Positions 1 through 64,000 of a stretch of DNA of 64,000 bases are shown here, one piece after another (within the stretch, counting starts at the first letter, position 1; each line of letters starts with the position of its first letter). The notes under the pieces were generated by a model. That model saw nothing but the letters and a program-made list of their open reading frames with translations, was not told the origin of the DNA and did not search any database. This DNA comes from Pusillimonas noertemannii (GTDB lineage: Bacteria > Pseudomonadota > Gammaproteobacteria > Burkholderiales > Burkholderiaceae_B), in NCBI RefSeq assembly GCF_003096595.1, contig NZ_QEKO01000001.1, positions 806,001-870,000 of the forward strand, given 5' to 3'. Made by a program: the position numbers and the translations under genes.

Positions 1-156
1 TGGTACGAAAAAATGGATGAATTGGTACCCTCGATGAGTCCGGTAGAATTTGCTTACAGCTACATGACCCGCACAGGCCGCGTGTCTCATGAAGACATGC
101 GCCGCATCGATCCTGAACTGGCCGCGGCATACGAAAAGCTGGCGTCCGATAATTGA
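1..156 (+). CDS. C-terminus of FAD-dependent aromatic(-CoA) monooxygenase (partial)
   Basis: The reading frame is open from the first base and ends in TGA at 154-156, giving 51 residues. The stretch around [19 protein letters not shown] resembles the segment that follows the FAD-monooxygenase domain in salicylyl-CoA / anthraniloyl-CoA hydroxylases, where a TRSGR(V/I)SHxxLR pattern is usual. That family hydroxylates aromatic CoA thioesters. The next gene begins 13 bases downstream and is probably in the same operon. The assignment rests only on this tail, because the catalytic domains lie outside the window. Confidence 0.5.
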
Positions 157-169
157 GTGGAGACATCCA

Positions 170-1063
170 ATGAGCAAGCGTAAAGTCATCGTCACCGTTG
201 CCCCTACGGGCGGCATGGCCAGCAAGAAGCAAAACCCCAACCTGCCCACTCAACCGAAGGAAATCGCCGAAGACGTGTTGCGCTGCTATAACGCGGGCGC
301 CAGCGTGGTGGCCCTGCACGCGCGCCGCGCCAGCGACGACGAGGCCACTTGCGACCCTGCGGTCTACGGCGAAATAAACGCACTGATACGCGATAAATGC
401 GACATTGTGCTCAACAACTCGACGGGCGGCGGCATCAACGGCGACATGATCCACCAGCTTAACAACGGCTTGTGGGAAATCAACTTCCAGGAGCGCCTGA
501 AGGGCATGGAAGCCCCCGGCGCCGAGATGTGCACGCTCGACGCGCAGACCATCTGCGCCAGCTTCGGCGGCAAGGAAATCCTGGTTCCCACCACGCCCAC
601 CCGCATCCGCGAGCTGGCCGAGAAGATGATGGCGCGCGGCATCAAGCCCGAATGGGAGGTCTTCAGCCTTGAAGACATTCTTCAGGACGTGACCAATGCC
701 ATCAAGGCCGGCCTGGACAAGGCGCCGCACTTCATCAACATCGTGATCGGCGTCAATGCCTTCCAGGGCGCGCTGCCCTACACTCCGCGCATCCTGCAGA
801 TGATGGTCGACCACTTGCCGCCCAACACCGTGTTCAACGTCAGCGGGATCGGCCCCGCGCAGCTGCCGGCCACGATCCAGGGCATTTTGCTGGGCGGCCA
901 TGCGCGCACCGGCCTCGAAGACAATCTGTACTACGAGCACGGCGTGCTGGCTACCAACGTTCAGCTGGTCGAGCGCACCGTGCGCCTCATCCGCGAAATG
1001 GGCCACGAACCCGCCACGCCGACCGAGGCGCGCGAGATCATGGGCCTGCCGCAGCTCAAGTAG
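170..1063 (+). CDS. 3-keto-5-aminohexanoate cleavage (BKACE/DUF849) family protein
   Basis: 297 residues, the usual length for the beta-keto acid cleavage enzyme family. These TIM-barrel enzymes condense a beta-keto acid with acetyl-CoA to give a CoA ester and acetoacetate. Family landmarks are the N-terminal VAPTGG, NNSTGG, VPTTP and a C-terminal [13 protein letters not shown] segment containing the conserved Glu. I place the start at ATG 170 behind GAGTGGAGA, because the longer frame from 89 overlaps the previous gene. Oddity: the metal-binding segment reads VVALHARR, so one of the two zinc histidines of the usual HxHxR pattern appears to be Ala48, with His50 retained. The neighbours (FAD hydroxylase, thioesterase) suggest a step in degrading an aromatic acyl-CoA side chain. 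The substrate cannot be read from sequence. Confidence 0.85.
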
Positions 1064-1111
1064 GGTCGTAAAAGGCTATTATCAGAACTTTTGCATTGCG
1101 GAGCGCGGCGA

Positions 1112-1516
1112 ATGAGCCTGTTTGAACGTAGCCTGACCGTCGAGTGGGGCGATTGCGACGATGCCGGCATCGTCTTCTACCCCACTTTCTTTTACTGGTA
1201 CGACAGCACCTACCAGGGCCTGTGCCGCAGCAGGGGCCTTAGCCAGCGCACCATCCGTTCGCGCTTCAATGCGGTGACGCCGCTGGTCGATGTGGGCAGT
1301 GTGTTCCGTTCGCCGGTCACCTACGACGATGTCATCACCATCGAGGCCGATGTCGTCGAGTGGTCCGAGCGCCGCTTCAAGGTGGCCTACACGGTGAAAT
1401 GCGGCGATCGCCTGGTGTCGACCGGGCACGAGCTGCGCGCCTGGGCCGAGCTCGTCGGCGAGGGCCGCCTGAAAGGCGCGGCCATACCCGACGAGTTCAA
1501 GGCTTATTTTAGCTAG
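1112..1516 (+). CDS. 4-hydroxybenzoyl-CoA thioesterase-like hot-dog protein
   Basis: 134 residues from ATG 1112; a TTG 21 bases upstream is a less likely start. The N-terminal WGDCDDAGIVFYPTFFYWYD carries the D-x-A-G-I-V-F/Y-P signature of 4HBT-type acyl-CoA thioesterases, in which the early Asp is catalytic. It should hydrolyse an aromatic or short acyl-CoA to the free acid and CoA in the cytoplasm. It lies 48 bases after the BKACE gene and its stop overlaps the stop of the convergent amidohydrolase, so it closes this operon. The exact substrate is unknown. Confidence 0.85.
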   Translation: MSLFERSLTVEWGDCDDAGIVFYPTFFYWYDSTYQGLCRSRGLSQRTIRSRFNAVTPLVDVGSVFRSPVTYDDVITIEADVVEWSERRFKVAYTVKCGDRLVSTGHELRAWAELVGEGRLKGAAIPDEFKAYFS

Positions 1517-2442
1517 CAGCAGCCGTCGCCCGCGGGGGGCTGCAGGCGCACATAGCGCCCATAGACCGGGTCTTTGTCCAGGCCCAGCAGCCTGATGGCG
1601 TTATCGCGCAAGATAAGCGGCTTTACTTCCTCGCGGATGCCGATCTTGTCGAAATCCTCGAGCCAGCGGTCGGGCGTGATCACCGGGAAGTCAGAGCCGA
1701 ACAGCATTTTGTCCTTCAGGACAGTGTTGGCGTACTGGATGAGTATGGGCGGGAAATACTTGGGCGACCAGCCTGAAAGGTCGATATAGACCTGGGGCTT
1801 GTGGGTTGCTACCGCCAGGGCGTTTTCCTGCCACGGAAACGAGGGGTGGGCGATGACGATGGGCATGTCGGGGAAATCAACCGCCACGTCGTCCAGGTAC
1901 ATGGGGTCGGAGTACTTCAGGCGCACGCCGCCGCCGCCGCGCATGCGGGCGCCCACGCCGGTCTGGCCGCTGTGGAAGATGGCCGGCAGGCCGGCCTCGG
2001 CGATGGCTTCGTACAGATCGTAGGCGCGCCGTTCGTTGGGGTAGAACTCTTGCTGCGAGGGGTGGAACTTGAAGCCCCGGACGCCGTAGTCTTTGATCAG
2101 GCGCCGGGCCTCGCGCGCCCCCATCTTGCCGCGCAGCGGATCGATGCTGGCGAAGGGAATGAGCACGTCTCGGTGCTGGGCGGCTTCTTCGGCCACTTCT
2201 TCGTTCGAGATGCGCACCTGGCCATTGGCCCTTTCGGTGTCGACCGTGAAGATCACGGCCATCATATTGCGCTCGCGATAATAGTCGGCGGTTTCGGCGA
2301 TGGTGGGCCGAGGCATTTTTTCCTTGAAATAGGCCGCCATGGCGGCGTCGAAGGCGATGGCGACCTCGTCGGGTGCGTTGCGTGTGGAAACGGTGGCGTG
2401 GGTGTGGATGTCGATGGCCACTACCTGGTTCAGGCCGGTCAT
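1513..2442 (-). CDS. Amidohydrolase superfamily protein (ACMSD-like)
   Basis: 309 residues. It looks like the amidohydrolase-2 family, which includes aminocarboxymuconate-semialdehyde decarboxylase and beta-ketoacyl-CoA hydrolases of phenylpropanoid catabolism. Visible metal-site elements in order are IDIHTHA near the N-terminus, FKFHPS, IFHSGQTG, VIAHPSFPW and FGSDFPV near the C-terminus. It is transcribed toward the thioesterase, and the two stop codons overlap. Its start faces the MarR gene across about 240 bases, so the MarR protein is a plausible regulator. A hydrolytic or decarboxylating role on an aromatic catabolite is inferred from family and neighbours. Confidence 0.8.
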   Translation of the reverse strand: MTGLNQVVAIDIHTHATVSTRNAPDEVAIAFDAAMAAYFKEKMPRPTIAETADYYRERNMMAVIFTVDTERANGQVRISNEEVAEEAAQHRDVLIPFASIDPLRGKMGAREARRLIKDYGVRGFKFHPSQQEFYPNERRAYDLYEAIAEAGLPAIFHSGQTGVGARMRGGGGVRLKYSDPMYLDDVAVDFPDMPIVIAHPSFPWQENALAVATHKPQVYIDLSGWSPKYFPPILIQYANTVLKDKMLFGSDFPVITPDRWLEDFDKIGIREEVKPLILRDNAIRLLGLDKDPVYGRYVRLQPPAGDGCC

Positions 2443-2650
2443 GGGGGTCCTTGATATGTGCGCCCGGAAGGAAGTTGCGCAGGCAAGCGCGTTTGTCCAT
2501 AAGGGCCGATACTAATATATTGTTAGGCTGGTTAACAGTTATAAAGATCATATTATCCCGGATTGCCGCCTTCCATCCGTGCTAACCCTGGGGCCGGCTG
2601 CAGATTCTGCAGAAGGGCGTCCCGATCCGGGGGCCGATGATATATTTTGA

Positions 2651-2667
2651 GTGCAATCCGATTGCAC
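2651..2667. promoter_or_regulatory. Palindromic operator candidate before marR-type gene
   Basis: GTGCAATCCGATTGCAC is a perfect inverted repeat with 7-base arms and a 3-base centre, ending 17 bases before the likely ATG of the MarR-type regulator. MarR dimers bind palindromes of this size, usually over their own promoter. Its position between divergent genes fits autoregulation and perhaps control of the amidohydrolase gene. Binding is inferred. Confidence 0.55.
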
Positions 2668-2684
2668 TTTCGGTAGCGCTATCG

Positions 2685-3203
2685 ATGAACACATACAATC
2701 CCGCCGGCACTGACGGCGACCTTCCACAACCGCTTGCCGCCGGCGAGGGCCCGGCACGTAGCGGGCGGGCGGCAGAAGACGACATCGACTTGCTGCGCGA
2801 TTCGCTGGCGTACGAAATCAAGAAAGCCCAGGTGCGGTCATACGAAGTGCTGTTCGGGCTTTTCGGGGCCGACGCATTGTCTCCGGGCCGCATGACGGCG
2901 CTGTGCATCATCGGCAACCAGCCCGGCATCAATCAGTCGGCCCTGGCCGATGCCTTGCGCGTCAATCGGGCCAGCGTGGTGAAGGTCATCGATGCCCTGC
3001 AATCGCTGGGCTATGTCGAACGCCAGAGCATTCCCGACGACCGGCGCAGCTACGCCCTGGCCGTCACCCCCAGGGGCCGCGAAGAACTTCGCCGGCTCAC
3101 AGCGCTGTCGCGCCGCTATGAAGACATGATTGCGGCCCAGCTTACCGGCCGCGAGCGCAAGACGCTGATCAGGTTGCTGGCCAAAGTGGCGGCCGACAAA
3201 TAA
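2685..3203 (+). CDS. MarR family transcriptional regulator
   Basis: 172 residues from ATG 2685. I chose this start over ATG 2637 because the perfect palindrome at 2651-2667 would otherwise be inside the coding region. The central part has the MarR winged helix: the recognition helix region around QSALADALRVNRASVVKVID, and a wing with the typical PDDRRSY followed by LTPRG-like AVTPRG. MarR proteins are dimeric repressors released by phenolic or acyl-CoA ligands. Placement beside aromatic-CoA genes suggests it senses one of their intermediates. The first 40 or so residues are variable and Gly/Pro-rich. Confidence 0.88.
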   Translation: MNTYNPAGTDGDLPQPLAAGEGPARSGRAAEDDIDLLRDSLAYEIKKAQVRSYEVLFGLFGADALSPGRMTALCIIGNQPGINQSALADALRVNRASVVKVIDALQSLGYVERQSIPDDRRSYALAVTPRGREELRRLTALSRRYEDMIAAQLTGRERKTLIRLLAKVAADK

Positions 3204-3280
3204 GCCGGCGTTAACCGGGCGGCAAACGTCGGGCAGGCAAAGCGGGGCGGAAAGGGTTCCGGCGCGAAAGAGGCGCGGGT

Positions 3281-3637
3281 TCAGCGGGCGATCAGCGCGG
3301 TCAGTGCGTCGATGTCGGCTTTTGCCGCTTGCGCCGCAATGAGTTCGATATTGCGATAGTGCCGTATCAGCGCCTGGCCTGTTTCGGTAAGCTTGCTGCC
3401 CCCGCCCGAAGCGCCGCCTTCGGACGACGTGACCGCCGGTTTCTTCAGGGCGTTGTTGGTGTCGTTCACCAATAGCCAGGCCCGCCTGTAAGACATCTTC
3501 AATTGCCGGGCGGCGGCCGAGATCGAGCCTGTGCGGTCGATGGCCTCGAGCAGCGTGATGCGGCCGGGGCCGATGGCGATGGTGCCGTCGCGATAGACGC
3601 GCATGCGAAATTGGACTTGTGGGGCGGGGTTGGTCAT
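3281..3637 (-). CDS. ModE-like winged-helix (LysR-type HTH only) regulator
   Basis: 118 residues from ATG 3637, which overlaps the TGA of the upstream LysR-type gene (ATGA), so translation is coupled. The protein matches the stand-alone N-terminal DNA-binding domain of molybdate regulator ModE: GPGRITLLEAIDRTGSISAA, then ARQLKMSYRRAW, a Gly-rich wing (SEGGASGGGSKLT) and LTETG. No molybdate-binding (TOBE/Mop) domain follows, so it is a short ModE-like protein. The coupling suggests the two regulators work together. The target is unknown. Confidence 0.8.
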   Translation of the reverse strand: MTNPAPQVQFRMRVYRDGTIAIGPGRITLLEAIDRTGSISAAARQLKMSYRRAWLLVNDTNNALKKPAVTSSEGGASGGGSKLTETGQALIRHYRNIELIAAQAAKADIDALTALIAR

Positions 3638-4905
3638 AGTGAAGGCTCGAGATCCATAAGGGGAACTTCCGGTATGGAGGTGATGGCGCGCACCTCGGCA
3701 AGCAGTAATTGTGCGCCCGGCGAGGGCCGGTCGTCGGTGCGGCGCAGCAGCCCCACCTGGCGGGCCGTTTCGGGCAGTGGCAGCGCCAGCCGGTAAAGCA
3801 TACCCGACGAGAACTCTCGCCGATACTGGTGGGGCGAGATGATTGTAAGCATGTCGCTGTCGAGCAAGACCTCGCGGATGATGGAAAGATCGGTGGTTTC
3901 GAGCGCAATGTGCGGCTGGCTGATGTCGCGCGCCGAAAACAGGGTCTCGAACAGGTTGCGCGTGGGCGTTCCGGAATGGGGCAGCACCCATTCATATTCG
4001 AGGGTGTCGGCCAGCGAGACGTTTTCGCGTGTGCAAAGCGGGTGGCCCGCCCGGCATACAACGGCCATCATGTCGTTGATGAGGGGCTCGCGGCTAAGGC
4101 CCTTGCAGTGCTGGGGCGGGCGCAGGGCGCCCAGCATAAAGTCGATTTCGCCGGCGCGCAGGGCGGCGACCTGCACTTCGAACGAGCCCTCCATGGTCGA
4201 GATCTTGAGCTCGGGATGCTTGCGCAAAAGCCGGGTGATGGCCACCGGAAGCACATAGCTGCGGCCCAGCGACAGCACGCCCACCCGCACCTCGCCCTGC
4301 TTGAGGCCGCGTATTGCGGCGACCTCGTCGGCGGCGATGCGCACCTCGTTCAGGGCCAGCTTCAATTGCCAGATGACTGTTTCGCCCGCCTGGGTGGGGT
4401 GGAGCCCGCGCACGCCGCGCTCGAACAAGGCGGCGCCGATCTCGTGCTCGATGTCGCGCAGCATCAGGCTGACGGCGGGCTGGGAAATGCCCAGCGCGTT
4501 GGCGGCCGCGCCCATGTGGCGGCGGCGCGAGAGCTCGATGAGGGCCTTGAGCCGGCGCTCGTTCATGTGCAGGCTGTACAGCCCGGTGCGCCGGGCGTCG
4601 CGCGACAGCACGGCGACGTCGCGGTAGGCGGTGTCCATGTAGGCGAAGGCGCGTTCGACGCGGCGCAACAGCACCTGGCCGAAGCGCGTGGGCAGCATGC
4701 CGTGGACCGAGCGCTCGAACAGCGGGGCGCCCAGTTCGCTTTCAAGCTGAAGCACGGCCCGGGTGACCGCCGACTGGGCGCGGCACAGGACGGTGCTGGC
4801 CTGCGAGACGCTGCCGTACCGGCACACCGCGTGAAAGGCCCGCAAGTGGCGGGTGGAGACAGACGGCGCGGCGGCTTCGGAAAGGCGGGCGGTGGTCGGC
4901 TGCAT
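3634..4905 (-). CDS. LysR-type regulator with two N-terminal HTH domains
   Basis: 423 residues, about 110 longer than a usual LysR protein. Two LysR winged-helix domains follow each other: residues about 18-77 (TRHLRAFHAVCRYGSVSQAS to GMLPTRFG) and about 116-174 (ERRLKALIELSRRRHMGAAA to GLHPTQAG). A standard effector domain beginning near GEVRVGVLSLGRSY comes next. The gene diverges from the isochorismatase/Liv operon that starts at 5044, the usual position of a LysR activator relative to its target. The ModE-like gene overlaps its stop. The effector is unknown. Confidence 0.88.
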   Translation of the reverse strand: MQPTTARLSEAAAPSVSTRHLRAFHAVCRYGSVSQASTVLCRAQSAVTRAVLQLESELGAPLFERSVHGMLPTRFGQVLLRRVERAFAYMDTAYRDVAVLSRDARRTGLYSLHMNERRLKALIELSRRRHMGAAANALGISQPAVSLMLRDIEHEIGAALFERGVRGLHPTQAGETVIWQLKLALNEVRIAADEVAAIRGLKQGEVRVGVLSLGRSYVLPVAITRLLRKHPELKISTMEGSFEVQVAALRAGEIDFMLGALRPPQHCKGLSREPLINDMMAVVCRAGHPLCTRENVSLADTLEYEWVLPHSGTPTRNLFETLFSARDISQPHIALETTDLSIIREVLLDSDMLTIISPHQYRREFSSGMLYRLALPLPETARQVGLLRRTDDRPSPGAQLLLAEVRAITSIPEVPLMDLEPSL

Positions 4906-5043
4906 ATAAGTTTTTTCGATAGCGAATGAGGCGATTTTCGTCTATTCAGGCGGGTTTTTCCACCCTAGACTGTAAAAAAATAGGCCCCCTTCGCAAAGGG
5001 CCGCGTCGCCCGACCGATCAACTTTCCGGATGTACCGATTGCC

Positions 5044-5712
5044 ATGACCACCCAGCAGATCATGCCCAGCCACGTCGTCGAGCGCGTCATGCAAAAGCGC
5101 GGGCGGCTGCGCATATACGACCGCTTCGAACCCAGCCGCACGGCGCTGGTCATCATCGACATGCAGCGCTTCTACGTCGACGGCCTGCCGCCGGCCACGA
5201 ACATCATTCCCGTCATCAACCGCCTGGCCGGGGGCTTCCGGGCCAAGGGCGCCTGCGTGGCCTGGGTCAGCATGACAGCCGGCGAAAACGGCAAAAGTCT
5301 CTGGCCCCTTTACCACGACAATTTCTTTTCGGCGGAAAACGGCGCAAGGCATCGCGACGGCCTTAGCCCGGGCAATCCGGGTCATCAACTGCACCCCGAC
5401 CTCGACGTCCAGGCCGGCGACATCCAGGCCAGCAAGAGCCGGTTCAGCGCGTTCTTTCCCGGCGTGTGCGACCTGCACGAGCAGCTGGCCGCCCGAGGCA
5501 TCCAGAACGTGGCCATCGGCGGGGTCGTCACCAATTTTTGCTGTGAAACTTCTGCGCGCGACGCCATGATGCTCGACTACCGGGTGGCCATGGTGTCCGA
5601 CGCCAATGCCGCCCGCTATCCCGAAGACCATCAGGCGGGTTTCACGACGGTATTCCAGAGCTTCGGCGACGTACTCACGTCCCACGAAATGCTCGATGAA
5701 GTGCTGCGTTAG
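5044..5712 (+). CDS. Isochorismatase-family cysteine hydrolase
   Basis: 222 residues. The Asp-Lys-Cys triad of the family is visible: Asp in ALVIIDMQ, Lys in QASKSRFSAF, Cys in VVTNFCCETSARDA, the last preceded by the cis-peptide pattern IGGVVTN. Family members hydrolyse amides such as maleamate, N-carbamoylsarcosine, ureidoacrylate or nicotinamide. It heads an operon with a periplasmic binding protein (18 bases downstream), a formamidase-like hydrolase and a full Liv-type transporter. It therefore probably acts on the imported compound or on a product of the second hydrolase. The family call is secure; the substrate is not. Confidence 0.88.
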   Translation: MTTQQIMPSHVVERVMQKRGRLRIYDRFEPSRTALVIIDMQRFYVDGLPPATNIIPVINRLAGGFRAKGACVAWVSMTAGENGKSLWPLYHDNFFSAENGARHRDGLSPGNPGHQLHPDLDVQAGDIQASKSRFSAFFPGVCDLHEQLAARGIQNVAIGGVVTNFCCETSARDAMMLDYRVAMVSDANAARYPEDHQAGFTTVFQSFGDVLTSHEMLDEVLR

Positions 5713-5730
5713 CCAAGGAGGCGACAAAAA

Positions 5731-6978
5731 ATGAAGACATCCAGATATCCATCCACCGATTCTTGCGGCTCGCCGCTCGGGCAGTCCGCTGCGCGGCCGG
5801 CCCGCCGGCGCTTCGGCGCAACCATGGTGGCGCTCGCGGCAGGCGTGCTGCTGGCCGGCGGCTCGGCCCCCTCGTGGGCCGAAGACGTCGTCCGCGTGGG
5901 CGTCATCGGCGAGTTCTCCGGCGTGTTCTCGATATACGGGCAGCAGTCGCGCCGCGCCATCGAGCTGTTCCAGAAAGAACATGGCGACAAGGCGGGCAAT
6001 ATCCGAGTCGAGGTGCTGTATCGCGACACCACTGGCCTGAACCCCGAGGTTTCGCGCCGGGCGGCACAAGAGCTCGTCACTCGCGAGCACGTGCAGTTCC
6101 TGGCGGGCTTCGGGCTTACGCCCAATGCCCTGGCGGTGGCGCCGGTGGCCACCCAGACCAAAACCCCCATGGTCGTCATGAACGCAGCGGCCACCGTCTT
6201 CGTGCCTACCCGTTCTCCCTACATCGTGCGATTCTCGCTCAGCCAGCAGCAGGTGGCCGAGCCGCTGGCGCAGTGGGCGGCCAAGCAGGGCATCAAGTCG
6301 GTCTACATCATCGTGCCCGATTACGCGCCCGGCATCGACGTCGAAAAATACTTCTCCGGGGCCTTTACGGCGGCCGGCGGCAAGGTGGTGGGCTCGGTCA
6401 AGACGCCGCTGGGCGGGGTCGAGTACGCGCCTTATCTGCAGCGGGCCGCGGCGGCCGAACCCGATGCCATTTTCTTCATGAGCCCCTCGGGCGACCAGGG
6501 CCTGCAGTTCCTGAAAGCCTTCCGCGCACGCGGGATGGACAAAGACATCAAGCTGCTCTCTACCGGCGAACTCACCGACGAAGTCGTGCTCGACAGTCTG
6601 GGCGACGACGCCATCGGCCTCATCACCAGCATGCACTATTCGGCCGCCCATGATTCCGACGAAAACCGCAAGTACGTCGCAGCCTGGAAGGCGGCCTACG
6701 GCGAGAACGAGCGGCCCAACTGGTACGCCACGGGCGCCTGGGACGGCATGGCCGCCATCTATCACACCGTCGAAAAGCTCGGCGGCAAAATAGATGGCGA
6801 CAAGGCCGTCGCCGAACTCAAGGGCTACAAGGCCCAAAGCCCGCGTGGCCCCATCTCCATCGACGAAGGCCGCGACATCGTGCAAAACATGTATATCCGG
6901 CGTGTCGAGAAAGTCGACGGCAGGCTGGCCAATATCGAGTTCGAAACCATTCCCAACGTAGGAACCCGACAAGAATGA
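5731..6978 (+). CDS. Branched-chain amino acid/amide-type ABC transporter substrate-binding protein
   Basis: 415 residues behind a strong AAGGAGG ribosome site. The N-terminus has a basic RRRFGA stretch, a hydrophobic core and an ALA-like cleavage site at SWAED, so it is exported. The mature protein starts VVRVGVIGEFSGVFSIYG, the usual opening of LivJ/LivK-type (HAAT family) binding proteins. It also has AAQELVTREHVQFLAG and PNWYATGAWDGM. It delivers ligand to LivH/LivM encoded downstream. The hydrolases flanking it suggest an amide-containing or formylated ligand instead of leucine, but that is inference. Confidence 0.9.
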   Translation: MKTSRYPSTDSCGSPLGQSAARPARRRFGATMVALAAGVLLAGGSAPSWAEDVVRVGVIGEFSGVFSIYGQQSRRAIELFQKEHGDKAGNIRVEVLYRDTTGLNPEVSRRAAQELVTREHVQFLAGFGLTPNALAVAPVATQTKTPMVVMNAAATVFVPTRSPYIVRFSLSQQQVAEPLAQWAAKQGIKSVYIIVPDYAPGIDVEKYFSGAFTAAGGKVVGSVKTPLGGVEYAPYLQRAAAAEPDAIFFMSPSGDQGLQFLKAFRARGMDKDIKLLSTGELTDEVVLDSLGDDAIGLITSMHYSAAHDSDENRKYVAAWKAAYGENERPNWYATGAWDGMAAIYHTVEKLGGKIDGDKAVAELKGYKAQSPRGPISIDEGRDIVQNMYIRRVEKVDGRLANIEFETIPNVGTRQE

Positions 6979-7880
6979 GCACGGCATCCAATGCACCATC
7001 GCCGTCCTGGGCCGGGCTGGACACCTCCAGCCTGGGCAAGGGGTTCGAAGACTACGACATTGATTCGCGCACGCCCGATGCGCCGGGGCAACTGGCGCGC
7101 TTCCAGCAGCGCAGCGAGGCGGTACAGGGGCAGCAGGGCATCCAGCAAACCACCGTCTCTTACGGCGACCATCCCCTGGCGGCGGCCGACGTCTTCAGGC
7201 CAACGAGCGGAGCCGTCCGCGGCACCATCGTCTTCGTGCACGGCGGCTACTGGAAGGGCAAGGGCCGCCCCAACCGCGCCTTTCTTGCGCCCGCCTGGGT
7301 AAACGAAGGGGTGCAATGGATCAACCTGGGCTACCCCGTAGTGCCCGAGACGCCCATGCATGAAATCAGCCGCCACATCGGCGGCGCCTTGCGCGCCATC
7401 GTCAGCGGCGCCGCGCCATTCGGCATGGTCGAAGGCCCCATCGTGTTGTCGGGCAACAGCGCGGGGGCGCATCTGGTCGCCCAGGCCCTGGCCCAAGGCC
7501 TGCCCGAAAGCGCGCCGGGCCGCATCGCCGGCTACATGCTGCTTAGCGGCCTGTACGACCTGCGTCCCGTGGCCGCCACGCCGGCCCAGGAATGGCTGCG
7601 GCTCGACGACGAGCAGGCTTTCAGGCTCAGCCCCCTATGCCAGAAGGCTCCCCAGCTGCGGGCGCCCGTCATGGTGGCCGTGGGCGCCGACGAGCCCGAC
7701 GCCTTCATTGCCCAGTCGCGCGCATACGCCCAGCATCTGCTCGGCCACGCCCAGGTCGACTATCAGGAAGGCGAGGGCCTGAACCACCTGTCCATGATCG
7801 CGTCGCTGGATGGGCCCCAGGCCAGGTTCGGCCGGCCCATGGCGGCCTGGCTGGGCCTGCCCGGCCACGCAAACGCCTAA
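6975..7880 (+). CDS. Alpha/beta hydrolase, kynurenine formamidase-like
   Basis: 301 residues; the ATG overlaps the stop of the binding-protein gene by 4 bases. Features of the esterase/formamidase group: an oxyanion-hole motif VHGGYWKGKGR, a nucleophile elbow LSGNSAGAHL (Ser), an acidic region around VAVGADEPD and a late His in GEGLNHLSM. The HGGYW signature is typical of arylformamidases (Bna7/KynB-like). It sits inside a LIV transport operon with an isochorismatase-type hydrolase. That pairing fits stepwise hydrolysis of an imported N-acyl or N-formyl amide, although no tryptophan-pathway genes are nearby. Confidence 0.82.
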   Translation: MSTASNAPSPSWAGLDTSSLGKGFEDYDIDSRTPDAPGQLARFQQRSEAVQGQQGIQQTTVSYGDHPLAAADVFRPTSGAVRGTIVFVHGGYWKGKGRPNRAFLAPAWVNEGVQWINLGYPVVPETPMHEISRHIGGALRAIVSGAAPFGMVEGPIVLSGNSAGAHLVAQALAQGLPESAPGRIAGYMLLSGLYDLRPVAATPAQEWLRLDDEQAFRLSPLCQKAPQLRAPVMVAVGADEPDAFIAQSRAYAQHLLGHAQVDYQEGEGLNHLSMIASLDGPQARFGRPMAAWLGLPGHANA

Positions 7881-7892
7881 AGGAAGGGCTAC

Positions 7893-8768
7893 ATGCTGAT
7901 CAACGGCATAGCGGTATTGCTCGATGGTTTCGCCTATGGCGCCTTGCTTTTCCTGATGTCGGTCGGCCTGTCCATTACCCTGGGCCTCATGGGTTTCGTC
8001 AACCTGGCCCACATGGCCATCGCCATGCTGGGCGGCTATGCGCTCGTTACGGGCATGTCCATGCTGGGGTGGTCGTTCTTTCCCGCCCTGGCGCTGGCGG
8101 TCGTCGTTACCAGCATGCTGGGCGTGGTGTTTGAAAGGGGGCTGTTCCGGTTCGTCTATGGCGCTCCGCCGCTGGCCCAGGTGCTGCTTACCGTGGGTGC
8201 CTTGTTCATGATCGCGGCCGCCGCCACCTACATCTGGGGACCGGGCCTGCAGGCCGTCACTATTCCCGAGTTCCTCGAGGGGCGCCTGCGCTTCGGGCCC
8301 GTCGGGTTTTCGCGCTATCGGCTTTTCCTGCTGCTGGTCGGGCTGGCCGTGCTCGGCCTGCTGCATGTCGGCATGGTGCGCACGCGGTTCGGCGCCATGG
8401 TGCGGGCTTCGGTCGACGACCAGGACGTCGCCCGAAGCCTGGGCATTCCGGTCGACAAGGTATTCATGGGCGCCTTCGCTGTGGGCTCGGCGCTGGCCGC
8501 ACTGGGCGGGGCGCTTAGCGTGCAGGCCATGGGGCTAGATCCGGGGTTCGGCCTGAAGTACCTGGTGCTGGCGCTGCTGATCGTGGTGCTGGGCGGCGCC
8601 GGCTCCATCATGGGCACCTTCATGGCGTCCATGCTGATAGGCATTGCCATCATCGCGGGCGCGTACTACGTGCCGGCCATGGGGGCGTTCATCATCTACC
8701 TGCTGATGATCGTGGTGCTTACCTTGCGGCCGACAGGCCTGCGCAGCATGAGACGGAGGCATCCATGA
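7893..8768 (+). CDS. livH: LIV-type ABC transporter permease (LivH)
   Basis: 291 residues, mostly hydrophobic, with about eight membrane segments. It opens INGIAVLLDGFAYGALLFL and has GLMGFVNLAHMA, the LivH signature G-x-x-N-L-A-H-G/M. The C-terminal GLKYLVLALLIVVLGGAGSI is also typical. It pairs with LivM, whose ATG overlaps its stop (ATGA at 8765-8768). The name reflects family; the transported compound is not known. Confidence 0.92.
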   Translation: MLINGIAVLLDGFAYGALLFLMSVGLSITLGLMGFVNLAHMAIAMLGGYALVTGMSMLGWSFFPALALAVVVTSMLGVVFERGLFRFVYGAPPLAQVLLTVGALFMIAAAATYIWGPGLQAVTIPEFLEGRLRFGPVGFSRYRLFLLLVGLAVLGLLHVGMVRTRFGAMVRASVDDQDVARSLGIPVDKVFMGAFAVGSALAALGGALSVQAMGLDPGFGLKYLVLALLIVVLGGAGSIMGTFMASMLIGIAIIAGAYYVPAMGAFIIYLLMIVVLTLRPTGLRSMRRRHP

Positions 8769-9754
8769 ACGGCGGAGCACACTATCTGCGCGAGCAGCGG
8801 CGCTGGCATTGGGCAGAGATCGTCTTCTGGCTTCTGGTGCCCGCCGCCTGGTTCGTGTTCCCGGGCTATCTGGTGCTGGGCACGCAAATACTCATCGCGG
8901 CCTTGTTCGCCCTGTCGCTCGACCTGGTCATGGGCTATGCGGGCATCGTCACGCTGGGGCACGCCGCGTTCTTCGGCATAGGCGCCTACGTGGCCGGCAA
9001 GCTGGGCCAGCAGGGCTGGACCGAACCGCTGTCGGGCCTCTTCATCGCGGCCGCCGCCGCGGCTTTCGTTGCAGCGCTTACCGCACGCCTGGTGTGCCGC
9101 GGCAACGACCTCAGCCGCCTCATGATCACCCTGGGCCTGGGCATGCTGTTCTACGAGGTGGCCAACAAGGCGTCCAGCATCACGGGCGGCCTTGACGGCA
9201 TGCTGGACATCGTCATTTCCCCCTTGCTGGGCGTGTTCGCATTCGACATGTGGGGGCGTACCGCCTACGTGTATTCGGCCATCTGCCTTTTTGTCGGCTT
9301 TCTGCTGGCACGCCATCTGGTGCGCCAGCCCTTCGGCCTAGCGCTGCACGCGGTGCGCCTCAATCCGGTGCGTTCCGGCGCCATCGGCATCGACAACACC
9401 CGTGCCCTGAGCCGCATCTACATTCTGTCGGCGGCCATGGCCGGCGTGGCGGGGGCATTGCTGGCGCAAACCAATCAATTCGTCGCCATCGACGTGCTGT
9501 CCTTCCAGCGCAGCGCCGACGTGGCCACCATGCTCATCATCGGCGGCCTGGGCCAGCTCTATGGCGGGCTCGTCGGCGCCACGGGCTTCCTGGTGGCGCA
9601 AGATTCCCTTGCGGCCATCAATCCGGTCTATTGGCAGTTCTGGCTGGGCCTGGTGCTGATACTGGTGGTGCTGTTCGTACGGGGCGGCATCGTGGCCCTG
9701 GTGCGCCGCATGGCACAGCGCCTGAAACACCGCCTGCAACGGAGGCAGCCATGA
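8765..9754 (+). CDS. livM: LIV-type ABC transporter permease (LivM)
   Basis: 329 residues, a polytopic permease of the HAAT family. The LivM signature is visible as GYAGIVTLGHAAFFGIGAY near residue 60, and a later segment around SRIYILSAAMAGVAGALLAQ is conserved in the family. It overlaps LivH before it and the ATP-binding subunit after it by 4 bases each, indicating translational coupling and fixed stoichiometry. It forms the second half of the membrane channel. Confidence 0.92.
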   Translation: MNGGAHYLREQRRWHWAEIVFWLLVPAAWFVFPGYLVLGTQILIAALFALSLDLVMGYAGIVTLGHAAFFGIGAYVAGKLGQQGWTEPLSGLFIAAAAAAFVAALTARLVCRGNDLSRLMITLGLGMLFYEVANKASSITGGLDGMLDIVISPLLGVFAFDMWGRTAYVYSAICLFVGFLLARHLVRQPFGLALHAVRLNPVRSGAIGIDNTRALSRIYILSAAMAGVAGALLAQTNQFVAIDVLSFQRSADVATMLIIGGLGQLYGGLVGATGFLVAQDSLAAINPVYWQFWLGLVLILVVLFVRGGIVALVRRMAQRLKHRLQRRQP

Positions 9755-10566
9755 GCACTCCCTCGCCCCTACCGCAAACCGGGGTCGCCGGCGCGGCGCC
9801 GGCGGCTGGCGCCCAGGCCGCCGTGGTGCTTGAAACGCGCAAGCTGTGCCTGAGTTTCGGCGCGCTCAAGGTTACGCGCGACGTCGACTTCCAGCTGAGG
9901 GCGGGCGAACGCCATGCACTCATCGGGTCGAACGGCGCGGGCAAAAGCACGCTGGTCAATTTGCTGGCCGGGGTGCTGCAGCCCCATTCGGGCGATATCC
10001 TGCTCGATGGCGAACGCATCAACAAGCTGGCGCCGTTTCAGCGGGTCAGGCGCGGCCTGGTCAGAACCTTCCAGATCACGGCGCTGTTCGGCGAAATGAC
10101 TCCGCTCGATTCGGTTGCGCTGGCGGTGTGCCAGGCCAACGGCGCCGGCCTTTCGTTCGTGGGCGCCTCGCCGGCCCATGCCCGCGCGGTCGACGAGGCG
10201 GCCGAGATACTGCGTACCGTGGGCCTGCTCGAGCACGCCCGCGATGAAACGCGCTTCATGGCCTATGGCCATCAGCGCCTGCTTGAAATCGCGCTGGCCC
10301 TAGCCTGCAAGCCGCGTGTGCTGCTGCTCGACGAGCCGGCCGCCGGCGTGCCCATGGGCGAAAGCCGCCGCCTGCTCCAGACCCTGGCCGAACTACCTGG
10401 CGACCTTACCATCCTGCTTATCGAGCACGACATGAAGCTGGTGTTCCAGTTCGCGTCGCGCATTTCGGTGCTGGCTGAAGGCGCCCTGCTGGCGCAGGGC
10501 ACGCCAAACGAAATCGCCAACGACGAACGCGTACGCCAAAGCTATCTCGGACACAGCCATGCCTGA
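9751..10566 (+). CDS. livG: LIV-type ABC transporter ATP-binding protein (LivG)
   Basis: 271 residues from ATG 9751, which overlaps the LivM stop. Walker A is IGSNGAGKSTLV and Walker B VLLLDEPAAG, followed by a switch His in LIEHDMKLVF. The ABC signature region is weak: MAYGHQRLLEIALAL stands where LSGGQ-like residues are normally seen, as in many LivG proteins (YGxQR). The first 30 or so residues are an Ala/Pro-rich extension. It energises the permease pair together with LivF. Confidence 0.92.
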   Translation: MSTPSPLPQTGVAGAAPAAGAQAAVVLETRKLCLSFGALKVTRDVDFQLRAGERHALIGSNGAGKSTLVNLLAGVLQPHSGDILLDGERINKLAPFQRVRRGLVRTFQITALFGEMTPLDSVALAVCQANGAGLSFVGASPAHARAVDEAAEILRTVGLLEHARDETRFMAYGHQRLLEIALALACKPRVLLLDEPAAGVPMGESRRLLQTLAELPGDLTILLIEHDMKLVFQFASRISVLAEGALLAQGTPNEIANDERVRQSYLGHSHA

Positions 10567-11260
10567 ACTGCTTACCCTGCAAGACGTCACCGCCGGCTAC
10601 GGCGATGCCACCATCATCGAAGACATCTCACTCTCGATTCAAGAGGGCGCGAGCCTGGCGGTGCTGGGCCGCAACGGCGTGGGGAAAACCACCTTGTTGC
10701 GCACACTGCTGGGCGCTACCCGTCAGACAGGCGGCGCCATCCACTGGCGCGGCGATTCGCTCGAGGGGGCCGACCCCGTGCGGCGCGCCCGCATGGGCAT
10801 GGGCTGGGTGCCCCAGCAGCGAGGCGTGTTCAGGTCTCTTACGGTCGAAGAGAACCTGTCTGTGGTCGCCCGGCCCGGGCACTGGAACCTCGACGCCGTC
10901 TGGAAGCTGTTCCCGCGCCTGAACGAGCGCAAGTATCATTACGGCGACCAGCTTTCCGGCGGCGAGCAGCAGATGCTGGCCATCGGGCGCGCGCTCATGA
11001 CCAACCCGGCGCTGTTGCTGCTTGACGAACCTCTTGAAGGCCTTGCGCCGTTGGTGGCCGAAGAGGTGGCCGCGGCGGTGCAGAAAATGGCTGCCCAGGG
11101 GACGCTTACCGCCCTGGTGGTCGAGCAGCACCCCATCGTTGCGTTAAAGATGACCACCCAGGCCATTGTCCTCGAGCGCGGCCGCATCTGCCACAGGGCG
11201 CGCAGCGAAGAGCTGGCTGCCGATGAGGCGCTGCTGGATTCCATGCTGGGCGTGGCTTGA
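10559..11260 (+). CDS. livF: LIV-type ABC transporter ATP-binding protein (LivF)
   Basis: 233 residues; the start overlaps LivG by 8 bases. Walker A is LGRNGVGKTTLL, the signature is QLSGGEQQMLAIGRAL, and Walker B is LLLLDEPLEGLAP. LivF is the second ATPase of the transporter and the last clear gene of the operon that begins with the cysteine hydrolase at 5044. The frame after its stop stays open for another 42 codons, as described in the next entry. Confidence 0.92.
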   Translation: MPELLTLQDVTAGYGDATIIEDISLSIQEGASLAVLGRNGVGKTTLLRTLLGATRQTGGAIHWRGDSLEGADPVRRARMGMGWVPQQRGVFRSLTVEENLSVVARPGHWNLDAVWKLFPRLNERKYHYGDQLSGGEQQMLAIGRALMTNPALLLLDEPLEGLAPLVAEEVAAAVQKMAAQGTLTALVVEQHPIVALKMTTQAIVLERGRICHRARSEELAADEALLDSMLGVA

Positions 11261-11293
11261 GCGGGTCGAGCATGTGCCCGCGTTGGTAAGGGC

Positions 11294-11389
11294 ATGCATG
11301 GGCACGCCCAGCAACTGTACGAGCCGCCTTTCACCGACTCTCAGATTGATGCGGATCCGGCGCTGGAAGTGCTTGACTTGAGCGAGTAA
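11294..11389 (+). pseudogene. Short coding remnant after livF (origin uncertain)
   Basis: A 31-codon frame from ATG 11294 to TAA 11387, open also upstream to the livF stop in the same frame. It ends AQQLYEPPFTDSQIDADPAL plus a short acidic tail. QLYEPPFTD is protein-like and recalls a motif near the end of some type I restriction R subunits or helicases. The similarity is from memory and weak. The G+C drops toward the aadA-like gene, so this may be debris at a recombination junction. Confidence 0.2.
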
Positions 11390-11405
11390 GAGCCGGACAT
11401 GCGGG

Positions 11406-12212
11406 CTATGCCTCGAGCTTGGCCCTCACGCTAAACCGAATGTAGTCCAGCAGTGCCGCCCGTTCTTTCGGATAGGCGGCTAGATCTACGGCTTCTAGTC
11501 CAAGATATGCGTCTCGGGCAGCCATGACAACATGTTTATGTTCCAGGGGCAGGCGCTGCAGGGCCCACCCCGCAGCGGCGTCCTTGGACGCAATGTCTCC
11601 CATCATCGCGGTGTACCAGATGCGCACCAAGGCAAGGACGATGTTTCTTTCGTCTCCTTCCCAGTCTGCTTCCGTATTCCACTGCGACAGCGTTTCCAAC
11701 AGCGAGCGCTGAAGGTCAATGGCGGGAACTTCGTCGAAAAACTCGTGGGCTGGCGGGCCGTATAAAGCAACGCTATGCCGCCGCACCTTTGCCAGCAGGA
11801 TGGCCAGATCGTGGTCCGCCATGGCCGGCTCGAAAACCCCGGCATTGATATCGTCACGCAGCCATTCACCGAATTGCATTTGCCGTCTGGCCGGATGTCG
11901 CCATGGCACTACGTCTTCATGAGCCAGGACCGTCACTTCGAGCGCACGGTGTTCGGCGTGGGTGCCGGGAAAGGCCGATACCGACAGCAGACCGGTCAAC
12001 AATGCGGCTCTCGTTGATTCATCCAAGGGGGCGTTGACGGTGATCAACAGGTCGATATCGCTATACGGCTTCAAGCCGCCATCGATCGCGGAACCAAACA
12101 AATGAGTCGCCAGAATGGCTTCATCAAGATGGTTCTCTAAAACTGAAAGCGCATCGAATAGCTGGTTTGCAATCGACTCTGGAAGTTCAGGGGGCATGGT
12201 TGAATAAGGCAT
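11406..12212 (-). CDS. AadA-family aminoglycoside nucleotidyltransferase (ANT(3'')-like)
   Basis: 268 residues, the family's normal length. It follows AadA along its whole length: HLFGSAIDGGLKPYSDIDLL contains the GSxxxGxxxxxSDxD nucleotidyltransferase motif. Further matches are VVPWRHPARRQMQFGEWLRDD, AGVFEPAMADHDLAILLAK and the C-terminal-domain segment GDERNIVLALVRIWYTAM. AadA enzymes adenylylate streptomycin and spectinomycin. No integron integrase or attC-type site is visible, so this is a chromosomal homologue. Its G+C looks lower than its neighbours', and it lies between a gene remnant and a truncated LysR gene, which suggests acquisition. Whether it gives resistance is not known. Confidence 0.88.
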   Translation of the reverse strand: MPYSTMPPELPESIANQLFDALSVLENHLDEAILATHLFGSAIDGGLKPYSDIDLLITVNAPLDESTRAALLTGLLSVSAFPGTHAEHRALEVTVLAHEDVVPWRHPARRQMQFGEWLRDDINAGVFEPAMADHDLAILLAKVRRHSVALYGPPAHEFFDEVPAIDLQRSLLETLSQWNTEADWEGDERNIVLALVRIWYTAMMGDIASKDAAAGWALQRLPLEHKHVVMAARDAYLGLEAVDLAAYPKERAALLDYIRFSVRAKLEA

Positions 12213-12218
12213 CTGCTT

Positions 12219-12545
12219 TCATTTTCCGCCTTTGCCGCCATAAGGCGAACGCGCGAACAGCTGGCTTGCCAGATTGCGGAACCAGATGATGCCGGCGTCT
12301 TGTTCGAACCTTCGGCTCCAATACAGCGACACCGTGAAATTGCGCAGGGGAAGGTCAAGGGGTTCGATGTAGGCGAATTCACCATGACGATTGAATTCGC
12401 TCACAGTGGTGTCCGGCACGATGGCGCACAGGTTGGTTGCGCGGATGATGGACGGCAGCGTCATGAAGTGCTGCGACACCAGGTTGATCTGTTTTTCGGA
12501 ATGGATGCGCCTGGCCCGGTTCCAAGCCGGCGGCGCATCACTCAT
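12219..12545 (-). pseudogene. LysR-type regulator remnant (C-terminal effector domain only)
   Basis: A 108-codon frame whose product from about residue 18 looks like the last third of a LysR effector domain: NLVSQHFMTLPSIIRATNLC, AIVPDTTVSEF, then LYWSRRFEQDAGIIWFRNLA. No DNA-binding domain exists upstream, because the enolase-superfamily gene begins only 18 bases beyond the frame's start. The usual 300-residue regulator, divergent from the operon it would control, has lost its N-terminal two-thirds. The fragment abuts the aadA-like gene on its other side. Confidence 0.7.
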
Positions 12546-12562
12546 CAGGAGTTATTGCAGTC

Positions 12563-13708
12563 ATGAGCAAGTCGACAAAAATCACTGAGGTCAGGGCGAC
12601 GGCCCTTTCGGTCCCCGCTTCCTTCGACTATTGCGGCCGTAGGAATGAGCACGAGCTGGGCATCTGTATCGTTGAAATTACGACCGAGGCGGGCCATGTC
12701 GGCGTCGGCATGACGGCGATCACAGAGGAAAGCGTCGTCGCCTGCGCGATCAACGAGATTGCGGCGCCGGCGCTAGTGGGCCAGGATGCGCTGAATATCG
12801 AAAGGATCTGGGACAAGCTCTACTGGTTGATGACGCCTCGCGGGCAGTCGGGCTATGCCATGCATGCCATCGCCGCCGTGGACCTGGCGCTATGGGACAT
12901 CAAGGGCCAGGCGCTGGGCCTGCCCGTCTGGAGGCTGCTGGGCGGGGCGCGCCCCAAAGTGCAAACCTACGCCACCATCGGATTCGACTTCTTCGATCGC
13001 GAGCAACTGGCTGAAGTGGCCACCGCCTGGAAGGCGAGGGGGTTCAGCAAGTTCAAGATGGTGGTGGGGCACAACGGCCTGAAGCGGCGGGACGAGCCGC
13101 GTCCTTTGATGGATGTCATGCGCGAGGACATCAAGCGGGTCGCGATCCTGCGCGAGGCGGCCGGCGAGGACGCCGAACTGTTCGTCGATGCGAACTGCAA
13201 TCTGGATCTTTATCACGCGACATGGCTGGCCCGTCGCATCGAGGCTTTCGACATCTCGTTCTTCGAAGAACCGCTGGTTGCGAACGACGTGCACGGCCTG
13301 CGCGAACTGCGCGGCAAAACGAGAATCCCGCTGGCGGGTGGACAGAACGAAGGGCAGATCCAGAAGTTCAGGGACTTCCTTCTTCATGGTTCGCTCGATG
13401 TGCTGCAGCCCAACGTAGCCATTACCGGAGGCATCACCTTGTGCCGCAAGATAGCGGCCATGGCGGAAGGATTCGGCGTCAATATCGACAACGGCGGGGC
13501 ATGGCCCTTCCACAACATGCATCTGCACGCCGGCCTGCGAAACGGAGGAATGATCGAATACCACATCTTTTCGGTCGAATGCCTGAGCAAGATATTCAAC
13601 GATCTTCCCGTTCCCCACGCCGGCTGGCTCGAGCTGCCGAACACGCCCGGCCTGGGCTTCACCCTGAACCGTGAAGCGCTGAACGAGTTTGCCGTGCGGC
13701 CGTCCTGA
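12563..13708 (+). CDS. Mandelate racemase / muconate lactonizing enzyme (enolase superfamily) protein
   Basis: 381 residues with the enolase-superfamily layout: an N-terminal capping domain, then a barrel. Barrel landmarks are the KxK pair Lys163/Lys165 (FSKFKMVVGH), metal ligand Asp209 (FVDANCN) and metal ligand Glu235 (FFEEPL). The third ligand position reads LAGGQNEGQ, where most relatives have GEN; Gln261 therefore replaces Glu unless Glu263 takes over. The C-terminal part is GGAWPFHNMHLHAG. Members dehydrate, racemise or cycloisomerise sugar acids or hydroxyacids. The downstream porin and FMN 2-hydroxyacid oxidase suggest use of an alpha-hydroxy acid. Confidence 0.85.
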   Translation: MSKSTKITEVRATALSVPASFDYCGRRNEHELGICIVEITTEAGHVGVGMTAITEESVVACAINEIAAPALVGQDALNIERIWDKLYWLMTPRGQSGYAMHAIAAVDLALWDIKGQALGLPVWRLLGGARPKVQTYATIGFDFFDREQLAEVATAWKARGFSKFKMVVGHNGLKRRDEPRPLMDVMREDIKRVAILREAAGEDAELFVDANCNLDLYHATWLARRIEAFDISFFEEPLVANDVHGLRELRGKTRIPLAGGQNEGQIQKFRDFLLHGSLDVLQPNVAITGGITLCRKIAAMAEGFGVNIDNGGAWPFHNMHLHAGLRNGGMIEYHIFSVECLSKIFNDLPVPHAGWLELPNTPGLGFTLNREALNEFAVRPS

Positions 13709-13846
13709 TCCCTTCCGCTTTCATCCATAAATTTCCCTGAGTCAAGCGGCGGCTCGGGGCCGCAGCGGGCGTCCGACGGACGCCCCGCTTGGCGGAGTGT
13801 TGCCCGCGACAACGAAACTGAACCGTTTTGACCGACGGTGGAGGAG

Positions 13847-14998
13847 ATGACATTGAAACCAAGACTTATTGCAATGGGTATTGCATCGGTGCTTCCCATG
13901 ATGGCCGGTGCGCAGGGCTCGACGAACGTGACCTTGTACGGCATCGTCGGGACGGGAATCGAGTACGTCAACAACGTGTACAACGTCGAGACCGGCGAAA
14001 AGCACAGTTCGGTCCATTTCAACAACGTCACGTCGTCCATCTCGTCCCGCTGGGGCCTGCGCGGCAAAGAGGACCTGGGCAATGGCCTGAGCGCGGCCTT
14101 CGTGCTGGAATCGGGGTTCAACACCGCCACGGGCATTTCGCGCCAAGGAGGGCGCTTGTTCGGCCGCCAGGCATGGGTGGGCCTCAAGGGCGATTTCGGC
14201 CAGCTGGCCTTCGGCCGGCAATACAACATGCTCAAGCGGGGCCTGGCCGAGGCCGATCTGCTTGGGTCCAATACGCACGGCCTGGCGTCGCTGAACAGCT
14301 ATATACCCAATACGAGAATGGACAACTCCATCACCTATCTCGGCAAGTTCGACGGCTTGCGCTTCGGCGCAGCGTATGCGCGCGGCCGCGAGACGCTCAA
14401 GGGCTGCGGGGTCGACTATACCGATCAGACCGCATGCCAGGCCTGGTCGGTGATGCTGGGCTACGACGCGGCGAACTGGGGCGTTGCGGCGGCCTACGAT
14501 GTCCTGCAAGGCACGGACGCCGGCGGCGGGGCCTGGAACGAATGGTATGGTGCCGGCGCGCCCTTGCTCAAGGACGAAAAGGACAGGCACTGGACGCTCA
14601 ACGGCTACGTCAAGTTTGACGACCTGAAGATCAGCCTGATCTACCTGAACCGCAAGAACGATGCGGGAATGGCCAGCTATGCGGGGTCTCTGGGCGATCG
14701 CAGCGACATGTGGTCCCTGAACGCGGCATATCAGGCGAGTCCTTCAGTAATCGTGGACGGCTCGGTGAACTATCTGCGCTACAAGGACGCGGACGTTGCC
14801 TCCAAGTCATGGTTCTACGTGGCTCGCGCCCGTTATCTGTTCTCCAAGCGCACTCATGTCTTCATATCGGCCGCCTACATGGACAACAAGGGCTATGCAG
14901 CCAACTCGGCTTCGAGCGGCACCTCGGGCGCGGGTTTCCAGGCCGAGGCGGGTGAGAGCCAAACCAGCGTGGCGGTGGGGCTGACCCACCATTTCTGA
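13847..14998 (+). CDS. Gram-negative porin (Burkholderiales OmpC-like family)
   Basis: 383 residues from ATG 13847. The sequence then gives a signal peptide (KPRLIAMGIASVLPMMAGAQ), the family opening NVTLYGIVGTGIEYVNN and SSRWGLRGKEDLGNGLSAAF. It ends with the terminal aromatic VGLTHHF needed for outer-membrane assembly. The GGAGGAG ribosome site lies so close to ATG 13847 that TTG 13853 (giving an N-terminus MKPRLIA) may be the true start, and GTG 13838 is unlikely. The porin follows the enolase-superfamily gene by 138 bases and probably admits its substrate. Confidence 0.9.
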   Translation: MTLKPRLIAMGIASVLPMMAGAQGSTNVTLYGIVGTGIEYVNNVYNVETGEKHSSVHFNNVTSSISSRWGLRGKEDLGNGLSAAFVLESGFNTATGISRQGGRLFGRQAWVGLKGDFGQLAFGRQYNMLKRGLAEADLLGSNTHGLASLNSYIPNTRMDNSITYLGKFDGLRFGAAYARGRETLKGCGVDYTDQTACQAWSVMLGYDAANWGVAAAYDVLQGTDAGGGAWNEWYGAGAPLLKDEKDRHWTLNGYVKFDDLKISLIYLNRKNDAGMASYAGSLGDRSDMWSLNAAYQASPSVIVDGSVNYLRYKDADVASKSWFYVARARYLFSKRTHVFISAAYMDNKGYAANSASSGTSGAGFQAEAGESQTSVAVGLTHHF

Positions 14999-15046
14999 TG
15001 TGGCTGGGCTCTTTGTGCGAAGCGAAATGAAGGCGGTAGTTGATAT

Positions 15047-16186
15047 ATGAAGTGGGTAAGCGTATATGAAATGCGCCGGCAGGCGCGTCGCACTTTGCCG
15101 AAGATGGTCTATGACTATCTCGAGGGAGGAGCCCTGGATGAGCGAACTCTGCGGGGCAACCTGGCGTCATACCAGAATTGGCGCTTCATGCCACGGCGCT
15201 TGATCGACCTGAGCGCCGTCAGGCCGGAAACCTCGATGTTCGGGCAGGATATTGCATTTCCTGCCGTCGTGGCGCCCACCGGCCTGAACTCCCTGTTCTG
15301 GCCCCGGGCCGACCTCGCCCTGGCGCGCGCGGCTCAGCGCTGCGGCATTCCCTTCACCCTGTCGACGGCCTCCAGCATGTCGCTGGAGCAGGTGGCGGAA
15401 CTGAGCTCTGGGCGGCTCTGGTTTCAGCTGTATGTCATCGAGCCGGGGCTGGCCCTGTCGCTGGTCGAAAGAGCGAAGGCCGCCGGTTACGAATGCCTGG
15501 TGGTCACCGTCGACGTCGTGGCCAACGGCAAGCGCGAGCGCGACCTGCGCAACGGATTCGGACTGCCCGTGCGCTACAGCCTCCGCACGCTTTGGGACGG
15601 CCTTTGCCATCCCGCCTGGTCATGGCGCTATCTGCGCCATGGCCTTCCGGTGCTGGGAAACTTCAATGCCTCCCGGGTACCGTCGCCCGAAGCGCGGGCG
15701 GCTTTGCTCCGCCGGTCCATGGACGAGAGCTTCGATTGGGCCGCCCTCGACGCCATTCGCCAGAACTGGCCCGGGAAAATGCTGGTCAAGGGCGTTCTGC
15801 ATCCCGACGACATCGAGCGCTGCCGCAAGATGGGCATGGACGGCGTGGTGCTGTCCAATCATGGCGGCCGGCAATTGGACGATACATGCATGCCGCTGGA
15901 CGTGCTGGCCCAGCTGTCGCCCATGCCCGGCTTCGACATTCTGGTCGATGGCGGCATACGCCGCGGCAGCGACATCGCCAAGGCCGTAGCGCTGGGCGCG
16001 CGCGCCGTCATGCTGGGCCGCGCCGCGCTATACGGCTTGGCTTGCGGCGGCGAAGCGGGTGTATCCCACGCCTTGAGTCTGTTGCAGGAAGAATATCGGA
16101 ACACGCTTGTACAGCTGGGCTGCCCCGACACCGCGCTGCTGGATGCCGGATATGTTCGGCGTGCGACTTCGGCAGAGGGTCCGTGA
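15047..16186 (+). CDS. FMN-dependent alpha-hydroxy-acid oxidase/dehydrogenase
   Basis: 379 residues, matching the L-lactate / (S)-mandelate dehydrogenase and glycolate oxidase family. Visible elements are VYDYLEGGALDE at the N-terminus, the FMN-binding VVAPTGLNSLFWP, WFQLYV, and VTVDVVANGKRERDLRNG. The catalytic His/Arg segment is VVLSNHGGRQLD, and the phosphate site is DGGIRRGSDIAKAVALGA. It oxidises a 2-hydroxyacid to the 2-oxoacid and passes electrons to oxygen or quinone. Together with the enolase-superfamily protein and porin it forms a three-gene set resembling mandelate-type catabolism. The true substrate is undetermined. Confidence 0.9.
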   Translation: MKWVSVYEMRRQARRTLPKMVYDYLEGGALDERTLRGNLASYQNWRFMPRRLIDLSAVRPETSMFGQDIAFPAVVAPTGLNSLFWPRADLALARAAQRCGIPFTLSTASSMSLEQVAELSSGRLWFQLYVIEPGLALSLVERAKAAGYECLVVTVDVVANGKRERDLRNGFGLPVRYSLRTLWDGLCHPAWSWRYLRHGLPVLGNFNASRVPSPEARAALLRRSMDESFDWAALDAIRQNWPGKMLVKGVLHPDDIERCRKMGMDGVVLSNHGGRQLDDTCMPLDVLAQLSPMPGFDILVDGGIRRGSDIAKAVALGARAVMLGRAALYGLACGGEAGVSHALSLLQEEYRNTLVQLGCPDTALLDAGYVRRATSAEGP

Positions 16187-16235
16187 TCGGCATCCCTCGT
16201 TTGATCGCCCAAGTGTCGCTCAGAGTACGCCAACG

Positions 16236-16268
16236 AAAAAAGCGCCTAACTTGAGTTAGGCGCTTTTT
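16236..16268. terminator. Rho-independent terminator, bidirectional
   Basis: Perfect stem AAAAAGCGCCTAAC / GTTAGGCGCTTTTT with loop TTGA. On the plus strand it can end the hydroxyacid oxidase transcript. On the minus strand it lies directly after the displaced 3' half of tRNA-Asp, so it was probably the original terminator of the tRNA operon now more than 10 kb away. Confidence 0.88.
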
Positions 16269-16270
16269 AC

Positions 16271-16326
16271 TGAATTCTTTGGCGGAGCGGACGGGACTCG
16301 AACCCGCGACCCCCGGCGTGACAGGC
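16271..16326. repeat. Left attachment repeat (tRNA-Asp 3' half)
   Basis: 56 bases identical to 26718-26773. The repeat covers the 3' half of tRNA-Asp on the minus strand (CCA end, T arm, anticodon) plus nine bases outside the gene. It is followed by unrelated sequence where the 5' half should be, so it is not a functional tRNA gene. It marks one end of the integrated element. Confidence 0.93.
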
Positions 16327-16442
16327 TCTAAAGAGCGAATTTAGGCGAACAGCAAAACGCCATAAAAACCTTTTAAATCAATCTATTGCGCGGAATCTTG
16401 AGGTTTTAGGATTCTGGCGGATGCTATGATTGCCACAATTCT

Positions 16443-16464
16443 GTTTACCCCTGTGTTTACCCCT
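16443..16464 (+). promoter_or_regulatory. Candidate integrase arm-binding sites, left end
   Basis: GTTTACCCCT occurs twice, 12 bases apart. The same two-copy arrangement recurs at 26647-26668 just inside the right end. Paired short direct repeats near both attachment sites are what tyrosine integrases of the lambda type bind with their N-terminal domain. They lie upstream of the chosen integrase start. Confidence 0.55.
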
Positions 16465-16479
16465 TGGGAATTTGTGGCG

Positions 16480-17904
16480 ATGACGAGATACCCGAAAGCT
16501 GGCAAAGGCCATAAGTGGACTGTACGCGAATTGGCGGCGGTCGCGCCTGCTTGGAAGGGCGATACATTAAGCGATGGCGGCGGCTTGTCTGGTGAGGTCC
16601 GGCTGACTGCTGACGGCGCGGTAACGATCCGGTTCAAGTACGCCTTTCGCTGGGATGGCAAGGTGTCATGGTATCAGTGTGGAACGTATCCCACTGTTGA
16701 TATGGCCGAGATTCGCAGTAGACGCGACAAGGCCCGCGATCTGGTGGCCGAGGGTATCAACCCCAACGACCAGAAGAAAGCCGCCAGGATCGAGGCACAG
16801 GCCGCTGTCGAGGCTACCATTGCCGAGGCCAAGCGCCAGGAATCGGAGAACAAGACATTTGCCGATCTGTTCGATGCCTGGATTACTGACGGTGTGGCCA
16901 GGGATGACGGCAACGCGGAATTGAAGCGTACCTTTGGCCGGGACATTCTGCCTGTCCTGGGGGCAACTCCGATCAGAAACATTACTGATGCCGACCTGCG
17001 GGATGCCTTGCGCCGTGTGGGCCGTGAGCGCGGGCGCGGCCGCACTGCCGAGCGCATGTTATCCGAGCTGCGACAAATGTTCCGCTGGGCTGACAAGCGC
17101 CAGCCGTGGCGCGGCCTGCTGATCGAGGGCAACCCGGCCGAGCTGGTCGAGCGCAAGCAGGTAGTAGCGGCCGACTATGCGCCTGGTGTGCGCGACCGTA
17201 CCTTGTCGCCTGATGAGCTGCGGGAGCTGCGCGACATATTCAACCAGACACAGGCCGCCTATGACGCTGCTGCTGACCGTCGCACGGCTGACAGGCCACT
17301 ACAGAAAACAACCCAGCTTGCTATGTGGATTTGCTTGTCGACCTGCTGCCGTATCGGTGAGCTGCTGATGGCCAGGTGGGAGCATGTCGACCTGACGGCG
17401 GGCCGCTGGTTCGTGCCAGGTCCGAACACCAAGACGAAAACGGATTGGATGGTGTACCTATCGCCGTTCGCTGTGAGCCAGTTCGAGGCGCTGCAAGAAC
17501 TGACGGGGGATAAGCCGTGGTGCTTTCCTGCGCGTGACGTTGACAACCATGTGTGCGTGAAATCGGCGTCAAAGCAGATAGGCGACCGGCAAATGCAATT
17601 CAAGGAACGCAAGCCGCTCAAGAATCGACGGCACGACAATAGCCTAGTGTTGGCCAACGGCGAAAACGGGGAATGGACGCCGCACGACCTGAGACGCACC
17701 GGGGCCACGATGATGCAAGCGCTGGGGGTAAGTTTGGATATTATCGACCGCTGCCAGAATCATGTATTGGCGGGCAGCAAGGTGCGGCGGCACTACCTAC
17801 ACCATGACTATGCGGACGAAAAGCGGGAAGCGTGGGGGAGGCTGGGGGCGGAGCTAGAGACTATCTTGGGAAATTCCCATGATGAGGCTATTCCGGCCGT
17901 ATAG
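16480..17904 (+). CDS. int: Tyrosine-type site-specific integrase
   Basis: 474 residues from ATG 16480. An ATG at 16426 would translate through the GTTTACCCCT repeats and is less likely. The N-terminal part has the DUF4102-like arm-binding pattern (LSDGGGLSGEVRLTADGAVT, IRFKYAFRWDGK, GTYPTVDMAEIR). The core-binding domain begins near TFADLFDAWI. Catalytic residues visible are Arg in TCCRIGELLMARW, His-x-x-Arg in WTPHDLRRTGATM, His in CQNHVLAGS and the Tyr in RRHYLHHDY. It should recombine the 56-bp tRNA-Asp repeats. It lies at the end of the element away from the intact tRNA gene. Confidence 0.93.
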   Translation: MTRYPKAGKGHKWTVRELAAVAPAWKGDTLSDGGGLSGEVRLTADGAVTIRFKYAFRWDGKVSWYQCGTYPTVDMAEIRSRRDKARDLVAEGINPNDQKKAARIEAQAAVEATIAEAKRQESENKTFADLFDAWITDGVARDDGNAELKRTFGRDILPVLGATPIRNITDADLRDALRRVGRERGRGRTAERMLSELRQMFRWADKRQPWRGLLIEGNPAELVERKQVVAADYAPGVRDRTLSPDELRELRDIFNQTQAAYDAAADRRTADRPLQKTTQLAMWICLSTCCRIGELLMARWEHVDLTAGRWFVPGPNTKTKTDWMVYLSPFAVSQFEALQELTGDKPWCFPARDVDNHVCVKSASKQIGDRQMQFKERKPLKNRRHDNSLVLANGENGEWTPHDLRRTGATMMQALGVSLDIIDRCQNHVLAGSKVRRHYLHHDYADEKREAWGRLGAELETILGNSHDEAIPAV

Positions 17905-18472
17905 CGTCTGGATGGAAATAATCGGACAGATTGAAAAGATACTCAAATCCGGCGTCGTCTTCATACCGGAATAAGTGATCTAACCCTATGCCTGCCTCTT
18001 GTTGCCTGATAGCCTCAGCGAACATTGTGGCGCAAAAATCGGCTGAGCTTCCCATCTTGTAAGTCTCAGCAATCATATCGAACAGCATACGTAGGCGTGG
18101 CTGATACTTTGGCTCCGCCCTCATTTCATCCGGGTCTATCAGGTGCCTGGATTTCCACCATGCGTCGTGTGCGTGCTGTTCTTCGGGCGTTTTGTATGGC
18201 TGGTGGTCAAGACGGGAAATTTTTCCTCCTAGTGTGCCATCGTCATACATAGCCATAATGCCGCCAAGCTGAAGGACGTTCTTCCCTTCAACCAAGACTG
18301 GGCGTAGCGCCTGTGCCAGGACGTTTTCAAGCGCCTGACTGATCGAGGTGCGCTGCTCACGCGCCAGCAAATCCAGTGCTTCGCGGTACATCGGGCGCAG
18401 CATTACAGACAATCGCGTCATCTTTTCGCCCGGTGCGCGGGGTGGGCGTCCCCCTTTGTTTTTCGTGGCCAT
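17888..18472 (-). CDS. Ribbon-helix-helix-type protein, candidate element regulator
   Basis: 194 residues. The N-terminus is GRPPRAPGEKMTRLSVMLRP, then REALDLLAREQRTSISQALE. This gives the short beta-strand with two helices expected of a ribbon-helix-helix/CopG-like DNA-binding domain (residues about 15-60). The remaining 130 residues are unfamiliar. The gene converges on the integrase, overlapping it by 17 bases, and diverges from alpA. No other repressor candidate is present, so it may hold the element silent, but that is inference. Confidence 0.55.
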   Translation of the reverse strand: MATKNKGGRPPRAPGEKMTRLSVMLRPMYREALDLLAREQRTSISQALENVLAQALRPVLVEGKNVLQLGGIMAMYDDGTLGGKISRLDHQPYKTPEEQHAHDAWWKSRHLIDPDEMRAEPKYQPRLRMLFDMIAETYKMGSSADFCATMFAEAIRQQEAGIGLDHLFRYEDDAGFEYLFNLSDYFHPDAIRPE

Positions 18473-18542
18473 TGCGGCGTTCCTCCAGATTTATCGTGAT
18501 TGTTGCACACGGATGCTTTTCTGTGTAGCATTGCATCTGTAC

Positions 18543-18559
18543 GTTTAGTGTTCATAAAC
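18543..18559. promoter_or_regulatory. Inverted repeat in the divergent rhh/alpA promoter region
   Basis: GTTTA-GTGTTCA-TAAAC lies between the start of the ribbon-helix-helix gene (18472) and that of alpA (18594). This AT-rich 120-base gap must contain both promoters. The repeat is a candidate operator for the ribbon-helix-helix protein or AlpA. Confidence 0.35.
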
Positions 18560-18593
18560 ATACGAAACATAGATAACCAGTATGGAGGCCTTA

Positions 18594-18854
18594 ATGGCAC
18601 AGCAAGAAACGACTCAGCAACCCATCCCGGACGACATGATCTATGACGATCTGCCGACCCTGAGTAGCTACACAAACATGGGCCGCACGGCAACCTATGC
18701 GGCAATCAAGAACTTAGGCTTTCCCGAGCCTTATCAACTTGGGGCACGCCTCGTTCGCTGGAAGCGCTCCGAGGTAAAGGAGTGGCTCGAAAACCGGCCG
18801 CGTGGCACACGCCTGACAGCGGCCGACAAAGCACGTCAGAAAGAGGCCGCGTAA
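18594..18854 (+). CDS. alpA: AlpA-family transcriptional activator / excisionase-like HTH
   Basis: 86 residues from ATG 18594, seven bases behind GGAGG; a nearby ATG at 18582 overlaps that ribosome site. The protein has the AlpA/MerR-like winged helix: MGRTATYAAIKNLGFPEPYQ, then LGARLVRWKRSEVKEWLENR, matching the usual G-R-x-x-x-Y and F-P-x-P-x-x-L-G-x-R-x-x-x-W patterns. AlpA proteins switch on satellite or cryptic-prophage excision and replication genes. It starts the run of early genes, the next of which overlaps its stop. Confidence 0.88.
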   Translation: MAQQETTQQPIPDDMIYDDLPTLSSYTNMGRTATYAAIKNLGFPEPYQLGARLVRWKRSEVKEWLENRPRGTRLTAADKARQKEAA

Positions 18855-19147
18855 TGAGCGCCCAAAAGGAAAGCCCCGTCGAGTGCGCTAACACTCACGG
18901 GGCCGAAATCGCAGTGTCCCCATCAAAAGGAAACTACACCATGAATGATACAGCCTTTCAGGTCGGCCGCAAACGTGCGGCTGACTGGTTCGCACAAAAC
19001 GGCTACAGCCTGTGCGTGTTCCGCGATCTGCGCCGCGCTGAATTTGCGCTGCAATCACAAGACACAGCCCCCGAGACCCGCCAGTCGTTTGATGATGGCT
19101 TTGCTGCCGGGCTGGCTGACTTTATCGCGGGGGTGCGTCATGGATAA
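18854..19147 (+). CDS. Small element protein of unknown function
   Basis: 97 residues if started at ATG 18854, which overlaps the alpA stop (TAATG). An internal ATG at 18941 with AAAGGAA upstream would give 68 residues and begins the part that looks conserved (FQVGRKRAADWFAQNGYSLC, then RQSFDDGFAAGLADFIAGVR). No known domain recognised. It is part of the closely spaced early operon. Confidence 0.6.
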   Translation: MSAQKESPVECANTHGAEIAVSPSKGNYTMNDTAFQVGRKRAADWFAQNGYSLCVFRDLRRAEFALQSQDTAPETRQSFDDGFAAGLADFIAGVRHG

Positions 19148-19469
19148 GCATTTGCAAGAGTGCCTGGAGCACATTGCCAAGCCTATTGAGCGCGCCGTCA
19201 TGGATGGGCGTGTTTCCGGCGCACCGTTCGTAGACTTTACCAATCAAGCATCAATGGTTTTTTCAGGTGTCGAAACGATAGTAGAGCTACTGCAAATAGA
19301 CACATTGCGGGAGGGTTACGAGGAAGAGGAGCATAGGCGCTTATCAGCCCGCCAGAAAGGTGCTTTGTTGGAACTGATTCGGTCTGTATCCAGGACTATG
19401 ACATTCCGAGTATCTGACATTGCCGACTGGGCCGATCAGCGCATGAAAGAGAAGGGGATGGCGCAATGA
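19140..19469 (+). CDS. Small element protein of unknown function
   Basis: 109 residues; the start overlaps the previous gene by 8 bases. Predicted mostly alpha-helical and acidic in the middle (LREGYEEEEHRRLSARQKGA), with no signal peptide or membrane segment. No family recognised. The tight coupling on both sides supports real translation. Confidence 0.6.
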   Translation: MDKHLQECLEHIAKPIERAVMDGRVSGAPFVDFTNQASMVFSGVETIVELLQIDTLREGYEEEEHRRLSARQKGALLELIRSVSRTMTFRVSDIADWADQRMKEKGMAQ

Positions 19470-19693
19470 GCAATGCAATGGAGAAACACGAAAAGTTCAT
19501 TCTTGATGACGTGCTGCCGTCCATCTTTGCGCACTCTGCCAAGGTGGAATGTGGGTCGGTTGAAACCGCTTTGGCCGTGTTCATGGCGCTGGGAACGATT
19601 CTGCAAGAACAGGGCGTGAGCGCTGATACTTTGCTGGCGGCGATTCGGTGCAGCGCACTATCTACGCACGATGCACCGGAGGGCTTGCAATGA
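19466..19693 (+). CDS. Small element protein of unknown function
   Basis: 75 residues; ATGA overlap with the preceding gene and again with the following one. Helical and acidic, no recognisable motif. The continuous chain of overlaps from alpA to the Rep-like gene suggests one transcript. Confidence 0.58.
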   Translation: MSNAMEKHEKFILDDVLPSIFAHSAKVECGSVETALAVFMALGTILQEQGVSADTLLAAIRCSALSTHDAPEGLQ

Positions 19694-19914
19694 TGAGGAA
19701 ACAGGACGTCATCGCGTCGATCCTACGGGAACGCAGCCTGAACACATTCGAGGCGATTCAAGAGGGCGATACCTGCCTACATTCGACTGTCGCAACCCTG
19801 CGCGGCCTGGGCTACGTCATTACCGACCGCTGGGAGGACGTGGAAACACGGTTTGGCCGGACAGTGCGGGTCAAGCGGTATCGGCTGCTGCGTGGACCGG
19901 AGGCGCGTGCGTAA
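19690..19914 (+). CDS. Winged-helix/HTH small protein
   Basis: 74 residues from ATG 19690. The sequence reads as a compact helix-turn-helix with wing: RKQDVIASILRERSLNTFEA, STVATLRGLGYVITDRWEDV, then a basic tail RTVRVKRYRLLRG. Similar small HTH proteins sit before replication genes in phages and satellites. A DNA-binding role is inferred. It overlaps the Rep-like gene by one base (TAATG). Confidence 0.6.
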   Translation: MMRKQDVIASILRERSLNTFEAIQEGDTCLHSTVATLRGLGYVITDRWEDVETRFGRTVRVKRYRLLRGPEARA

Positions 19915-20363
19915 TGGCGGGCAGGGGTCGATATAAGGTCGATAGGCGGGACGCTGGAAGCTTTATCCAGCTACCGCTTGCCGTGCTTAATTCGGCTGCC
20001 TATCTGCGCCTGTCAGCGTCGGCAAAGGTGCTGCTGATTGATGTGGTCTCGCAATACAAGGGCGACAACAACGGCAAGCTACTGACCGGCTGGCGGATCA
20101 TGAGTGAGGATCGGGGGTGGACATCGAGGACAACATTGTTCAAAGCCAAAACCGAATTGCTCGACTCTGGTCTGCTGTTCGAGACACGCAAGGGCGCCAG
20201 GCCCAATAAGTCGTCATGGTGTGCGGCGACTTGGTGGGCACTGGACTGGACCCCCGACATGGACATCAAGGAACAGTCGTTTCCGCGTGGACAGTATCGG
20301 GATAGGCAGCCAGTGAAAATTAACCCGCTTAGTCCAGAAACTGGACAAGCAAGAGCCGCATAG
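19914..20363 (+). CDS. Rep-like winged-helix protein (candidate replication initiator)
   Basis: 149 residues. The centre, SASAKVLLIDVVSQYKGDNN followed by SEDRGWTSRTTLFKAKTELL, is a winged-helix pattern seen in phage and island replication-initiation proteins. The tail is Pro/Gln-rich. The last bases of the gene contain the first of four 15-bp palindromes and the others follow at once, an arrangement typical of an initiator next to its own origin. No primase or helicase motif is present, so host replication enzymes would be needed. The function is inferred. Confidence 0.5.
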   Translation: MAGRGRYKVDRRDAGSFIQLPLAVLNSAAYLRLSASAKVLLIDVVSQYKGDNNGKLLTGWRIMSEDRGWTSRTTLFKAKTELLDSGLLFETRKGARPNKSSWCAATWWALDWTPDMDIKEQSFPRGQYRDRQPVKINPLSPETGQARAA

Positions 20364-20456
20364 GTCCAGAAAATGGACAAGGAAACACGCTGTCTTGTCC
20401 AGAAACTGGACCTATCTGCACCCTTTTTACCCCTTTTCCTTGTCCAGAATATGGAC
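20332..20456. repeat. Four palindromic iterons, candidate origin of the satellite
   Basis: Copies at 20332-20346, 20364-20378, 20397-20411 and 20442-20456, consensus GTCCAGAAANTGGAC (the last has GAATA in the centre). Each is an inverted repeat GTCCA/TGGAC. Start-to-start distances are 32, 33 and 45 bases, so the first three lie on the same face of the helix. A pyrimidine-rich stretch (CCCTTTTTACCCCTTTTCC) lies between copies 3 and 4. Confidence 0.7.
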
Positions 20457-20559
20457 ACCTATCTAGATATGCCATCTATACAGGGAATCTATGGGGTTAA
20501 GGCAGTCATCAGTAAAGCAGTGCAAGCGGTGCGGCGGCATCTGAACATTGGAGGCAGGT

Positions 20560-20625
20560 ATGGGGGCATGGGTATACAGGGTATGGGCATGGTGGTGCGT
20601 GGTGTTGCGCGTGTTCGTCTGCTGA
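20560..20625 (+). CDS. Possible 21-residue hydrophobic leader peptide
   Basis: ATG 20560 lies five bases after GGAGG and opens a 21-codon frame encoding a Trp/Val-rich peptide ending TGA; the A of that stop is shared with the next ATG. A still shorter frame (17 codons, 20491-20544, containing CKRCGG) precedes it. Good spacing and coupled starts argue for translation, but peptides this small cannot be confirmed from sequence. This gap is where a small terminase gene would normally be. Confidence 0.25.
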   Translation: MGAWVYRVWAWWCVVLRVFVC

Positions 20626-20771
20626 TGAGGTGCTGTCCTGGGTGGCGACCACACCAAAGTTATCGGATGCTGGCTCGACCGCTCAGGAATGGTCCCAATG
20701 CCCCCGATTCGGCCAAAGGGGAAGCAGCGCGGGGGTTACTGTGCAATTTTCGTTTTCAAGGTGAGTCATGA
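20625..20771 (+). CDS. Possible 48-residue protein before terL
   Basis: ATG 20625 overlaps the stop of the preceding mini-frame and the frame ends overlapping the terminase ATG at 20768 (ATGA). The product is basic and shows no recognisable domain. It is too short for known small terminases. It may simply couple translation into terL. Confidence 0.25.
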   Translation: MRCCPGWRPHQSYRMLARPLRNGPNAPDSAKGEAARGLLCNFRFQGES

Positions 20772-22270
20772 GTGGTAAGCAGGTAATCGACTTCATTGAG
20801 TCGCTGAAAGTCCCCGAGGGTCCGCGTGCCGGCAAGCAGGTGAAGCTGGCTCCTTTTCAAAAGCAGTTCATTCGCGGGGCCATGGCTCCAAAGGTGTTGA
20901 TGGGCGTCTTGTCTGTTGGCCGGGGTAATGGCAAATCAACTTTGACCGCTGGCATTGCCCTGGGGTCCTTGCTGGGTGTTTGGGATGACCAGCCCCGGCG
21001 TGAAATCCTGGTGGCTGCCAGGACACGCGATCAGGCACAGATTGTTTTCCAGTACGTGGCGGGTTTGACTACCGGCCTGCCTGAGGAACAACAGGAACAA
21101 CTCACGTTCCGGCGTGGCCAGCGTCTGGAAATCGAGTACGGCGACGGCCACATCTTGCGCTGTATTTCTGCTGACCCGAAAAACGCGCTTGGCACGTCTC
21201 CGACATTGGCCGTCATGGATGAGCGCGGCCATTGGCCTGACGACAAGGGCGATGCACTGGAAGCGGCGCTGTTGTCCGGTCTGGGTAAGCGTGGCGGCAA
21301 GTGCCTGATGATATCCACGTCGGCCGCGAATGACTCACATTCATTTTCTCAGTGGCTGGATAACCCGCCTGCCGGGTGCTACGTACAGGAACACAGGCCA
21401 GCGCCTGGAATACCTGCCGACGATGTGGCATCCATCATCGAGGCGAACCCTGGGGCCAAGCATGGCATTGGGTCAAGCATTGCCTGGTTGGTGGCACAGG
21501 CTCAACGCTCGATTGCCAGGGGCGGCTCTGCGCTGTCTACATTCCGGCTGTACAACCGCAATGAGCGGGTTTCTGGTGAGCGGCGCGACATGCTGCTGTC
21601 AGTCGATGAATGGCTGGACTGCGAAGTCTCCGAGCTGCCCCCGCGTGAGGGTGCTTGTATTGTCGGCATTGACCTGGGCGGCTCTGCCTCCATGTCGGCC
21701 GCCGTTTTCTACTGGCCCAATACGCACAGGCTGGAAGCTATCGGCGCGTTTCCCTGCAATCCGGGTCTGGCTGATCGGGGCGTGCGTGACGGCGTGCGAG
21801 ACCGCTACGTCGAAATGCAAGACCGGGGCGAATTGCTGACGATGGGTGACAAGGTGGTTCCGGCCGGGCAGTTCCTGCAAGCGATCATGACTCATCTGGA
21901 TGGCGCGGCGGCGGCTTGCTTTACCGCTGACCGATACCGCCAGGCGGAATTTATCGACGCCATGAATGCGGCCAGCGTGCGGGTGCCGGTGGTGTGGCGG
22001 GGGATGGGCTGGCGCGATGGGGCCGAGGATGTCGAGCGGTTCCGTAAATCCATCTTTGACGGTGAGGTCCAGTCATTGCCGTCGCTGCTGCTGCGCTCTG
22101 CGTTTTCCGATGCCGTGACGATTCAGGACGTGTCGGGCAATTCCAAGTTGGCCAAGGCTCGAAGTGCTGGGCGCATTGATGCGGCGGCGGCTGCCATTTT
22201 GGCGGTGGCGGAAGGGGCCAGGCGCAAGGCAAGGCCCATTGCTCAGTCGAAGGTGCCGCAATGGGCCTGA
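20768..22270 (+). CDS. terL: Phage large terminase subunit
   Basis: 500 residues behind AAGGTGAG. The ATPase domain shows Walker A at residues 51-57 (GRGNGKS) and Walker B with catalytic Glu at 149-152 (VMDE). A coupling motif follows near MISTSAAND. The C-terminal nuclease domain begins GIDLGGSASM (Asp302) with further acidic residues downstream (FTADRYRQAEF, RIDAAAAAIL). It packages DNA into preformed capsids as a molecular motor and cuts it. It starts the structural module and overlaps the HNH gene. No small terminase partner was recognised. Confidence 0.93.
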   Translation: MSGKQVIDFIESLKVPEGPRAGKQVKLAPFQKQFIRGAMAPKVLMGVLSVGRGNGKSTLTAGIALGSLLGVWDDQPRREILVAARTRDQAQIVFQYVAGLTTGLPEEQQEQLTFRRGQRLEIEYGDGHILRCISADPKNALGTSPTLAVMDERGHWPDDKGDALEAALLSGLGKRGGKCLMISTSAANDSHSFSQWLDNPPAGCYVQEHRPAPGIPADDVASIIEANPGAKHGIGSSIAWLVAQAQRSIARGGSALSTFRLYNRNERVSGERRDMLLSVDEWLDCEVSELPPREGACIVGIDLGGSASMSAAVFYWPNTHRLEAIGAFPCNPGLADRGVRDGVRDRYVEMQDRGELLTMGDKVVPAGQFLQAIMTHLDGAAAACFTADRYRQAEFIDAMNAASVRVPVVWRGMGWRDGAEDVERFRKSIFDGEVQSLPSLLLRSAFSDAVTIQDVSGNSKLAKARSAGRIDAAAAAILAVAEGARRKARPIAQSKVPQWA

Positions 22271-22560
22271 GACGGTACGACCGGGCTGGCGCGGCAATCT
22301 ATCGTGATGCACGGTGGGCCGTGGTGCGCCTGGAGGCCAAGCGGCGCGACGGCTGGAAGTGTGTTCAATGCGAATCACGCTACCGGCTGGAGGTCGATCA
22401 TATCAAGCCAGTGCGCGACCGGCCGGACCTTGCTTTCACGCTTGAGAATCTGCAAACCCTGTGCGGTCCCTGCCATGGCAAGAAAACCCGTATCGAGGTC
22501 GGCATGGGCGAACCGAACCCAAAACGCGACAAATGGTTGGCGCTATTGACAAAGAGCTAG
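22261..22560 (+). CDS. HNH endonuclease
   Basis: 99 residues, overlapping terL by 10 bases. The zinc-stabilised HNH fold is clear: Cys34-x-x-Cys37 (WKCVQCESRYRLEVDHIKPV), the catalytic His pair region Asp46-His47, Asn63 (LENLQTLC) and Cys68-x-x-Cys71-His72. In HK97-like phages and in cf-PICIs an HNH protein next to the terminase is needed for specific DNA cleavage during packaging. That is the likely role here. Confidence 0.9.
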   Translation: MGLRRYDRAGAAIYRDARWAVVRLEAKRRDGWKCVQCESRYRLEVDHIKPVRDRPDLAFTLENLQTLCGPCHGKKTRIEVGMGEPNPKRDKWLALLTKS

Positions 22561-22561
22561 T

Positions 22562-22578
22562 AATAGTTTTTAACTATT
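22562..22578. promoter_or_regulatory. AT-rich palindrome upstream of the capsid gene
   Basis: AATAGT-TTTTA-ACTATT is a perfect inverted repeat in the only AT-rich gap of the structural module, 42 bases before the capsid ATG. TTGTTA (22577-22582) and TACAAT (22603-22608) nearby could form a weak promoter with a long spacer. It is a candidate operator or promoter for separate control of the capsid genes. Confidence 0.3.
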
Positions 22579-22619
22579 GTTAGAATAGCTTCCATAGATA
22601 TCTACAATAGGAACCCGAC

Positions 22620-23879
22620 ATGTTGCAATCCGCCAAAATTCAATCCCGCCAGTCCGAAATACGCGAGTCCATCGCCACACTCTCGGGCAAGGCTGATCCG
22701 TCTGCTGACGAAATCCGGCAAATGGATGATCTGTCTACCGAGTACCGATCCAACGAAACCCGCTACCGCGCTGCCCTGGTGGCCGAGGATACCGAACGAC
22801 GCGATGCGGGCAAGGACCTGGAAACGCGCCAGGACAAGCAGTGGTCCGATCTGGTGTCTGGCTTTGAGCTGCGCCAGGTAGCGCTTTATCTGGACGAAGG
22901 CAAAGCGCTGGACGGGCGCACGGCTGAGGTGGTGCAAGAGATGCGCTCGACCGGCGGCTATCGCGGCGTACCGATCCCTCTTGAGGCTCTGGAGGTACGA
23001 GCGGGCGAAACGATTGCTTCGGGTATCCCTGACCCGGTGAGTACCCAGCCCATCATTGACCGCCTGTTTCCTGCCAGCGTGGCCGGTGCGATGGGCGGGC
23101 GTCTGGTGAATATCCCGGCCGGGTCTGTCGAGTATCCGATTACGACCGATGGCGCGACCGCTGCCTGGGCTGCAAGCGAGACCGGCAATGTCGGTGATAC
23201 GAGCGCCTACGCAACCGCACAGCGCACGCTTTCCCCTGAGCAAACCCTGGGCGTGCAAATGAAGATCACGCGCAAGTCCATGAAACAGGCTGGGGGTATC
23301 GAGGCAGCCATCAGGCGCGACATGCAAGCGGCCATTCAAACTGAGATGGATCGTGCTGTATTCCTGGGTACAGGTGCAACGGGTCAACCCAGCGGCATCA
23401 TTACCGGCGCTTCGGGTTACGGCATTGTCGAAAACTCCACTGCTGGGGTGGCGACCTGGGCGAAGTTCCGGGCCGAGATTGTCGAGTTCCTGAAAAACAA
23501 TACTGCCAACGGCCCCGGCGATGTGCGGGTGATGATCCGGCCCGAAGTGTGGGATTACATGGACGGCGCGATCTTCGATGCAGGGTCCGGTATCACGGAA
23601 TGGGACCGCTTCGCAGCCCGCGTGCAATCGGCCATCATGACCAGCAATGCGCTGGCAGCCCCGGCGACTGATGTATCTAAAGCGCTGCTGACTACCACGG
23701 TCGGCGGTGATCCGTTCTTTATCGGGATCTGGGGTGGCGTGGATCTGATCCGCGATCCGTACTCCGATGCTCAGTCCGGTGGCTTGCGCTTGACCGGCCT
23801 GGTGACCATGGATGTGACGGCGGGGCGCTCTACGCAATTGCGAGTGCTCACGGCGGTAGGCAGCGCGGACGGCGAATAA
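22620..23879 (+). CDS. HK97-family major capsid protein
   Basis: 419 residues. The first 90 or so residues are charged and helical (SRQSEIRESIATLSGKADPS, RSNETRYRAALVAEDTERRD), as in the HK97 delta/scaffold domain removed by the protease. The capsid fold follows, with ASVAGAMGGRLVNIPAGSVE, TAAWASETG-like AAWAASETGNVGD, QTLGVQMKITRKSMKQ and a C-terminal RLTGLVTMDVTAGRSTQLRV. It forms the icosahedral shell. The prohead protease gene follows at once, the reverse of the usual HK97 order. Confidence 0.93.
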   Translation: MLQSAKIQSRQSEIRESIATLSGKADPSADEIRQMDDLSTEYRSNETRYRAALVAEDTERRDAGKDLETRQDKQWSDLVSGFELRQVALYLDEGKALDGRTAEVVQEMRSTGGYRGVPIPLEALEVRAGETIASGIPDPVSTQPIIDRLFPASVAGAMGGRLVNIPAGSVEYPITTDGATAAWAASETGNVGDTSAYATAQRTLSPEQTLGVQMKITRKSMKQAGGIEAAIRRDMQAAIQTEMDRAVFLGTGATGQPSGIITGASGYGIVENSTAGVATWAKFRAEIVEFLKNNTANGPGDVRVMIRPEVWDYMDGAIFDAGSGITEWDRFAARVQSAIMTSNALAAPATDVSKALLTTTVGGDPFFIGIWGGVDLIRDPYSDAQSGGLRLTGLVTMDVTAGRSTQLRVLTAVGSADGE

Positions 23880-23880
23880 G

Positions 23881-24480
23881 ATGCTGTTCGCGCCTATCCC
23901 TGCTGCGCTGACGCTTCGGGCCGAGGGTGATGGTTCGCGGGTGATATCGGGATCATTCCCGTACAACTCGCTGGCCACACTTTCGGATGGCGGGCGAAAC
24001 GGTGGGCGACCGCGCAAGGAACGATTCAAGTCCCGCGCATTCGCCTACCGGGTCGACAAGCCCGACGAGGAAATCCATTTGCTGTTTGGCCACGACTTCG
24101 ACAAGCCGATGGCCTCCAAGCTTTCCAAGACACTGAGCCTGACCGATTCGGCGGCGGCACTGAGCTTTGAGGCGCGGATAACCCCCGAGGTAGCGGAAAC
24201 GAGCTATGTCCGGGACGCGCTGGCGCTCATTGCGGCCGGTCTGGCTGTGGGCCTGTCGCCAGGCTTTCGGATACCGCCTCAGCGTACCGTGCCGGATGCG
24301 GAAACGGTCGAGGATGAAGACCCGAGCTTGGGCGATGCGATTATTCGCACGATCAATGCCGCCTTGCTTTATGAGCTGTCCATTGTGACCCGTCCAGCCT
24401 ATCAGGACAGTGAGGTCGAGGCCCGGTCCTGGAATCGGATTCCAATGGGGGTGATGCTGCCCCGGAGGCTGTTGTATTGA
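23881..24480 (+). CDS. HK97-family prohead protease
   Basis: 199 residues beginning one base after the capsid stop. Serine-protease (U35) landmarks are His71 in LLFGHDFDKP and Ser126 in GLSPGF, followed by the late LYELSIVTRPAYQDSEVEAR segment. It removes the N-terminal delta domain of the capsid protein during maturation. It overlaps the head-closure gene (TGATG). Confidence 0.9.
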   Translation: MLFAPIPAALTLRAEGDGSRVISGSFPYNSLATLSDGGRNGGRPRKERFKSRAFAYRVDKPDEEIHLLFGHDFDKPMASKLSKTLSLTDSAAALSFEARITPEVAETSYVRDALALIAAGLAVGLSPGFRIPPQRTVPDAETVEDEDPSLGDAIIRTINAALLYELSIVTRPAYQDSEVEARSWNRIPMGVMLPRRLLY

Positions 24481-24854
24481 TGGCCCGCATGATTGAACGC
24501 CTGATGAAGCTTGAGGTGGTCATCGAGCGAAGGGACATGGAGGTCGATGAGTGGGGCGGTACGGAAATCATTACCTACGTTCCCCTGCTGACGACCAAGG
24601 CGGCATTTGCGAAAGACAGCACGATGGAAAAGGTTGAGCGGATTCCTGGGCTGCTTGGTGAGAATGGGCTGGAGTACACGGACCATTTGCATGTTGCCTA
24701 TATTCCGTACTCCGATATTCCGCAAGATTACCCAAACCGCACTCACATGCTGCGGCATGGCGATCTGCGCTATCTCATCGTGGGCGTGCTGAACCTGGGC
24801 GCATTGAACAAATGGACTCAGCTGGTGTTGGATAAGGGGAGGCCTGTCGAATGA
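24480..24854 (+). CDS. Phage head closure / head-tail joining protein
   Basis: 124 residues from ATG 24480. The pattern DLRYLIVGVLNLGALNKWTQ near the C-terminus (an H/R-G-x-x-Y-x-I-x-x-V strand, then Leu-rich strands) resembles SPP1 gp16/HK97 gp7-type closure proteins that seal the portal. Family similarity is moderate; position between protease and connector supports it. Confidence 0.65.
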   Translation: MARMIERLMKLEVVIERRDMEVDEWGGTEIITYVPLLTTKAAFAKDSTMEKVERIPGLLGENGLEYTDHLHVAYIPYSDIPQDYPNRTHMLRHGDLRYLIVGVLNLGALNKWTQLVLDKGRPVE

Positions 24855-25378
24855 TCCTACTCAAGCAAATAGAAACCCCGCCAGCGGCTTACAAGGCTGT
24901 CACAGGGCTGTCTACGGCGGCGGCTGCGCTCGATGCTGGTGTGGTCTGGCAGCGCATTGAAAATTGGATAGCCTACCGCTGGCCGATGCGTACTGTGGTC
25001 TGGATGGTCGAGGGTAGCGGCCTATTCGTTCCCCCGCTGGCCGACTGGAGTATCGACACCATCGAGAAAGCGGGTAAGACATGGGAAGAGGCCGATCTGG
25101 GCTACAGCGTGACAGGTATCTGGCTGGAAGGCGCAACGTACCGGGTGAGGGCGCAAGTTGGTTCTGATGATGATTTACCTGCCGCTGTGGCTGAGGCATA
25201 CCGCCGTCTGGCTGAGTACATGGCCGAGGTGGATTGTATGCCAGCCGGTGTCACGCGGGTTACTGAAACCGTGGGGCAGCTCAGTAGCTCAATGAGCAGG
25301 GCGGCCACGTCCAAGGCGCAAGCCCTGCAAATGTCGGGCGCGGCTGATCTGCTGCGACCCTGGAGGACGGCACCATGA
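24851..25378 (+). CDS. Head-tail connector (gp6-like adaptor)
   Basis: 175 residues with ATGA overlap on both sides. The second half, DLPAAVAEAYRRLAEYMAEV, then the C-terminal SGAADLLRPWR, is characteristic of gp6/gp15-like adaptor proteins that end in a conserved LL-x-P-(Y/W)-R motif. The first half is a less familiar beta-rich extension. It would dock under the portal and present a site for helper-phage tails. Confidence 0.7.
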   Translation: MILLKQIETPPAAYKAVTGLSTAAAALDAGVVWQRIENWIAYRWPMRTVVWMVEGSGLFVPPLADWSIDTIEKAGKTWEEADLGYSVTGIWLEGATYRVRAQVGSDDDLPAAVAEAYRRLAEYMAEVDCMPAGVTRVTETVGQLSSSMSRAATSKAQALQMSGAADLLRPWRTAP

Positions 25379-26427
25379 AACTATTTGACTGGTTCCGGCG
25401 CGACCGCGAGGAAAAGCGCTCACAGTCCTATACCACGATGCTGATGGATGCGCGAGCCGATATGCTGGCCAGGGGCGACGTGTCCGAGCTGTCGGCAACG
25501 GTGCAAGGCTGCCTGTCACTATGGGAGCAAGGGCTGTCGATTGCTCAGTCCAATAACCCGCTCTTAACCCCGTCCATGCTGGCACTGACGGCCCGGTCTC
25601 TGGGGCTTCGCGGTGAGTCGGTCTGGGTGATTGACGATGACCGCCTGGTCCCCGTCGATCTATTTGATATCACGACACGCGGGTCTGTGCCCCGAGCCTA
25701 CCGGGTGACAATTCCCGATGTGGGCGGCGGTACCAGCACGACGGTACTGGCTGATGAGGTCCTGCACTTTCGTATCGGCTGCAACCCGTCAAGCCCATGG
25801 CGTGGCACGCCGCCATTGCGACGGGCTGCTGTGACCGCTGGCATTCTCCATGCGATCGAGGACACGCTATCTGAGGTTTTCGCCAATGCGCCTATCGGCT
25901 CTCAGATTGTCTCCATGCCTGAGACTTCGCCAGGCGATAACGACAAGCTGGCGGCAAGTTTCCGGGGCAAGCGCGGCCGGGTGCTGCTGCGTGAGTCGAC
26001 AAACGTACAGGCGGCTGGTGGTCCGGCTCCGGCAACTGATTGGAAGCCGTCTGACCTAACCCCGAACCTGCGCGACTCCATGCTGATCGACACGCTCAAA
26101 GAGGCCAGGAGCGCGATCCTAAATGCATTCGGTGTACTGCCTGCCCTGGTAAACAGCCAGGCTACCGGGCCGCTGGTGCGTGAGGCACAGCGCCATCTGG
26201 CACAGTGGACGCTCACGCCGATTGCGGTGGCCATGGCTGCCGAGTGTACGGCCAAGCTACAAGACACGGCCATTGATGTGTCGGCACCGCTTCATGCCTT
26301 TGATGCAGGCGGGCGGGCCAGGGCAATGACCGGCGTTATTGCCGCGCTGGGCATGGCCAAGGAATCAGGGCTTACTGATGAACAGGTGGCGGCGGCGATG
26401 AATTTCGCGGGCGTGCCACACGAATAG
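25375..26427 (+). CDS. Phage portal protein (HK97 type)
   Basis: 350 residues, somewhat shorter than HK97 portals (about 400). Landmarks are GLRGESVWVIDD in the stem/wing domain, VLADEVLHFRIGCNPSSPWR, GTPPLRRAAVTAGILHAIED, FANAPIGSQIV, and LNAFGVLPALVNSQATGPLV. It forms the dodecameric ring through which DNA enters the capsid. Its position as the last gene of the module differs from typical HK97-like phages, where portal precedes protease and capsid. Confidence 0.88.
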   Translation: MKLFDWFRRDREEKRSQSYTTMLMDARADMLARGDVSELSATVQGCLSLWEQGLSIAQSNNPLLTPSMLALTARSLGLRGESVWVIDDDRLVPVDLFDITTRGSVPRAYRVTIPDVGGGTSTTVLADEVLHFRIGCNPSSPWRGTPPLRRAAVTAGILHAIEDTLSEVFANAPIGSQIVSMPETSPGDNDKLAASFRGKRGRVLLRESTNVQAAGGPAPATDWKPSDLTPNLRDSMLIDTLKEARSAILNAFGVLPALVNSQATGPLVREAQRHLAQWTLTPIAVAMAAECTAKLQDTAIDVSAPLHAFDAGGRARAMTGVIAALGMAKESGLTDEQVAAAMNFAGVPHE

Positions 26428-26529
26428 TTTCACCCCGGCTGCTAGGGTGTGCTGGTCTGTTCGGGTGTCCAGACAAGCACAAGGAGCAGACGCGACTTGC
26501 CTGATGTTGCGGTAAAAACAATCGGCCAC

Positions 26530-26564
26530 GGCCGGGGTCCCTACCTCCTTTGGGATGCCCGGCC
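26530..26564 (+). terminator. Hairpin after the portal gene, possible terminator
   Basis: GGCCGGGGTCCC pairs with GGGATGCCCGGCC around a 10-base loop, with about one mismatch, followed by ATCTTCTTT. It lies 100 bases after the portal stop in an otherwise gene-free 250-base end segment. The U-run is short, so a structural role (for example a packaging signal) is also possible. Confidence 0.4.
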
Positions 26565-26646
26565 ATCTTCTTTACTGCGAAACTTTCGTAGTATCGAGGT
26601 GCATCTGGAAGTCTTTCCAGATAGGCTCAAAAGTGAGCGTATTCCC

Positions 26647-26668
26647 GTTTACCCCTCTGTTTACCCCT
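26647..26668 (+). promoter_or_regulatory. Candidate integrase arm-binding sites, right end
   Basis: GTTTACCCCT appears twice with a 12-base period, the same orientation and spacing as at 16443-16464. The pair is 50 bases inside the right attachment repeat. Shared paired repeats near both ends fit arm-type sites of the element's integrase. Confidence 0.55.
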
Positions 26669-26684
26669 GAAGGGTACAGACGTG

Positions 26685-26718
26685 AAAAAGGGCTAGAGCA
26701 TTTCTGCGCTAACCCTTT
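26685..26718 (-). terminator. Element-borne terminator for the tRNA operon
   Basis: Read on the minus strand, AAAGGGTTAGCGC and GCTCTAGCCCTTT form a 13-base stem with two mismatches followed by a T run. It starts at the last base of the right repeat, just downstream of the tRNA-Asp gene. It thus replaces the native terminator, which integration displaced to 16236-16268. Confidence 0.6.
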
Positions 26719-26773
26719 GAATTCTTTGGCGGAGCGGACGGGACTCGAACCCGCGACCCCCGGCGTGACAGGC
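26718..26773. repeat. Right attachment repeat (inside intact tRNA-Asp)
   Basis: 56 bases identical to 16271-16326. Here the repeat is continuous with the 5' half of tRNA-Asp, so integration rebuilt a complete gene. The crossover must lie within this segment. Confidence 0.93.
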
Positions 26774-26803
26774 CGGTATTCTAACCAACTGAACTACCGC
26801 TCC
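26727..26803 (-). tRNA. tRNA-Asp (GTC)
   Basis: 77 bases with encoded CCA. Acceptor stem GGAGCGG/CCGCTCC, D arm, anticodon GTC in the loop CTGTCAC, and T arm GGGTTCGAGTCCC. Its 3' half is the integration target. It is the last gene of a three-tRNA operon. Confidence 0.97.
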
Positions 26804-26832
26804 GCAGCGGTGTACTGCTTGCCAGAAAGTAC

Positions 26833-26908
26833 TGGCGTCCCCTAGGGGATTCGAACCCCTGTACCCACCGTGAAAGGGTGGTGTCCTAGGCCTCTAGACG
26901 AAGGGGAC
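26833..26908 (-). tRNA. tRNA-Glu (TTC)
   Basis: 76 bases with encoded CCA. Acceptor stem GTCCCCT/AGGGGAC, anticodon TTC in CTTTCAC, and T loop GGTTCGAATCC. It closely follows the bacterial tRNA-Glu consensus. Located between the Ala and Asp tRNAs. Confidence 0.97.
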
Positions 26909-27044
26909 ACAAGGACAAACAAGCTGCAAATTTTAGCACGAAGCGTATGCTGCTTTTGGCGGCTACTGCTGTTGCTTTTGGCTAAAGCGCCGGGCGTTTT
27001 GGCCCAAACTACTGCTTGATGTTTACTGCCTTCTTTGTAGGAAC

Positions 27045-27120
<76 letters not shown>

Positions 27121-27148
27121 GTGTTGCGGTGCCTAGCAAAGAAGCGAA

Positions 27149-27177
27149 ATTATGCACCAAAATTTTTTTTTGTGCAA
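27149..27177 (-). promoter_or_regulatory. Sigma-70 promoter of the tRNA-Ala-Glu-Asp operon
   Basis: On the minus strand, TTGCAC (-35) and CATAAT (-10) are separated by exactly 17 bases, including a run of nine A. Position and quality fit a strong stable-RNA promoter. Confidence 0.8.
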
Positions 27178-27344
27178 GTCGAAAGCAAAAAAGTGTGTTG
27201 GTGCAACGTGAGAATGCCCGGTCTATGCTGAGGTCGGGTTCAATGATGCAGATAACATCTTGAAGGCGGGCTTTCGGGCGGCGCGACCGTTTGGAAACCT
27301 TCGGCCCACTTAAATGATAATACCCAGCCGGCTCTCTCATGTTT

Positions 27345-27375
27345 TTGTAACATATGTTTTCCAGGCGAGTATAAT
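27345..27375 (+). promoter_or_regulatory. Promoter candidate for the c-di-GMP gene
   Basis: A perfect TATAAT at 27370-27375 with TTGTAA upstream at a long 19-base spacing. It precedes the PAS-domain frame by about 60 bases. Confidence 0.5.
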
Positions 27376-27435
27376 AGAAAGTTGAGCCGATCTCTCAGGC
27401 CAGATCTTCGGGGCCGCACTCGATCGGCAGCCGCC

Positions 27436-27870
27436 ATGCAGCAGGGCGGCTTCACAGCAGCAGTCCCTACTTTGGATGGACGGCCTATGGTTGAAGAGTG
27501 GCAGCGTCATCGAGATAAGCTCCCGCACCTTGATCGCATTTCCGCCTGGACGCCGGCCATGTACGAAAGTCTGGCCGAGCAAGCCGCCGTGGGCATGTAT
27601 CTGGTGCAAGACGATCGTTTCATTTATGTCAATAACTGCCTGGCCCGCATGCTGGGCTATCAGCGCGACCAGTTGTTGGGGCTTTCACTTTTCGACGTCG
27701 TGCCGCACGACGAACGCCAGCGGGTCGCGGTCAAGCTGCGCCAGGCGCTCGTGCGGGAACAAGACATCCGCTACGAGCGCAAGGCACGCTGCCAAGACGG
27801 CTCGCTCATCGATGTCGAGATCCTTGGCTCGCGCATCGAGTCCGACGGAAAGCAATTGATTGCGGGGTGA
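27436..27870 (+). CDS. N-terminal PAS part of a split PAS/GGDEF/EAL protein
   Basis: 144 residues from ATG 27436; ATG 27487 is an alternative. One PAS domain is present (AAVGMYLVQDDRFIYVNNCL, then LGYQRDQLLGLSLFDVVPHD). The frame stops inside the last PAS strand at IESDGKQLIAG. The sequence that should follow, MLDVTRRKQEE, is encoded in the next frame. Restoring one G in the GGGG run at 27864-27867 would join both into a single protein. The tail is thus a frameshift product, either a real mutation, a variable tract or a sequence error. Confidence 0.75.
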   Translation: MQQGGFTAAVPTLDGRPMVEEWQRHRDKLPHLDRISAWTPAMYESLAEQAAVGMYLVQDDRFIYVNNCLARMLGYQRDQLLGLSLFDVVPHDERQRVAVKLRQALVREQDIRYERKARCQDGSLIDVEILGSRIESDGKQLIAG

Positions 27871-29576
27871 TGCTTGACGTTACCCGGCGCAAGCAGGAAG
27901 AGGCCATGGCGCAGCTCACGTCGCTGGTGTACCAGCACAGCAGCGAGGCCATGGTGGTGACGGATGCCAACGGCATCGTGGTCACCGTCAATCCCGCGTT
28001 CACGGACATTACCGGCTACAGCCTCGACGAAGTGGTGGGACGGCGCATCAGCATGCTGAGCTCGGGCCGCCATGACACGGCCTTTTATAAGGCAATGTGG
28101 AAGGCCATTCGCCGTACGGGATGCTGGGAGGGAGAGATCTGGAACCGCCGCAAGAATGGCGAAGAATACGCAGAGCGGCTGTCGGTCAGCACTTCATATA
28201 ACGACGACGGCAGCGTGCGCTGCCGGGTGGGGCTTTTTTCGGACGTCACCGAGAAAAAGCGCCGCGATGAGCGCATCTGGTACCAGGCGCATTACGACTA
28301 TCTTACGGGCTTGCCCAACAGGCTGATGCTGCAACAGGGCCTGGAGGCCAAGATGCTGTACGCCCGGCACACGGGCTCGACCTTCGTCCTGCTGTATCTC
28401 GACCTCGATCTGTTCAAAGAGATCAACGACTCGCTGGGCCACGCCAAGGGCGACGACATGCTGCGTCAGGTGGCCTCGCGCCTGCTGGGCTGCGTGCGCC
28501 GTTCCGACCTGGTCGCCCGCTTGGGCGGGGACGAATTCTGCATCGTCGCCGACGGCATCCGCGACGAAGACGAGATCCGTTCCCTCTGCGAGAAAATCGT
28601 GCGTGCGGTGGCCGAGCCTTATATGCTGGGCGAAGACCGCGGTCTCATATCGGTCAGCATCGGCGCTGCATCGTATCCACGCGACGGCGACAGCGTCGAT
28701 GAGCTCATCCACAATGCCGACCTGGCCATGTACGCGGCCAAGGACCTGGGGCGCAATTGCTACAGCGTATATGCGCCGGGCATGCGCCGCGACGTCGGCC
28801 TGCGCCGCCAGCTGGCGCGTGATCTTTCGGGGGCGCTGGATGCGGGCCAGCTCATTCTGTATTACCAGCCCATTGTCGATCTGCGCAGCGGGCGCTGCGT
28901 CCAGGCCGAGGCGTTGCTGCGCTGGCAGCATCCGCGCAACGGCCTGCTCAGCCCCATGCATTTCATGCACGAGGCCGAGGAGACCGGTCTTATCGTCGAA
29001 ATCGGCAACTGGGTCTTCCATGAGGCTGCCCGCCAATTGGCGCAATGGCGTCAGAGGCAGCCGCAGTTTCAAATGACAGTCAACATGTCGCCGGCTCAGT
29101 TCGCCAGCCGCAAGCTGCATGTGGCCGACCTGCTGGCCAGCCTGCACCGTTTTGGCGTGCCCAGCAATGCCATGGTGGTCGAGATCACAGAAAGGCTGCT
29201 CATGGACATCAGCCCCGACATCGGCCACAAGCTGCTGGCGTTCAGCGACGCCGGCATGAAGATTGCGCTCGATGACTTCGGCACGGGCTATTCATCGCTG
29301 CCCTATCTGCTTGTTTATCACATCGGCTATCTGAAAATCGATATGTCCTTCGTGCGCAATATCGAGCGCAGCCCGCAAGACCGCAGCCTGTGCGAGGCCA
29401 TTATCGTCATGGCGCGCAAGCTGGGCCTGGCGGTGATCGCCGAGGGCGTGACCACGCCGGGGCAGCGCAAGGCCCTGGTCGAGGCGGGTTGCGACTTTGC
29501 CCAGGGTTTTCTGTACTCGGCGCCCGTCAATGCGCAGGCTTTCGAGTCCTTGATCGACCACACGTTTCACGACTAG
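27867..29576 (+). CDS. PAS-GGDEF-EAL c-di-GMP turnover protein (split from its first PAS)
   Basis: 569 residues from GTG 27867, or 568 from ATG 27870. Domains in order: PAS (residues about 20-130, EAMVVTDANGIVVTVNPAFT, ending VGLFSDVTEKKRRDE), GGDEF (active site RLGGDEFCIV intact) and EAL (QAEALLRW, DDFGTGYSSLPYLL, IAEGVTTPGQ). Both catalytic motifs are complete, so synthesis and breakdown of cyclic di-GMP are both possible. No membrane segment is present. It overlaps the upstream PAS frame by 4 bases, so coupled translation could still supply this part alone. Confidence 0.85.
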   Translation: MMLDVTRRKQEEAMAQLTSLVYQHSSEAMVVTDANGIVVTVNPAFTDITGYSLDEVVGRRISMLSSGRHDTAFYKAMWKAIRRTGCWEGEIWNRRKNGEEYAERLSVSTSYNDDGSVRCRVGLFSDVTEKKRRDERIWYQAHYDYLTGLPNRLMLQQGLEAKMLYARHTGSTFVLLYLDLDLFKEINDSLGHAKGDDMLRQVASRLLGCVRRSDLVARLGGDEFCIVADGIRDEDEIRSLCEKIVRAVAEPYMLGEDRGLISVSIGAASYPRDGDSVDELIHNADLAMYAAKDLGRNCYSVYAPGMRRDVGLRRQLARDLSGALDAGQLILYYQPIVDLRSGRCVQAEALLRWQHPRNGLLSPMHFMHEAEETGLIVEIGNWVFHEAARQLAQWRQRQPQFQMTVNMSPAQFASRKLHVADLLASLHRFGVPSNAMVVEITERLLMDISPDIGHKLLAFSDAGMKIALDDFGTGYSSLPYLLVYHIGYLKIDMSFVRNIERSPQDRSLCEAIIVMARKLGLAVIAEGVTTPGQRKALVEAGCDFAQGFLYSAPVNAQAFESLIDHTFHD

Positions 29577-29623
29577 ATCGCCGCGCAATGCATTCCAGGC
29601 GCGGCCCGCCCTGCAGCGAAGGG

Positions 29624-31255
29624 CTAGCCGGCAAGCGCGGCGCCTGCCCGGCGGCGCGGCAGGGCGGCCGCCGCCAGCAGCAGGCTCAATCCCAATATCG
29701 GCCAGTTGCCGGCCCTGGCATAGGGGGTAAGGCCGCCCATGCCTTGTACCTCGACGTCGAGCACGCCTTTTACATGGGCGTCCAGCACCGCGCGCACGTG
29801 GCCGTTGGGGTCGATGGCGGCCGTCATGCCGGTATTGGTGGCGCGCACCATGGGCCGGGCCGTTTCCAGGGCGCGCATGCGTGAAATCTGCAGGTGCTGG
29901 CGCAATGCCCACGAGTCGCCGAACCAGCCCAGATTGCTCATGTTGACGAGTATGGTGGCGCCGGCGCCGTGTTGTGCGCTGGGCCGGACGCCTCGGATGA
30001 TTTCTTCGCCGAACACGTCTTCGTAGCAGATGTTGGGGGCAAAGCGCTGGTCCGCCAGATGAAAGTGCTGCTGGCGGATAGCGCCCCGGTCGAAGTCGCC
30101 CAGTGGAATGTGCATGGCGTCGACGAACCAGCGAAAACCCGGAGGCACGAATTCTCCGAAGGGAACCAGGTGGTGCTTGTCGTAGCGCATCGCCATCGAC
30201 GCCGAGGCGAGCTGTTCCACGGGAGTGGAGCCGTCGAAAGCGATGGCGCTGTTGGTGTAGCGCTGGCCTTCGGGGCCGCGCGAGTGCAGGGGCGCCCCCA
30301 TGATGATGGCGGCGTTGCGCTGCTGCGCAATCTGTCGCCACTGGTCCCACAGTTCAGGCGAGTAATTGTCCTGGAACAGGGGCATGATGGTTTCGGGCAG
30401 CACGATGACCGCGGGATCGGCCCCGGGCTGCCGGGGGGGCAGCGAGGCAAGCTCCATATAGGTCTGGATGCCGCGCTGCATCAGGGCGGGGTCGAATTTC
30501 TCGGACTGCGGGACATTGCCCTGCGCCAGCCGCATCAGGACCGGCTTGCCTTCGGGATGGCCCCAGGAAAGGCCCGACAGTGCCCAGCCGGCCAGGGCAA
30601 GGACGATGGCGCCGGCCACGGTGGCGGCTGCCGGCGCTTCGCGGCCGGAGCGTTGAAGATGGATCAGCAGGCCCACCGCGCCGCAGATGAAGGCGGCCAG
30701 CCAGGTGACGCCGTACATGCCGATAAGCGGAGCCCAGCCTGCAAGGGGGCCTTCGACGTGCGCATAGCCGATGGCCAGCCAGGGAAACCCGGTAAAAAGA
30801 GTGCCCCTGAGCCATTCGGCCAGGGTCCAGCACGACGCCCAGGCTGCGATCGCCAGGAAATGGCGGGCATAGCCGTCATCGGCCCTGAGGCCGCGGGAAG
30901 CCAGCCACTTGGCCGATGCAGCCGCTGCGCCGTAGAACAGGGCTTCGCCGGCGGCCAGCAGCAGCACCGCGGCCGAGGCGAGGGGCACCGCCATGCCGCC
31001 GTAGCGGTGCAGGCTGATGAAGATCCAGTACAGGCCGACGGCGAAGCTGCCCAGGCCGAACAGGAAGCCTGCCGCAGCCGAGCTGCGGGCATTGGGCGCC
31101 CGCCAGACCGACCGGGCCAGGAAGGCCAGGCAGACCAGCTGGATATAGGGCAGCAATACCGCCGGCAGCGGGTCGGGTGCGAAAGCCTGGGCATGGGCGG
31201 CGCCCAGCAGGAGCAGGCTGGCGCCATAGCGCCATTGCCGCAGTGCCGGCTTCAA
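29624..31255 (-). CDS. lnt: Apolipoprotein N-acyltransferase
   Basis: 543 residues. The N-terminal half has about six to eight membrane segments. The C-terminal nitrilase-like domain carries the Glu-Lys-Cys triad: Glu in VIVLPETIMP, Lys in YDKHHLVPFGEF and Cys in PNICYEDVFGEE. It adds the third acyl chain to outer-membrane lipoproteins at the periplasmic face of the inner membrane. It is the last gene of the miaB-phoH-ybeY-corC-lnt group and overlaps corC by 4 bases. Confidence 0.95.
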   Translation of the reverse strand: MKPALRQWRYGASLLLLGAAHAQAFAPDPLPAVLLPYIQLVCLAFLARSVWRAPNARSSAAAGFLFGLGSFAVGLYWIFISLHRYGGMAVPLASAAVLLLAAGEALFYGAAAASAKWLASRGLRADDGYARHFLAIAAWASCWTLAEWLRGTLFTGFPWLAIGYAHVEGPLAGWAPLIGMYGVTWLAAFICGAVGLLIHLQRSGREAPAAATVAGAIVLALAGWALSGLSWGHPEGKPVLMRLAQGNVPQSEKFDPALMQRGIQTYMELASLPPRQPGADPAVIVLPETIMPLFQDNYSPELWDQWRQIAQQRNAAIIMGAPLHSRGPEGQRYTNSAIAFDGSTPVEQLASASMAMRYDKHHLVPFGEFVPPGFRWFVDAMHIPLGDFDRGAIRQQHFHLADQRFAPNICYEDVFGEEIIRGVRPSAQHGAGATILVNMSNLGWFGDSWALRQHLQISRMRALETARPMVRATNTGMTAAIDPNGHVRAVLDAHVKGVLDVEVQGMGGLTPYARAGNWPILGLSLLLAAAALPRRRAGAALAG

Positions 31256-32136
31256 GGCTCGGCCGCTTCGGACAGGGCCAGCGGGCTTTGCGCGTCGTGC
31301 TGGATGTGCAGCCAGAGCACCCGCTTGTTGTCGGCGCCCACGACCGTCATGTTGAGGCCTTCGAAATCAAGCGTGTCGCCGCGCTTGGGAATGCGCCCGA
31401 GCTCGGCGGTGAACCAGCCGCCCAGGGTATCGTAGTCGTCGTCGGGCACATTGGTGTTGAAGGCACGATTGAAGATTTCGATTTCGGTGGCGCCCATGGC
31501 CCGCCAGCTGTTGCTGCCGGTCTGGAAGATGGTTTTTTCGGCGTCCTCGTCGTATTCGTCTTCGATGTCGCCGACGATCTGCTCGAGCACGTCTTCCATG
31601 GTGACCAGGCCCGCCGTGCCGCCGTGTTCGTTGATGACGACGGCCAGGTGGTTGCGGCTGCTGCGGAAATCGTGCAGCAGCACGTTCAGGCGCTTGGTTT
31701 CGGGAATGAACACCGCCGGCCGCACCAGGGGGCGAAGGTCGATAGAGGGCTTGGTGATGGTAAGAAGCAGGTCTTTGGCCAGCAGGATGCCGACGATGTT
31801 GTCGCGGTCGTCTTCATAGACCGGAAAACGGGAATGGCCTGTTTCGATGATTTCGGGCAGAAGCTCGGACAGAGGCTTGGAAATGTCGAGCATGTCGATC
31901 TTGGAGCGGGGCACCATGATGTCGGCGGCGGTTTGGTTGGCGACATTGAGCGCGCCCGAGATCATGGTGAAGGCATCGGCGTCGAGCACCTGCCTGTCGT
32001 GTGCGGCCTCGAGTACCGCCTTGATGTCTTCCTCGTCTTCGGGTTCGGGCCGAATGATGGAAACGATTCTGGCGAGCAGGGATTTCGAGGACGCCTTGCT
32101 AGATCGGGGTTCGGGGTCGGGGTGGGATTCTGACAT
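31252..32136 (-). CDS. corC: CorC/HlyC-type CBS-domain transporter-associated protein
   Basis: 294 residues. Two CBS domains are visible (ADIMVPRSKIDMLDISKPLS; RNHLAVVINEHGGTAGLVTM) followed by the CorC/HlyC C-terminal domain (GATEIEIFNRAFN to FEGLNMTVVGADNKRVL). No N-terminal membrane domain is present, as in E. coli CorC/YbeX. It is linked to magnesium/cobalt handling and ribosome biology. The order ybeY-corC-lnt is conserved in proteobacteria. Confidence 0.92.
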   Translation of the reverse strand: MSESHPDPEPRSSKASSKSLLARIVSIIRPEPEDEEDIKAVLEAAHDRQVLDADAFTMISGALNVANQTAADIMVPRSKIDMLDISKPLSELLPEIIETGHSRFPVYEDDRDNIVGILLAKDLLLTITKPSIDLRPLVRPAVFIPETKRLNVLLHDFRSSRNHLAVVINEHGGTAGLVTMEDVLEQIVGDIEDEYDEDAEKTIFQTGSNSWRAMGATEIEIFNRAFNTNVPDDDYDTLGGWFTAELGRIPKRGDTLDFEGLNMTVVGADNKRVLWLHIQHDAQSPLALSEAAEP

Positions 32137-32287
32137 TGTCCACAGGACTGGTTATGAAGCATTTAGCATAACCGAAATTGCAAAACTTTTCGGCTGTTGC
32201 GCATGTGCGGCGGCGCGCTTGCAAGCAGGGCGCCAGGCGAAGAAAAGTCCCGGCGGCGCGAGCGCGCGGAGGCTCGCTGGGCGGGAA

Positions 32288-32752
32288 TCAGGCGTAGGGA
32301 TCGGCAATGCCCAGGGTTTCCAGGATGCGTGTTTCCAGGGCCTCCATCTCGCGCGCCTCGGCGGCGTCCAGGTGGTCGTGGCCCAGGGCGTGCAGGACGC
32401 CATGCACGGTCAGGTGGGCGGCGTGATTCAGCAGCGTCTTGCCTTGCTCCCGGGCCTCGCGCTCGAGCACAGGCAGGCAAAGAACGATGTCGCCCGCCAC
32501 CGTGCCCTCAGGGTCCATGCCGTATTCGAAAGTGAGTACATTGGTGGCATAGTCGCGCTCGCGGTACTGCAGGTTCAGCTCGCGCCCTTCTTCCTGCCCG
32601 ACCAGGCGCAGCGTGAGGGCGGCTGCCCGAAGGCCGGGAAGCGTGCCGCCGGCCACGTCCAGGCTGCGCCGCACCCAGCGGCGCAGGCGCCAACGCGGCA
32701 GCTGCGGCGCGGGCTCGGCATACTGCACCGCCAAGGAAAGCTCAAGCTCCAC
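32288..32752 (-). CDS. ybeY: Endoribonuclease YbeY (16S rRNA maturation)
   Basis: 154 residues from GTG 32752, the first start that leaves a normal-length protein; it overlaps phoH by 11 bases. The zinc motif HGVLHALGHDH matches HGxLHxxGxDH, and RDYATNVLTFEYG is the usual second conserved block. YbeY processes the 3' end of 16S rRNA and takes part in ribosome quality control. Confidence 0.94.
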   Translation of the reverse strand: MELELSLAVQYAEPAPQLPRWRLRRWVRRSLDVAGGTLPGLRAAALTLRLVGQEEGRELNLQYRERDYATNVLTFEYGMDPEGTVAGDIVLCLPVLEREAREQGKTLLNHAAHLTVHGVLHALGHDHLDAAEAREMEALETRILETLGIADPYA

Positions 32753-33755
32753 CGTTGCCCGCCTTGTCGTAGGCGTCGACGATGCGCGCCACCAGCGGGT
32801 GGCGCACCACGTCGCGGCTTGTGAAACGCGTGGTGGCGATGCCCTGTACCGAATCGAGCACCTCGAGCGCATGGGTCAGGCCGCTGGGCTGGCCGCGCGG
32901 CAGGTCGACCTGCGACGGGTCGCCATTGACCACCGCCTTGCTGCCGAAGCCGATGCGGGTCAGGAACATCTTCATCTGCTCGGGCGTCGTGTTCTGCGCC
33001 TCGTCGAGAATGACGAAAGCGTGGTTGAGGGTGCGGCCGCGCATATAGGCCAGGGGCGCGATCTCGATGGTCTGTTTCTCGAAGAGGCGCTGCACGCGCT
33101 CGAAGCCCATGAGGTCGTACAGGGCATCGTACAAGGGCCGCAGGTAAGGGTCGACCTTCTGCGCCAGGTCGCCGGGCAGGAAGCCCAGGCGTTCGCCCGC
33201 CTCGACGGCGGGGCGGGTGAGCACCAGGCGCTGCACCGACTCGCGCTCTAGCGCGTCGATGGCGCAGGCCACGGCCAGCCATGTCTTGCCGGTGCCGGCC
33301 GGCCCCACGCCGAAGGTGATGTCGTGCTTGAGGATGTTGTTGAGGTAGTCGCGCTGGCGCGGCGTGCGGGGGCGCAGGTCGCTGCGCCGCGTGCGCAGCG
33401 AGATGTCGGTGCTGTGGTCGTCCACGGGCGGCAGTTCGGGCAGGGCCGGCTCGTCGGCGGGCTCGTCTTTGTCGCGGCTGCGGCCCGCGCCCAATTCGAC
33501 CATGCCCAGCTGGATGTCGTCGATGGACAGCGGCTTGTGCACCGAGCGGCGGTGGAACAGGCGCAGGGCGTCGGCCGCTGCGCGCGCCTGGTCGCCTTCG
33601 ATGGTTACGCGGTTGCCTCGCCGGTTCAGCTTGACGTTCCATCCGTCGGCGATCTGCCGCAGGTTTTCATCGAGCGGGCCGCACAGGTTGGCCAGATGGG
33701 TGTTGTCGCCCTCGAGGACGACGGCGACGGGCTTGTGGCGGGCGGCGTTGCTCAT
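32742..33755 (-). CDS. ybeZ: PhoH family ATPase (YbeZ)
   Basis: 337 residues. Walker [17 protein letters not shown] and Walker [21 protein letters not shown] are intact. An N-terminal KH-like/EEV1 region ([20 protein letters not shown]) precedes the ATPase domain. YbeZ partners with YbeY in RNA metabolism, and the two genes overlap here. It also overlaps miaB by 4 bases. Confidence 0.93.
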
Positions 33756-35179
33756 AGGCCCTGGCCCGCCTCGGCGGAAACGAGTTCGCCCTTGAGCGTA
33801 TTGGTGTTGGTGGACGTGATGCGCACCTGCACCATTTGCCCGATCAGGCTGGCCGGCGCGGCGAAGTTGACGATGCGGTTGTTTTCAGTGCGGCCCATGA
33901 GTTCGTTCGGGTCGCGCTTGGAGGGCTTTTCGGCCAGCACGCGTTCGACGCCGCCCACCATGGCCTGGCTGATGGCGGCCGCGTGTTCGTTGACCAGCGC
34001 CTGCAGCCGGTGCAGCCGGGCAAGCTTCTGCTCTTTGCTGGTGTTGTCGTCGAGGTCGGCCGCGGGCGTGCCCGGGCGGCGCGAATAGATGAAGGAGAAG
34101 GACTGGTCGAAGCCCACATGCCGGATGAGGTTGAGCGTTTTTTCGAAGTCGTCGTCGGTTTCGCCGGGGAAGCCGACGATGAAGTCGGAAGAGAGGGTCA
34201 TGCCCGGCCGTGCGGCGCGCAGGCGGCGCACGATGGACTTGAACTCCAGCGAGGTATAGCCGCGTTTCATGGCCGCCAGCACGCGGTCGCTGCCGGCCTG
34301 CACAGGCAGGTGCAGGAAGGGAACCAGCTTGGGCAGTGCGCCGTGGGCCTCGATGAGGCGGGTCGTCATTTCCTTGGGGTGCGAGGTGGTGTAGCGGATG
34401 CGCTCGATGCCGGGGATTTCGTGGATGTATTCGAGCAGCATGGCGAAGTCGGCGATCTCGGCGCTGTCGCCCATGGGACCGCGATAGGCGTTTACGTTCT
34501 GGCCCAGCAGGGTGATTTCCTTGATGCCCTGGTCGGCCAGGTCGGCCACCTCGACCAGCACGTCGTCGAAGGGACGCGAAACTTCTTCGCCGCGGGTGTA
34601 GGGCACGACACAGAAGCTGCAATATTTGCTGCAGCCTTCCATGATGGAAACGAAGGCGCTGGGGCCGTTGATGCTGGCCGGCGGCAGGGCGTCGAACTTT
34701 TCGATCTCGGGAAAGCTGATGTCCACCTGCGACCGCCCCGACTGCTTGCGTTGCGAAATGAGCGCGGGCAGGCGATGCAGCGTCTGCGGCCCGAAGACCA
34801 CGTCGACGTAGGGCGCGCGCCGGACGATGGCCTCGCCTTCCTGGCTGGCCACGCAGCCCCCCACGCCGATGATCAGGTTGGGATTGGTCTGCTTGAGATG
34901 CTGCACCCGGCCCAGGTCGGAAAAGACTTTTTCTTGCGCTTTTTCGCGCACCGAGCACGTATTGAAGAGGATGACGTCGGCTTCGTCGGGGTTCTGGGTA
35001 AGTTCCAGGCCCTGGTCGTTGCGCAGTACGTCGACCATTTTGTCGGAGTCGTACTCATTCATCTGGCAGCCGAAGGTCTTGATGAAGAGCTTGCGCGGCG
35101 AACCGGATGCGGGCGCAGTATGCCGGACGTTAGTGTCGGCGGGCGCGCCGGAGGCGCGCTTGATGGTGGTTTCTTGCAT
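33752..35179 (-). CDS. miaB: tRNA-2-methylthio-N6-dimethylallyladenosine synthase
   Basis: 475 residues from ATG 35179; the frame extends further upstream without similarity. N-terminal UPF0004 domain ([19 protein letters not shown]), radical SAM CxxxCxxC in [15 protein letters not shown], then a TRAM domain at the end. Three further N-terminal cysteines for the second iron-sulfur cluster are visible (TFGCQM, NTCSVR, GCVAS). It methylthiolates A37 of tRNAs reading UNN codons. It is the first gene of this operon. Confidence 0.95.
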
Positions 35180-35347
35180 GATGGGTGGCCGTGACGGGTG
35201 TCGATCCCGGGGGCAAATGAAACCAAGCATTGTACTGCGATCCGGGCATGTCCGGCCGCCGTGGCGCCTGGCGTGCAAGGCCCAGCCTTGGTCTTCAGGG
35301 TCGCGTCGCCCGAATTCCCTTGGGCACGCCTGTCCGCTGTTGGTATA

Positions 35348-35398
35348 TTATTCAATGGAATAAGCTAATTTCTTCTGGCTATATATGGCGATATATAG
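35348..35398. promoter_or_regulatory. Two palindromes upstream of the sulfite dehydrogenase genes
   Basis: TTATTC-AATG-GAATAA (35348-35363) and CTATATAT-GGCG-ATATATAG (35379-35398) are both perfect inverted repeats in the AT-rich region before sorA. Their centres are about 33 bases apart. They are candidate operators for a sulfur-responsive regulator such as a CysB-like LysR protein, which is an inference. Confidence 0.4.
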
Positions 35399-35475
35399 AG
35401 CGATCCAGACAGTTCAGCCCCCGAGGGGGCACGCATCGCAAGCACGCAACATCGGGTTTTGACAAGGAGATCACC

Positions 35476-36708
35476 ATGGAACATAAAACGAATATTATTC
35501 GCCGCCGCCTGCTGGCGAGCGCCGGGGGCGCTGTGGCCTGGGCGGGCCTGGGGGCGCCGGCGCTGGCCGATTCCACAGAACCCGCTTCCCAGTCGAATCC
35601 GGGTCCGGTTTCCGCCTCCAAGCCCCTGCCCGGCTATGCCGAGTGGAAGGACGCCGACAGCATGATCGTGCACAGCGCCAATACCATCGAGACGCGCCGC
35701 ACGGCCTTCGGCTCCGGCGGCATCACGCCGCTCGACAGGCTTTTCGTGCGCAACAACGTCACGCCGCCCGCGGCCGCCATCGTGAAAGACCCCGACGCCT
35801 GGCAGGTGCAGGTCGATGGCGTCGCCAAACCGCGCAGTTTCACCGTTGCCGAGCTCAAGACTCTTGGCCTGCAATCGGTGGCCATGGTGCTGCAGTGCTC
35901 CGGCAACGGCCGCAGCTATTTTCCGCACAAGCCCAGCGGTACGCAATGGACGGTGGGCGCGGCGGGCTGCGTGGTGTTCACCGGCGTGCCGGTGAAGGCG
36001 GTGCTCGAAGCTACGGGCGGCATGGCCGACGGCATGGAATACATGACGGGCACGGGCGGCGAAGAGATTCCGGCCGGCCTCGACCCCAACACCGTCATGG
36101 TCGAGCGTTCGGTGCCGCTGTCGGGCATCGAAGACGCATTGCTTGCCTGGGAGATCAACGGCGAACCCATTCCCTTGGCGCACGGCGGCCCCCTGCGCAT
36201 GATCGTGCCGGGCTATACGGGTGTGAACAACGTCAAGTACGTGAAGAAGCTGGCATTTACCAAAGATCAGTCGCCGGCCAGCATCCAGCAGAACAGCTAT
36301 CGCATGTCCCCGGTGGGGGTCAAGGGTACGCCCGAGCACGATTCGGTCTGGGAAATGCCGCCCAAGTCGTGGATCAACAATCCCTATGATCCCGCGCAGC
36401 CCGTCAAGGCGGGCAAGGTCACCATCAATGGCGTGGCCATGGGTGGCATGAGCGAAGCCGAAAAGATCGAGGTGTCGGTCAACGGCGGCAAAGATTGGCA
36501 AAAGGCCGAGTTCATCGGCCCCGACCTGGGCAAGTATGCATGGCGCGTGTTCGCGTTAACGGTCGACCTTCCGGCGGGCGAGCATCAATTGGCTTCACGC
36601 GTTACCAATGACGACGGCGAAACCCAGCCCGAAGAGCGCGTCGAGAACAACCGCGGCTACATCAACAACAGCTGGCGCGACCACATGATCACCGTCAAGG
36701 TGGCTTGA
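35476..36708 (+). CDS. Sulfite dehydrogenase, molybdopterin subunit (SorA-like)
   Basis: 410 residues from ATG 35476 behind AAGGAG. The N-terminus IIRRRLLASAGG is a twin-arginine signal ending at ALADS. The sulfite-oxidase fold shows the molybdenum-ligating Cys141 in VLQCSGNGRS and the His/Arg-rich GGPLRMIVPGYTGVNNVKY. A C-terminal dimerisation domain begins near VKAGKVTINGVAMGG. It oxidises sulfite to sulfate in the periplasm and passes electrons to the cytochrome c encoded next. Related sulfane dehydrogenases (SoxC) are the main alternative; no sox genes are nearby. Confidence 0.85.
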   Translation: MEHKTNIIRRRLLASAGGAVAWAGLGAPALADSTEPASQSNPGPVSASKPLPGYAEWKDADSMIVHSANTIETRRTAFGSGGITPLDRLFVRNNVTPPAAAIVKDPDAWQVQVDGVAKPRSFTVAELKTLGLQSVAMVLQCSGNGRSYFPHKPSGTQWTVGAAGCVVFTGVPVKAVLEATGGMADGMEYMTGTGGEEIPAGLDPNTVMVERSVPLSGIEDALLAWEINGEPIPLAHGGPLRMIVPGYTGVNNVKYVKKLAFTKDQSPASIQQNSYRMSPVGVKGTPEHDSVWEMPPKSWINNPYDPAQPVKAGKVTINGVAMGGMSEAEKIEVSVNGGKDWQKAEFIGPDLGKYAWRVFALTVDLPAGEHQLASRVTNDDGETQPEERVENNRGYINNSWRDHMITVKVA

Positions 36709-36830
36709 TCCGGCGTACGTGCTTCTTGGGACCGAGCCAGCTTGATCCTGGCCGGGCCCGGCCAGGCCAAGAGGGCTTGCGCGGGCCCGGCCCACTTATT
36801 TCTTAAAACGTTTTTGCAGGATTCTTTTCA

Positions 36831-37175
36831 ATGCAGCGAGCAGTGTTTCTCTTCGTGGCAGCCGCGTCCATCACGGGCGCGGCTTTTTCGGCCCATTCCG
36901 CCGAGGCACCCGACCCCGCGGTGCTGGAGCAGGGCAAAGAGCTCTTCCTGACCAAGGCGGTACCGGCCTGTGCCGTGTGCCACACTTTGGCCGATGCGGG
37001 CTCTGAAGGGGCCATCGGTCCTGATCTGGACGAGCTCAAGCCCGATATGGCGGCTGTCAAGAAGGCCTTGCACGAGGGCGTGGGCGTCATGCCGTCGTTT
37101 GCGGCTTCGCTCAGTGAGGCCGAGATGGACGCCGTGGCCGCCTATGTCGTGCATGCCACGGGTGGCACTCAATAG
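36831..37175 (+). CDS. Periplasmic c-type cytochrome (SorB-like)
   Basis: 114 residues with a signal peptide cleaved near AHSAEA. One haem-binding CAVCH motif (Cys47, Cys50, His51) and a likely axial Met in GVGVMPSFAASL. It follows the molybdoenzyme by 122 bases, a gap that contains a GGGCCCGGCC-type repeat. SorA/SorB pairs use such a monohaem cytochrome as the immediate electron acceptor. Confidence 0.85.
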   Translation: MQRAVFLFVAAASITGAAFSAHSAEAPDPAVLEQGKELFLTKAVPACAVCHTLADAGSEGAIGPDLDELKPDMAAVKKALHEGVGVMPSFAASLSEAEMDAVAAYVVHATGGTQ

Positions 37176-37316
37176 GTTTGGTCATTCAGTTGGGCGCTGT
37201 CGTGGACAGTGCCATGCGTGTTTGAGTTTTTAGACGCCGTCGCAGATGTGGGTGTCGCAGCGTCGACAATGGGAACACCGCAGCTCGATTTATCCACATG
37301 GCTTGCCCAAATCCAA

Positions 37317-37409
37317 GCCGCCGGGGGCGGGGGTATATATGACGGGCGTTGGAGGGCGCTGCCACAAACCGCCCGACCGCCCGGCATATATACCCCCGAT
37401 CCCGGCGGC
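37317..37409. repeat. Long imperfect palindrome between convergent operons
   Basis: Arms 37317-37348 and 37378-37409 pair at 29 of 32 positions. Each contains CGGGGGTATATATG or its complement. A 29-base loop holds an inner GGGCG/CGCCC pair. It lies between the cytochrome gene and the convergent permease gene. There is no T run on either side, so it is not an ordinary terminator. It may be a REP- or MITE-like unit, a protein-bound palindrome, or an unusual bidirectional terminator. Confidence 0.65.
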
Positions 37410-37446
37410 GTTTAAGAACCCAAACCGCTCGTGAGCAGCATCAGCA

Positions 37447-38229
37447 TCAATCGTTCGAGGTGCTGTGCGTCCAGTATTGGTACAGCTTCTGGGCAAGAAT
37501 GTCGAGCGCGAACCCCAGGGCGCCGATCAGTACGATGACGGCCATCAGTTCCGAATAGGCCAGGCGGTCGCGGGTGTCTAGAATGAAGTAGCCCAGTCCC
37601 GAACTGACGCCCAGCATTTCGCAGGGTACCAGCACGATCCAGATGATGCCGATGGCCAGCCGTACCCCGGTAAGAATATGGCCCAGGATGCCGGGGATGA
37701 CGATGCGGAACAGCACTTCGGTACGGGTGGCGCTAAGGCTCTTGGCCAGCAGCAGCCATTTCGGATTAAGCTGCTTGACCCCGGCCGCCGTGTTGAGAAT
37801 GATGGGCCACACGGCCGCGAAAGTCAGCAGGAAATAGATCGGCGCGTCGCCGATGCCGAACACCATCACGGCGATGGGCATCCACGACAGCGGCGAGATC
37901 ATGCGCAGGAACTGGAAGGCGCTGCTGGTGCTTTTCTCGAGCATGCGCGACGAGCCGATGGCCAGCCCGATGGGCACGCCCAGCAACAACGCCAGGGCCA
38001 GCCCCACCGCCACGCGCTTCATGCTCATGAAGGTGTGGGTGGTCAGCTGGTTTTGAACGATCAGTTCGTACAGGCTGCTGAAGGCCGGCCCCGGCCGTAG
38101 CGCCGATGCCAGGGGAATGCCGCTTTGCAGCAGGTAGGCGCCCAGCCACCACAAGGCCACCAGGGCGGCCAGGCCGGCGATGCCGTAGGCCCAGGCTGCG
38201 GAGGCGGGGTTTTTCAAGCTTCTGATCAT
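37447..38229 (-). CDS. Sulfonate/nitrate-type ABC transporter permease (SsuC-like)
   Basis: 260 residues from ATG 38229. Six membrane segments are expected. The binding-protein-dependent permease pattern is clear in MSMKRVAVGLALALLLGVPI and in ARSLGASxxxxF-like AKSLSATRTEVLFRIVIPGI. It is the last gene of a minus-strand unit with the binding protein and ATPase upstream. The neighbouring sulfite dehydrogenase suggests an organosulfonate substrate. Confidence 0.87.
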   Translation of the reverse strand: MIRSLKNPASAAWAYGIAGLAALVALWWLGAYLLQSGIPLASALRPGPAFSSLYELIVQNQLTTHTFMSMKRVAVGLALALLLGVPIGLAIGSSRMLEKSTSSAFQFLRMISPLSWMPIAVMVFGIGDAPIYFLLTFAAVWPIILNTAAGVKQLNPKWLLLAKSLSATRTEVLFRIVIPGILGHILTGVRLAIGIIWIVLVPCEMLGVSSGLGYFILDTRDRLAYSELMAVIVLIGALGFALDILAQKLYQYWTHSTSND

Positions 38230-38270
38230 GTTTCTGCGTTGATTGGGCGGCGCCAGGCGCCGCCGAGGGC

Positions 38271-39464
38271 TCAGACTGTAATGGACTCTTTGCGGGTGAA
38301 CGAGCTCAGGCCGAACTTCTCGGGGCCACCAACCTGTTCGATGGCCTCGCGCACGAAGCTGTCGTCGACCAGGTCGCCGGCCACGAAGGAGGGGTCGAGG
38401 TCGGCCAGGAACTCGTTGCGTCCCAGCACCAGCGTGTCCTTGAGCTTGACGATGAGCTCTTCGGTATAGCTGGGGAAGGGGTAGGGCTGGAAGTCGATGC
38501 GCTTTTCCTTCCAGCCGGTGTTGACGATGGCGCCGCTGGATTCGTACAGCTGCGTGTCCAGCAGTTCGGGCTGCAGCACCTGGGCCAGCGCCTCGTACGA
38601 GTGCGGCGTGTAGCGCTGCGGGTTTTCCTTCGACAGGATGTGGGCGGTTTCTTCGCGGTTTTCCTGGATCCAGGCCTGGGCCTGGACGACGCCGTTCACG
38701 ACCTTCTGGGTCCATTCGGGACGCTGTTGCAGGTCTTGTTCGTGCATCAGCACAACGCAACAGGCGTGGTCTTTCCAGACGTCGCCGGTAAAGCGCAGGA
38801 TCTTGCCGATTTTCAGGACTTCGGCCGAGGCGTTGAAAGGTTCGGCCACGATGTAGCCCGAGATCTGCTTGTTGGCCAGGGCGGGCACCATGTCGGAAGG
38901 CGCCATCACCACCAGCTTGACCTGCTTCTTGGTGGGCGTGCCGTCGCTGATGGACTCGAGCCCCTTGCTGCGCAGCAGGTGCTGCAGCACCACGTTGTGC
39001 AGCGAATACCAGAAGGGAATGGCCACGGTGGTGCCGCCCAGGTCTTCGAGGCTGTTGACGTCGGGCTGCACGGTCAGGCCCGAGCCGGACATGTGGTTCC
39101 AGGCCACGATTTTGGCGGGCGATTTGCTGCCGTAGCGGGCCCAGACGGTCATGGGCGAAAGCAGGTGCACCGCGTTGACCTGACCGGCCAGGAAGGCTTC
39201 GACGATCTGGGCCCAGCTGCGGAACATGCGGGGCTTTTCGACTTCAAGGCCCTGGTCCTGGAACAGCTTGTTGTGATGCGCCACCAGCAGGGGCGTGGCG
39301 TCGGTGATGGGCAGGTAGCCGATGCGCAGCGGAGCGTCGGGCTCGGCGGCTCGCGCGGCCTGGCTCATCTGCAGCAGGGGCAATGCGCCCATGGCGGTGA
39401 ACATGGAGGAAAGCTTGAGGAACTGGCGCCGGCGCGCCCGGGTGCTGTCGTTGTATGAGGACAC
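38271..39464 (-). CDS. Sulfonate/nitrate-type ABC transporter substrate-binding protein
   Basis: 397 residues from GTG 39464, eight bases after an AAGGA site; the longer frame upstream overlaps the ATPase gene. The N-terminus TRARRRQFLKLSS is a twin-arginine signal. The mature part opens PLRIGYLPITDATPLLVAHH, the usual start of SsuA/TauA/NrtA-like proteins. It also has HLLSPMTVWARYGSKSPAKI and GYIVAEPFNASAEVLKIGK. It captures the ligand in the periplasm for the adjacent permease. Specificity is not readable. Confidence 0.87.
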   Translation of the reverse strand: MSSYNDSTRARRRQFLKLSSMFTAMGALPLLQMSQAARAAEPDAPLRIGYLPITDATPLLVAHHNKLFQDQGLEVEKPRMFRSWAQIVEAFLAGQVNAVHLLSPMTVWARYGSKSPAKIVAWNHMSGSGLTVQPDVNSLEDLGGTTVAIPFWYSLHNVVLQHLLRSKGLESISDGTPTKKQVKLVVMAPSDMVPALANKQISGYIVAEPFNASAEVLKIGKILRFTGDVWKDHACCVVLMHEQDLQQRPEWTQKVVNGVVQAQAWIQENREETAHILSKENPQRYTPHSYEALAQVLQPELLDTQLYESSGAIVNTGWKEKRIDFQPYPFPSYTEELIVKLKDTLVLGRNEFLADLDPSFVAGDLVDDSFVREAIEQVGGPEKFGLSSFTRKESITV

Positions 39465-39486
39465 GGTTTTTTCCTTGTGGTTGTGC

Positions 39487-40305
39487 TCAGGCTGCAAGTC
39501 GTTGCGGATCTTCGGCCCGGCCGCGGGCGTCGCGCAGCAGCTGCATGATCTGCAGCCGCACGGCGGTGCTTTCGGAGCTGACGGTGTCGCGCGGATGGGC
39601 GCCCGTAAGCCGCCACTGGCCGATGAGTTCGCCCGGCTTGCCGCCAATGAGGACGATGCGGTCGGCCACGGTCAGGGCCTCGTCGATGTCGTGGGTGACC
39701 AGCACCGCCGACGTGCCGTACTTCTTGGTGATGCGCAGCAGCAGGCCTTGCATGTCGCCGCGGGTGATTTCGTCGAGCGCGCTGAAGGGTTCGTCGAGCA
39801 GCAGTATTTCTGGCTGGCGTGCCAGGCTGCGCGCCAGGGCGGTGCGCTGGGCCATGCCGCCGGAAAGCTCGGAGGGATAGCGCTCGGCCGCCTCGGTCAG
39901 GTCGACGTCGGCGATGGCGGCGGCGACCCGGGCCTTTTTCTCGGCCTTGCTTATTTGCGGCTGATGCTTGAAGTCGAGGCCGAAGCCGACGTTCTCTTCA
40001 AGGTTCAGCCAGGGCAGCAGGCTGGCGTCCTGGAACACGAAGCTGAGCCTGGGGTGGGGGCCGCGCAGGCGTTCGCCATGGACGTGTACCGTGCCCTGCT
40101 GGGCTTCCTGCAGCCCCGCCAGCACGCGCAGCAGCGACGACTTGCCGACTCCGCTCGGGCCCAGCACGGCCACGATCTCGCCCTGGGCAAGCCGCAGCGA
40201 GAAGTCGCGCAGTACGGTGTTGGGCTGGGCGTTGGCGCGCTTGTAACGTAATTCGATGGACTGCGCCTCCAGTACGATGGGCGCTTCGATGTTTGAAACT
40301 GCCAT
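39487..40305 (-). CDS. Sulfonate/nitrate-type ABC transporter ATP-binding protein (SsuB-like)
   Basis: 272 residues. Walker A LGPSGVGKSSLL, Q-loop FVFQDASLLPW, signature ELSGGMAQRTALARSL, Walker B ILLLDEPFSALDE and switch VTHDIDEAL are all intact. It energises the permease encoded downstream. Gene order here is ATPase, binding protein, permease. Confidence 0.9.
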   Translation of the reverse strand: MAVSNIEAPIVLEAQSIELRYKRANAQPNTVLRDFSLRLAQGEIVAVLGPSGVGKSSLLRVLAGLQEAQQGTVHVHGERLRGPHPRLSFVFQDASLLPWLNLEENVGFGLDFKHQPQISKAEKKARVAAAIADVDLTEAAERYPSELSGGMAQRTALARSLARQPEILLLDEPFSALDEITRGDMQGLLLRITKKYGTSAVLVTHDIDEALTVADRIVLIGGKPGELIGQWRLTGAHPRDTVSSESTAVRLQIMQLLRDARGRAEDPQRLAA

Positions 40306-40329
40306 GATGTATATGCCTCGAAACAGGCC

Positions 40330-41478
40330 CTAGGCGGCTGCGGTATGCAGCGGCGGGGACGATTCGGCGGAGCCGGCTTGGGCGCGGCTCTCGAGCGCGT
40401 GGATTTCTTTGCGCAAATGCTTGAGTGCCGGCGTGACGATTGCGACGAAAACCGCTTCGCGCAGGCGGCGCTGGGCCGGATGGATGATGAGGTAGCCCTT
40501 GGCGCCGGCGTGAAGCACGGCCGAGTTGGCCGCCTTGAGGGTAAGCTCGCTGATGGCGGCGCGTGCCTTCAGCACCGGAAGCATGTCGGTTGCGCCGGCC
40601 TGGGCCAGGGGTGCCAGGCTGGCCACACGGGCCTCGATATCGGCCAGTTGGGCGGCCAGGTCGACCTCCTGGTCGTCGAGGAAGGCGTTGACGTGTCCCA
40701 CGCTGGCGTTGCTGTCGTGCGCGATGGCGATGCAGGCGCGCACGATGCCGGTTCCCATGCCGATCTGGCCCAGCACGAAGCCGGGCTTGATGCGGCTGAT
40801 GTACTGCTTGAATTGATCGGGGTGGGCCAGCACGTCTTCGGCCGGCACCTTGACGTTCTGGAAGCGCAGGTTCAGCGTCTGGGTGCCTTCGAGCCCCGAG
40901 AATTCAAGGCAAGGACGCGATTCAAAGCCTGCCGCCGTACTGGGCGTGGCAAACATGATGTAGCCCTCGTCCTCGACCGCGGCGGCGACGATGGCCAGGT
41001 GGCCGTCGCCCACGTTGGAAACCCAGGGCAGCGACCCGGTCACAACATAGCCGTCGCCTTCGCGGCGCGCGCGCAGATGGATTTTCTCGATGCCCGCCAG
41101 GTGCTTGACGGCATTGGACATGCCCGTGCCGGCCAGCAGCCTGCCCTGGGCCACATCGTGCAGATAGCGCTCGCGCACCGCTGCATTGTCGGAATTTTGC
41201 AGGTACCAGGCGCAACTGGATTGGCACCACACCAGGAAGGCCGTGGAGCCGCAATGCTGGGCCACCTTGGCCGTGACTTCGATCTGCGTGGCCAGGCCCA
41301 GGCCGTTTCCGCCGCTGTCGGCGGGCAAGGCCGCAGCGAAGCCGCCCAGGGCACCCAGCTTGTGCATGAACTGCGCCGGATACAGGCCTTCGCGGTCGAT
41401 GGCCTGCACCTGGGGGGCGAGTTCGGTTTCAATCAGCTGGACGATGGGCGCCATGAAGGCGTGTTGGGCTTGGGACAC
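40330..41478 (-). CDS. Acyl-CoA dehydrogenase-family flavoenzyme (DszC/SfnB-like)
   Basis: 382 residues of the acyl-CoA dehydrogenase fold: VTAKVAQHCGSTAFLVWCQS, then GTGMSNAVKHLAGIEKI, LPWVSNVGDGH and a helical C-terminal domain. The usual catalytic Glu is not evident, and no canonical acyl-CoA signature is seen. In sulfur-acquisition clusters, relatives (DszC, SfnB, TdsC) act as reduced-flavin monooxygenases. Its position at the head of the ABC transporter unit fits desulfonation or sulfone oxidation, which is inferred. Confidence 0.75.
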   Translation of the reverse strand: MSQAQHAFMAPIVQLIETELAPQVQAIDREGLYPAQFMHKLGALGGFAAALPADSGGNGLGLATQIEVTAKVAQHCGSTAFLVWCQSSCAWYLQNSDNAAVRERYLHDVAQGRLLAGTGMSNAVKHLAGIEKIHLRARREGDGYVVTGSLPWVSNVGDGHLAIVAAAVEDEGYIMFATPSTAAGFESRPCLEFSGLEGTQTLNLRFQNVKVPAEDVLAHPDQFKQYISRIKPGFVLGQIGMGTGIVRACIAIAHDSNASVGHVNAFLDDQEVDLAAQLADIEARVASLAPLAQAGATDMLPVLKARAAISELTLKAANSAVLHAGAKGYLIIHPAQRRLREAVFVAIVTPALKHLRKEIHALESRAQAGSAESSPPLHTAAA

Positions 41479-41496
41479 TGCTATTCCTTGGGCGAA

Positions 41497-42039
41497 TCAG
41501 GCAAAGGGCTGCAACTCGGGGTTGATGGGCGTCTGGGCCAGGTTGTTGGCGTAGTTGCACAGGGTGGCCAGGCTGACGCCCAGCACGACTTCAAGCGCGG
41601 CCTGTTGCGAGTAGCCGGCGGCGAAGAAGGCCTTCAGGTCGTCGTCGGCGACCTGGCCGCGGTTTTCCATGACGGCCAGGGTGAACACGGCCAGCGCATT
41701 GAGCTTGGGGTCGCTGAGCGCCCTCGTTTCACGTAGTGCCTCGATGATTTCTTCGGGCATGGCCAGCTTCTTGCGGGCCAGGGCCGTGTGGCCTGCCACG
41801 CAGAAGCCGCAGCCGTTGCGTTTTGCGGCGGTAATCTGGATGACTTCGCGTTCTTCGCCGCTGAGCGAGGTGCGTGCATTGATGGCGCCGACCGTCTGGT
41901 AGGTTTCGAGCGCGGTGGGTGCATTGGCCAGCACGCCCAGCAGATTGGGCAGGAAGCCGTTGGCTTTTTTCGCGTTGCTGAGGCGTTCTTTGGCTTCGTC
42001 GGCGGCGGTGTCGATGGTTTGTATGGTGAGTCGGCTCAT
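41497..42039 (-). CDS. AhpD-like / carboxymuconolactone decarboxylase family protein
   Basis: 180 residues from ATG 42039. The redox CxxC plus His motif reads RNGCGFCVAGHTALARK. AhpD-type proteins reduce peroxides or act as redox partners. It starts the unit leading to the acyl-CoA dehydrogenase-like gene 18 bases downstream. It may protect or recycle the flavoenzyme, which is inference from location. Confidence 0.82.
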   Translation of the reverse strand: MSRLTIQTIDTAADEAKERLSNAKKANGFLPNLLGVLANAPTALETYQTVGAINARTSLSGEEREVIQITAAKRNGCGFCVAGHTALARKKLAMPEEIIEALRETRALSDPKLNALAVFTLAVMENRGQVADDDLKAFFAAGYSQQAALEVVLGVSLATLCNYANNLAQTPINPELQPFA

Positions 42040-42181
42040 GTCGTGTAGAAGTAGTGAAAGAAACAAGCCGCGGCGCTGAAGGGGCTGCGGTTCTTTATTT
42101 CCATTTATTCTATTGGCCGCCCCTAAGATTCCGAACGAATATAAGGAAATTTGGTTATGAGCGCCGGCTATATAGCCCTAA

Positions 42182-42218
42182 AAAAAGAGGCCGCTTCAAA
42201 ATGAAGGGGCCTCTTTTT
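42182..42218 (-). terminator. Rho-independent terminator after secF
   Basis: AAAAAGAGGCC pairs with GGCCTCTTTTT, extended inside by CTTC/GAAG around AAAAT. It is 60 bases downstream of the secF stop and ends the queA-to-secF operon, separating it from the promoter of the sulfur operon. Confidence 0.85.
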
Positions 42219-42277
42219 GGGTCAGGGCTGTTGAAGGTCTGCCCGCTACGGCGGGCGGACCAGGCCACAGGACGGCC

Positions 42278-43219
42278 TTACGGCATCTCCATCTCGGATG
42301 CCGGGTCGTCTTTCTTGATGGGCTTGACCAGGTCTTCGCGCTTGACGCCCAGCCACATGGCGATGGCGGCGGCCACGAACACCGAAGAGTAGATGCCGAA
42401 CCAGATGCCGATGGTAAGCGCCAGCGAGAAGTTGTGCAGGGTGGGACCGCCGAAGAAGAACATGGAAAGCACCATCATCTGCGTCGAACCGTGGGTGATG
42501 ATGGTACGCGAGATGGTCTGGGTAATGGCGCTGTTGATGACTTCCTGGACCGATGACGTGCGCTGCTTGCGGAAGTTTTCGCGGATACGGTCCATGATGA
42601 CCACGGACTCGTTCACCGAATAGCCCAGCACCGCCAGCACCCCCGCCAGCACGGCCAGCGAGAACTCCCACTGGAAGAAGGCGAAGAAGCCCAGGATGAT
42701 GATCACGTCGTGCAGGTTGGCCACCACGCCGGCCAGGGCGAACTTCCATTCGAAGCGCAGCGCCAGGTAGACCATAATGCCTATAACCACGAACAGCAGC
42801 GCCAGCAGGCCATTGGTGACGAGTTCTTGCCCCACCTGCGGGCCGACGAACTCGACGCGGCGCAGCTCGACATCGGGCGATTGGGCCTTGAGCGCGGCAA
42901 GCACGGTTTCGCTTTGGGCGGCCGAGCCAAGGTCTTCGCGCACCGGCAGGCGGATCATCACGTCTTGCGAGGTGCCGAAATTCTGCACCTGGAAGTCGGA
43001 GTAGCCCAGCGAGCTGACTGCGTTGCGCACCTCGTCTATCTGGGCCGCCTGGGAGTAGTGCACTTCCATCACCGTGCCGCCCGTGAACTCGATCGAAAGA
43101 TGGAAGCCCCGGGTTGCGATGAAGAAGACGGCCAGCACGAAGGTGATCAGGCTGATCAGGTTCAGCACCAGCGCGTGGCGCATGAACGGGATGGTGCGGT
43201 GTATGCGGAAAAATTCCAT
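42278..43219 (-). CDS. secF: Protein translocase subunit SecF
   Basis: 313 residues, six membrane segments. FHLSIEFTGGTVMEVHY is the conserved GGT region, and the later VLGYSVNESVVIMDRIREN is the SecF signature. With SecD it forms the proton-driven complex that helps preprotein export. It follows secD by 54 bases. Confidence 0.96.
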   Translation of the reverse strand: MEFFRIHRTIPFMRHALVLNLISLITFVLAVFFIATRGFHLSIEFTGGTVMEVHYSQAAQIDEVRNAVSSLGYSDFQVQNFGTSQDVMIRLPVREDLGSAAQSETVLAALKAQSPDVELRRVEFVGPQVGQELVTNGLLALLFVVIGIMVYLALRFEWKFALAGVVANLHDVIIILGFFAFFQWEFSLAVLAGVLAVLGYSVNESVVIMDRIRENFRKQRTSSVQEVINSAITQTISRTIITHGSTQMMVLSMFFFGGPTLHNFSLALTIGIWFGIYSSVFVAAAIAMWLGVKREDLVKPIKKDDPASEMEMP

Positions 43220-43273
43220 GTTGGTGTCGTACCTGTGTTATCGGATGCCGGGGCAGGGTGCCCCGGCGCGATG

Positions 43274-45142
43274 TCAGTCCTTGGGTTTCCAGATCTGGCC
43301 GATGGAAATGCTTTGCAGCTTGCGCTGCCGGCCATACCAGAGGTTGGCCAGGGCACGTACCCCGACCACCGACGAGAACATCGAGGTGAGGATGCCTATG
43401 CAATGCACCACGGCGAAGCCGCGGATGGGCCCGGTGCCGAAGGCCAGCAGGGCAACACCCACGATGAGCGTAGTAAGGTTGGAGTCGAGAATGGTGCCCC
43501 ACGCTCGCTCGAAGCCGTGGAAAATGGCCTGCTGGGGCGGCAGCCCCGCCCGAAGTTCTTCGCGTATGCGCTCGTTGATCAGCACGTTGGCATCGATGGC
43601 CATGCCCAGCGTCAGGGCGATGGCCGCAATGCCGGGCAGGGTAAGCGTGGCCTGCAGCATGGAAAGCACGGCCAGCAGCAGTAGTACGTTGAAGGCCAGG
43701 CCAAGGGTCGAGAACAGGCCGAACAGGTGGTAATAGAAGATGATGAACACCGCGATGGCCAGGAAGCCATACAGTGTGGAATTGAAGCCCATCTTGATGT
43801 TGTCGGCGCCCAGGCTGGGCCCGATGGTGCGCTCTTCGATGATGCTCATGGGCGCGGCCAGCGAACCGGCGCGCAGCAGCAGGGCGATGTCGGAGGCTTC
43901 CTGGGCGTTCATGCTGCCGCTGATCTGCACCTGGCCGCCGGGAATCTCGCTGCGGATCACGGGCGCGGTAACCACCTGGCCCTTGTTGTTCTCGAACAGC
44001 AATATGGCCATGCGCTTGCCGATATTGTCGCGCGTGACGTCGCGGAAGATGCGGGCGCCCTTGGCGTCAAGTGTGAGGTTGACCGAGGGCTGCTGTGTTT
44101 GCTGGTCGCGCCCGGGCTGGGCGTCTTGCAGGTTTTCGCCGGTAAGCACCACCTGGCGGCGCAGCAGCAGCGGGCGTCCGTCGGTATCGGTATAGCGCTC
44201 GAGCCCGAAGGGCACGTTGCCGCTGGAAAGCGCCGCCATGGCCGAGGGCGAATCGTCGACCATGCGGATTTCGAGGGTGGCGGTGCGGCCCAGGATTTCC
44301 TTGGCCTTGGCTACGTCTTGCACGCCGGGCAGCTGCACGATGATGCGGTCGGCGCCCTGTTGCTGGATGACCGGCTCGGCCACGCCCAGCTCGTTGATGC
44401 GGTTGTGCAGCGTGACGATGTTCTGGCGCAGGGCGTGGCTTTGCACCTGGGCGATCGCGGTTTCGGTCAGCACGCCGGTAAGCAGGAAGCTGTTGCCCGC
44501 GGTGCCGTTGGTAAACGCCATGTCGGGCATGCGCCGGCGCAGCTCTGAGGCGGCATCGTCGCGGCTTTGTTCGGTGTCGAAGCGGGCCACTACGGAATGG
44601 TCGCTGCGCTCGACCCCCGAGACTGCGATGCGCGCGTCGCGCAGGCTGCTGCGCACGTCGTTGGCCAGCGAATCGTAGCGCCCCGTCAGTGCCCCCTGCA
44701 TGTCGACTTCAAGCAGGAAGTGCACGCCGCCGCGAAGGTCGAGACCCAGGTACATGGGACGCGCGCCGATGGCGGTAAGCCAGTTGGGCGAGGCCGAGAG
44801 CAGGTTCAGGGCAATGGTGTAGTCGGGGTCTTCGGGATTGGGATTGAAGGCTTTTTCAAGGGCGTCCTTGGCCGCCAGCTGGATGTCGGGAGTGGCAAAG
44901 CGCACGCGCACGGCGCCCACCGGCCCGTTCTGCTCGAAGAAGGCCCCGGTGGATTCGATGCCTTTCTCGGCCAGAACCTGCTGTGCCCGGACCAGCACGC
45001 TGTTGTCGATCTTGACGGAAGTCTTGGCCCCTGCGATCTGGACCGCCGGCGACTCGCCGAAGAAGTTGGGAAGCGTATACAGCAGCCCGACGATCAGGGC
45101 CACCAGAACGGTAAGGTATTTCCAGAGGGGATAACGGTTCAT
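43274..45142 (-). CDS. secD: Protein translocase subunit SecD
   Basis: 622 residues. N-terminal membrane anchor, then LGLDLRGGVHFLLEVDM, a large periplasmic domain, and six C-terminal membrane segments with LGMAIDANVLINERIREELR. It works with SecF on the periplasmic side of the SecYEG channel. Confidence 0.96.
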   Translation of the reverse strand: MNRYPLWKYLTVLVALIVGLLYTLPNFFGESPAVQIAGAKTSVKIDNSVLVRAQQVLAEKGIESTGAFFEQNGPVGAVRVRFATPDIQLAAKDALEKAFNPNPEDPDYTIALNLLSASPNWLTAIGARPMYLGLDLRGGVHFLLEVDMQGALTGRYDSLANDVRSSLRDARIAVSGVERSDHSVVARFDTEQSRDDAASELRRRMPDMAFTNGTAGNSFLLTGVLTETAIAQVQSHALRQNIVTLHNRINELGVAEPVIQQQGADRIIVQLPGVQDVAKAKEILGRTATLEIRMVDDSPSAMAALSSGNVPFGLERYTDTDGRPLLLRRQVVLTGENLQDAQPGRDQQTQQPSVNLTLDAKGARIFRDVTRDNIGKRMAILLFENNKGQVVTAPVIRSEIPGGQVQISGSMNAQEASDIALLLRAGSLAAPMSIIEERTIGPSLGADNIKMGFNSTLYGFLAIAVFIIFYYHLFGLFSTLGLAFNVLLLLAVLSMLQATLTLPGIAAIALTLGMAIDANVLINERIREELRAGLPPQQAIFHGFERAWGTILDSNLTTLIVGVALLAFGTGPIRGFAVVHCIGILTSMFSSVVGVRALANLWYGRQRKLQSISIGQIWKPKD

Positions 45143-45235
45143 CGTCGATCAACTAAATAAGCGGGAACGGGCCCCGGGGTGGCCGGCATGCGGCCGAAGC
45201 AGCGCTTCGGCGCACGCAAGGCCTGCGCGTCGGGA

Positions 45236-45580
45236 TTACAGCGACTTGATCGTTCCCTTGGGCAGCACGTTGGACACGGCGGTGCGCTGCATGACGACCT
45301 CGACCGGCTTGTCGGCCAGTTCGGCGACTTCGATGGTGATGTAGGCGTCGCCCACCTTGGTGACCTTGCCCAGCAGGCCGCCCGAGGTGATGACTTCGTC
45401 GCCCTTGCTGAGGCCGGCCACGAGATTGCGGTGCTCTTTCTGGCGCTTCATTTGGGGACGGATCATCAGGAAGTACAAGATGACGAACATCAGGATGATG
45501 GGCAGCATGCCCATCAGCCCGCTGGTGGCGTCGCCCGCGGCCTGGGCGGTAATGATGTTGAGTAGGTCGACTGCCTGCAT
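45236..45580 (-). CDS. yajC: Preprotein translocase subunit YajC
   Basis: 114 residues with one membrane segment (PIILMFVILYFLMIRPQMKR) followed by a small cytoplasmic domain with GDEVITSGGLLGKV. It associates with SecDF. The gene order tgt-yajC-secD-secF is standard. Confidence 0.95.
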   Translation of the reverse strand: MQAVDLLNIITAQAAGDATSGLMGMLPIILMFVILYFLMIRPQMKRQKEHRNLVAGLSKGDEVITSGGLLGKVTKVGDAYITIEVAELADKPVEVVMQRTAVSNVLPKGTIKSL

Positions 45581-45664
45581 GTGTATGGCTCCTGGTCTCG
45601 ATGAAAGTATTTGTAAGTGCGGGGGTGCAAAAAAGCGAATTTTCTATTGTAGCGACATCCGGCG

Positions 45665-47838
<2,174 letters not shown>

Positions 47839-47972
47839 GCGTAAAGATTTGCAATGGTCAACGTGCCATTTTAAGCCGCGCTGCGATTTTTCCGCTCGCG
47901 CCCTCCCTGTCCACCCATCGTTCCGGTATGCTGGTGTTTTTTTTGCGGTACCCGGCGAACCTGTTCCAAAGC

Positions 47973-49508
47973 ATGATGACTCTGTCCGCATTTTCCGAGC
48001 ATTCGTCTGCGCCGCGTCGGCGGGCAGGCCTGTTCCGTCGCCTCGCGCAGCATGCAGGCCTGAAGTCCCTGGCCCGGGTGTCTGGTCGCCCGGCTTCCGC
48101 CCTTGCAGGTTTCCTGTTCGTATGCCTGGCCTCGTACGGGGCGGCGGCAAGCGCCCAGGCCTTGCCGCCCGAACTCGATCAGGCTTGGCGGGCCGCCCGG
48201 CTGCAGCAGGGCGATGTGTCGCTGGTCGTGCAGGAAATCGGCGGGCCCCGTCTGGTCGAGCTCAATCCGGCCACGCCGCGCAATCCCGCATCTGTAATGA
48301 AAATGGTCACTACCTGGGCGGCGTTGTCGGGCCTGGGGCCCGAGTATCGCTGGCGCACCGAACTGCTGGCCGAGCGCGGCGCCCGCATCGATGGCCAGGG
48401 CAGCCTGCGCGGCCCCTTGTACATCAAGGCTGGGGGCGACCCCCACCTTACCCAGGAAGAGCTCTGGTTCCTGTTGCGCGAGCTGCGCCTGCGGGGGGTC
48501 AAGAACCTGAGCGAGGTCGTGGTCGACCGCTCCGTCTTCGGCCAGGTGGGCATCGACCCCAACGCGTTTGACGACGCCGGAGACCGGCCCTACAACGCCA
48601 GCCCCGATGCCATGATGGTGGGGCTGGGTGCTGCGCGCCTGCTGTTCGTGCCCGATACCGTGGGTCGCAAGTGGATACCCGTTCTCGACCCTCCATTGCC
48701 GGGGGTGCGCATCCAGGGCGAAGTGAAATACAGCGACGCCGTGTGTCCCGGCTCGCCCGCCGTGTCTGTCCAGGCGCGCCAGGTAGGCGCCGAAACCCTG
48801 GTCGACGTGGCGGGCACCGCCGCGGGTTCCTGCGGCGAGTTCACCGTTTACCGGCTGGTGCAGTCGCAGCCGGCCTATTTCTCGGCCCTGTTCCGCCAGT
48901 TGTGGCGCGACCTGGGCGGTACCCTGGCAAGAGGGGTCCGTGAAGGCCGGGCGCCCGGCAATGCGCAGGTCCTGGCCTGGACCGAGTCCGAGACCCTGGC
49001 CGACACCATTCGCCAGATCAACAAGCAAAGCAACAACGTCATGGCGCGTACCCTGCTGCTGACCCTGGGCGCCGAAAAAGCCGGCCGCCCGGCAACCCCG
49101 GCCGGCGGGGGGCAGGCCGTCCTGGCCGTCCTGGCCGAGCAGGGCGTAGACACGCGGGGCTGGCAAATAGATAATGGTTCGGGCCTGTCGCGCAACGGCC
49201 GCCTTACCGCCGGGGGCCTGGCCGGCATGCTCGAGGCGGCCTGGCGCTCGCCGCTCATGCCCGAGTATGTCTCCTCGCTGGCCATTTCCGGCGTTGATGG
49301 TACGATGCGGCGGCGCCTTCGCCAGGACGAAGTCCGGGGCATGGCCCACCTTAAAACAGGCACGCTGCGCGATGCCCGCGCCCTGGCCGGCTACGTGCTT
49401 GGGGCAAGCGGCAAGCGTTATATTGTCGTCAGCCTGGCCAATGGCGAGCGGGCCACGGCGATCCGGTCTTTCGATGACGCGCTGATCTCGTGGCTGGCCG
49501 CACGCTGA
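47973..49508 (+). CDS. dacB: D-alanyl-D-alanine carboxypeptidase/endopeptidase (PBP4, DacB)
   Basis: Class C penicillin-binding protein, 511 residues from ATG 47973. The three active-site motifs are present: SVMK ([12 protein letters not shown]), SNN ([11 protein letters not shown]) and KTG ([10 protein letters not shown]). The signal peptide ([20 protein letters not shown]) begins unusually far in, so a later GTG inside RVSG may be the true start. It trims or cleaves peptidoglycan peptides in the periplasm. It is transcribed away from queA. Confidence 0.9.
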
Positions 49509-49533
49509 CTTCTTCTCTGCACACCGAACCACC

Positions 49534-50172
49534 ATGCCCATACACGAAATCCGCCATCCGCTGATACGCCACAAGCTCGGCCTCATGCGCCGCGCCGACC
49601 TCAGCACCAAGAACTTCCGCGAGATGTCCCAAGAGGTCGCGGCCCTGCTCACCTACGAGGCCACCAAAGACCTGCCCCTCGAATCGGCGGCGGTACAGGG
49701 CTGGTGCGGCCAGATCGAGGTCGAAAAACTCGCCGGCAAGAAGGTAACCGTGGTGCCCATCTTGCGGGCCGGAATCGGCATGCTCGACGGCGTGCTTACC
49801 CTGATTCCAGGCGCCAAGGTCAGCGCCGTGGGCATCGCGCGCGATGAAGAAACCCTTCAGGCCCAGCCCTATCTCGAGCGCCTGGTCGGCGCGCTGGACC
49901 AGCGCCTGGCCCTCATCGTCGACCCCATGCTTGCCACAGGCGGCTCCATGGTCGCCACCATCGACATGCTCAAGAAGGCCGGCTGCCGCAATATCCGGGC
50001 CCTGGTGCTGGTCGCGGCGCCCGAGGGCATCAGCGCGGTCGAGGCCGCCCACCCCGACGTGCAGGTCTTTACCGCTTCCATCGACAGCCATCTGAACGCC
50101 AGCGGCTACATCATCCCCGGCCTGGGCGACGCGGGCGACCGCATCTTCGGCACCAAGCAGAAAGACGACTGA
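49534..50172 (+). CDS. upp: Uracil phosphoribosyltransferase
   Basis: 212 residues. N-terminal [32 protein letters not shown], and the PRPP-binding loop [13 protein letters not shown] are all typical. It salvages uracil to UMP. It follows the PBP4 gene by 25 bases. Confidence 0.96.
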
Positions 50173-50389
50173 ACTTCGGCCGCCGCCCGACGCCGTTCGA
50201 TCGCGCAACTACTCAAGCGCCGCCAAAGGCCGCTTCTCGACGCCCGGCCTGGCGCCCGCCGGCCACGGGTCGCCGCATGCCGCTTCGGGCGCCGGTAAGA
50301 TATTGATAACTTTTTCATTGCGCGCATACCGCATGCGCAGCGCAAAACGGGTAGGATGTAACCATTGCGCTTCGTACAGGGGTGATTGA

Positions 50390-51118
50390 ATGCACATGGC
50401 CGCAAGAACGGGTTGTACCTTGGCGTTTCTGTTTATCGGGCTGCACGCCGGGCCCGCTGCGGCCGGCTTGTGCGACGCGCCTTTCATGCACGACCAGGGC
50501 AAGGTCCGCCTCGATGGTTCGGGCGCCCTGCGGCTGGGCGCCGACCTGTCCTTTTCCGAAGTCAAGAAGAACTCGCAGGGCGAATGCCAGGCGCGGGTGC
50601 AGGGCACCGCCACTTTCGGGCTGGCGGGCCTGCCGGCGGGCAAGTCCGACCTCGACTACTGGATGACCCTGCGCAACGGGCAGGCCAGCTTCGAGCGCCA
50701 GACCGAGCAGGGCGGGCGCGAGCCGGTGCAGGGCAAGTTCGACCTGCGCATGCTGGGCCTGTTTTCCTACGGCGAGCCCATTACAAAGGCCGGCCAAACC
50801 TTCCCGGCCCGCAAGTTCCAGGTCAATGTCGATCACAAGGGCGTCGATGCCAAGCCCGTCGTCGTCCATACCGGCGCCAAGACCGTGGGTGAAAAGGCTT
50901 CCATACAAACCGCGGCCGGCACGCAGTCGTGCTGGCCCATCAATTACTCGCGGGTCATCGAAGCCACCCAGGCGTCGTTCAGCGGCCTGGTCCTGCCCAT
51001 ACCCGAGATCCGTTCCACCGTCACCGACTGGTTCTGCCCCGAGCTGAACATGGTCATGCGCCAGGAAAGCCGGCAGCAGGGCGTGTCGTCCACCGTCGAG
51101 GTGTCCGAACTGAAATAA
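50390..51118 (+). CDS. Exported protein of unknown function
   Basis: 242 residues with a signal peptide (TGCTLAFLFIGLHAGPAAAG). The mature protein is beta-rich with four or more cysteines (GLCDAPF, GECQAR, QSCWPINYS, DWFCPELNM) that could form disulfides. I do not recognise a family. It stands alone after upp, with a 217-base upstream gap containing no further gene. A periplasmic or outer-membrane-associated role is likely from the signal and cysteines. Confidence 0.65.
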   Translation: MHMAARTGCTLAFLFIGLHAGPAAAGLCDAPFMHDQGKVRLDGSGALRLGADLSFSEVKKNSQGECQARVQGTATFGLAGLPAGKSDLDYWMTLRNGQASFERQTEQGGREPVQGKFDLRMLGLFSYGEPITKAGQTFPARKFQVNVDHKGVDAKPVVVHTGAKTVGEKASIQTAAGTQSCWPINYSRVIEATQASFSGLVLPIPEIRSTVTDWFCPELNMVMRQESRQQGVSSTVEVSELK

Positions 51119-51358
51119 TCGATATGGGTTGTTGCTTGAACTCTTGGGCATGCTTCTTGCCAACGGGCCTTTCCAAGAGCCCGCCCATATTCAGGCATGA
51201 CCGCCGCATTGTGTGCAGCGCGATTGTTCGAGCGGCGGGCGGGGGCGCGGCAACAATTCCGGCACGGAGCATGACATGAATCAATAAATGCTTCGCAGCT
51301 TCCGCTAATATCGTTATTGAAGACCGCAGTTTCTTCCATTCTTCACAAGGAGCCCATC

Positions 51359-51676
51359 ATGGCACGAAGCAAAGATCTCGAGTCCAGAGAAGACCAGTTC
51401 ATCAACAGCGTAAAAGAAAGCCTCGACGACGCCGAAAAGCTCTTGCGCGAGGCGGCCGACACCACCGGCGACAAGGCCAACGAACTGCGCGAGAAGGCCA
51501 TGGAATCGCTGCGCCGCACCCGGGTCGCCCTGTATGACGCCCAGGATGCAGTGCTTGCCAAGGGCCGGCAGGCGGCCCGCGCCACCGACGACTACGTCCA
51601 CGACAACCCCTGGCAGGCGGTGGGGGTGGCCGGTCTCACGGGCCTGCTCGTGGGCATGTTGATCTGCCGCCGCTAA
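51359..51676 (+). CDS. ElaB/YqjD/DUF883 family ribosome-associated membrane-anchored protein
   Basis: 105 residues from ATG 51359 behind AAGGAG. A long charged helix (REKAMESLRRTRVALYDAQD) precedes the family's C-terminal anchor, DNPWQAVGVAGLTGLLVGML ending ICRR. E. coli relatives bind ribosomes at the inner membrane in stationary phase. It is followed by YqjE- and YqjK-like genes, the same order as in E. coli yqjDEK. Confidence 0.9.
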   Translation: MARSKDLESREDQFINSVKESLDDAEKLLREAADTTGDKANELREKAMESLRRTRVALYDAQDAVLAKGRQAARATDDYVHDNPWQAVGVAGLTGLLVGMLICRR

Positions 51677-51752
51677 GGGGCCGTACGCAAAACCTCGCCT
51701 CGTGCCGGCCGGCCGCAAGGCCGGCGGCATGCTGCCTTACGCAAGGGGATTT

Positions 51753-52163
51753 ATGGCGCTAAGACACTCTATCGGAGACCTCGCCAGCACTGTCCTTTCC
51801 ATGGTCCGCACCCGGCTCGAGCTTTTTTCGCTCGAAGCGGCGGGCGAAAAGTCGCGCGTCCTCCGCCTGCTTTGCATGGCCTTCGGTGCGCTGCTGTTTT
51901 CTTCGCTTGCGCTGCTGGTCTTTTCCATCGCGGTGGCGCTGTACTTCTGGCCCACCGAAGCGCGCTACCTGGCGATAGGCGTGCTGGCCCTTATTTACGC
52001 GGTGGTGGGCCTGGGTCTTTTCTGGGGCGTCTGGCACTGCCTCAGCAACGGTCCCATGCCTTTCTCGGCCACGCTTGCCGAGCTCAAGCGCGACATATCG
52101 CTGGCCGAACGCTTGCGCGAACCCGACGAGCCTGACGATTTCACAGGAGGAAGGCATGGCTAG
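51753..52163 (+). CDS. YqjE-like (holin superfamily III) membrane protein
   Basis: 136 residues from ATG 51753. Two adjacent membrane segments (LLCMAFGALLFSSLALLVFS and YLAIGVLALIYAVVGLGLFW) separated by WPTEAR, typical of PF07332. Databases often label this family phage holin, but its position between YqjD- and YqjK-like genes shows an ordinary chromosomal role. Confidence 0.85.
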   Translation: MALRHSIGDLASTVLSMVRTRLELFSLEAAGEKSRVLRLLCMAFGALLFSSLALLVFSIAVALYFWPTEARYLAIGVLALIYAVVGLGLFWGVWHCLSNGPMPFSATLAELKRDISLAERLREPDEPDDFTGGRHG

Positions 52164-52527
52164 TAAACCGTCCGCCAGTCGCCTGCGCGAAGTCAAGATC
52201 GAGTTGTTGCGGGCCCGGGCCGCCATCGAGCGCCAGACGCTGCAGAACAGCCTGCGCCACGTGGGCCAGGACCTGCAGCCGGGGGCGCTGCTGCGCAGCT
52301 TCCTGCCGGCCTCCGTCAGCCGCAAGCGTCCCACTGATTGGCTGTTCCAGGGGCTGGGCCTGCTCAGGCGCTATCCCTTCATCGTGTCCACGGCCTCGAC
52401 CCTGCTTTCGGGCGTACGCAAGCGCAACCGCCTGCTGCGCCTGGGCGCGGGGCTGCTGCTTAGCTGGCAGGTGGCCCGCAATATGGGCGGACGCGACGAC
52501 CGGGGCGGCACGGGGGCAAGCCGCTAG
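52156..52527 (+). CDS. YqjK-like protein
   Basis: 123 residues from ATG 52156 behind GGAGGAAGG, overlapping the previous gene by 8 bases. Basic N-terminal helix (REVKIELLRARAAIERQTLQ) and a short C-terminal hydrophobic stretch (LLRLGAGLLLSWQVARN). Function unknown; identified mainly by gene order and size. Confidence 0.65.
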   Translation: MASKPSASRLREVKIELLRARAAIERQTLQNSLRHVGQDLQPGALLRSFLPASVSRKRPTDWLFQGLGLLRRYPFIVSTASTLLSGVRKRNRLLRLGAGLLLSWQVARNMGGRDDRGGTGASR

Positions 52528-52716
52528 GGCCTTTTTGCATAAAAAGCTGCGAGAGTGCCCCGATTTTTGCCGGGAATCCGCGGGGGCTAGCCCTTGGGGA
52601 AACGGTGGCCGCGCTGGCGGGCAAAGGCCGAGCAGGCGCTGTTTCGAGCTTATTGCCGGATCAACCGCGCTCCCTGGCCCGCGCGGGGCCGGCCTTGGCT
52701 TCTGCCGGCTCGGCGT

Positions 52717-54261
52717 TTACAGGCCCAACTGGCCCCACATGGCGTCGACGCGGGCCTTTACGTCTTTGTCCATCTGAATGGGGCGGCCCCACTCGCGCTG
52801 GGTTTCGCCCGGCCATTTGTTGGTGGCGTCCATGCCCATCTTTCCGCCCAGGCCCGACACGGGCGAGGCAAAGTCCAGGTAGTCGATCGGCGTGTTCTCC
52901 ACCAGCAGGGTGTCGCGTGCCGGGTCCATGCGGGTGGTCATGGCCCAGACCACCTCTTTCCAGTCGCGCACGTCGACGTCGTCGTCCACGACGATGATGA
53001 ACTTGGTGTACATGAACTGGCGCAGAATGCTCCACAGGCCGAACATGACCCGCTTGGCGTGGCCGGCGTACTGCTTGCGTATCGACACGACCGCCAGGCG
53101 GTAGCTGCAGCCTTCGGGCGGCAGGTGGAAGTCCACGATCTCGGGAAGCTGGCGCCGCAGAAGCGGCACGAACACCTCGTTCAGGGCCACCCCCAGCACG
53201 GCCGGCTCGTCGGGCGGCTTGCCGGTGTAGGTGCTGTGATAAATGGGATTGCGGCGCATGGTAATGCGCTCGACCGTGAAGACCGGGAACCAGTCCTGCT
53301 CGTTGTAATAGCCTGTGTGGTCGCCGTAGGGGCCCTCGAGCGCCATTTCATAGCGCCCGTCGGAGGGGGGCTTGACACCCTCTGGAACCGTGGGCTCCAG
53401 GGCGGCGGGGTGGTCCGAGGGCAATATATGCCCCTCGAGCACGATTTCGGCGAAGGCGGGAACGGTAAGGTCGCTGCCCAGGGCGTCGGCCACCTCGGTG
53501 CGCGAGCCGCGCAGCAGCCCGGCAAACTGGTATTCGGACAGGCTGTCGGGCACGGGCGTGACGGCGCCCAGGGTGGTGGCCGGGTCGGCGCCCAGGGCCA
53601 CCGCTATGGGAAATGGCTTGCCGGGGTTGGCCAGGGCGTGGTCGCGGAAGTCGAGCGCCCCGCCGCGATGCGACAGCCAGCGCATGATGAGCTTGTTGCG
53701 GCCGATGAGCTGCTGGCGGTAGATGCCCAGGTTCTGGCGGCGGGCATTGGGGCCGCGCGTAATGACCAGGCCCCAGGTGAGCAGGGGGGCGGCGTCCTCG
53801 GGCCAGCAGGTCTGCAGCGGGATGGCGCCCAGGTCGACGTCGTCGCCTTCGAGCACGATTTCCTGGCAGGCCGGATTGCGAATGCGTTTCGGGCTCATGT
53901 CCCACAGGGCCGACTTCAGCAACGAGACCTTGGCAAAGGCATCGCGCAGACCACGCGGGGCCTCGGGCTCGCGCAGCGAGGCCAGCAGTTCGCCGATGTC
54001 GCGCAGGGCGGCCACGTCGTCGGCGCCCATGCCCAGCGCCACCCGCCCGGGTGTGCCGAACAGGTTGGCCAGCACGGGCATCGAGGCGCGGCGGCCGTCG
54101 TGCATGGGGTGCTCGAACAACAGGGCGGGCCCTTCGGCACGCAGGACGCGGTCGCTGATTTCGGTCATTTCAAGCGCCGTCGAGACGGGGTGCGTGATGC
54201 GCTTGAGCTGGCCCGCTCCTTCCAATTGCGCGACGAAGTCCCGCAGGTCACGGTATTTCAA
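52717..54261 (-). CDS. ubiD: 4-hydroxy-3-polyprenylbenzoate decarboxylase
   Basis: 514 residues, the standard UbiD length. Conserved segments include [78 protein letters not shown] and [20 protein letters not shown]. It decarboxylates the ubiquinone precursor using prenylated FMN made by UbiX, which is not in the window. It stands alone with divergent promoter space toward the transglycosylase gene. Confidence 0.95.
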
Positions 54262-54369
54262 GAAATTCTCACTGATTGGTTTTGACGGACGTCTAAGGTT
54301 AACATCGAGCTCGGCATTTTATTGGAAGGGGCCGGGCACCAAGGGCCCCTGAAGGAAGGCAACAAGGAC

Positions 54370-55203
54370 ATGACGGTTTCGGGCACTTACACTTGGCTGG
54401 GACGCTCGCTGCGCCTGACGGGCAGGCGCGCGGCCGAGCTTACGCATGCCGCGGCGGTCTACCTGGGGATTGCGGTGCTGGTCACGGTATCGCTGAGCTT
54501 TGTGGTGCCGTCGCTGCGCGATCAATCACAGCAGATACACGCCGCCCTGCTGATTAGCCTGAAGCCCGGCTCGGTGACGGACGATGGTTCGGGCCTGTCG
54601 CTGGCGGAACGCCTGTCGGGCGGGCAGGTGGACCTGTCCTCGGGACGCGGTGCCGCGGACGACGGAGCGGCGGCGGACGAAGAAGAGCCGCAAACCTTTG
54701 CCGACGCGCTCAGCGCGCTCGATTCCTTCTCCATCCCGGGTGTCACCAAGGTGCAGAGCCAGGCGCTGCGCAGCTACATTGCGCGCAAGTACCGCATCGC
54801 CCATGACGTGGCGGGGGTGTTGATCCACACGGTGTTCGCGGTGGCGCCTGAAAAGGACCTGGACCCGCTGCTGGTGCTGGCCGTCATTGCCATCGAGTCG
54901 CGCTATAACCCTTTTGCCGAAAGCCATGTGGGCGCGCAGGGGCTGATGCAGGTCATGACCAAGGTGCACCAGGACAAGTTCGAGCGTTTTGACGGCGGCG
55001 CCGAAGCGGCGCTGAATCCGATCGCCAACATACGGGTGGGCAGCCAGATCTTGCACGACTGCATCCAGCGCCGTGGCTCGGTCACCGGGGGCCTGGCCTG
55101 TTATGTGGGGGCCACCGGCCCCAGCGACGGCGGCTACGGGGCCAAGGTGCTGGCAGAGCGCCGGCGGCTTTCCCTGGCCTCGGGCATTCCGCCGCGGCTG
55201 TAG
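54370..55203 (+). CDS. Membrane-anchored lytic transglycosylase (SLT domain)
   Basis: 277 residues from ATG 54370. One N-terminal membrane segment (AAAVYLGIAVLVTVSLSFVV), an acidic linker (DDGAAADEEEPQTF), then the goose-lysozyme-like SLT domain: VLAVIAIESRYNPFAESHVG with the catalytic Glu, AQGLMQVM, NPIANIRVGSQIL. It cleaves peptidoglycan glycan strands. The linker may span part of the periplasm. Confidence 0.88.
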   Translation: MTVSGTYTWLGRSLRLTGRRAAELTHAAAVYLGIAVLVTVSLSFVVPSLRDQSQQIHAALLISLKPGSVTDDGSGLSLAERLSGGQVDLSSGRGAADDGAAADEEEPQTFADALSALDSFSIPGVTKVQSQALRSYIARKYRIAHDVAGVLIHTVFAVAPEKDLDPLLVLAVIAIESRYNPFAESHVGAQGLMQVMTKVHQDKFERFDGGAEAALNPIANIRVGSQILHDCIQRRGSVTGGLACYVGATGPSDGGYGAKVLAERRRLSLASGIPPRL

Positions 55204-55239
55204 CGGCACCGCGCTTCCGGCGGGGGCTCGGGTGTTTGC

Positions 55240-56403
55240 CTATGCCCGGGCGAGAAAGCCTTCCATGCGTTCCACGGCTTCTTTCAGGCGGTCCAGGCCG
55301 GTCGAGTACGACAGGCGGATCGAGTGTGCCGCATGGGCCGGCCCGAAATCGCGCCCCGGCACCGTGGCCACGCCCGCTTCATGCAGCAGCCGGTGCACGA
55401 AGTCGTCGCTGTCCTGGCTGTAGCGGCTGATGTCGGCGTAAATGTAGAAGGCGCCGTCGGGCACGACCGGCACGTGCAGGCCGATGCGCTCGAGCTGCGG
55501 CAGCAGGTAGTCGCGCCGCTGTTTGAACGACAGCCGCCGCTGGTCGTACACACGCATCACTTCGGGCTCGAAGCAGGTAAGGGCGGCATGCTGCGCCAGC
55601 GAGGGAGCGCAGATCGCCAGGCTGGCCGCAAGCTTTTCGATGGCGGGCACCATGTCTTGCGGGGCGATCATCCAGCCCAGGCGCCAGCCTGTCATGTGGA
55701 AGTATTTGGAGAAACTGTTGATGATGATGATGTCGTCGTCGATGGCCAGCGCGCTGCGTGGTGTATCGCCGTAATACAGGCCCAGGTAGATTTCGTCCAT
55801 GATGACGAAGCCGCCCCGCTGGCGCACTTCGCTGACCAGCTCGCGCAGTTCGTCGTGCTCGATGGTGGTGCCCGTGGGGTTGCTGGGCGAGGCCACGAGC
55901 ACTCCGGCTGTGGCGGGCCCCCAGTGCCGCCGGACGTCTTGGGCCGAAAGCTGGAAGCGCTGTTCCGCCGACGAGGGAACCAGCCGAGGCACGCCGCCCG
56001 CGCCCATGATGAAGTTCTGGTTGGCGGGGTAAGAGGGGTCGGACATCAGTACTTCGTCGCCCGGGTTGATCAGTGCCATGGCGGCCAGCAGCAGGGCGCC
56101 GGAAGCGCCGGATGTGACGATGACGCGGCTCGGGTCGACGGTTGCGCCGAATTGCTGCTGGTAGTAGTGGGCAATGGCCTCGCGCAGGGCGGGCAGGCCG
56201 GCCGGCGATGTATAGCCGCTTAGGCCGGCTGCCGCGGCGCGATTTAAAGTCTCGACGACCTGGGCGGGGGCGGTGAAGTCGGGCTCGCCTATGCCCAGGC
56301 TGATGATGTCCCGGCCTTGCGCATTCAGGGCGCTGGCCTGCTTGAAGATTTCGACTGCGTAGAAGGGCATGACCTGGTCGGTGCGCTTGGCTAGGCGGGA
56401 CAT
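55240..56403 (-). CDS. Class I/II PLP-dependent aminotransferase
   Basis: 387 residues from ATG 56403; the longer frame upstream runs into a repeat-rich region. PLP Lys is in NSFSKYFHMTGWRLGW. Other family marks are SLGIGEPDFTAP, SPSNPTGT and FYIYADISRYSQDS. It belongs to the aspartate-aminotransferase group of fold type I. The amino-acid specificity cannot be told; neighbours give no pathway. Confidence 0.88.
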   Translation of the reverse strand: MSRLAKRTDQVMPFYAVEIFKQASALNAQGRDIISLGIGEPDFTAPAQVVETLNRAAAAGLSGYTSPAGLPALREAIAHYYQQQFGATVDPSRVIVTSGASGALLLAAMALINPGDEVLMSDPSYPANQNFIMGAGGVPRLVPSSAEQRFQLSAQDVRRHWGPATAGVLVASPSNPTGTTIEHDELRELVSEVRQRGGFVIMDEIYLGLYYGDTPRSALAIDDDIIIINSFSKYFHMTGWRLGWMIAPQDMVPAIEKLAASLAICAPSLAQHAALTCFEPEVMRVYDQRRLSFKQRRDYLLPQLERIGLHVPVVPDGAFYIYADISRYSQDSDDFVHRLLHEAGVATVPGRDFGPAHAAHSIRLSYSTGLDRLKEAVERMEGFLARA

Positions 56404-57432
56404 AAATTGCTGCTCTGAAGAAAAATCTGATTGTAGGCGGTTCTTTGGGTTCTTGAACTGGAGCGCTGGGCGGTTGAAAGTCCCTAATGTCCCTCCATCC
56501 CGACACTTCAACAATACAAGTTCTTAAGCTGGCGCGCTGGTGTGGTCCGTTCTTTGAGTTCTTTAGCGGCGCGCTGCGGGGCAGTATTTAGGGCGCCGGA
56601 GAGCTGCGGCCGGCTTTGCCGGCTGCCCTCGCGTCCTATTGTTTTTGGGGCGCTCGCGAACTCGCGGGCGGCGGAGCAGTGCTCCGCCAAGCTTGCCCGC
56701 TCAAACATGCGCTCGCTTGCCTCCCCAAAAACAACAGGCCGCTCGGCTTGCTCAACGTCGCCCTAAATACTGCCCCGCATCGCGCCTCAGAGTGTCTTGG
56801 GTTGGGGCACCCTGGGTTTCTTGGCTTGATGCACCGTATTTTTTCTGCGACAGGTGGCGGCATTCTGCTTTTGCGACAGATAGGTGGCATTTCTACGAAT
56901 ACAGGGTGTTCTGCCACAGGCATGCGGCATTACGACCGGGCAGTATTTTTAGCTGCCAAGCCATCACATCCCCCCGGACTCAAGGTTTTCCCCAGCCCGA
57001 GCCTCGCAAGAGGGGCGTTTATCTACCCCAATGCAGTTCCTGTGATGTGGGGTGTGGCTGGGCCGGGCGTTGGCGGTCGAGCCAGGCGCCGCAGAACGGA
57101 GGGCGAAGGCCCGGAGGATGCGGACAGGCGGGCCCGGAGGGCCGACCGGCGTCGACTGGAACAGACATACCCCGCAGCGCAGGAACGGGTTTAAAGCAAA
57201 CAGCATCACATTCAAGAGGCAACCCAGGGACAAACACCCCCACAGCCAAGAGACAACTCAGGAACGGTTCAAGAACCAACGTCCTCACCGTCAGACGCAG
57301 GAGCGGACTAAGAACCAGCAATCTCACGATCAAGAGATAAGATGGAACAGGAACGAATCACCCGCCCGCTCACTCAAAACACGGCAGTCGTAGCTATACT
57401 TTCCACCAAAGATTCTTCGCAACAGGAACACC
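56404..57432. other. 1 kb gene-free stretch rich in repeats
   Basis: No convincing gene was found. From left to right it holds three diverged copies of a GTTCTT...GCGCTGG unit (56444-56576), the large nested palindrome (56568-56786), and two near-tandem GCGACAG-(A/G)T-(A)GGTGGC units around 56851-56892 resembling multiple transposase-binding sites at an insertion-sequence end. A degenerate CAAGAGACAAC-like repeat set follows at about 57200-57340. The base composition changes along the stretch. It looks like accumulated mobile-element debris. Confidence 0.5.
56568..56786. repeat. Large nested palindrome (about 219 bp)
   Basis: Outer arms 56568-56595 and 56759-56786 match at 27 of 28 positions (core GGGGCAGTATTTAGGGCG). 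Inner arms 56635-56650 and 56723-56738 match at 15 of 16 (core TTGTTTTTGGGG). The centre is a perfect GGCGGAGCA-G-TGCTCCGCC flanked by GCGGGC/GCCCGC. A side hairpin GCCGGC-TTT-GCCGGC lies on the left arm only. The layered symmetry suggests a MITE-like unit or a structured RNA. Confidence 0.65.
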
Positions 57433-58356
57433 ATGGAGTCCTCATCCAGACGGGCTTTTCTGACCGGTCGGCGTGCCGCGCGCAGCCCCTGGGAACAATT
57501 CTGCCGCCGCATGCAGCATGGCATTGCCGGCGACTTTCTTGACTTCGGCCTGTACGAAGGCAAGGGCAGCGCCCGGCTTACCCCCAGCCAGGGCGGCGAC
57601 GTGCGCCTGGCCCTGGCCCTGTGCCGCGAATTCGGGGTGGTCCTGGCCCTGAGCGGCATCAACCAGGGCGACAGCCTGACCGGGCAGTCGGTCTTGTGGA
57701 TCGAGCTCGACGGCTCCATGGCCGGCTGCCAGCCCTTGCCCGACGATGAGGGCAAGTGGTTCGTCCAGCCCGGCACGCATCTGTCGGAACTGGCAAGCGC
57801 CGGCCTGCCCCAGTTTGCCGACCAGCCCGGCTACCTTACCGTTGCCGCCTGGGCAGCCGACCGCAGCCTGTGCGGCTGGGCGCCGGGCGAGTCTTTTCGT
57901 TGCGGCCTGCTGCATGCTTCGGTGCTGATGGCCGATGGCAGCAGCGCCGTGCTGGGGCCTTTCGGCGCGGGCAACCGTATGCCCCTGGGCACGCTGACCT
58001 TGCAAAAGCTCGTGCCACAGCTGTTTGCTCTGGCTTCGTCTGAACCCGCCGCCCGTTTCGCCACTCACGAACGCTGGCCCGCGCGCTATCGTCTCGATGC
58101 GCTTGCGCCCCGGCCGGGGCATGATGTCAATCTTTCTCATCTTTTGCTGGGCCATGGGGGCGATCTGGGCTGGATCGAGTGGATGGTGTTCGAGGCCCGG
58201 CCGGCCCTGCCTTCGATGGACTGGACCACAGCCTATACCAGTCGTCCGCCGGCGGGCGACGATGCGCTGTGGCAACAAGCGTCTACGCTCGATCGCGGCG
58301 TGAAGAAGCTGTTTGATCCCGACGGCGTTTTTCCCGACCCGGGGCAGGATCTTTGA
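57433..58356 (+). CDS. FAD-binding-oxidoreductase-like protein (short form)
   Basis: 307 residues. The C-terminal VKKLFDPDGVFPDPGQ matches the end of FAD-binding (PCMH-type) oxidoreductases such as D-lactate dehydrogenases. PGTHLSELASAGLPQFADQP and FGAGNRMPLGTLTLQK also fit an FAD domain. The length is well below the usual 450 residues and the N-terminal FAD loop is not obvious, so it may be a reduced or non-flavin relative. It precedes maeB by 134 bases on the same strand. Confidence 0.5.
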   Translation: MESSSRRAFLTGRRAARSPWEQFCRRMQHGIAGDFLDFGLYEGKGSARLTPSQGGDVRLALALCREFGVVLALSGINQGDSLTGQSVLWIELDGSMAGCQPLPDDEGKWFVQPGTHLSELASAGLPQFADQPGYLTVAAWAADRSLCGWAPGESFRCGLLHASVLMADGSSAVLGPFGAGNRMPLGTLTLQKLVPQLFALASSEPAARFATHERWPARYRLDALAPRPGHDVNLSHLLLGHGGDLGWIEWMVFEARPALPSMDWTTAYTSRPPAGDDALWQQASTLDRGVKKLFDPDGVFPDPGQDL

Positions 58357-58490
58357 CGCCTTGCGCCCGGCTTTGCGCCCCGTGCCGCGCAAGGCGCGGC
58401 TTGCGCGTAGGCATCACACCATGACCGAAGGCGCGCGAGGGGCTAGAATGATCGTCTCTTGTTCACCTCGTCCTGTCTGAATCGATCATC

Positions 58491-60785
58491 ATGGAAGAAA
58501 ACTTTCGCAAAGCGGCCCTCGAATACCACGAGCAAGGCCGTCCGGGGAAAATCGCCGTCACGCCCACCAAGCAGCTGTCCAACCAACGGGACCTGGCGCT
58601 GGCATACTCGCCCGGCGTGGCCGCCGCTTGCGAAGAGATCGTCAACGATCCTGTCAATGCCTTCCGCTTCACGGGGCGCGGCAACCTGGTGGGCGTCATC
58701 ACCAACGGCACCGCGGTGCTGGGCCTGGGCAATATTGGCCCGCTGGCTTCCAAGCCGGTCATGGAAGGCAAGGCGGTGCTTTTCAAGAAGTTCGCCGGCA
58801 TCGACGTCTTCGACATCGAGATCAACGAAAACGACCCCGACAAGCTGGTCGACATCATCGCCGGGCTCGAGCCCACCTTCGGCGGCATCAACCTTGAAGA
58901 CATCAAGGCGCCCGAGTGCTTCGTGGTCGAGCGCAAGCTGCGCGAACGCATGAAGATTCCCGTCTTCCACGACGACCAGCACGGCACGGCCATCTGTGTC
59001 GCCTCGGCCTTCATCAGCGCGCTCAAGGTGGTGGAAAAAGACATCAAGCAGGTCAAGCTGGCGGTGTCGGGCGCCGGCGCCGCCGCGCTGGCCTGCCTCG
59101 ACCTGCTCGTCGACCTGGGCCTGCCGGTCGAGAACATCTGGGTCTCGGACATCGAAGGCGTGGTCTACAAGGGCCGCACCGTCCTCATGGACCCGGCCAA
59201 AGAACGGTTCGCGCAAGAAACCGAGGCCCGCAAGCTGGGCGACATCATCGGCGGCGCCGACGTGTTCCTGGGCCTGTCGGCCGGCGGCGTGCTCAAGCCC
59301 GAGATGGTGGCCGCCATGGCGCCCAGGCCCGTCATCCTGGCCCTGGCCAACCCCAACCCCGAAATCCTGCCCGAAGACGCCCACGCGGTGCGCGACGACG
59401 TCGTCATGGCCACCGGGCGCTCCGACTACCCCAACCAGGTCAACAATGTGTTGTGCTTCCCCTACATTTTCCGGGGAGCGCTCGACGTGGGGGCCACCAC
59501 CATTACGCGCGGCATGGAAAAAGCCGCCGTCGAGGCCATTTCGCAACTGGCCCAAGAAGAACAGAACGACGCGGTGGCCGCCGCCTACGGCACCTACAAC
59601 GTGTCTTTCGGCCCCGAATACCTCATTCCCAAGCCCTTCGACAACCGCCTCATCGTGCGCGTGGCGCCGGCCGTGGCGCGCGCCGCCATGGAAGACGGCG
59701 TGGCCACGCGACCCATTGCCGACTTCGACAGCTACGTCGAAGAACTGCAGCAGTTCATGTACCGCTCGGGCTCGTTCATGAAGCCGCTGTTCTCCACCGC
59801 CAAGAGCATGGTGCGCGAGGGCGGCAAGGCGCGCATCGTATTCAGCGAGGGCGAAGAAGAGCGCGTGCTGCGAGCGGTGCAGATCGTGGTCGACGAGAAG
59901 CTGGCCAAGCCCATCCTCATCGGCCGGCCCGAGGTCCTGCAGGCCCGCATCAAGAAGTTCGGCTTGCGCCTGAAGCTGGGTGAAGACGTCGAGGTCACCA
60001 ACACCGAGTACGACGAACGTTTCCACAGCTACTGGACCACCTACTGGGAAATGATGTGCCGGCGGGGCATTACCAAAGAAATGGCCCGGGTCGAGATGCG
60101 CCGCAGGCTTACGCTCATCGGCGCCATGATGATCCACATGGGCGATGCCGACGGCATGGTGTGCGGCACGGTCGGCTCCTACGCCGATCACCTGCGTTTC
60201 ATCGACGAGGTCATCGGCAAGGCGCCGGGGGCCCGCACCTATGCGGCCATGAACATCCTGCTGCTGTCCGAGCGCACGGTGGCGCTGGCCGACACCCACG
60301 TCAACGACAATCCCACCACCGAGCAGATCGCCGAGATCACGCTGGCGGCGGCGGGCGAAATGCGGCGCCTCAACATCGAGCCGAAGGCGGCCTTGCTGTC
60401 GCGATCCAACTTCGGCACCGGCAGTTCGGCCTCGGGAGCCAAGATGCGTGATGCATTGGCCATCGTGCGCGAACAGGACCCCACACTGGAGGTCGACGGC
60501 GAGATGCACGGCGACTGCGCGCTCGACGAAGCCCTGCGCCAGCGCATCCTGCCCTCGACCACGCTGAAGGGGTCGGCCAACCTGCTCATATGCCCCAACG
60601 TCGATGCCGGCAACATCGCCTACAACCTGCTCAAGACGGCCGCGGGGGGCAACGTTGCCGTCGGGCCCTTCCTGCTCGGCGCCAACGCGCCCGTGCACAT
60701 CCTGACGTCCAGTTCAACGGTGCGGCGCATCGTCAACATGGCGGCGCTGACTGTCGTGGACGCCAACACGCCACGCTCGACGTGA
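58491..60785 (+). CDS. maeB: NADP-dependent malic enzyme (MaeB type, with phosphotransacetylase-like domain)
   Basis: 764 residues. The malic domain has [14 protein letters not shown] and [14 protein letters not shown]. The Rossmann part has [15 protein letters not shown] and [11 protein letters not shown]. The last 320 residues form a phosphate-acetyltransferase-like domain ([33 protein letters not shown]). It converts malate to pyruvate and CO2 with NADPH. The C-terminal domain is usually regulatory (acetyl-CoA sensing). Confidence 0.95.
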
Positions 60786-60789
60786 TGCC

Positions 60790-61992
60790 ATGCGCAAGGG
60801 CTTCGGTAGCTCGCCGGTAGGCCTTGTTCTGATGGGGGGCGGCGCGCGCGCCGCCTACCAGGTTGGCGTCCTGTCGGGCATTCTGCAAATACTCGACCCC
60901 GACCGCTCACCGCAGTTCTGCAACCCTTTTCCCATCTTGTGCGGCACCTCGGCCGGCGCCATCAACGCGGCGGCCCTGGCCTGCCGGGCCAACGACATCC
61001 ACCTGGCGGTCGACCGCCTGGTCACGCTCTGGGATGAGCTACACACCGAGCACATCTATCGCAGCGATGCGCTTTCGCTGCTGGGCACGGGATGGCGCTG
61101 GCTGAGCATGCTGGCGCTGGGCTGGCTATGGCCCGGACTGCGCGGCAGGCGTCCCAGCTCGCTGCTCGACAACAGCCCCCTGGCCGATCTGCTGGCGGCC
61201 ACGCTGGATTTCGACCGTCTCAACGACAATCTCGACCAGGGCGAATTGCAGGCGCTTGCCATCACGGCCACGGCCTTCGTCACGGGCGAGCATCTTACCT
61301 TCTATAATGCGCGCCACCTCATCGACCCATGGACACGAAGCCTGCGCCGCGCCGTGCCCGGGCGGGTAGGGGTAGAGCATCTCATGGCATCCAGCGCCAT
61401 TCCCTTCATCTTTCCCGCCCAGGCCATCCTGGTGAACGGCAAGACGGAATGGTGTGGCGATGGCTCCATGCGGCAGCTGGCGCCCCTGAGCCCGGCCATC
61501 CACCTGGGCGCCGAGCGGGTCCTGGTGGTGGGTACCGGCCATCGGGACGACACCCATGCCGAAGAGCGCCAGGTCGACTCCCACTATCCGCCGCTGGCCC
61601 AGGTAGGTGGGCATGTGCTGTCCAGCATATTCATGGACGGCCTGTCGATGGACGTCGAAAGGCTCGAACGCATCAACGACCTGCTCGCCCTGGCGCCGGC
61701 CGAGAAAGTCGAAACGCAGTCCCTCAGGACGGTCAGCGCACTGACCATCACCCCCAGCAAGCCGCTGGACAACATTGCCATGGAGTTTTTGCATCAAATG
61801 CCACCTTCGGTTCGTACACTTTTTCGGGTACTCGGTGTATCGTCGGGTTCCGGGGCCACGACAGGCGGAGCGTTGGTATCCTACTTGCTGTTCGAGGCCG
61901 GATACACCCGCGAGCTCATCCGTCTCGGACGAGCCGACAGCATGGAACGTATTGAGGAAGTCAAAGCGTTTTTCAAGGAGACGCCACAATGA
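60790..61992 (+). CDS. Patatin-like phospholipase
   Basis: 400 residues starting 4 bases after maeB. Oxyanion loop GLVLMGGGARAAYQVGVL, nucleophile GTSAGAINA (Ser) and catalytic Asp in EWCGDGSMRQ match the patatin Ser-Asp dyad. A DUF3336-free cytoplasmic form; no signal peptide. It would hydrolyse acyl chains from phospholipids or related esters. It overlaps the barstar-type gene by 4 bases. Confidence 0.88.
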   Translation: MRKGFGSSPVGLVLMGGGARAAYQVGVLSGILQILDPDRSPQFCNPFPILCGTSAGAINAAALACRANDIHLAVDRLVTLWDELHTEHIYRSDALSLLGTGWRWLSMLALGWLWPGLRGRRPSSLLDNSPLADLLAATLDFDRLNDNLDQGELQALAITATAFVTGEHLTFYNARHLIDPWTRSLRRAVPGRVGVEHLMASSAIPFIFPAQAILVNGKTEWCGDGSMRQLAPLSPAIHLGAERVLVVGTGHRDDTHAEERQVDSHYPPLAQVGGHVLSSIFMDGLSMDVERLERINDLLALAPAEKVETQSLRTVSALTITPSKPLDNIAMEFLHQMPPSVRTLFRVLGVSSGSGATTGGALVSYLLFEAGYTRELIRLGRADSMERIEEVKAFFKETPQ

Positions 61993-62459
61993 CCCAAGCG
62001 CAGACATGGCAGAAAAAATTACAGAAAGGCGGTCTGATCGATTCCGCAGCCGTCTCGCGGGAAGAAGCCGTCGAGCGGGCCCAGGCTGCGGGGCTTACCG
62101 CCTATGTGATCGATTGCGATCGGGCGCGCAGCCGTTCGGCTGTGTTGCGGGCGGTGGTCAAGGCGGTCGATTTTCCCGAGTTCTTCGGGGGCAACCTCGA
62201 CGCCCTGTACGATTGCATCTGTGACACGGTGCTCGACCAGAAAACAGGCCTGTTCCTGTGGTTCGACAAGCTGCATTCGGGCGATCCGGCCCTGACCGAA
62301 GACGCCGAGGCCATTCTGGCGGTGTGCGACGACGTGGTCGAGTTCGCCCGCAATAACGAGCGCAGCTTTTCGTACGCCGTGGTGCATGCCGGCAAGCATC
62401 CCGACCCTGAACCGGGGGTTGCGCCTACGCCTTATTCGGGCGCCCGCGAAGAAGAATAG
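61989..62459 (+). CDS. Barstar-family protein
   Basis: 156 residues, ATGA overlap with the patatin gene. The barstar core is visible: AYVIDCDRARSRSAVLRAVV, KAVDFPEFFGGNLDALYDCI and FLWFDKLHSGDPALTEDAEA. Barstar inhibits the RNase barnase, but no barnase-like gene is next to it. The Pro-rich C-terminal tail is extra. It may be a housekeeping relative or an orphan immunity protein. Confidence 0.85.
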   Translation: MTQAQTWQKKLQKGGLIDSAAVSREEAVERAQAAGLTAYVIDCDRARSRSAVLRAVVKAVDFPEFFGGNLDALYDCICDTVLDQKTGLFLWFDKLHSGDPALTEDAEAILAVCDDVVEFARNNERSFSYAVVHAGKHPDPEPGVAPTPYSGAREEE

Positions 62460-62527
62460 CCGGCAAGGGTAAGAACACCGGCTTTGCCAGGTGCCCAAGC
62501 CGCTGCGTGCGCAGCGGCTTGGCTGTT

Positions 62528-63256
62528 TCAGTTCCAGCCTTTCAATGCGCTTACGGCGGCGATCAGTGCCAGCCCCGCCGTCTCGGTGCGCAACACCCGC
62601 GTCCCGAACCGCACGGGCGCCGCGCCTTGCCGCAGCGCCGCCTGCTGTTCTTCGGGCGACCAGCCGCCTTCGGGCCCCACCAGAAGGGTAATGTCGTTTG
62701 CCGCGCCCACGGCCTGGTCCAGCGCCTGAGTGGCTTCCGGATGGCAAAGCAGCACGGGGCCGGCCGTTTCCAGCGAAGCCAGGCAGGCTTCCAGGGCGAG
62801 GGGGGCCTCGATGCGCATGATGCGGTTGCGGCCGCATTGCTCGCTGGCCGACTGGGCAATGCGCTGCCAGTGCTGCAGGCGCTTGGCCTGGCGCTGCGGG
62901 TTCAACTGAACCACGCTGCGCTGGGCCGCGACCGGAATCAGCCGATGCGCACCCAGTTCCACGGCTTTTTCCACGATCCAGTCCATCTTGTCGCCCGAGG
63001 GTAGGCCCTGCACCAGGGTGATCGTGCCCGCCAGCTCGGCTTCCACGGCGTGGTGGGCGCCCACTTGAGCCTGGGCCGACTTGCCCTGGATGCTTAACAC
63101 GGCCTCGTACTGCCCCCCGCGCCCGTCGAACAGAATGACCGCTGCGCCGTCCTTCAGGCGCAGCACACGCAAGGCGTAGTGCGCAAGCTCGGGGGGCAGC
63201 TCGAGGGCCTGATGCGGCTGCAGGGGAAGAGGGCAGAAGAACCTGGGTCGGGCCAT
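62528..63256 (-). CDS. rsmE: 16S rRNA (uracil1498-N3)-methyltransferase
   Basis: 242 residues from ATG 63256. N-terminal [12 protein letters not shown], then the SPOUT-type knot: [26 protein letters not shown]-like [25 protein letters not shown] and [11 protein letters not shown]-like [14 protein letters not shown]. It methylates U1498 in the decoding region. It diverges from the transketolase gene across 96 bases. Confidence 0.95.
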
Positions 63257-63352
63257 GGGCTGGGAAAAATGCAAGATGGTAAAATCAGTGGCTTTGCAAC
63301 GCTTCGCCGGAAAGCGGCCCATACGCGGCCGCCAGGTCTTAGAGAATACCCC

Positions 63353-64000
63353 ATGAGCCCTTCGCCAGCCCAAGACTCCACTTTGGCCAATGCCATCCGT
63401 GCGCTTTCCATGGATGCGGTCCAACAAGCCAATTCCGGCCACCCGGGCGCGCCCATGGGCATGGCCGACATTGCCGAGGCCCTCTGGACCCGCCACCTGC
63501 GCCATAATCCGGCCGATCCGGCCTGGTTCGACCGCGACCGCTTCGTGCTGTCGAACGGCCATGGCTCGATGCTGATCTACGCCTTGCTGCATCTTACCGG
63601 CTACGACCTGCCCATCGGCGAACTCAAGAATTTCCGGCAGTTGCATTCGCGCACACCCGGCCACCCCGAAGTGGGCATCACCGCCGGCGTCGAGACCACC
63701 ACCGGCCCGCTGGGCCAGGGCCTGGCCAACGCGGTCGGCATGGCGCTGGCCGAGGCCCTGCTGGCCCAGGAATTCAACCGCGACGGCCACAAGGTGGTCG
63801 ATCACTTCACCTATGCCTTCGTGGGCGACGGCTGCCTGATGGAGGGCATCTCTCACGAAGCCTGCTCGCTGGCGGGCACGCTGCGCCTGTCCAAGCTCGT
63901 TGTCTTTTACGACGACAACGGCATCTCCATCGACGGCAAGGTCGAAAACTGGTTCCGCGACGACACCCCCGCGCGCTTTGAAAGCTATGGCTGGAACGTG
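63353..64000 (+). CDS. tkt: Transketolase (N-terminal part; runs off the window)
   Basis: 216 codons are present. [50 protein letters not shown] and the thiamine diphosphate motif [13 protein letters not shown] with the later Asn in [10 protein letters not shown] are all in place. It transfers two-carbon units in the pentose phosphate pathway. A TAAAAT at 63278-63283 could be its -10 box. Confidence 0.96.

Follow-up and report, generated by a model that had tools for sequence, protein, structure and literature searches.

What kind of element is the large palindrome that lies upstream of an aminotransferase gene in Pusillimonas noertemannii, and does it stand alone? In the window, i.e., the whole stretch of 64,000 nucleotides analysed here, a sequence-only reading had picked out this palindrome as rare by chance and unlike an ordinary terminator, and had proposed a non-autonomous mobile unit, a recombination hotspot or a structured RNA. 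As described below, it belongs to a real and widespread family of giant REPIN-like hairpins, which is apparently undescribed, since no description of a unit of this kind was found in the open-access sources consulted.

Structure and surroundings of the palindrome

Inverted-repeat and fold analyses confirmed a nested palindrome of 219 bp, hereafter hairpin A (56568..56786, + strand), in which the outer 5' arm (56568..56595, +) pairs with the outer 3' arm (56759..56786, +) at 27 of 28 positions; an alternative inverted-repeat reading gives a longer outer arm of 37 nt at 89%. The inner arms (56631-56650 and 56723-56742) are 90% complementary, and the central hairpin (56670..56688, +; GGCGGAGCAGTGCTCCGCC, read from the sequence) and the one-sided hairpin on the 5' arm (56609..56623, +; GCCGGCTTTGCCGGC, two GCCGGC arms around TTT) were located as well. 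In the copies that were aligned or read, this side hairpin recurs at the same place with a changed stem sequence. The conserved core (56643..56730, +), modelled as R1 and covered by two alignments, A1 and A2, comprises a GGGG..CCCC stem, the inner stems, the central hairpin and the unpaired stretches AACTC / TCAAACA and TTGCCT.

The supposed rarity by chance was borne out, as the inverted-repeat scan scored A at 25 against a maximum of 12 in the remainder of the window, and the best scores in ten Markov resamples of 64 kb were 10-14. Folded as RNA, A reached -148.4 kcal/mol (z -11.1), and folded as DNA -87.9 (z -10.9), with none of 200 shuffles as good in either case.

Hairpin A shares a 1-kb divergent interval with a second palindrome of the composite, hairpin B (57036..57186, +; DNA fold z -3.9). 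Both flanking genes lie outside the element: the aminotransferase gene on the left (55240..56403, - strand; start codon inferred, function assigned by eye or from the earlier reading) reads leftwards from about 56403, away from A, so that A indeed lies upstream of it, and the gene on the right (57433..58356, +), judged by eye to be GlcE-like, reads rightwards from 57433. Short TTCTTAAG-like units are found 5' of A, among them an upstream partial unit (56448..56469, +; GGTTCTTGAACTGGAGCGCTGG), with similar tandem 5' units at other copies, and further tag units (56520..56579, +; GTTCTTAAGCTGGCGCGCTGG and TTCTTTAGCGGCGCGCTGCGG) that run into the 5' arm. In the tail 3' of B (57187..57420, +), AAGAACC / TTCAAGAACC units occur in the orientation opposite to that of the 5' tags, and comparable 3' tandem units are present in another genome, G238. 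Elsewhere in the window, three tRNA genes occupy 26730-27120 on the minus strand.

Copies in the own genome and the group II intron

The search for further copies in the own genome (G000) revealed a family and not a unique sequence: A returned 19 matches, namely ten near-complete copies, one of them cut by a contig end, seven halves and two self-matches of arms. All seven halves break at group II intron sequence (Rfam models), three carrying the intron 5' end (RF02001, above the gathering score) and four the domain V end (RF00029, 39.8 bits and so just under the threshold of 40); together they imply at least four intron-interrupted A copies. The insertion lies a few bases from the base of the central hairpin, and the sense of the intron is the minus strand. 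Class C group II introns insert next to hairpins, and group II introns would use the central hairpin of A as such an insertion site; found beside it in at least four copies, the intron is a passenger and not the element. That A is a target of this intron is the sole sign of the proposed recombination hotspot.

Eight A copies, the seven halves (C1, C4, C5, C9, C10, C11; L011-L017) and one near-complete copy, are situated at contig ends of this draft. As all seven halves end in intron sequence, intron and repeat jointly break the draft assembly, and the copies at contig ends make the repeat relevant to genome assembly. Region B gave 14 matches, i.e., 12 places with B itself and two short tail fragments; ten of these places adjoin an A copy and two are at contig starts. 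Counted from the side of A, B is present at seven of the ten near-complete copies and at all three halves that retain the B side. In other genomes, B matched six times in G002, each time adjoining A, and once in G001.

Distribution in the family and beyond

R1, a covariance model of the core of A built from 31 sequences, matched at E<=0.01 in 79 of 268 genomes and in 25 of 43 genera of the family (Alcaligenaceae), no more than 16 candidates being scored in any one genome. Unique occurrence without conservation in close relatives, named in the earlier reading as what would speak against it, is thereby contradicted. Fuller scoring in 11 genomes gave the highest number of core matches in G238 (79), 14-55 in eight genomes of the genus Alcaligenes and 22 each in G004 and G020, counts which may include both members of a pair. 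Among the matches listed in a pattern scan were Pusillimonas, Pollutimonas, Parapusillimonas, Candidimonas and Alcaligenes as well as Castellaniella, Paralcaligenes, Allopusillimonas and Eoetvoesiella. Copies were located by the coordinates of the R1 model, a strict regular expression having missed most of them. The string AACTCGCTGCGCTCAAACA occurs in only three of 268 genomes, with 30 copies in G238, and was discarded as a common string of this family.

Outside the family, weak matches were obtained in 10 of 300 order-level picks (12 less G000 and G132) and in 12 of 369 class-level picks (13 less G000). Fourteen places from six genomes of the order-level set were inspected: G294 displays at six places palindromes of 98-110 bp with the same AACTCGC / GCTCA-ACA core, the places in G319 and G039 keep the core with outer arms not found on reading, the place in G060 has an imperfect arm, that in G379 is weak and that in G513 chance-like. 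Judged by their sequence, the better of these matches are probable distant relatives of A. In G294, which belongs to a different family of the order, the shorter palindrome is preceded by another conserved hairpin with CTTTTCTTGCTTCGCCAAGCAAAGTAACCAAAA (L399-L404).

Architecture and covariation

Among 76 units scanned, 67 had outer arms of >=20 bp, found by inverted-repeat scan, and a length within 195-245 bp, a range set by us; their lengths are 208-239 bp with a median of 226. The nine units left out had arms of <20 bp or lengths outside this range, some of them because they were cut at contig ends or because a longer chance arm scored best. Outer arms, inner stems and central hairpin diverge widely between copies with pairing retained, and the unpaired AACTC, TCAAACA and TTGCCT are conserved. 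In 85 distinct cores (alignment A2, fitted to the structure and with identical rows removed) 94.3% of cells are paired and covariation amounts to 0.773, compared with 0.175 after shuffling and <=0.132 for slid partners; the first alignment, A1 (plain MAFFT), yielded 91.6% paired cells and a covariation of 0.514 vs 0.140. Core cells comprise 2218 Watson-Crick pairs, 7 G.T, 25 A.C and 109 other mismatches, and outer-arm cells 1603, 4, 44 and 31, respectively.

Forty of 67 units carried a TTCT[T/A] tag no more than 22 nt from the stem, vs 6 of 68 control windows. At 21 of 52 loci scanned, some of which had been picked because they were paired and two of which (L106 and L194) are the same place, a + core was followed by a - core within 2.7 kb; the reverse order was not seen among these loci, and L187 shows two close cores in the same direction. 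The unit is thereby similar to a REPIN, in which two tagged palindromes face each other. In G238 a reduced core in reverse orientation lies 3' of A as the partner; behind it comes a tail in which GACAACGTCATAAGAACC-like units are repeated in tandem, and partial 5' units in tandem also occur.

Several loci merit separate mention. At L263-L282 (G238) the units of about 20 bp 3' of B vary highly in number between copies, and at L111 and L123, near contig ends of the same genome, B gives way after TGTTTGAG to foreign sequence common to both copies, which may be a further insertion. Antitoxin-like and toxin-like ORFs lie between inverted hairpins in a Castellaniella MAG (L200, 831-3371) and a nitroreductase-like gene between paired hairpins at L212, all assigned by eye; these were judged to be probably chance neighbours and not gene cargo.

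Genomic location and orientation

The 54 element-bearing gaps comprise 30 convergent, 21 co-directional and three divergent ones, the 171 other gaps 14, 106 and 51, respectively, which corresponds to a convergent excess (p 1e-12) and a divergent deficit (p 1e-4); genes were called with a simple codon-usage caller, and elements <=600 bp from a locus end as well as repeated gaps were omitted. Lying between divergent genes, the copy in the window is not typical of the family.

In G238, where skew was sampled in one or two 20-kb windows for each of 11 contigs, the + strand coincides with the G-rich strand in all 37 matches listed on these contigs (of 79), with both signs within contig C11, and this bias holds although gene direction varies. 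G120 follows GC skew in 12 of 14 listed matches (of 29), one exception being the partner in a pair, and G002 in all four copies tested. No bias was found in the own genome, where 8 of 16 other copies, or 9 of 17 with the window copy, follow skew. Pooled 8-kb loci show a moderate tendency (61 of 84; 46 of 68 without G238). Set against each other, the counts from G238 and G120 and those from G000 indicate that the replication bias exists in certain hosts but is missing from at least one.

Turnover between related genomes

At one Alcaligenes locus, for which eight genomes were aligned, the element is present in three species (G121, G116, G117) and not intact in five: G119, G113 and G003 are without it, G120 has other sequence there, and G114 has a short hairpin of the outer arms only, as if, to judge from the sequence, the inside of the element had been deleted. 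In G118 the match to this locus starts within the element and covers the right flank alone, and G115 gave none. When G121 is compared with G116/G117, several changes in one outer arm have their counterpart in the other, yet some close to the inner end lack one. The orthologous copies of G116 and G117 (L324/L325) are alike except for the central hairpin, which differs as a block, the pattern that conversion between copies would give. A second Alcaligenes locus was compared by match extents only: besides G120 itself, G117, G116, G114, G118 and G113 match across the element, while the matches of G121, G119, G003 and G115 end on reaching the element or earlier. One element locus is common to G000 and P. 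caeni. Since copies persist at shared loci, turnover is slow in places.

The empty-site flanks at one Alcaligenes locus are too diverged to define a junction or a target-site duplication, and neither a transposition event nor an excision product nor such a duplication was observed. The proposal of a non-autonomous mobile unit is hence upheld in part: the element is repeated, probably non-autonomous and present or absent between species.

Discussion

The best explanation of hairpin A, at about even chances, is that it forms one half of a composite chromosomal repeat, non-autonomous and belonging in kind with REP, BIME and REPIN but about ten times larger, of which the folded single strand is recognised. 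The unit would consist of a hairpin A of about 225 nt with a short 5' GTTCTTAAG-like tag, often followed by an inverted second A or by a reduced B. The hairpin would form when its strand is single-stranded at the replication fork and would then be acted on by an enzyme, which would explain copies lying in one direction relative to the fork; copies within coding or promoter regions would be purged, and the arms would stay matched because mismatches are selected against or, as we propose, repaired via template switching. Directly shown are the repetition, an architecture that hardly varies while the Watson-Crick arms change freely, the conservation of unpaired motifs, the position at gene 3' ends, presence or absence between species and, in two genomes, orientation with replication. 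That the folded single strand is what is recognised we infer, and the repeat would act, and probably spread, through it: arms that change together and a direction that follows replication in some species suggest that a protein or process probably reads the folded shape. Against this explanation stand the lack of an observed transposition event and of an enzyme found, the own genome without orientation bias, the moderate bias in pooled loci and the persistence of copies at shared loci. A more specific version, which we put forward tentatively and hold to be rather unlikely, is a replication-coupled mobile repeat whose folded strand of about 225 nt is read by its shape and a few unpaired bases by an enzyme that is neither of the Y1 nor of the integron type; no less tentative is its extension that such repeats, seen so far in chromosomes or unassigned contigs only, have shorter relatives in other families of the order and class.

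The strand asymmetry of the mismatches bears on both this explanation and the proposed structured RNA. Counted as distinct events by a crude grouping of genus label and position, + strand mismatches comprise 56 A.C vs 9 G.T (p 2e-9), a hint that the minus strand is the folding one; as the minus strand is not the lagging-strand template in G238, this counts against the best explanation. A family of structured RNAs, non-coding or in 3'-UTRs, that is read from the minus strand, with the purine-rich loops TGTTTGAG, GCGAGTT and AGGCAAG as its functional surface and spread as RNA genes or via retro-insertion, would account for the asymmetry, A.C on + being G.U on minus, as well as for the conserved unpaired motifs, the covarying stems and the minus-strand sense of the group II intron, and is possible if doubtful. 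Minus-strand RNA is also predicted to be more stable in 64 of 66 units, by -11.5 kcal/mol on average, but the same preference appears in 36 of 40 shuffled controls (-6.5), so this test is weak, and wobble pairs make up only about 1-3% of cells even on the minus strand. Two tRNA genes in 58 loci were too few to serve as a control for wobble frequency. Neighbouring genes read into the element as + RNA in 41 of 47 and as - RNA in 28 of 47 cases, loci with more than one match being left out, and no Rfam family covers the element at gathering score; at a relaxed threshold the best match over it was a miRNA model at E 0.012, far below cut-off and at chance level. An arrangement in which nothing is recognised at all, long inverted repeats being kept perfect by template switching and spread by gene conversion and drift, is clearly unlikely. 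It would fit arms that are near-perfect within and widely different between copies, the block difference between G116 and G117 and the outer arms apparently left in G114 after an internal deletion; the unpaired motifs and the asymmetric side hairpin, however, are conserved across genera, and arm-to-arm copying alone would erase such motifs, while length is near-constant across the 67 units. Strong stems and the convergent location are what intrinsic terminators between convergent genes would likewise show. Such terminators, a GC stem followed by a T-run, were rejected as highly improbable: of 67 units, 10 show a T-run after the stem on + and none on -, the branched form of 225 nt carries conserved loops, and at one Alcaligenes locus a separate hairpin with T-run lies between the element and the right-hand gene. 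The earlier impression of something unlike an ordinary terminator is in line with these counts.

That the family is simply a REP/REPIN one, with a RAYT (Y1 HUH) transposase as its mover, appears quite improbable. In its favour are the inverted pairs, the short 5' tag and the intergenic position at gene 3' ends, as in REPs according to the accessible part of the source (PMC3733652), and the presence of Y1_Tnp (PF01797, E<=1e-5; 61 of 268 genomes) in 16 of the 79 genomes that bear the element, including G004 and G022. Yet 45 of the 189 others have it too (p 0.63), and it was not found in G000, G001, G002, G238 or ten genomes of the genus Alcaligenes, so that RAYT was rejected as the mover for want of any association and for its absence from the copy-rich genomes checked. 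In addition, the units measure about 225 bases vs 20-40 for REPs, and a GTAG or CGTC foot was found in 2 and 10 of 67 units vs 2 and 5 of 67 control windows, two windows per unit being compared with single control windows, which about doubles the chance expectation. Among the 14 largest shared clusters of 229 neighbour proteins (29 species labels) there was no transposase, only genes that are ordinary by eye. BLAST of plasmids with the window copy, and of plasmids and phages with one Alcaligenes copy, gave no match, searches which reach close relatives only because the arms vary, and an exact pattern scan of viral contigs was likewise without match; a phage or plasmid origin was accordingly rejected.

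Several known systems invite comparison. ERIC, NEMIS, bcr1 and other MITE-like repeats are intergenic, hairpin-forming and about 100-200 bp long; mobile features of their kind (ends, duplications) were not seen at the loci read here. In integrons, attC is a folded single strand with variable stem and conserved unpaired bases that is read by the integrase. Variable stems with conserved unpaired bases are a property of the present family as well, and identity with attC was rejected, complementary RYYYAAC / GTTRRRY boxes occurring in one of 67 units. ERIC, NEMIS and bcr1 are named as repeats in a source which, in the part available, also describes BRE of Bordetella as about 90 bp long, arranged in tandem arrays and lacking co-orientation with replication forks (Hot et al. 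2011; PMC3110155). BRE is similar in being an intergenic repeat of Alcaligenaceae with mobile features, and by that partial description the family is set apart from it in length, arrangement and replication orientation (PMC3110155). Bor-1, a Bordetella family with a model of 93-117 bp (Cozzuto et al. 2008; PMC2267715, in part), is likewise a structured intergenic repeat with many copies in the same bacterial family, but differs, as far as described there, from the roughly 226 bp found here. For Alcaligenes faecalis, the accessible part of the RepRanger source gives totals (PMC12306157). REPs, too, occur between convergent genes and as inverted pairs; extragenic palindromes, inverted pairs, a 5' tag, gene 3' ends and convergent gaps make up the likeness to REP, BIME and REPIN (PMC3733652, in the part available). 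Unlike REP/REPIN, the family is several to ten times longer, branched, provided with conserved internal loops, without link to Y1_Tnp and oriented with replication in two genomes, and in place of the GTAG/CGTC tag, which is near chance here, a TTCT[T/A]-like tag is seen.

If the recognition of a folded strand is true, these would be among the largest known REP-like repeats, with a conserved branched fold, and in some hosts they would be inserted with a single direction with respect to the fork in the absence of the enzyme known to move such repeats. The covarying arms together with the wobble asymmetry offer a direct route to asking which strand is read. The family would thus point to an as yet unrecognised enzyme, or a process, that works on folded single strands, and this in bacteria among which Alcaligenes is easily grown.
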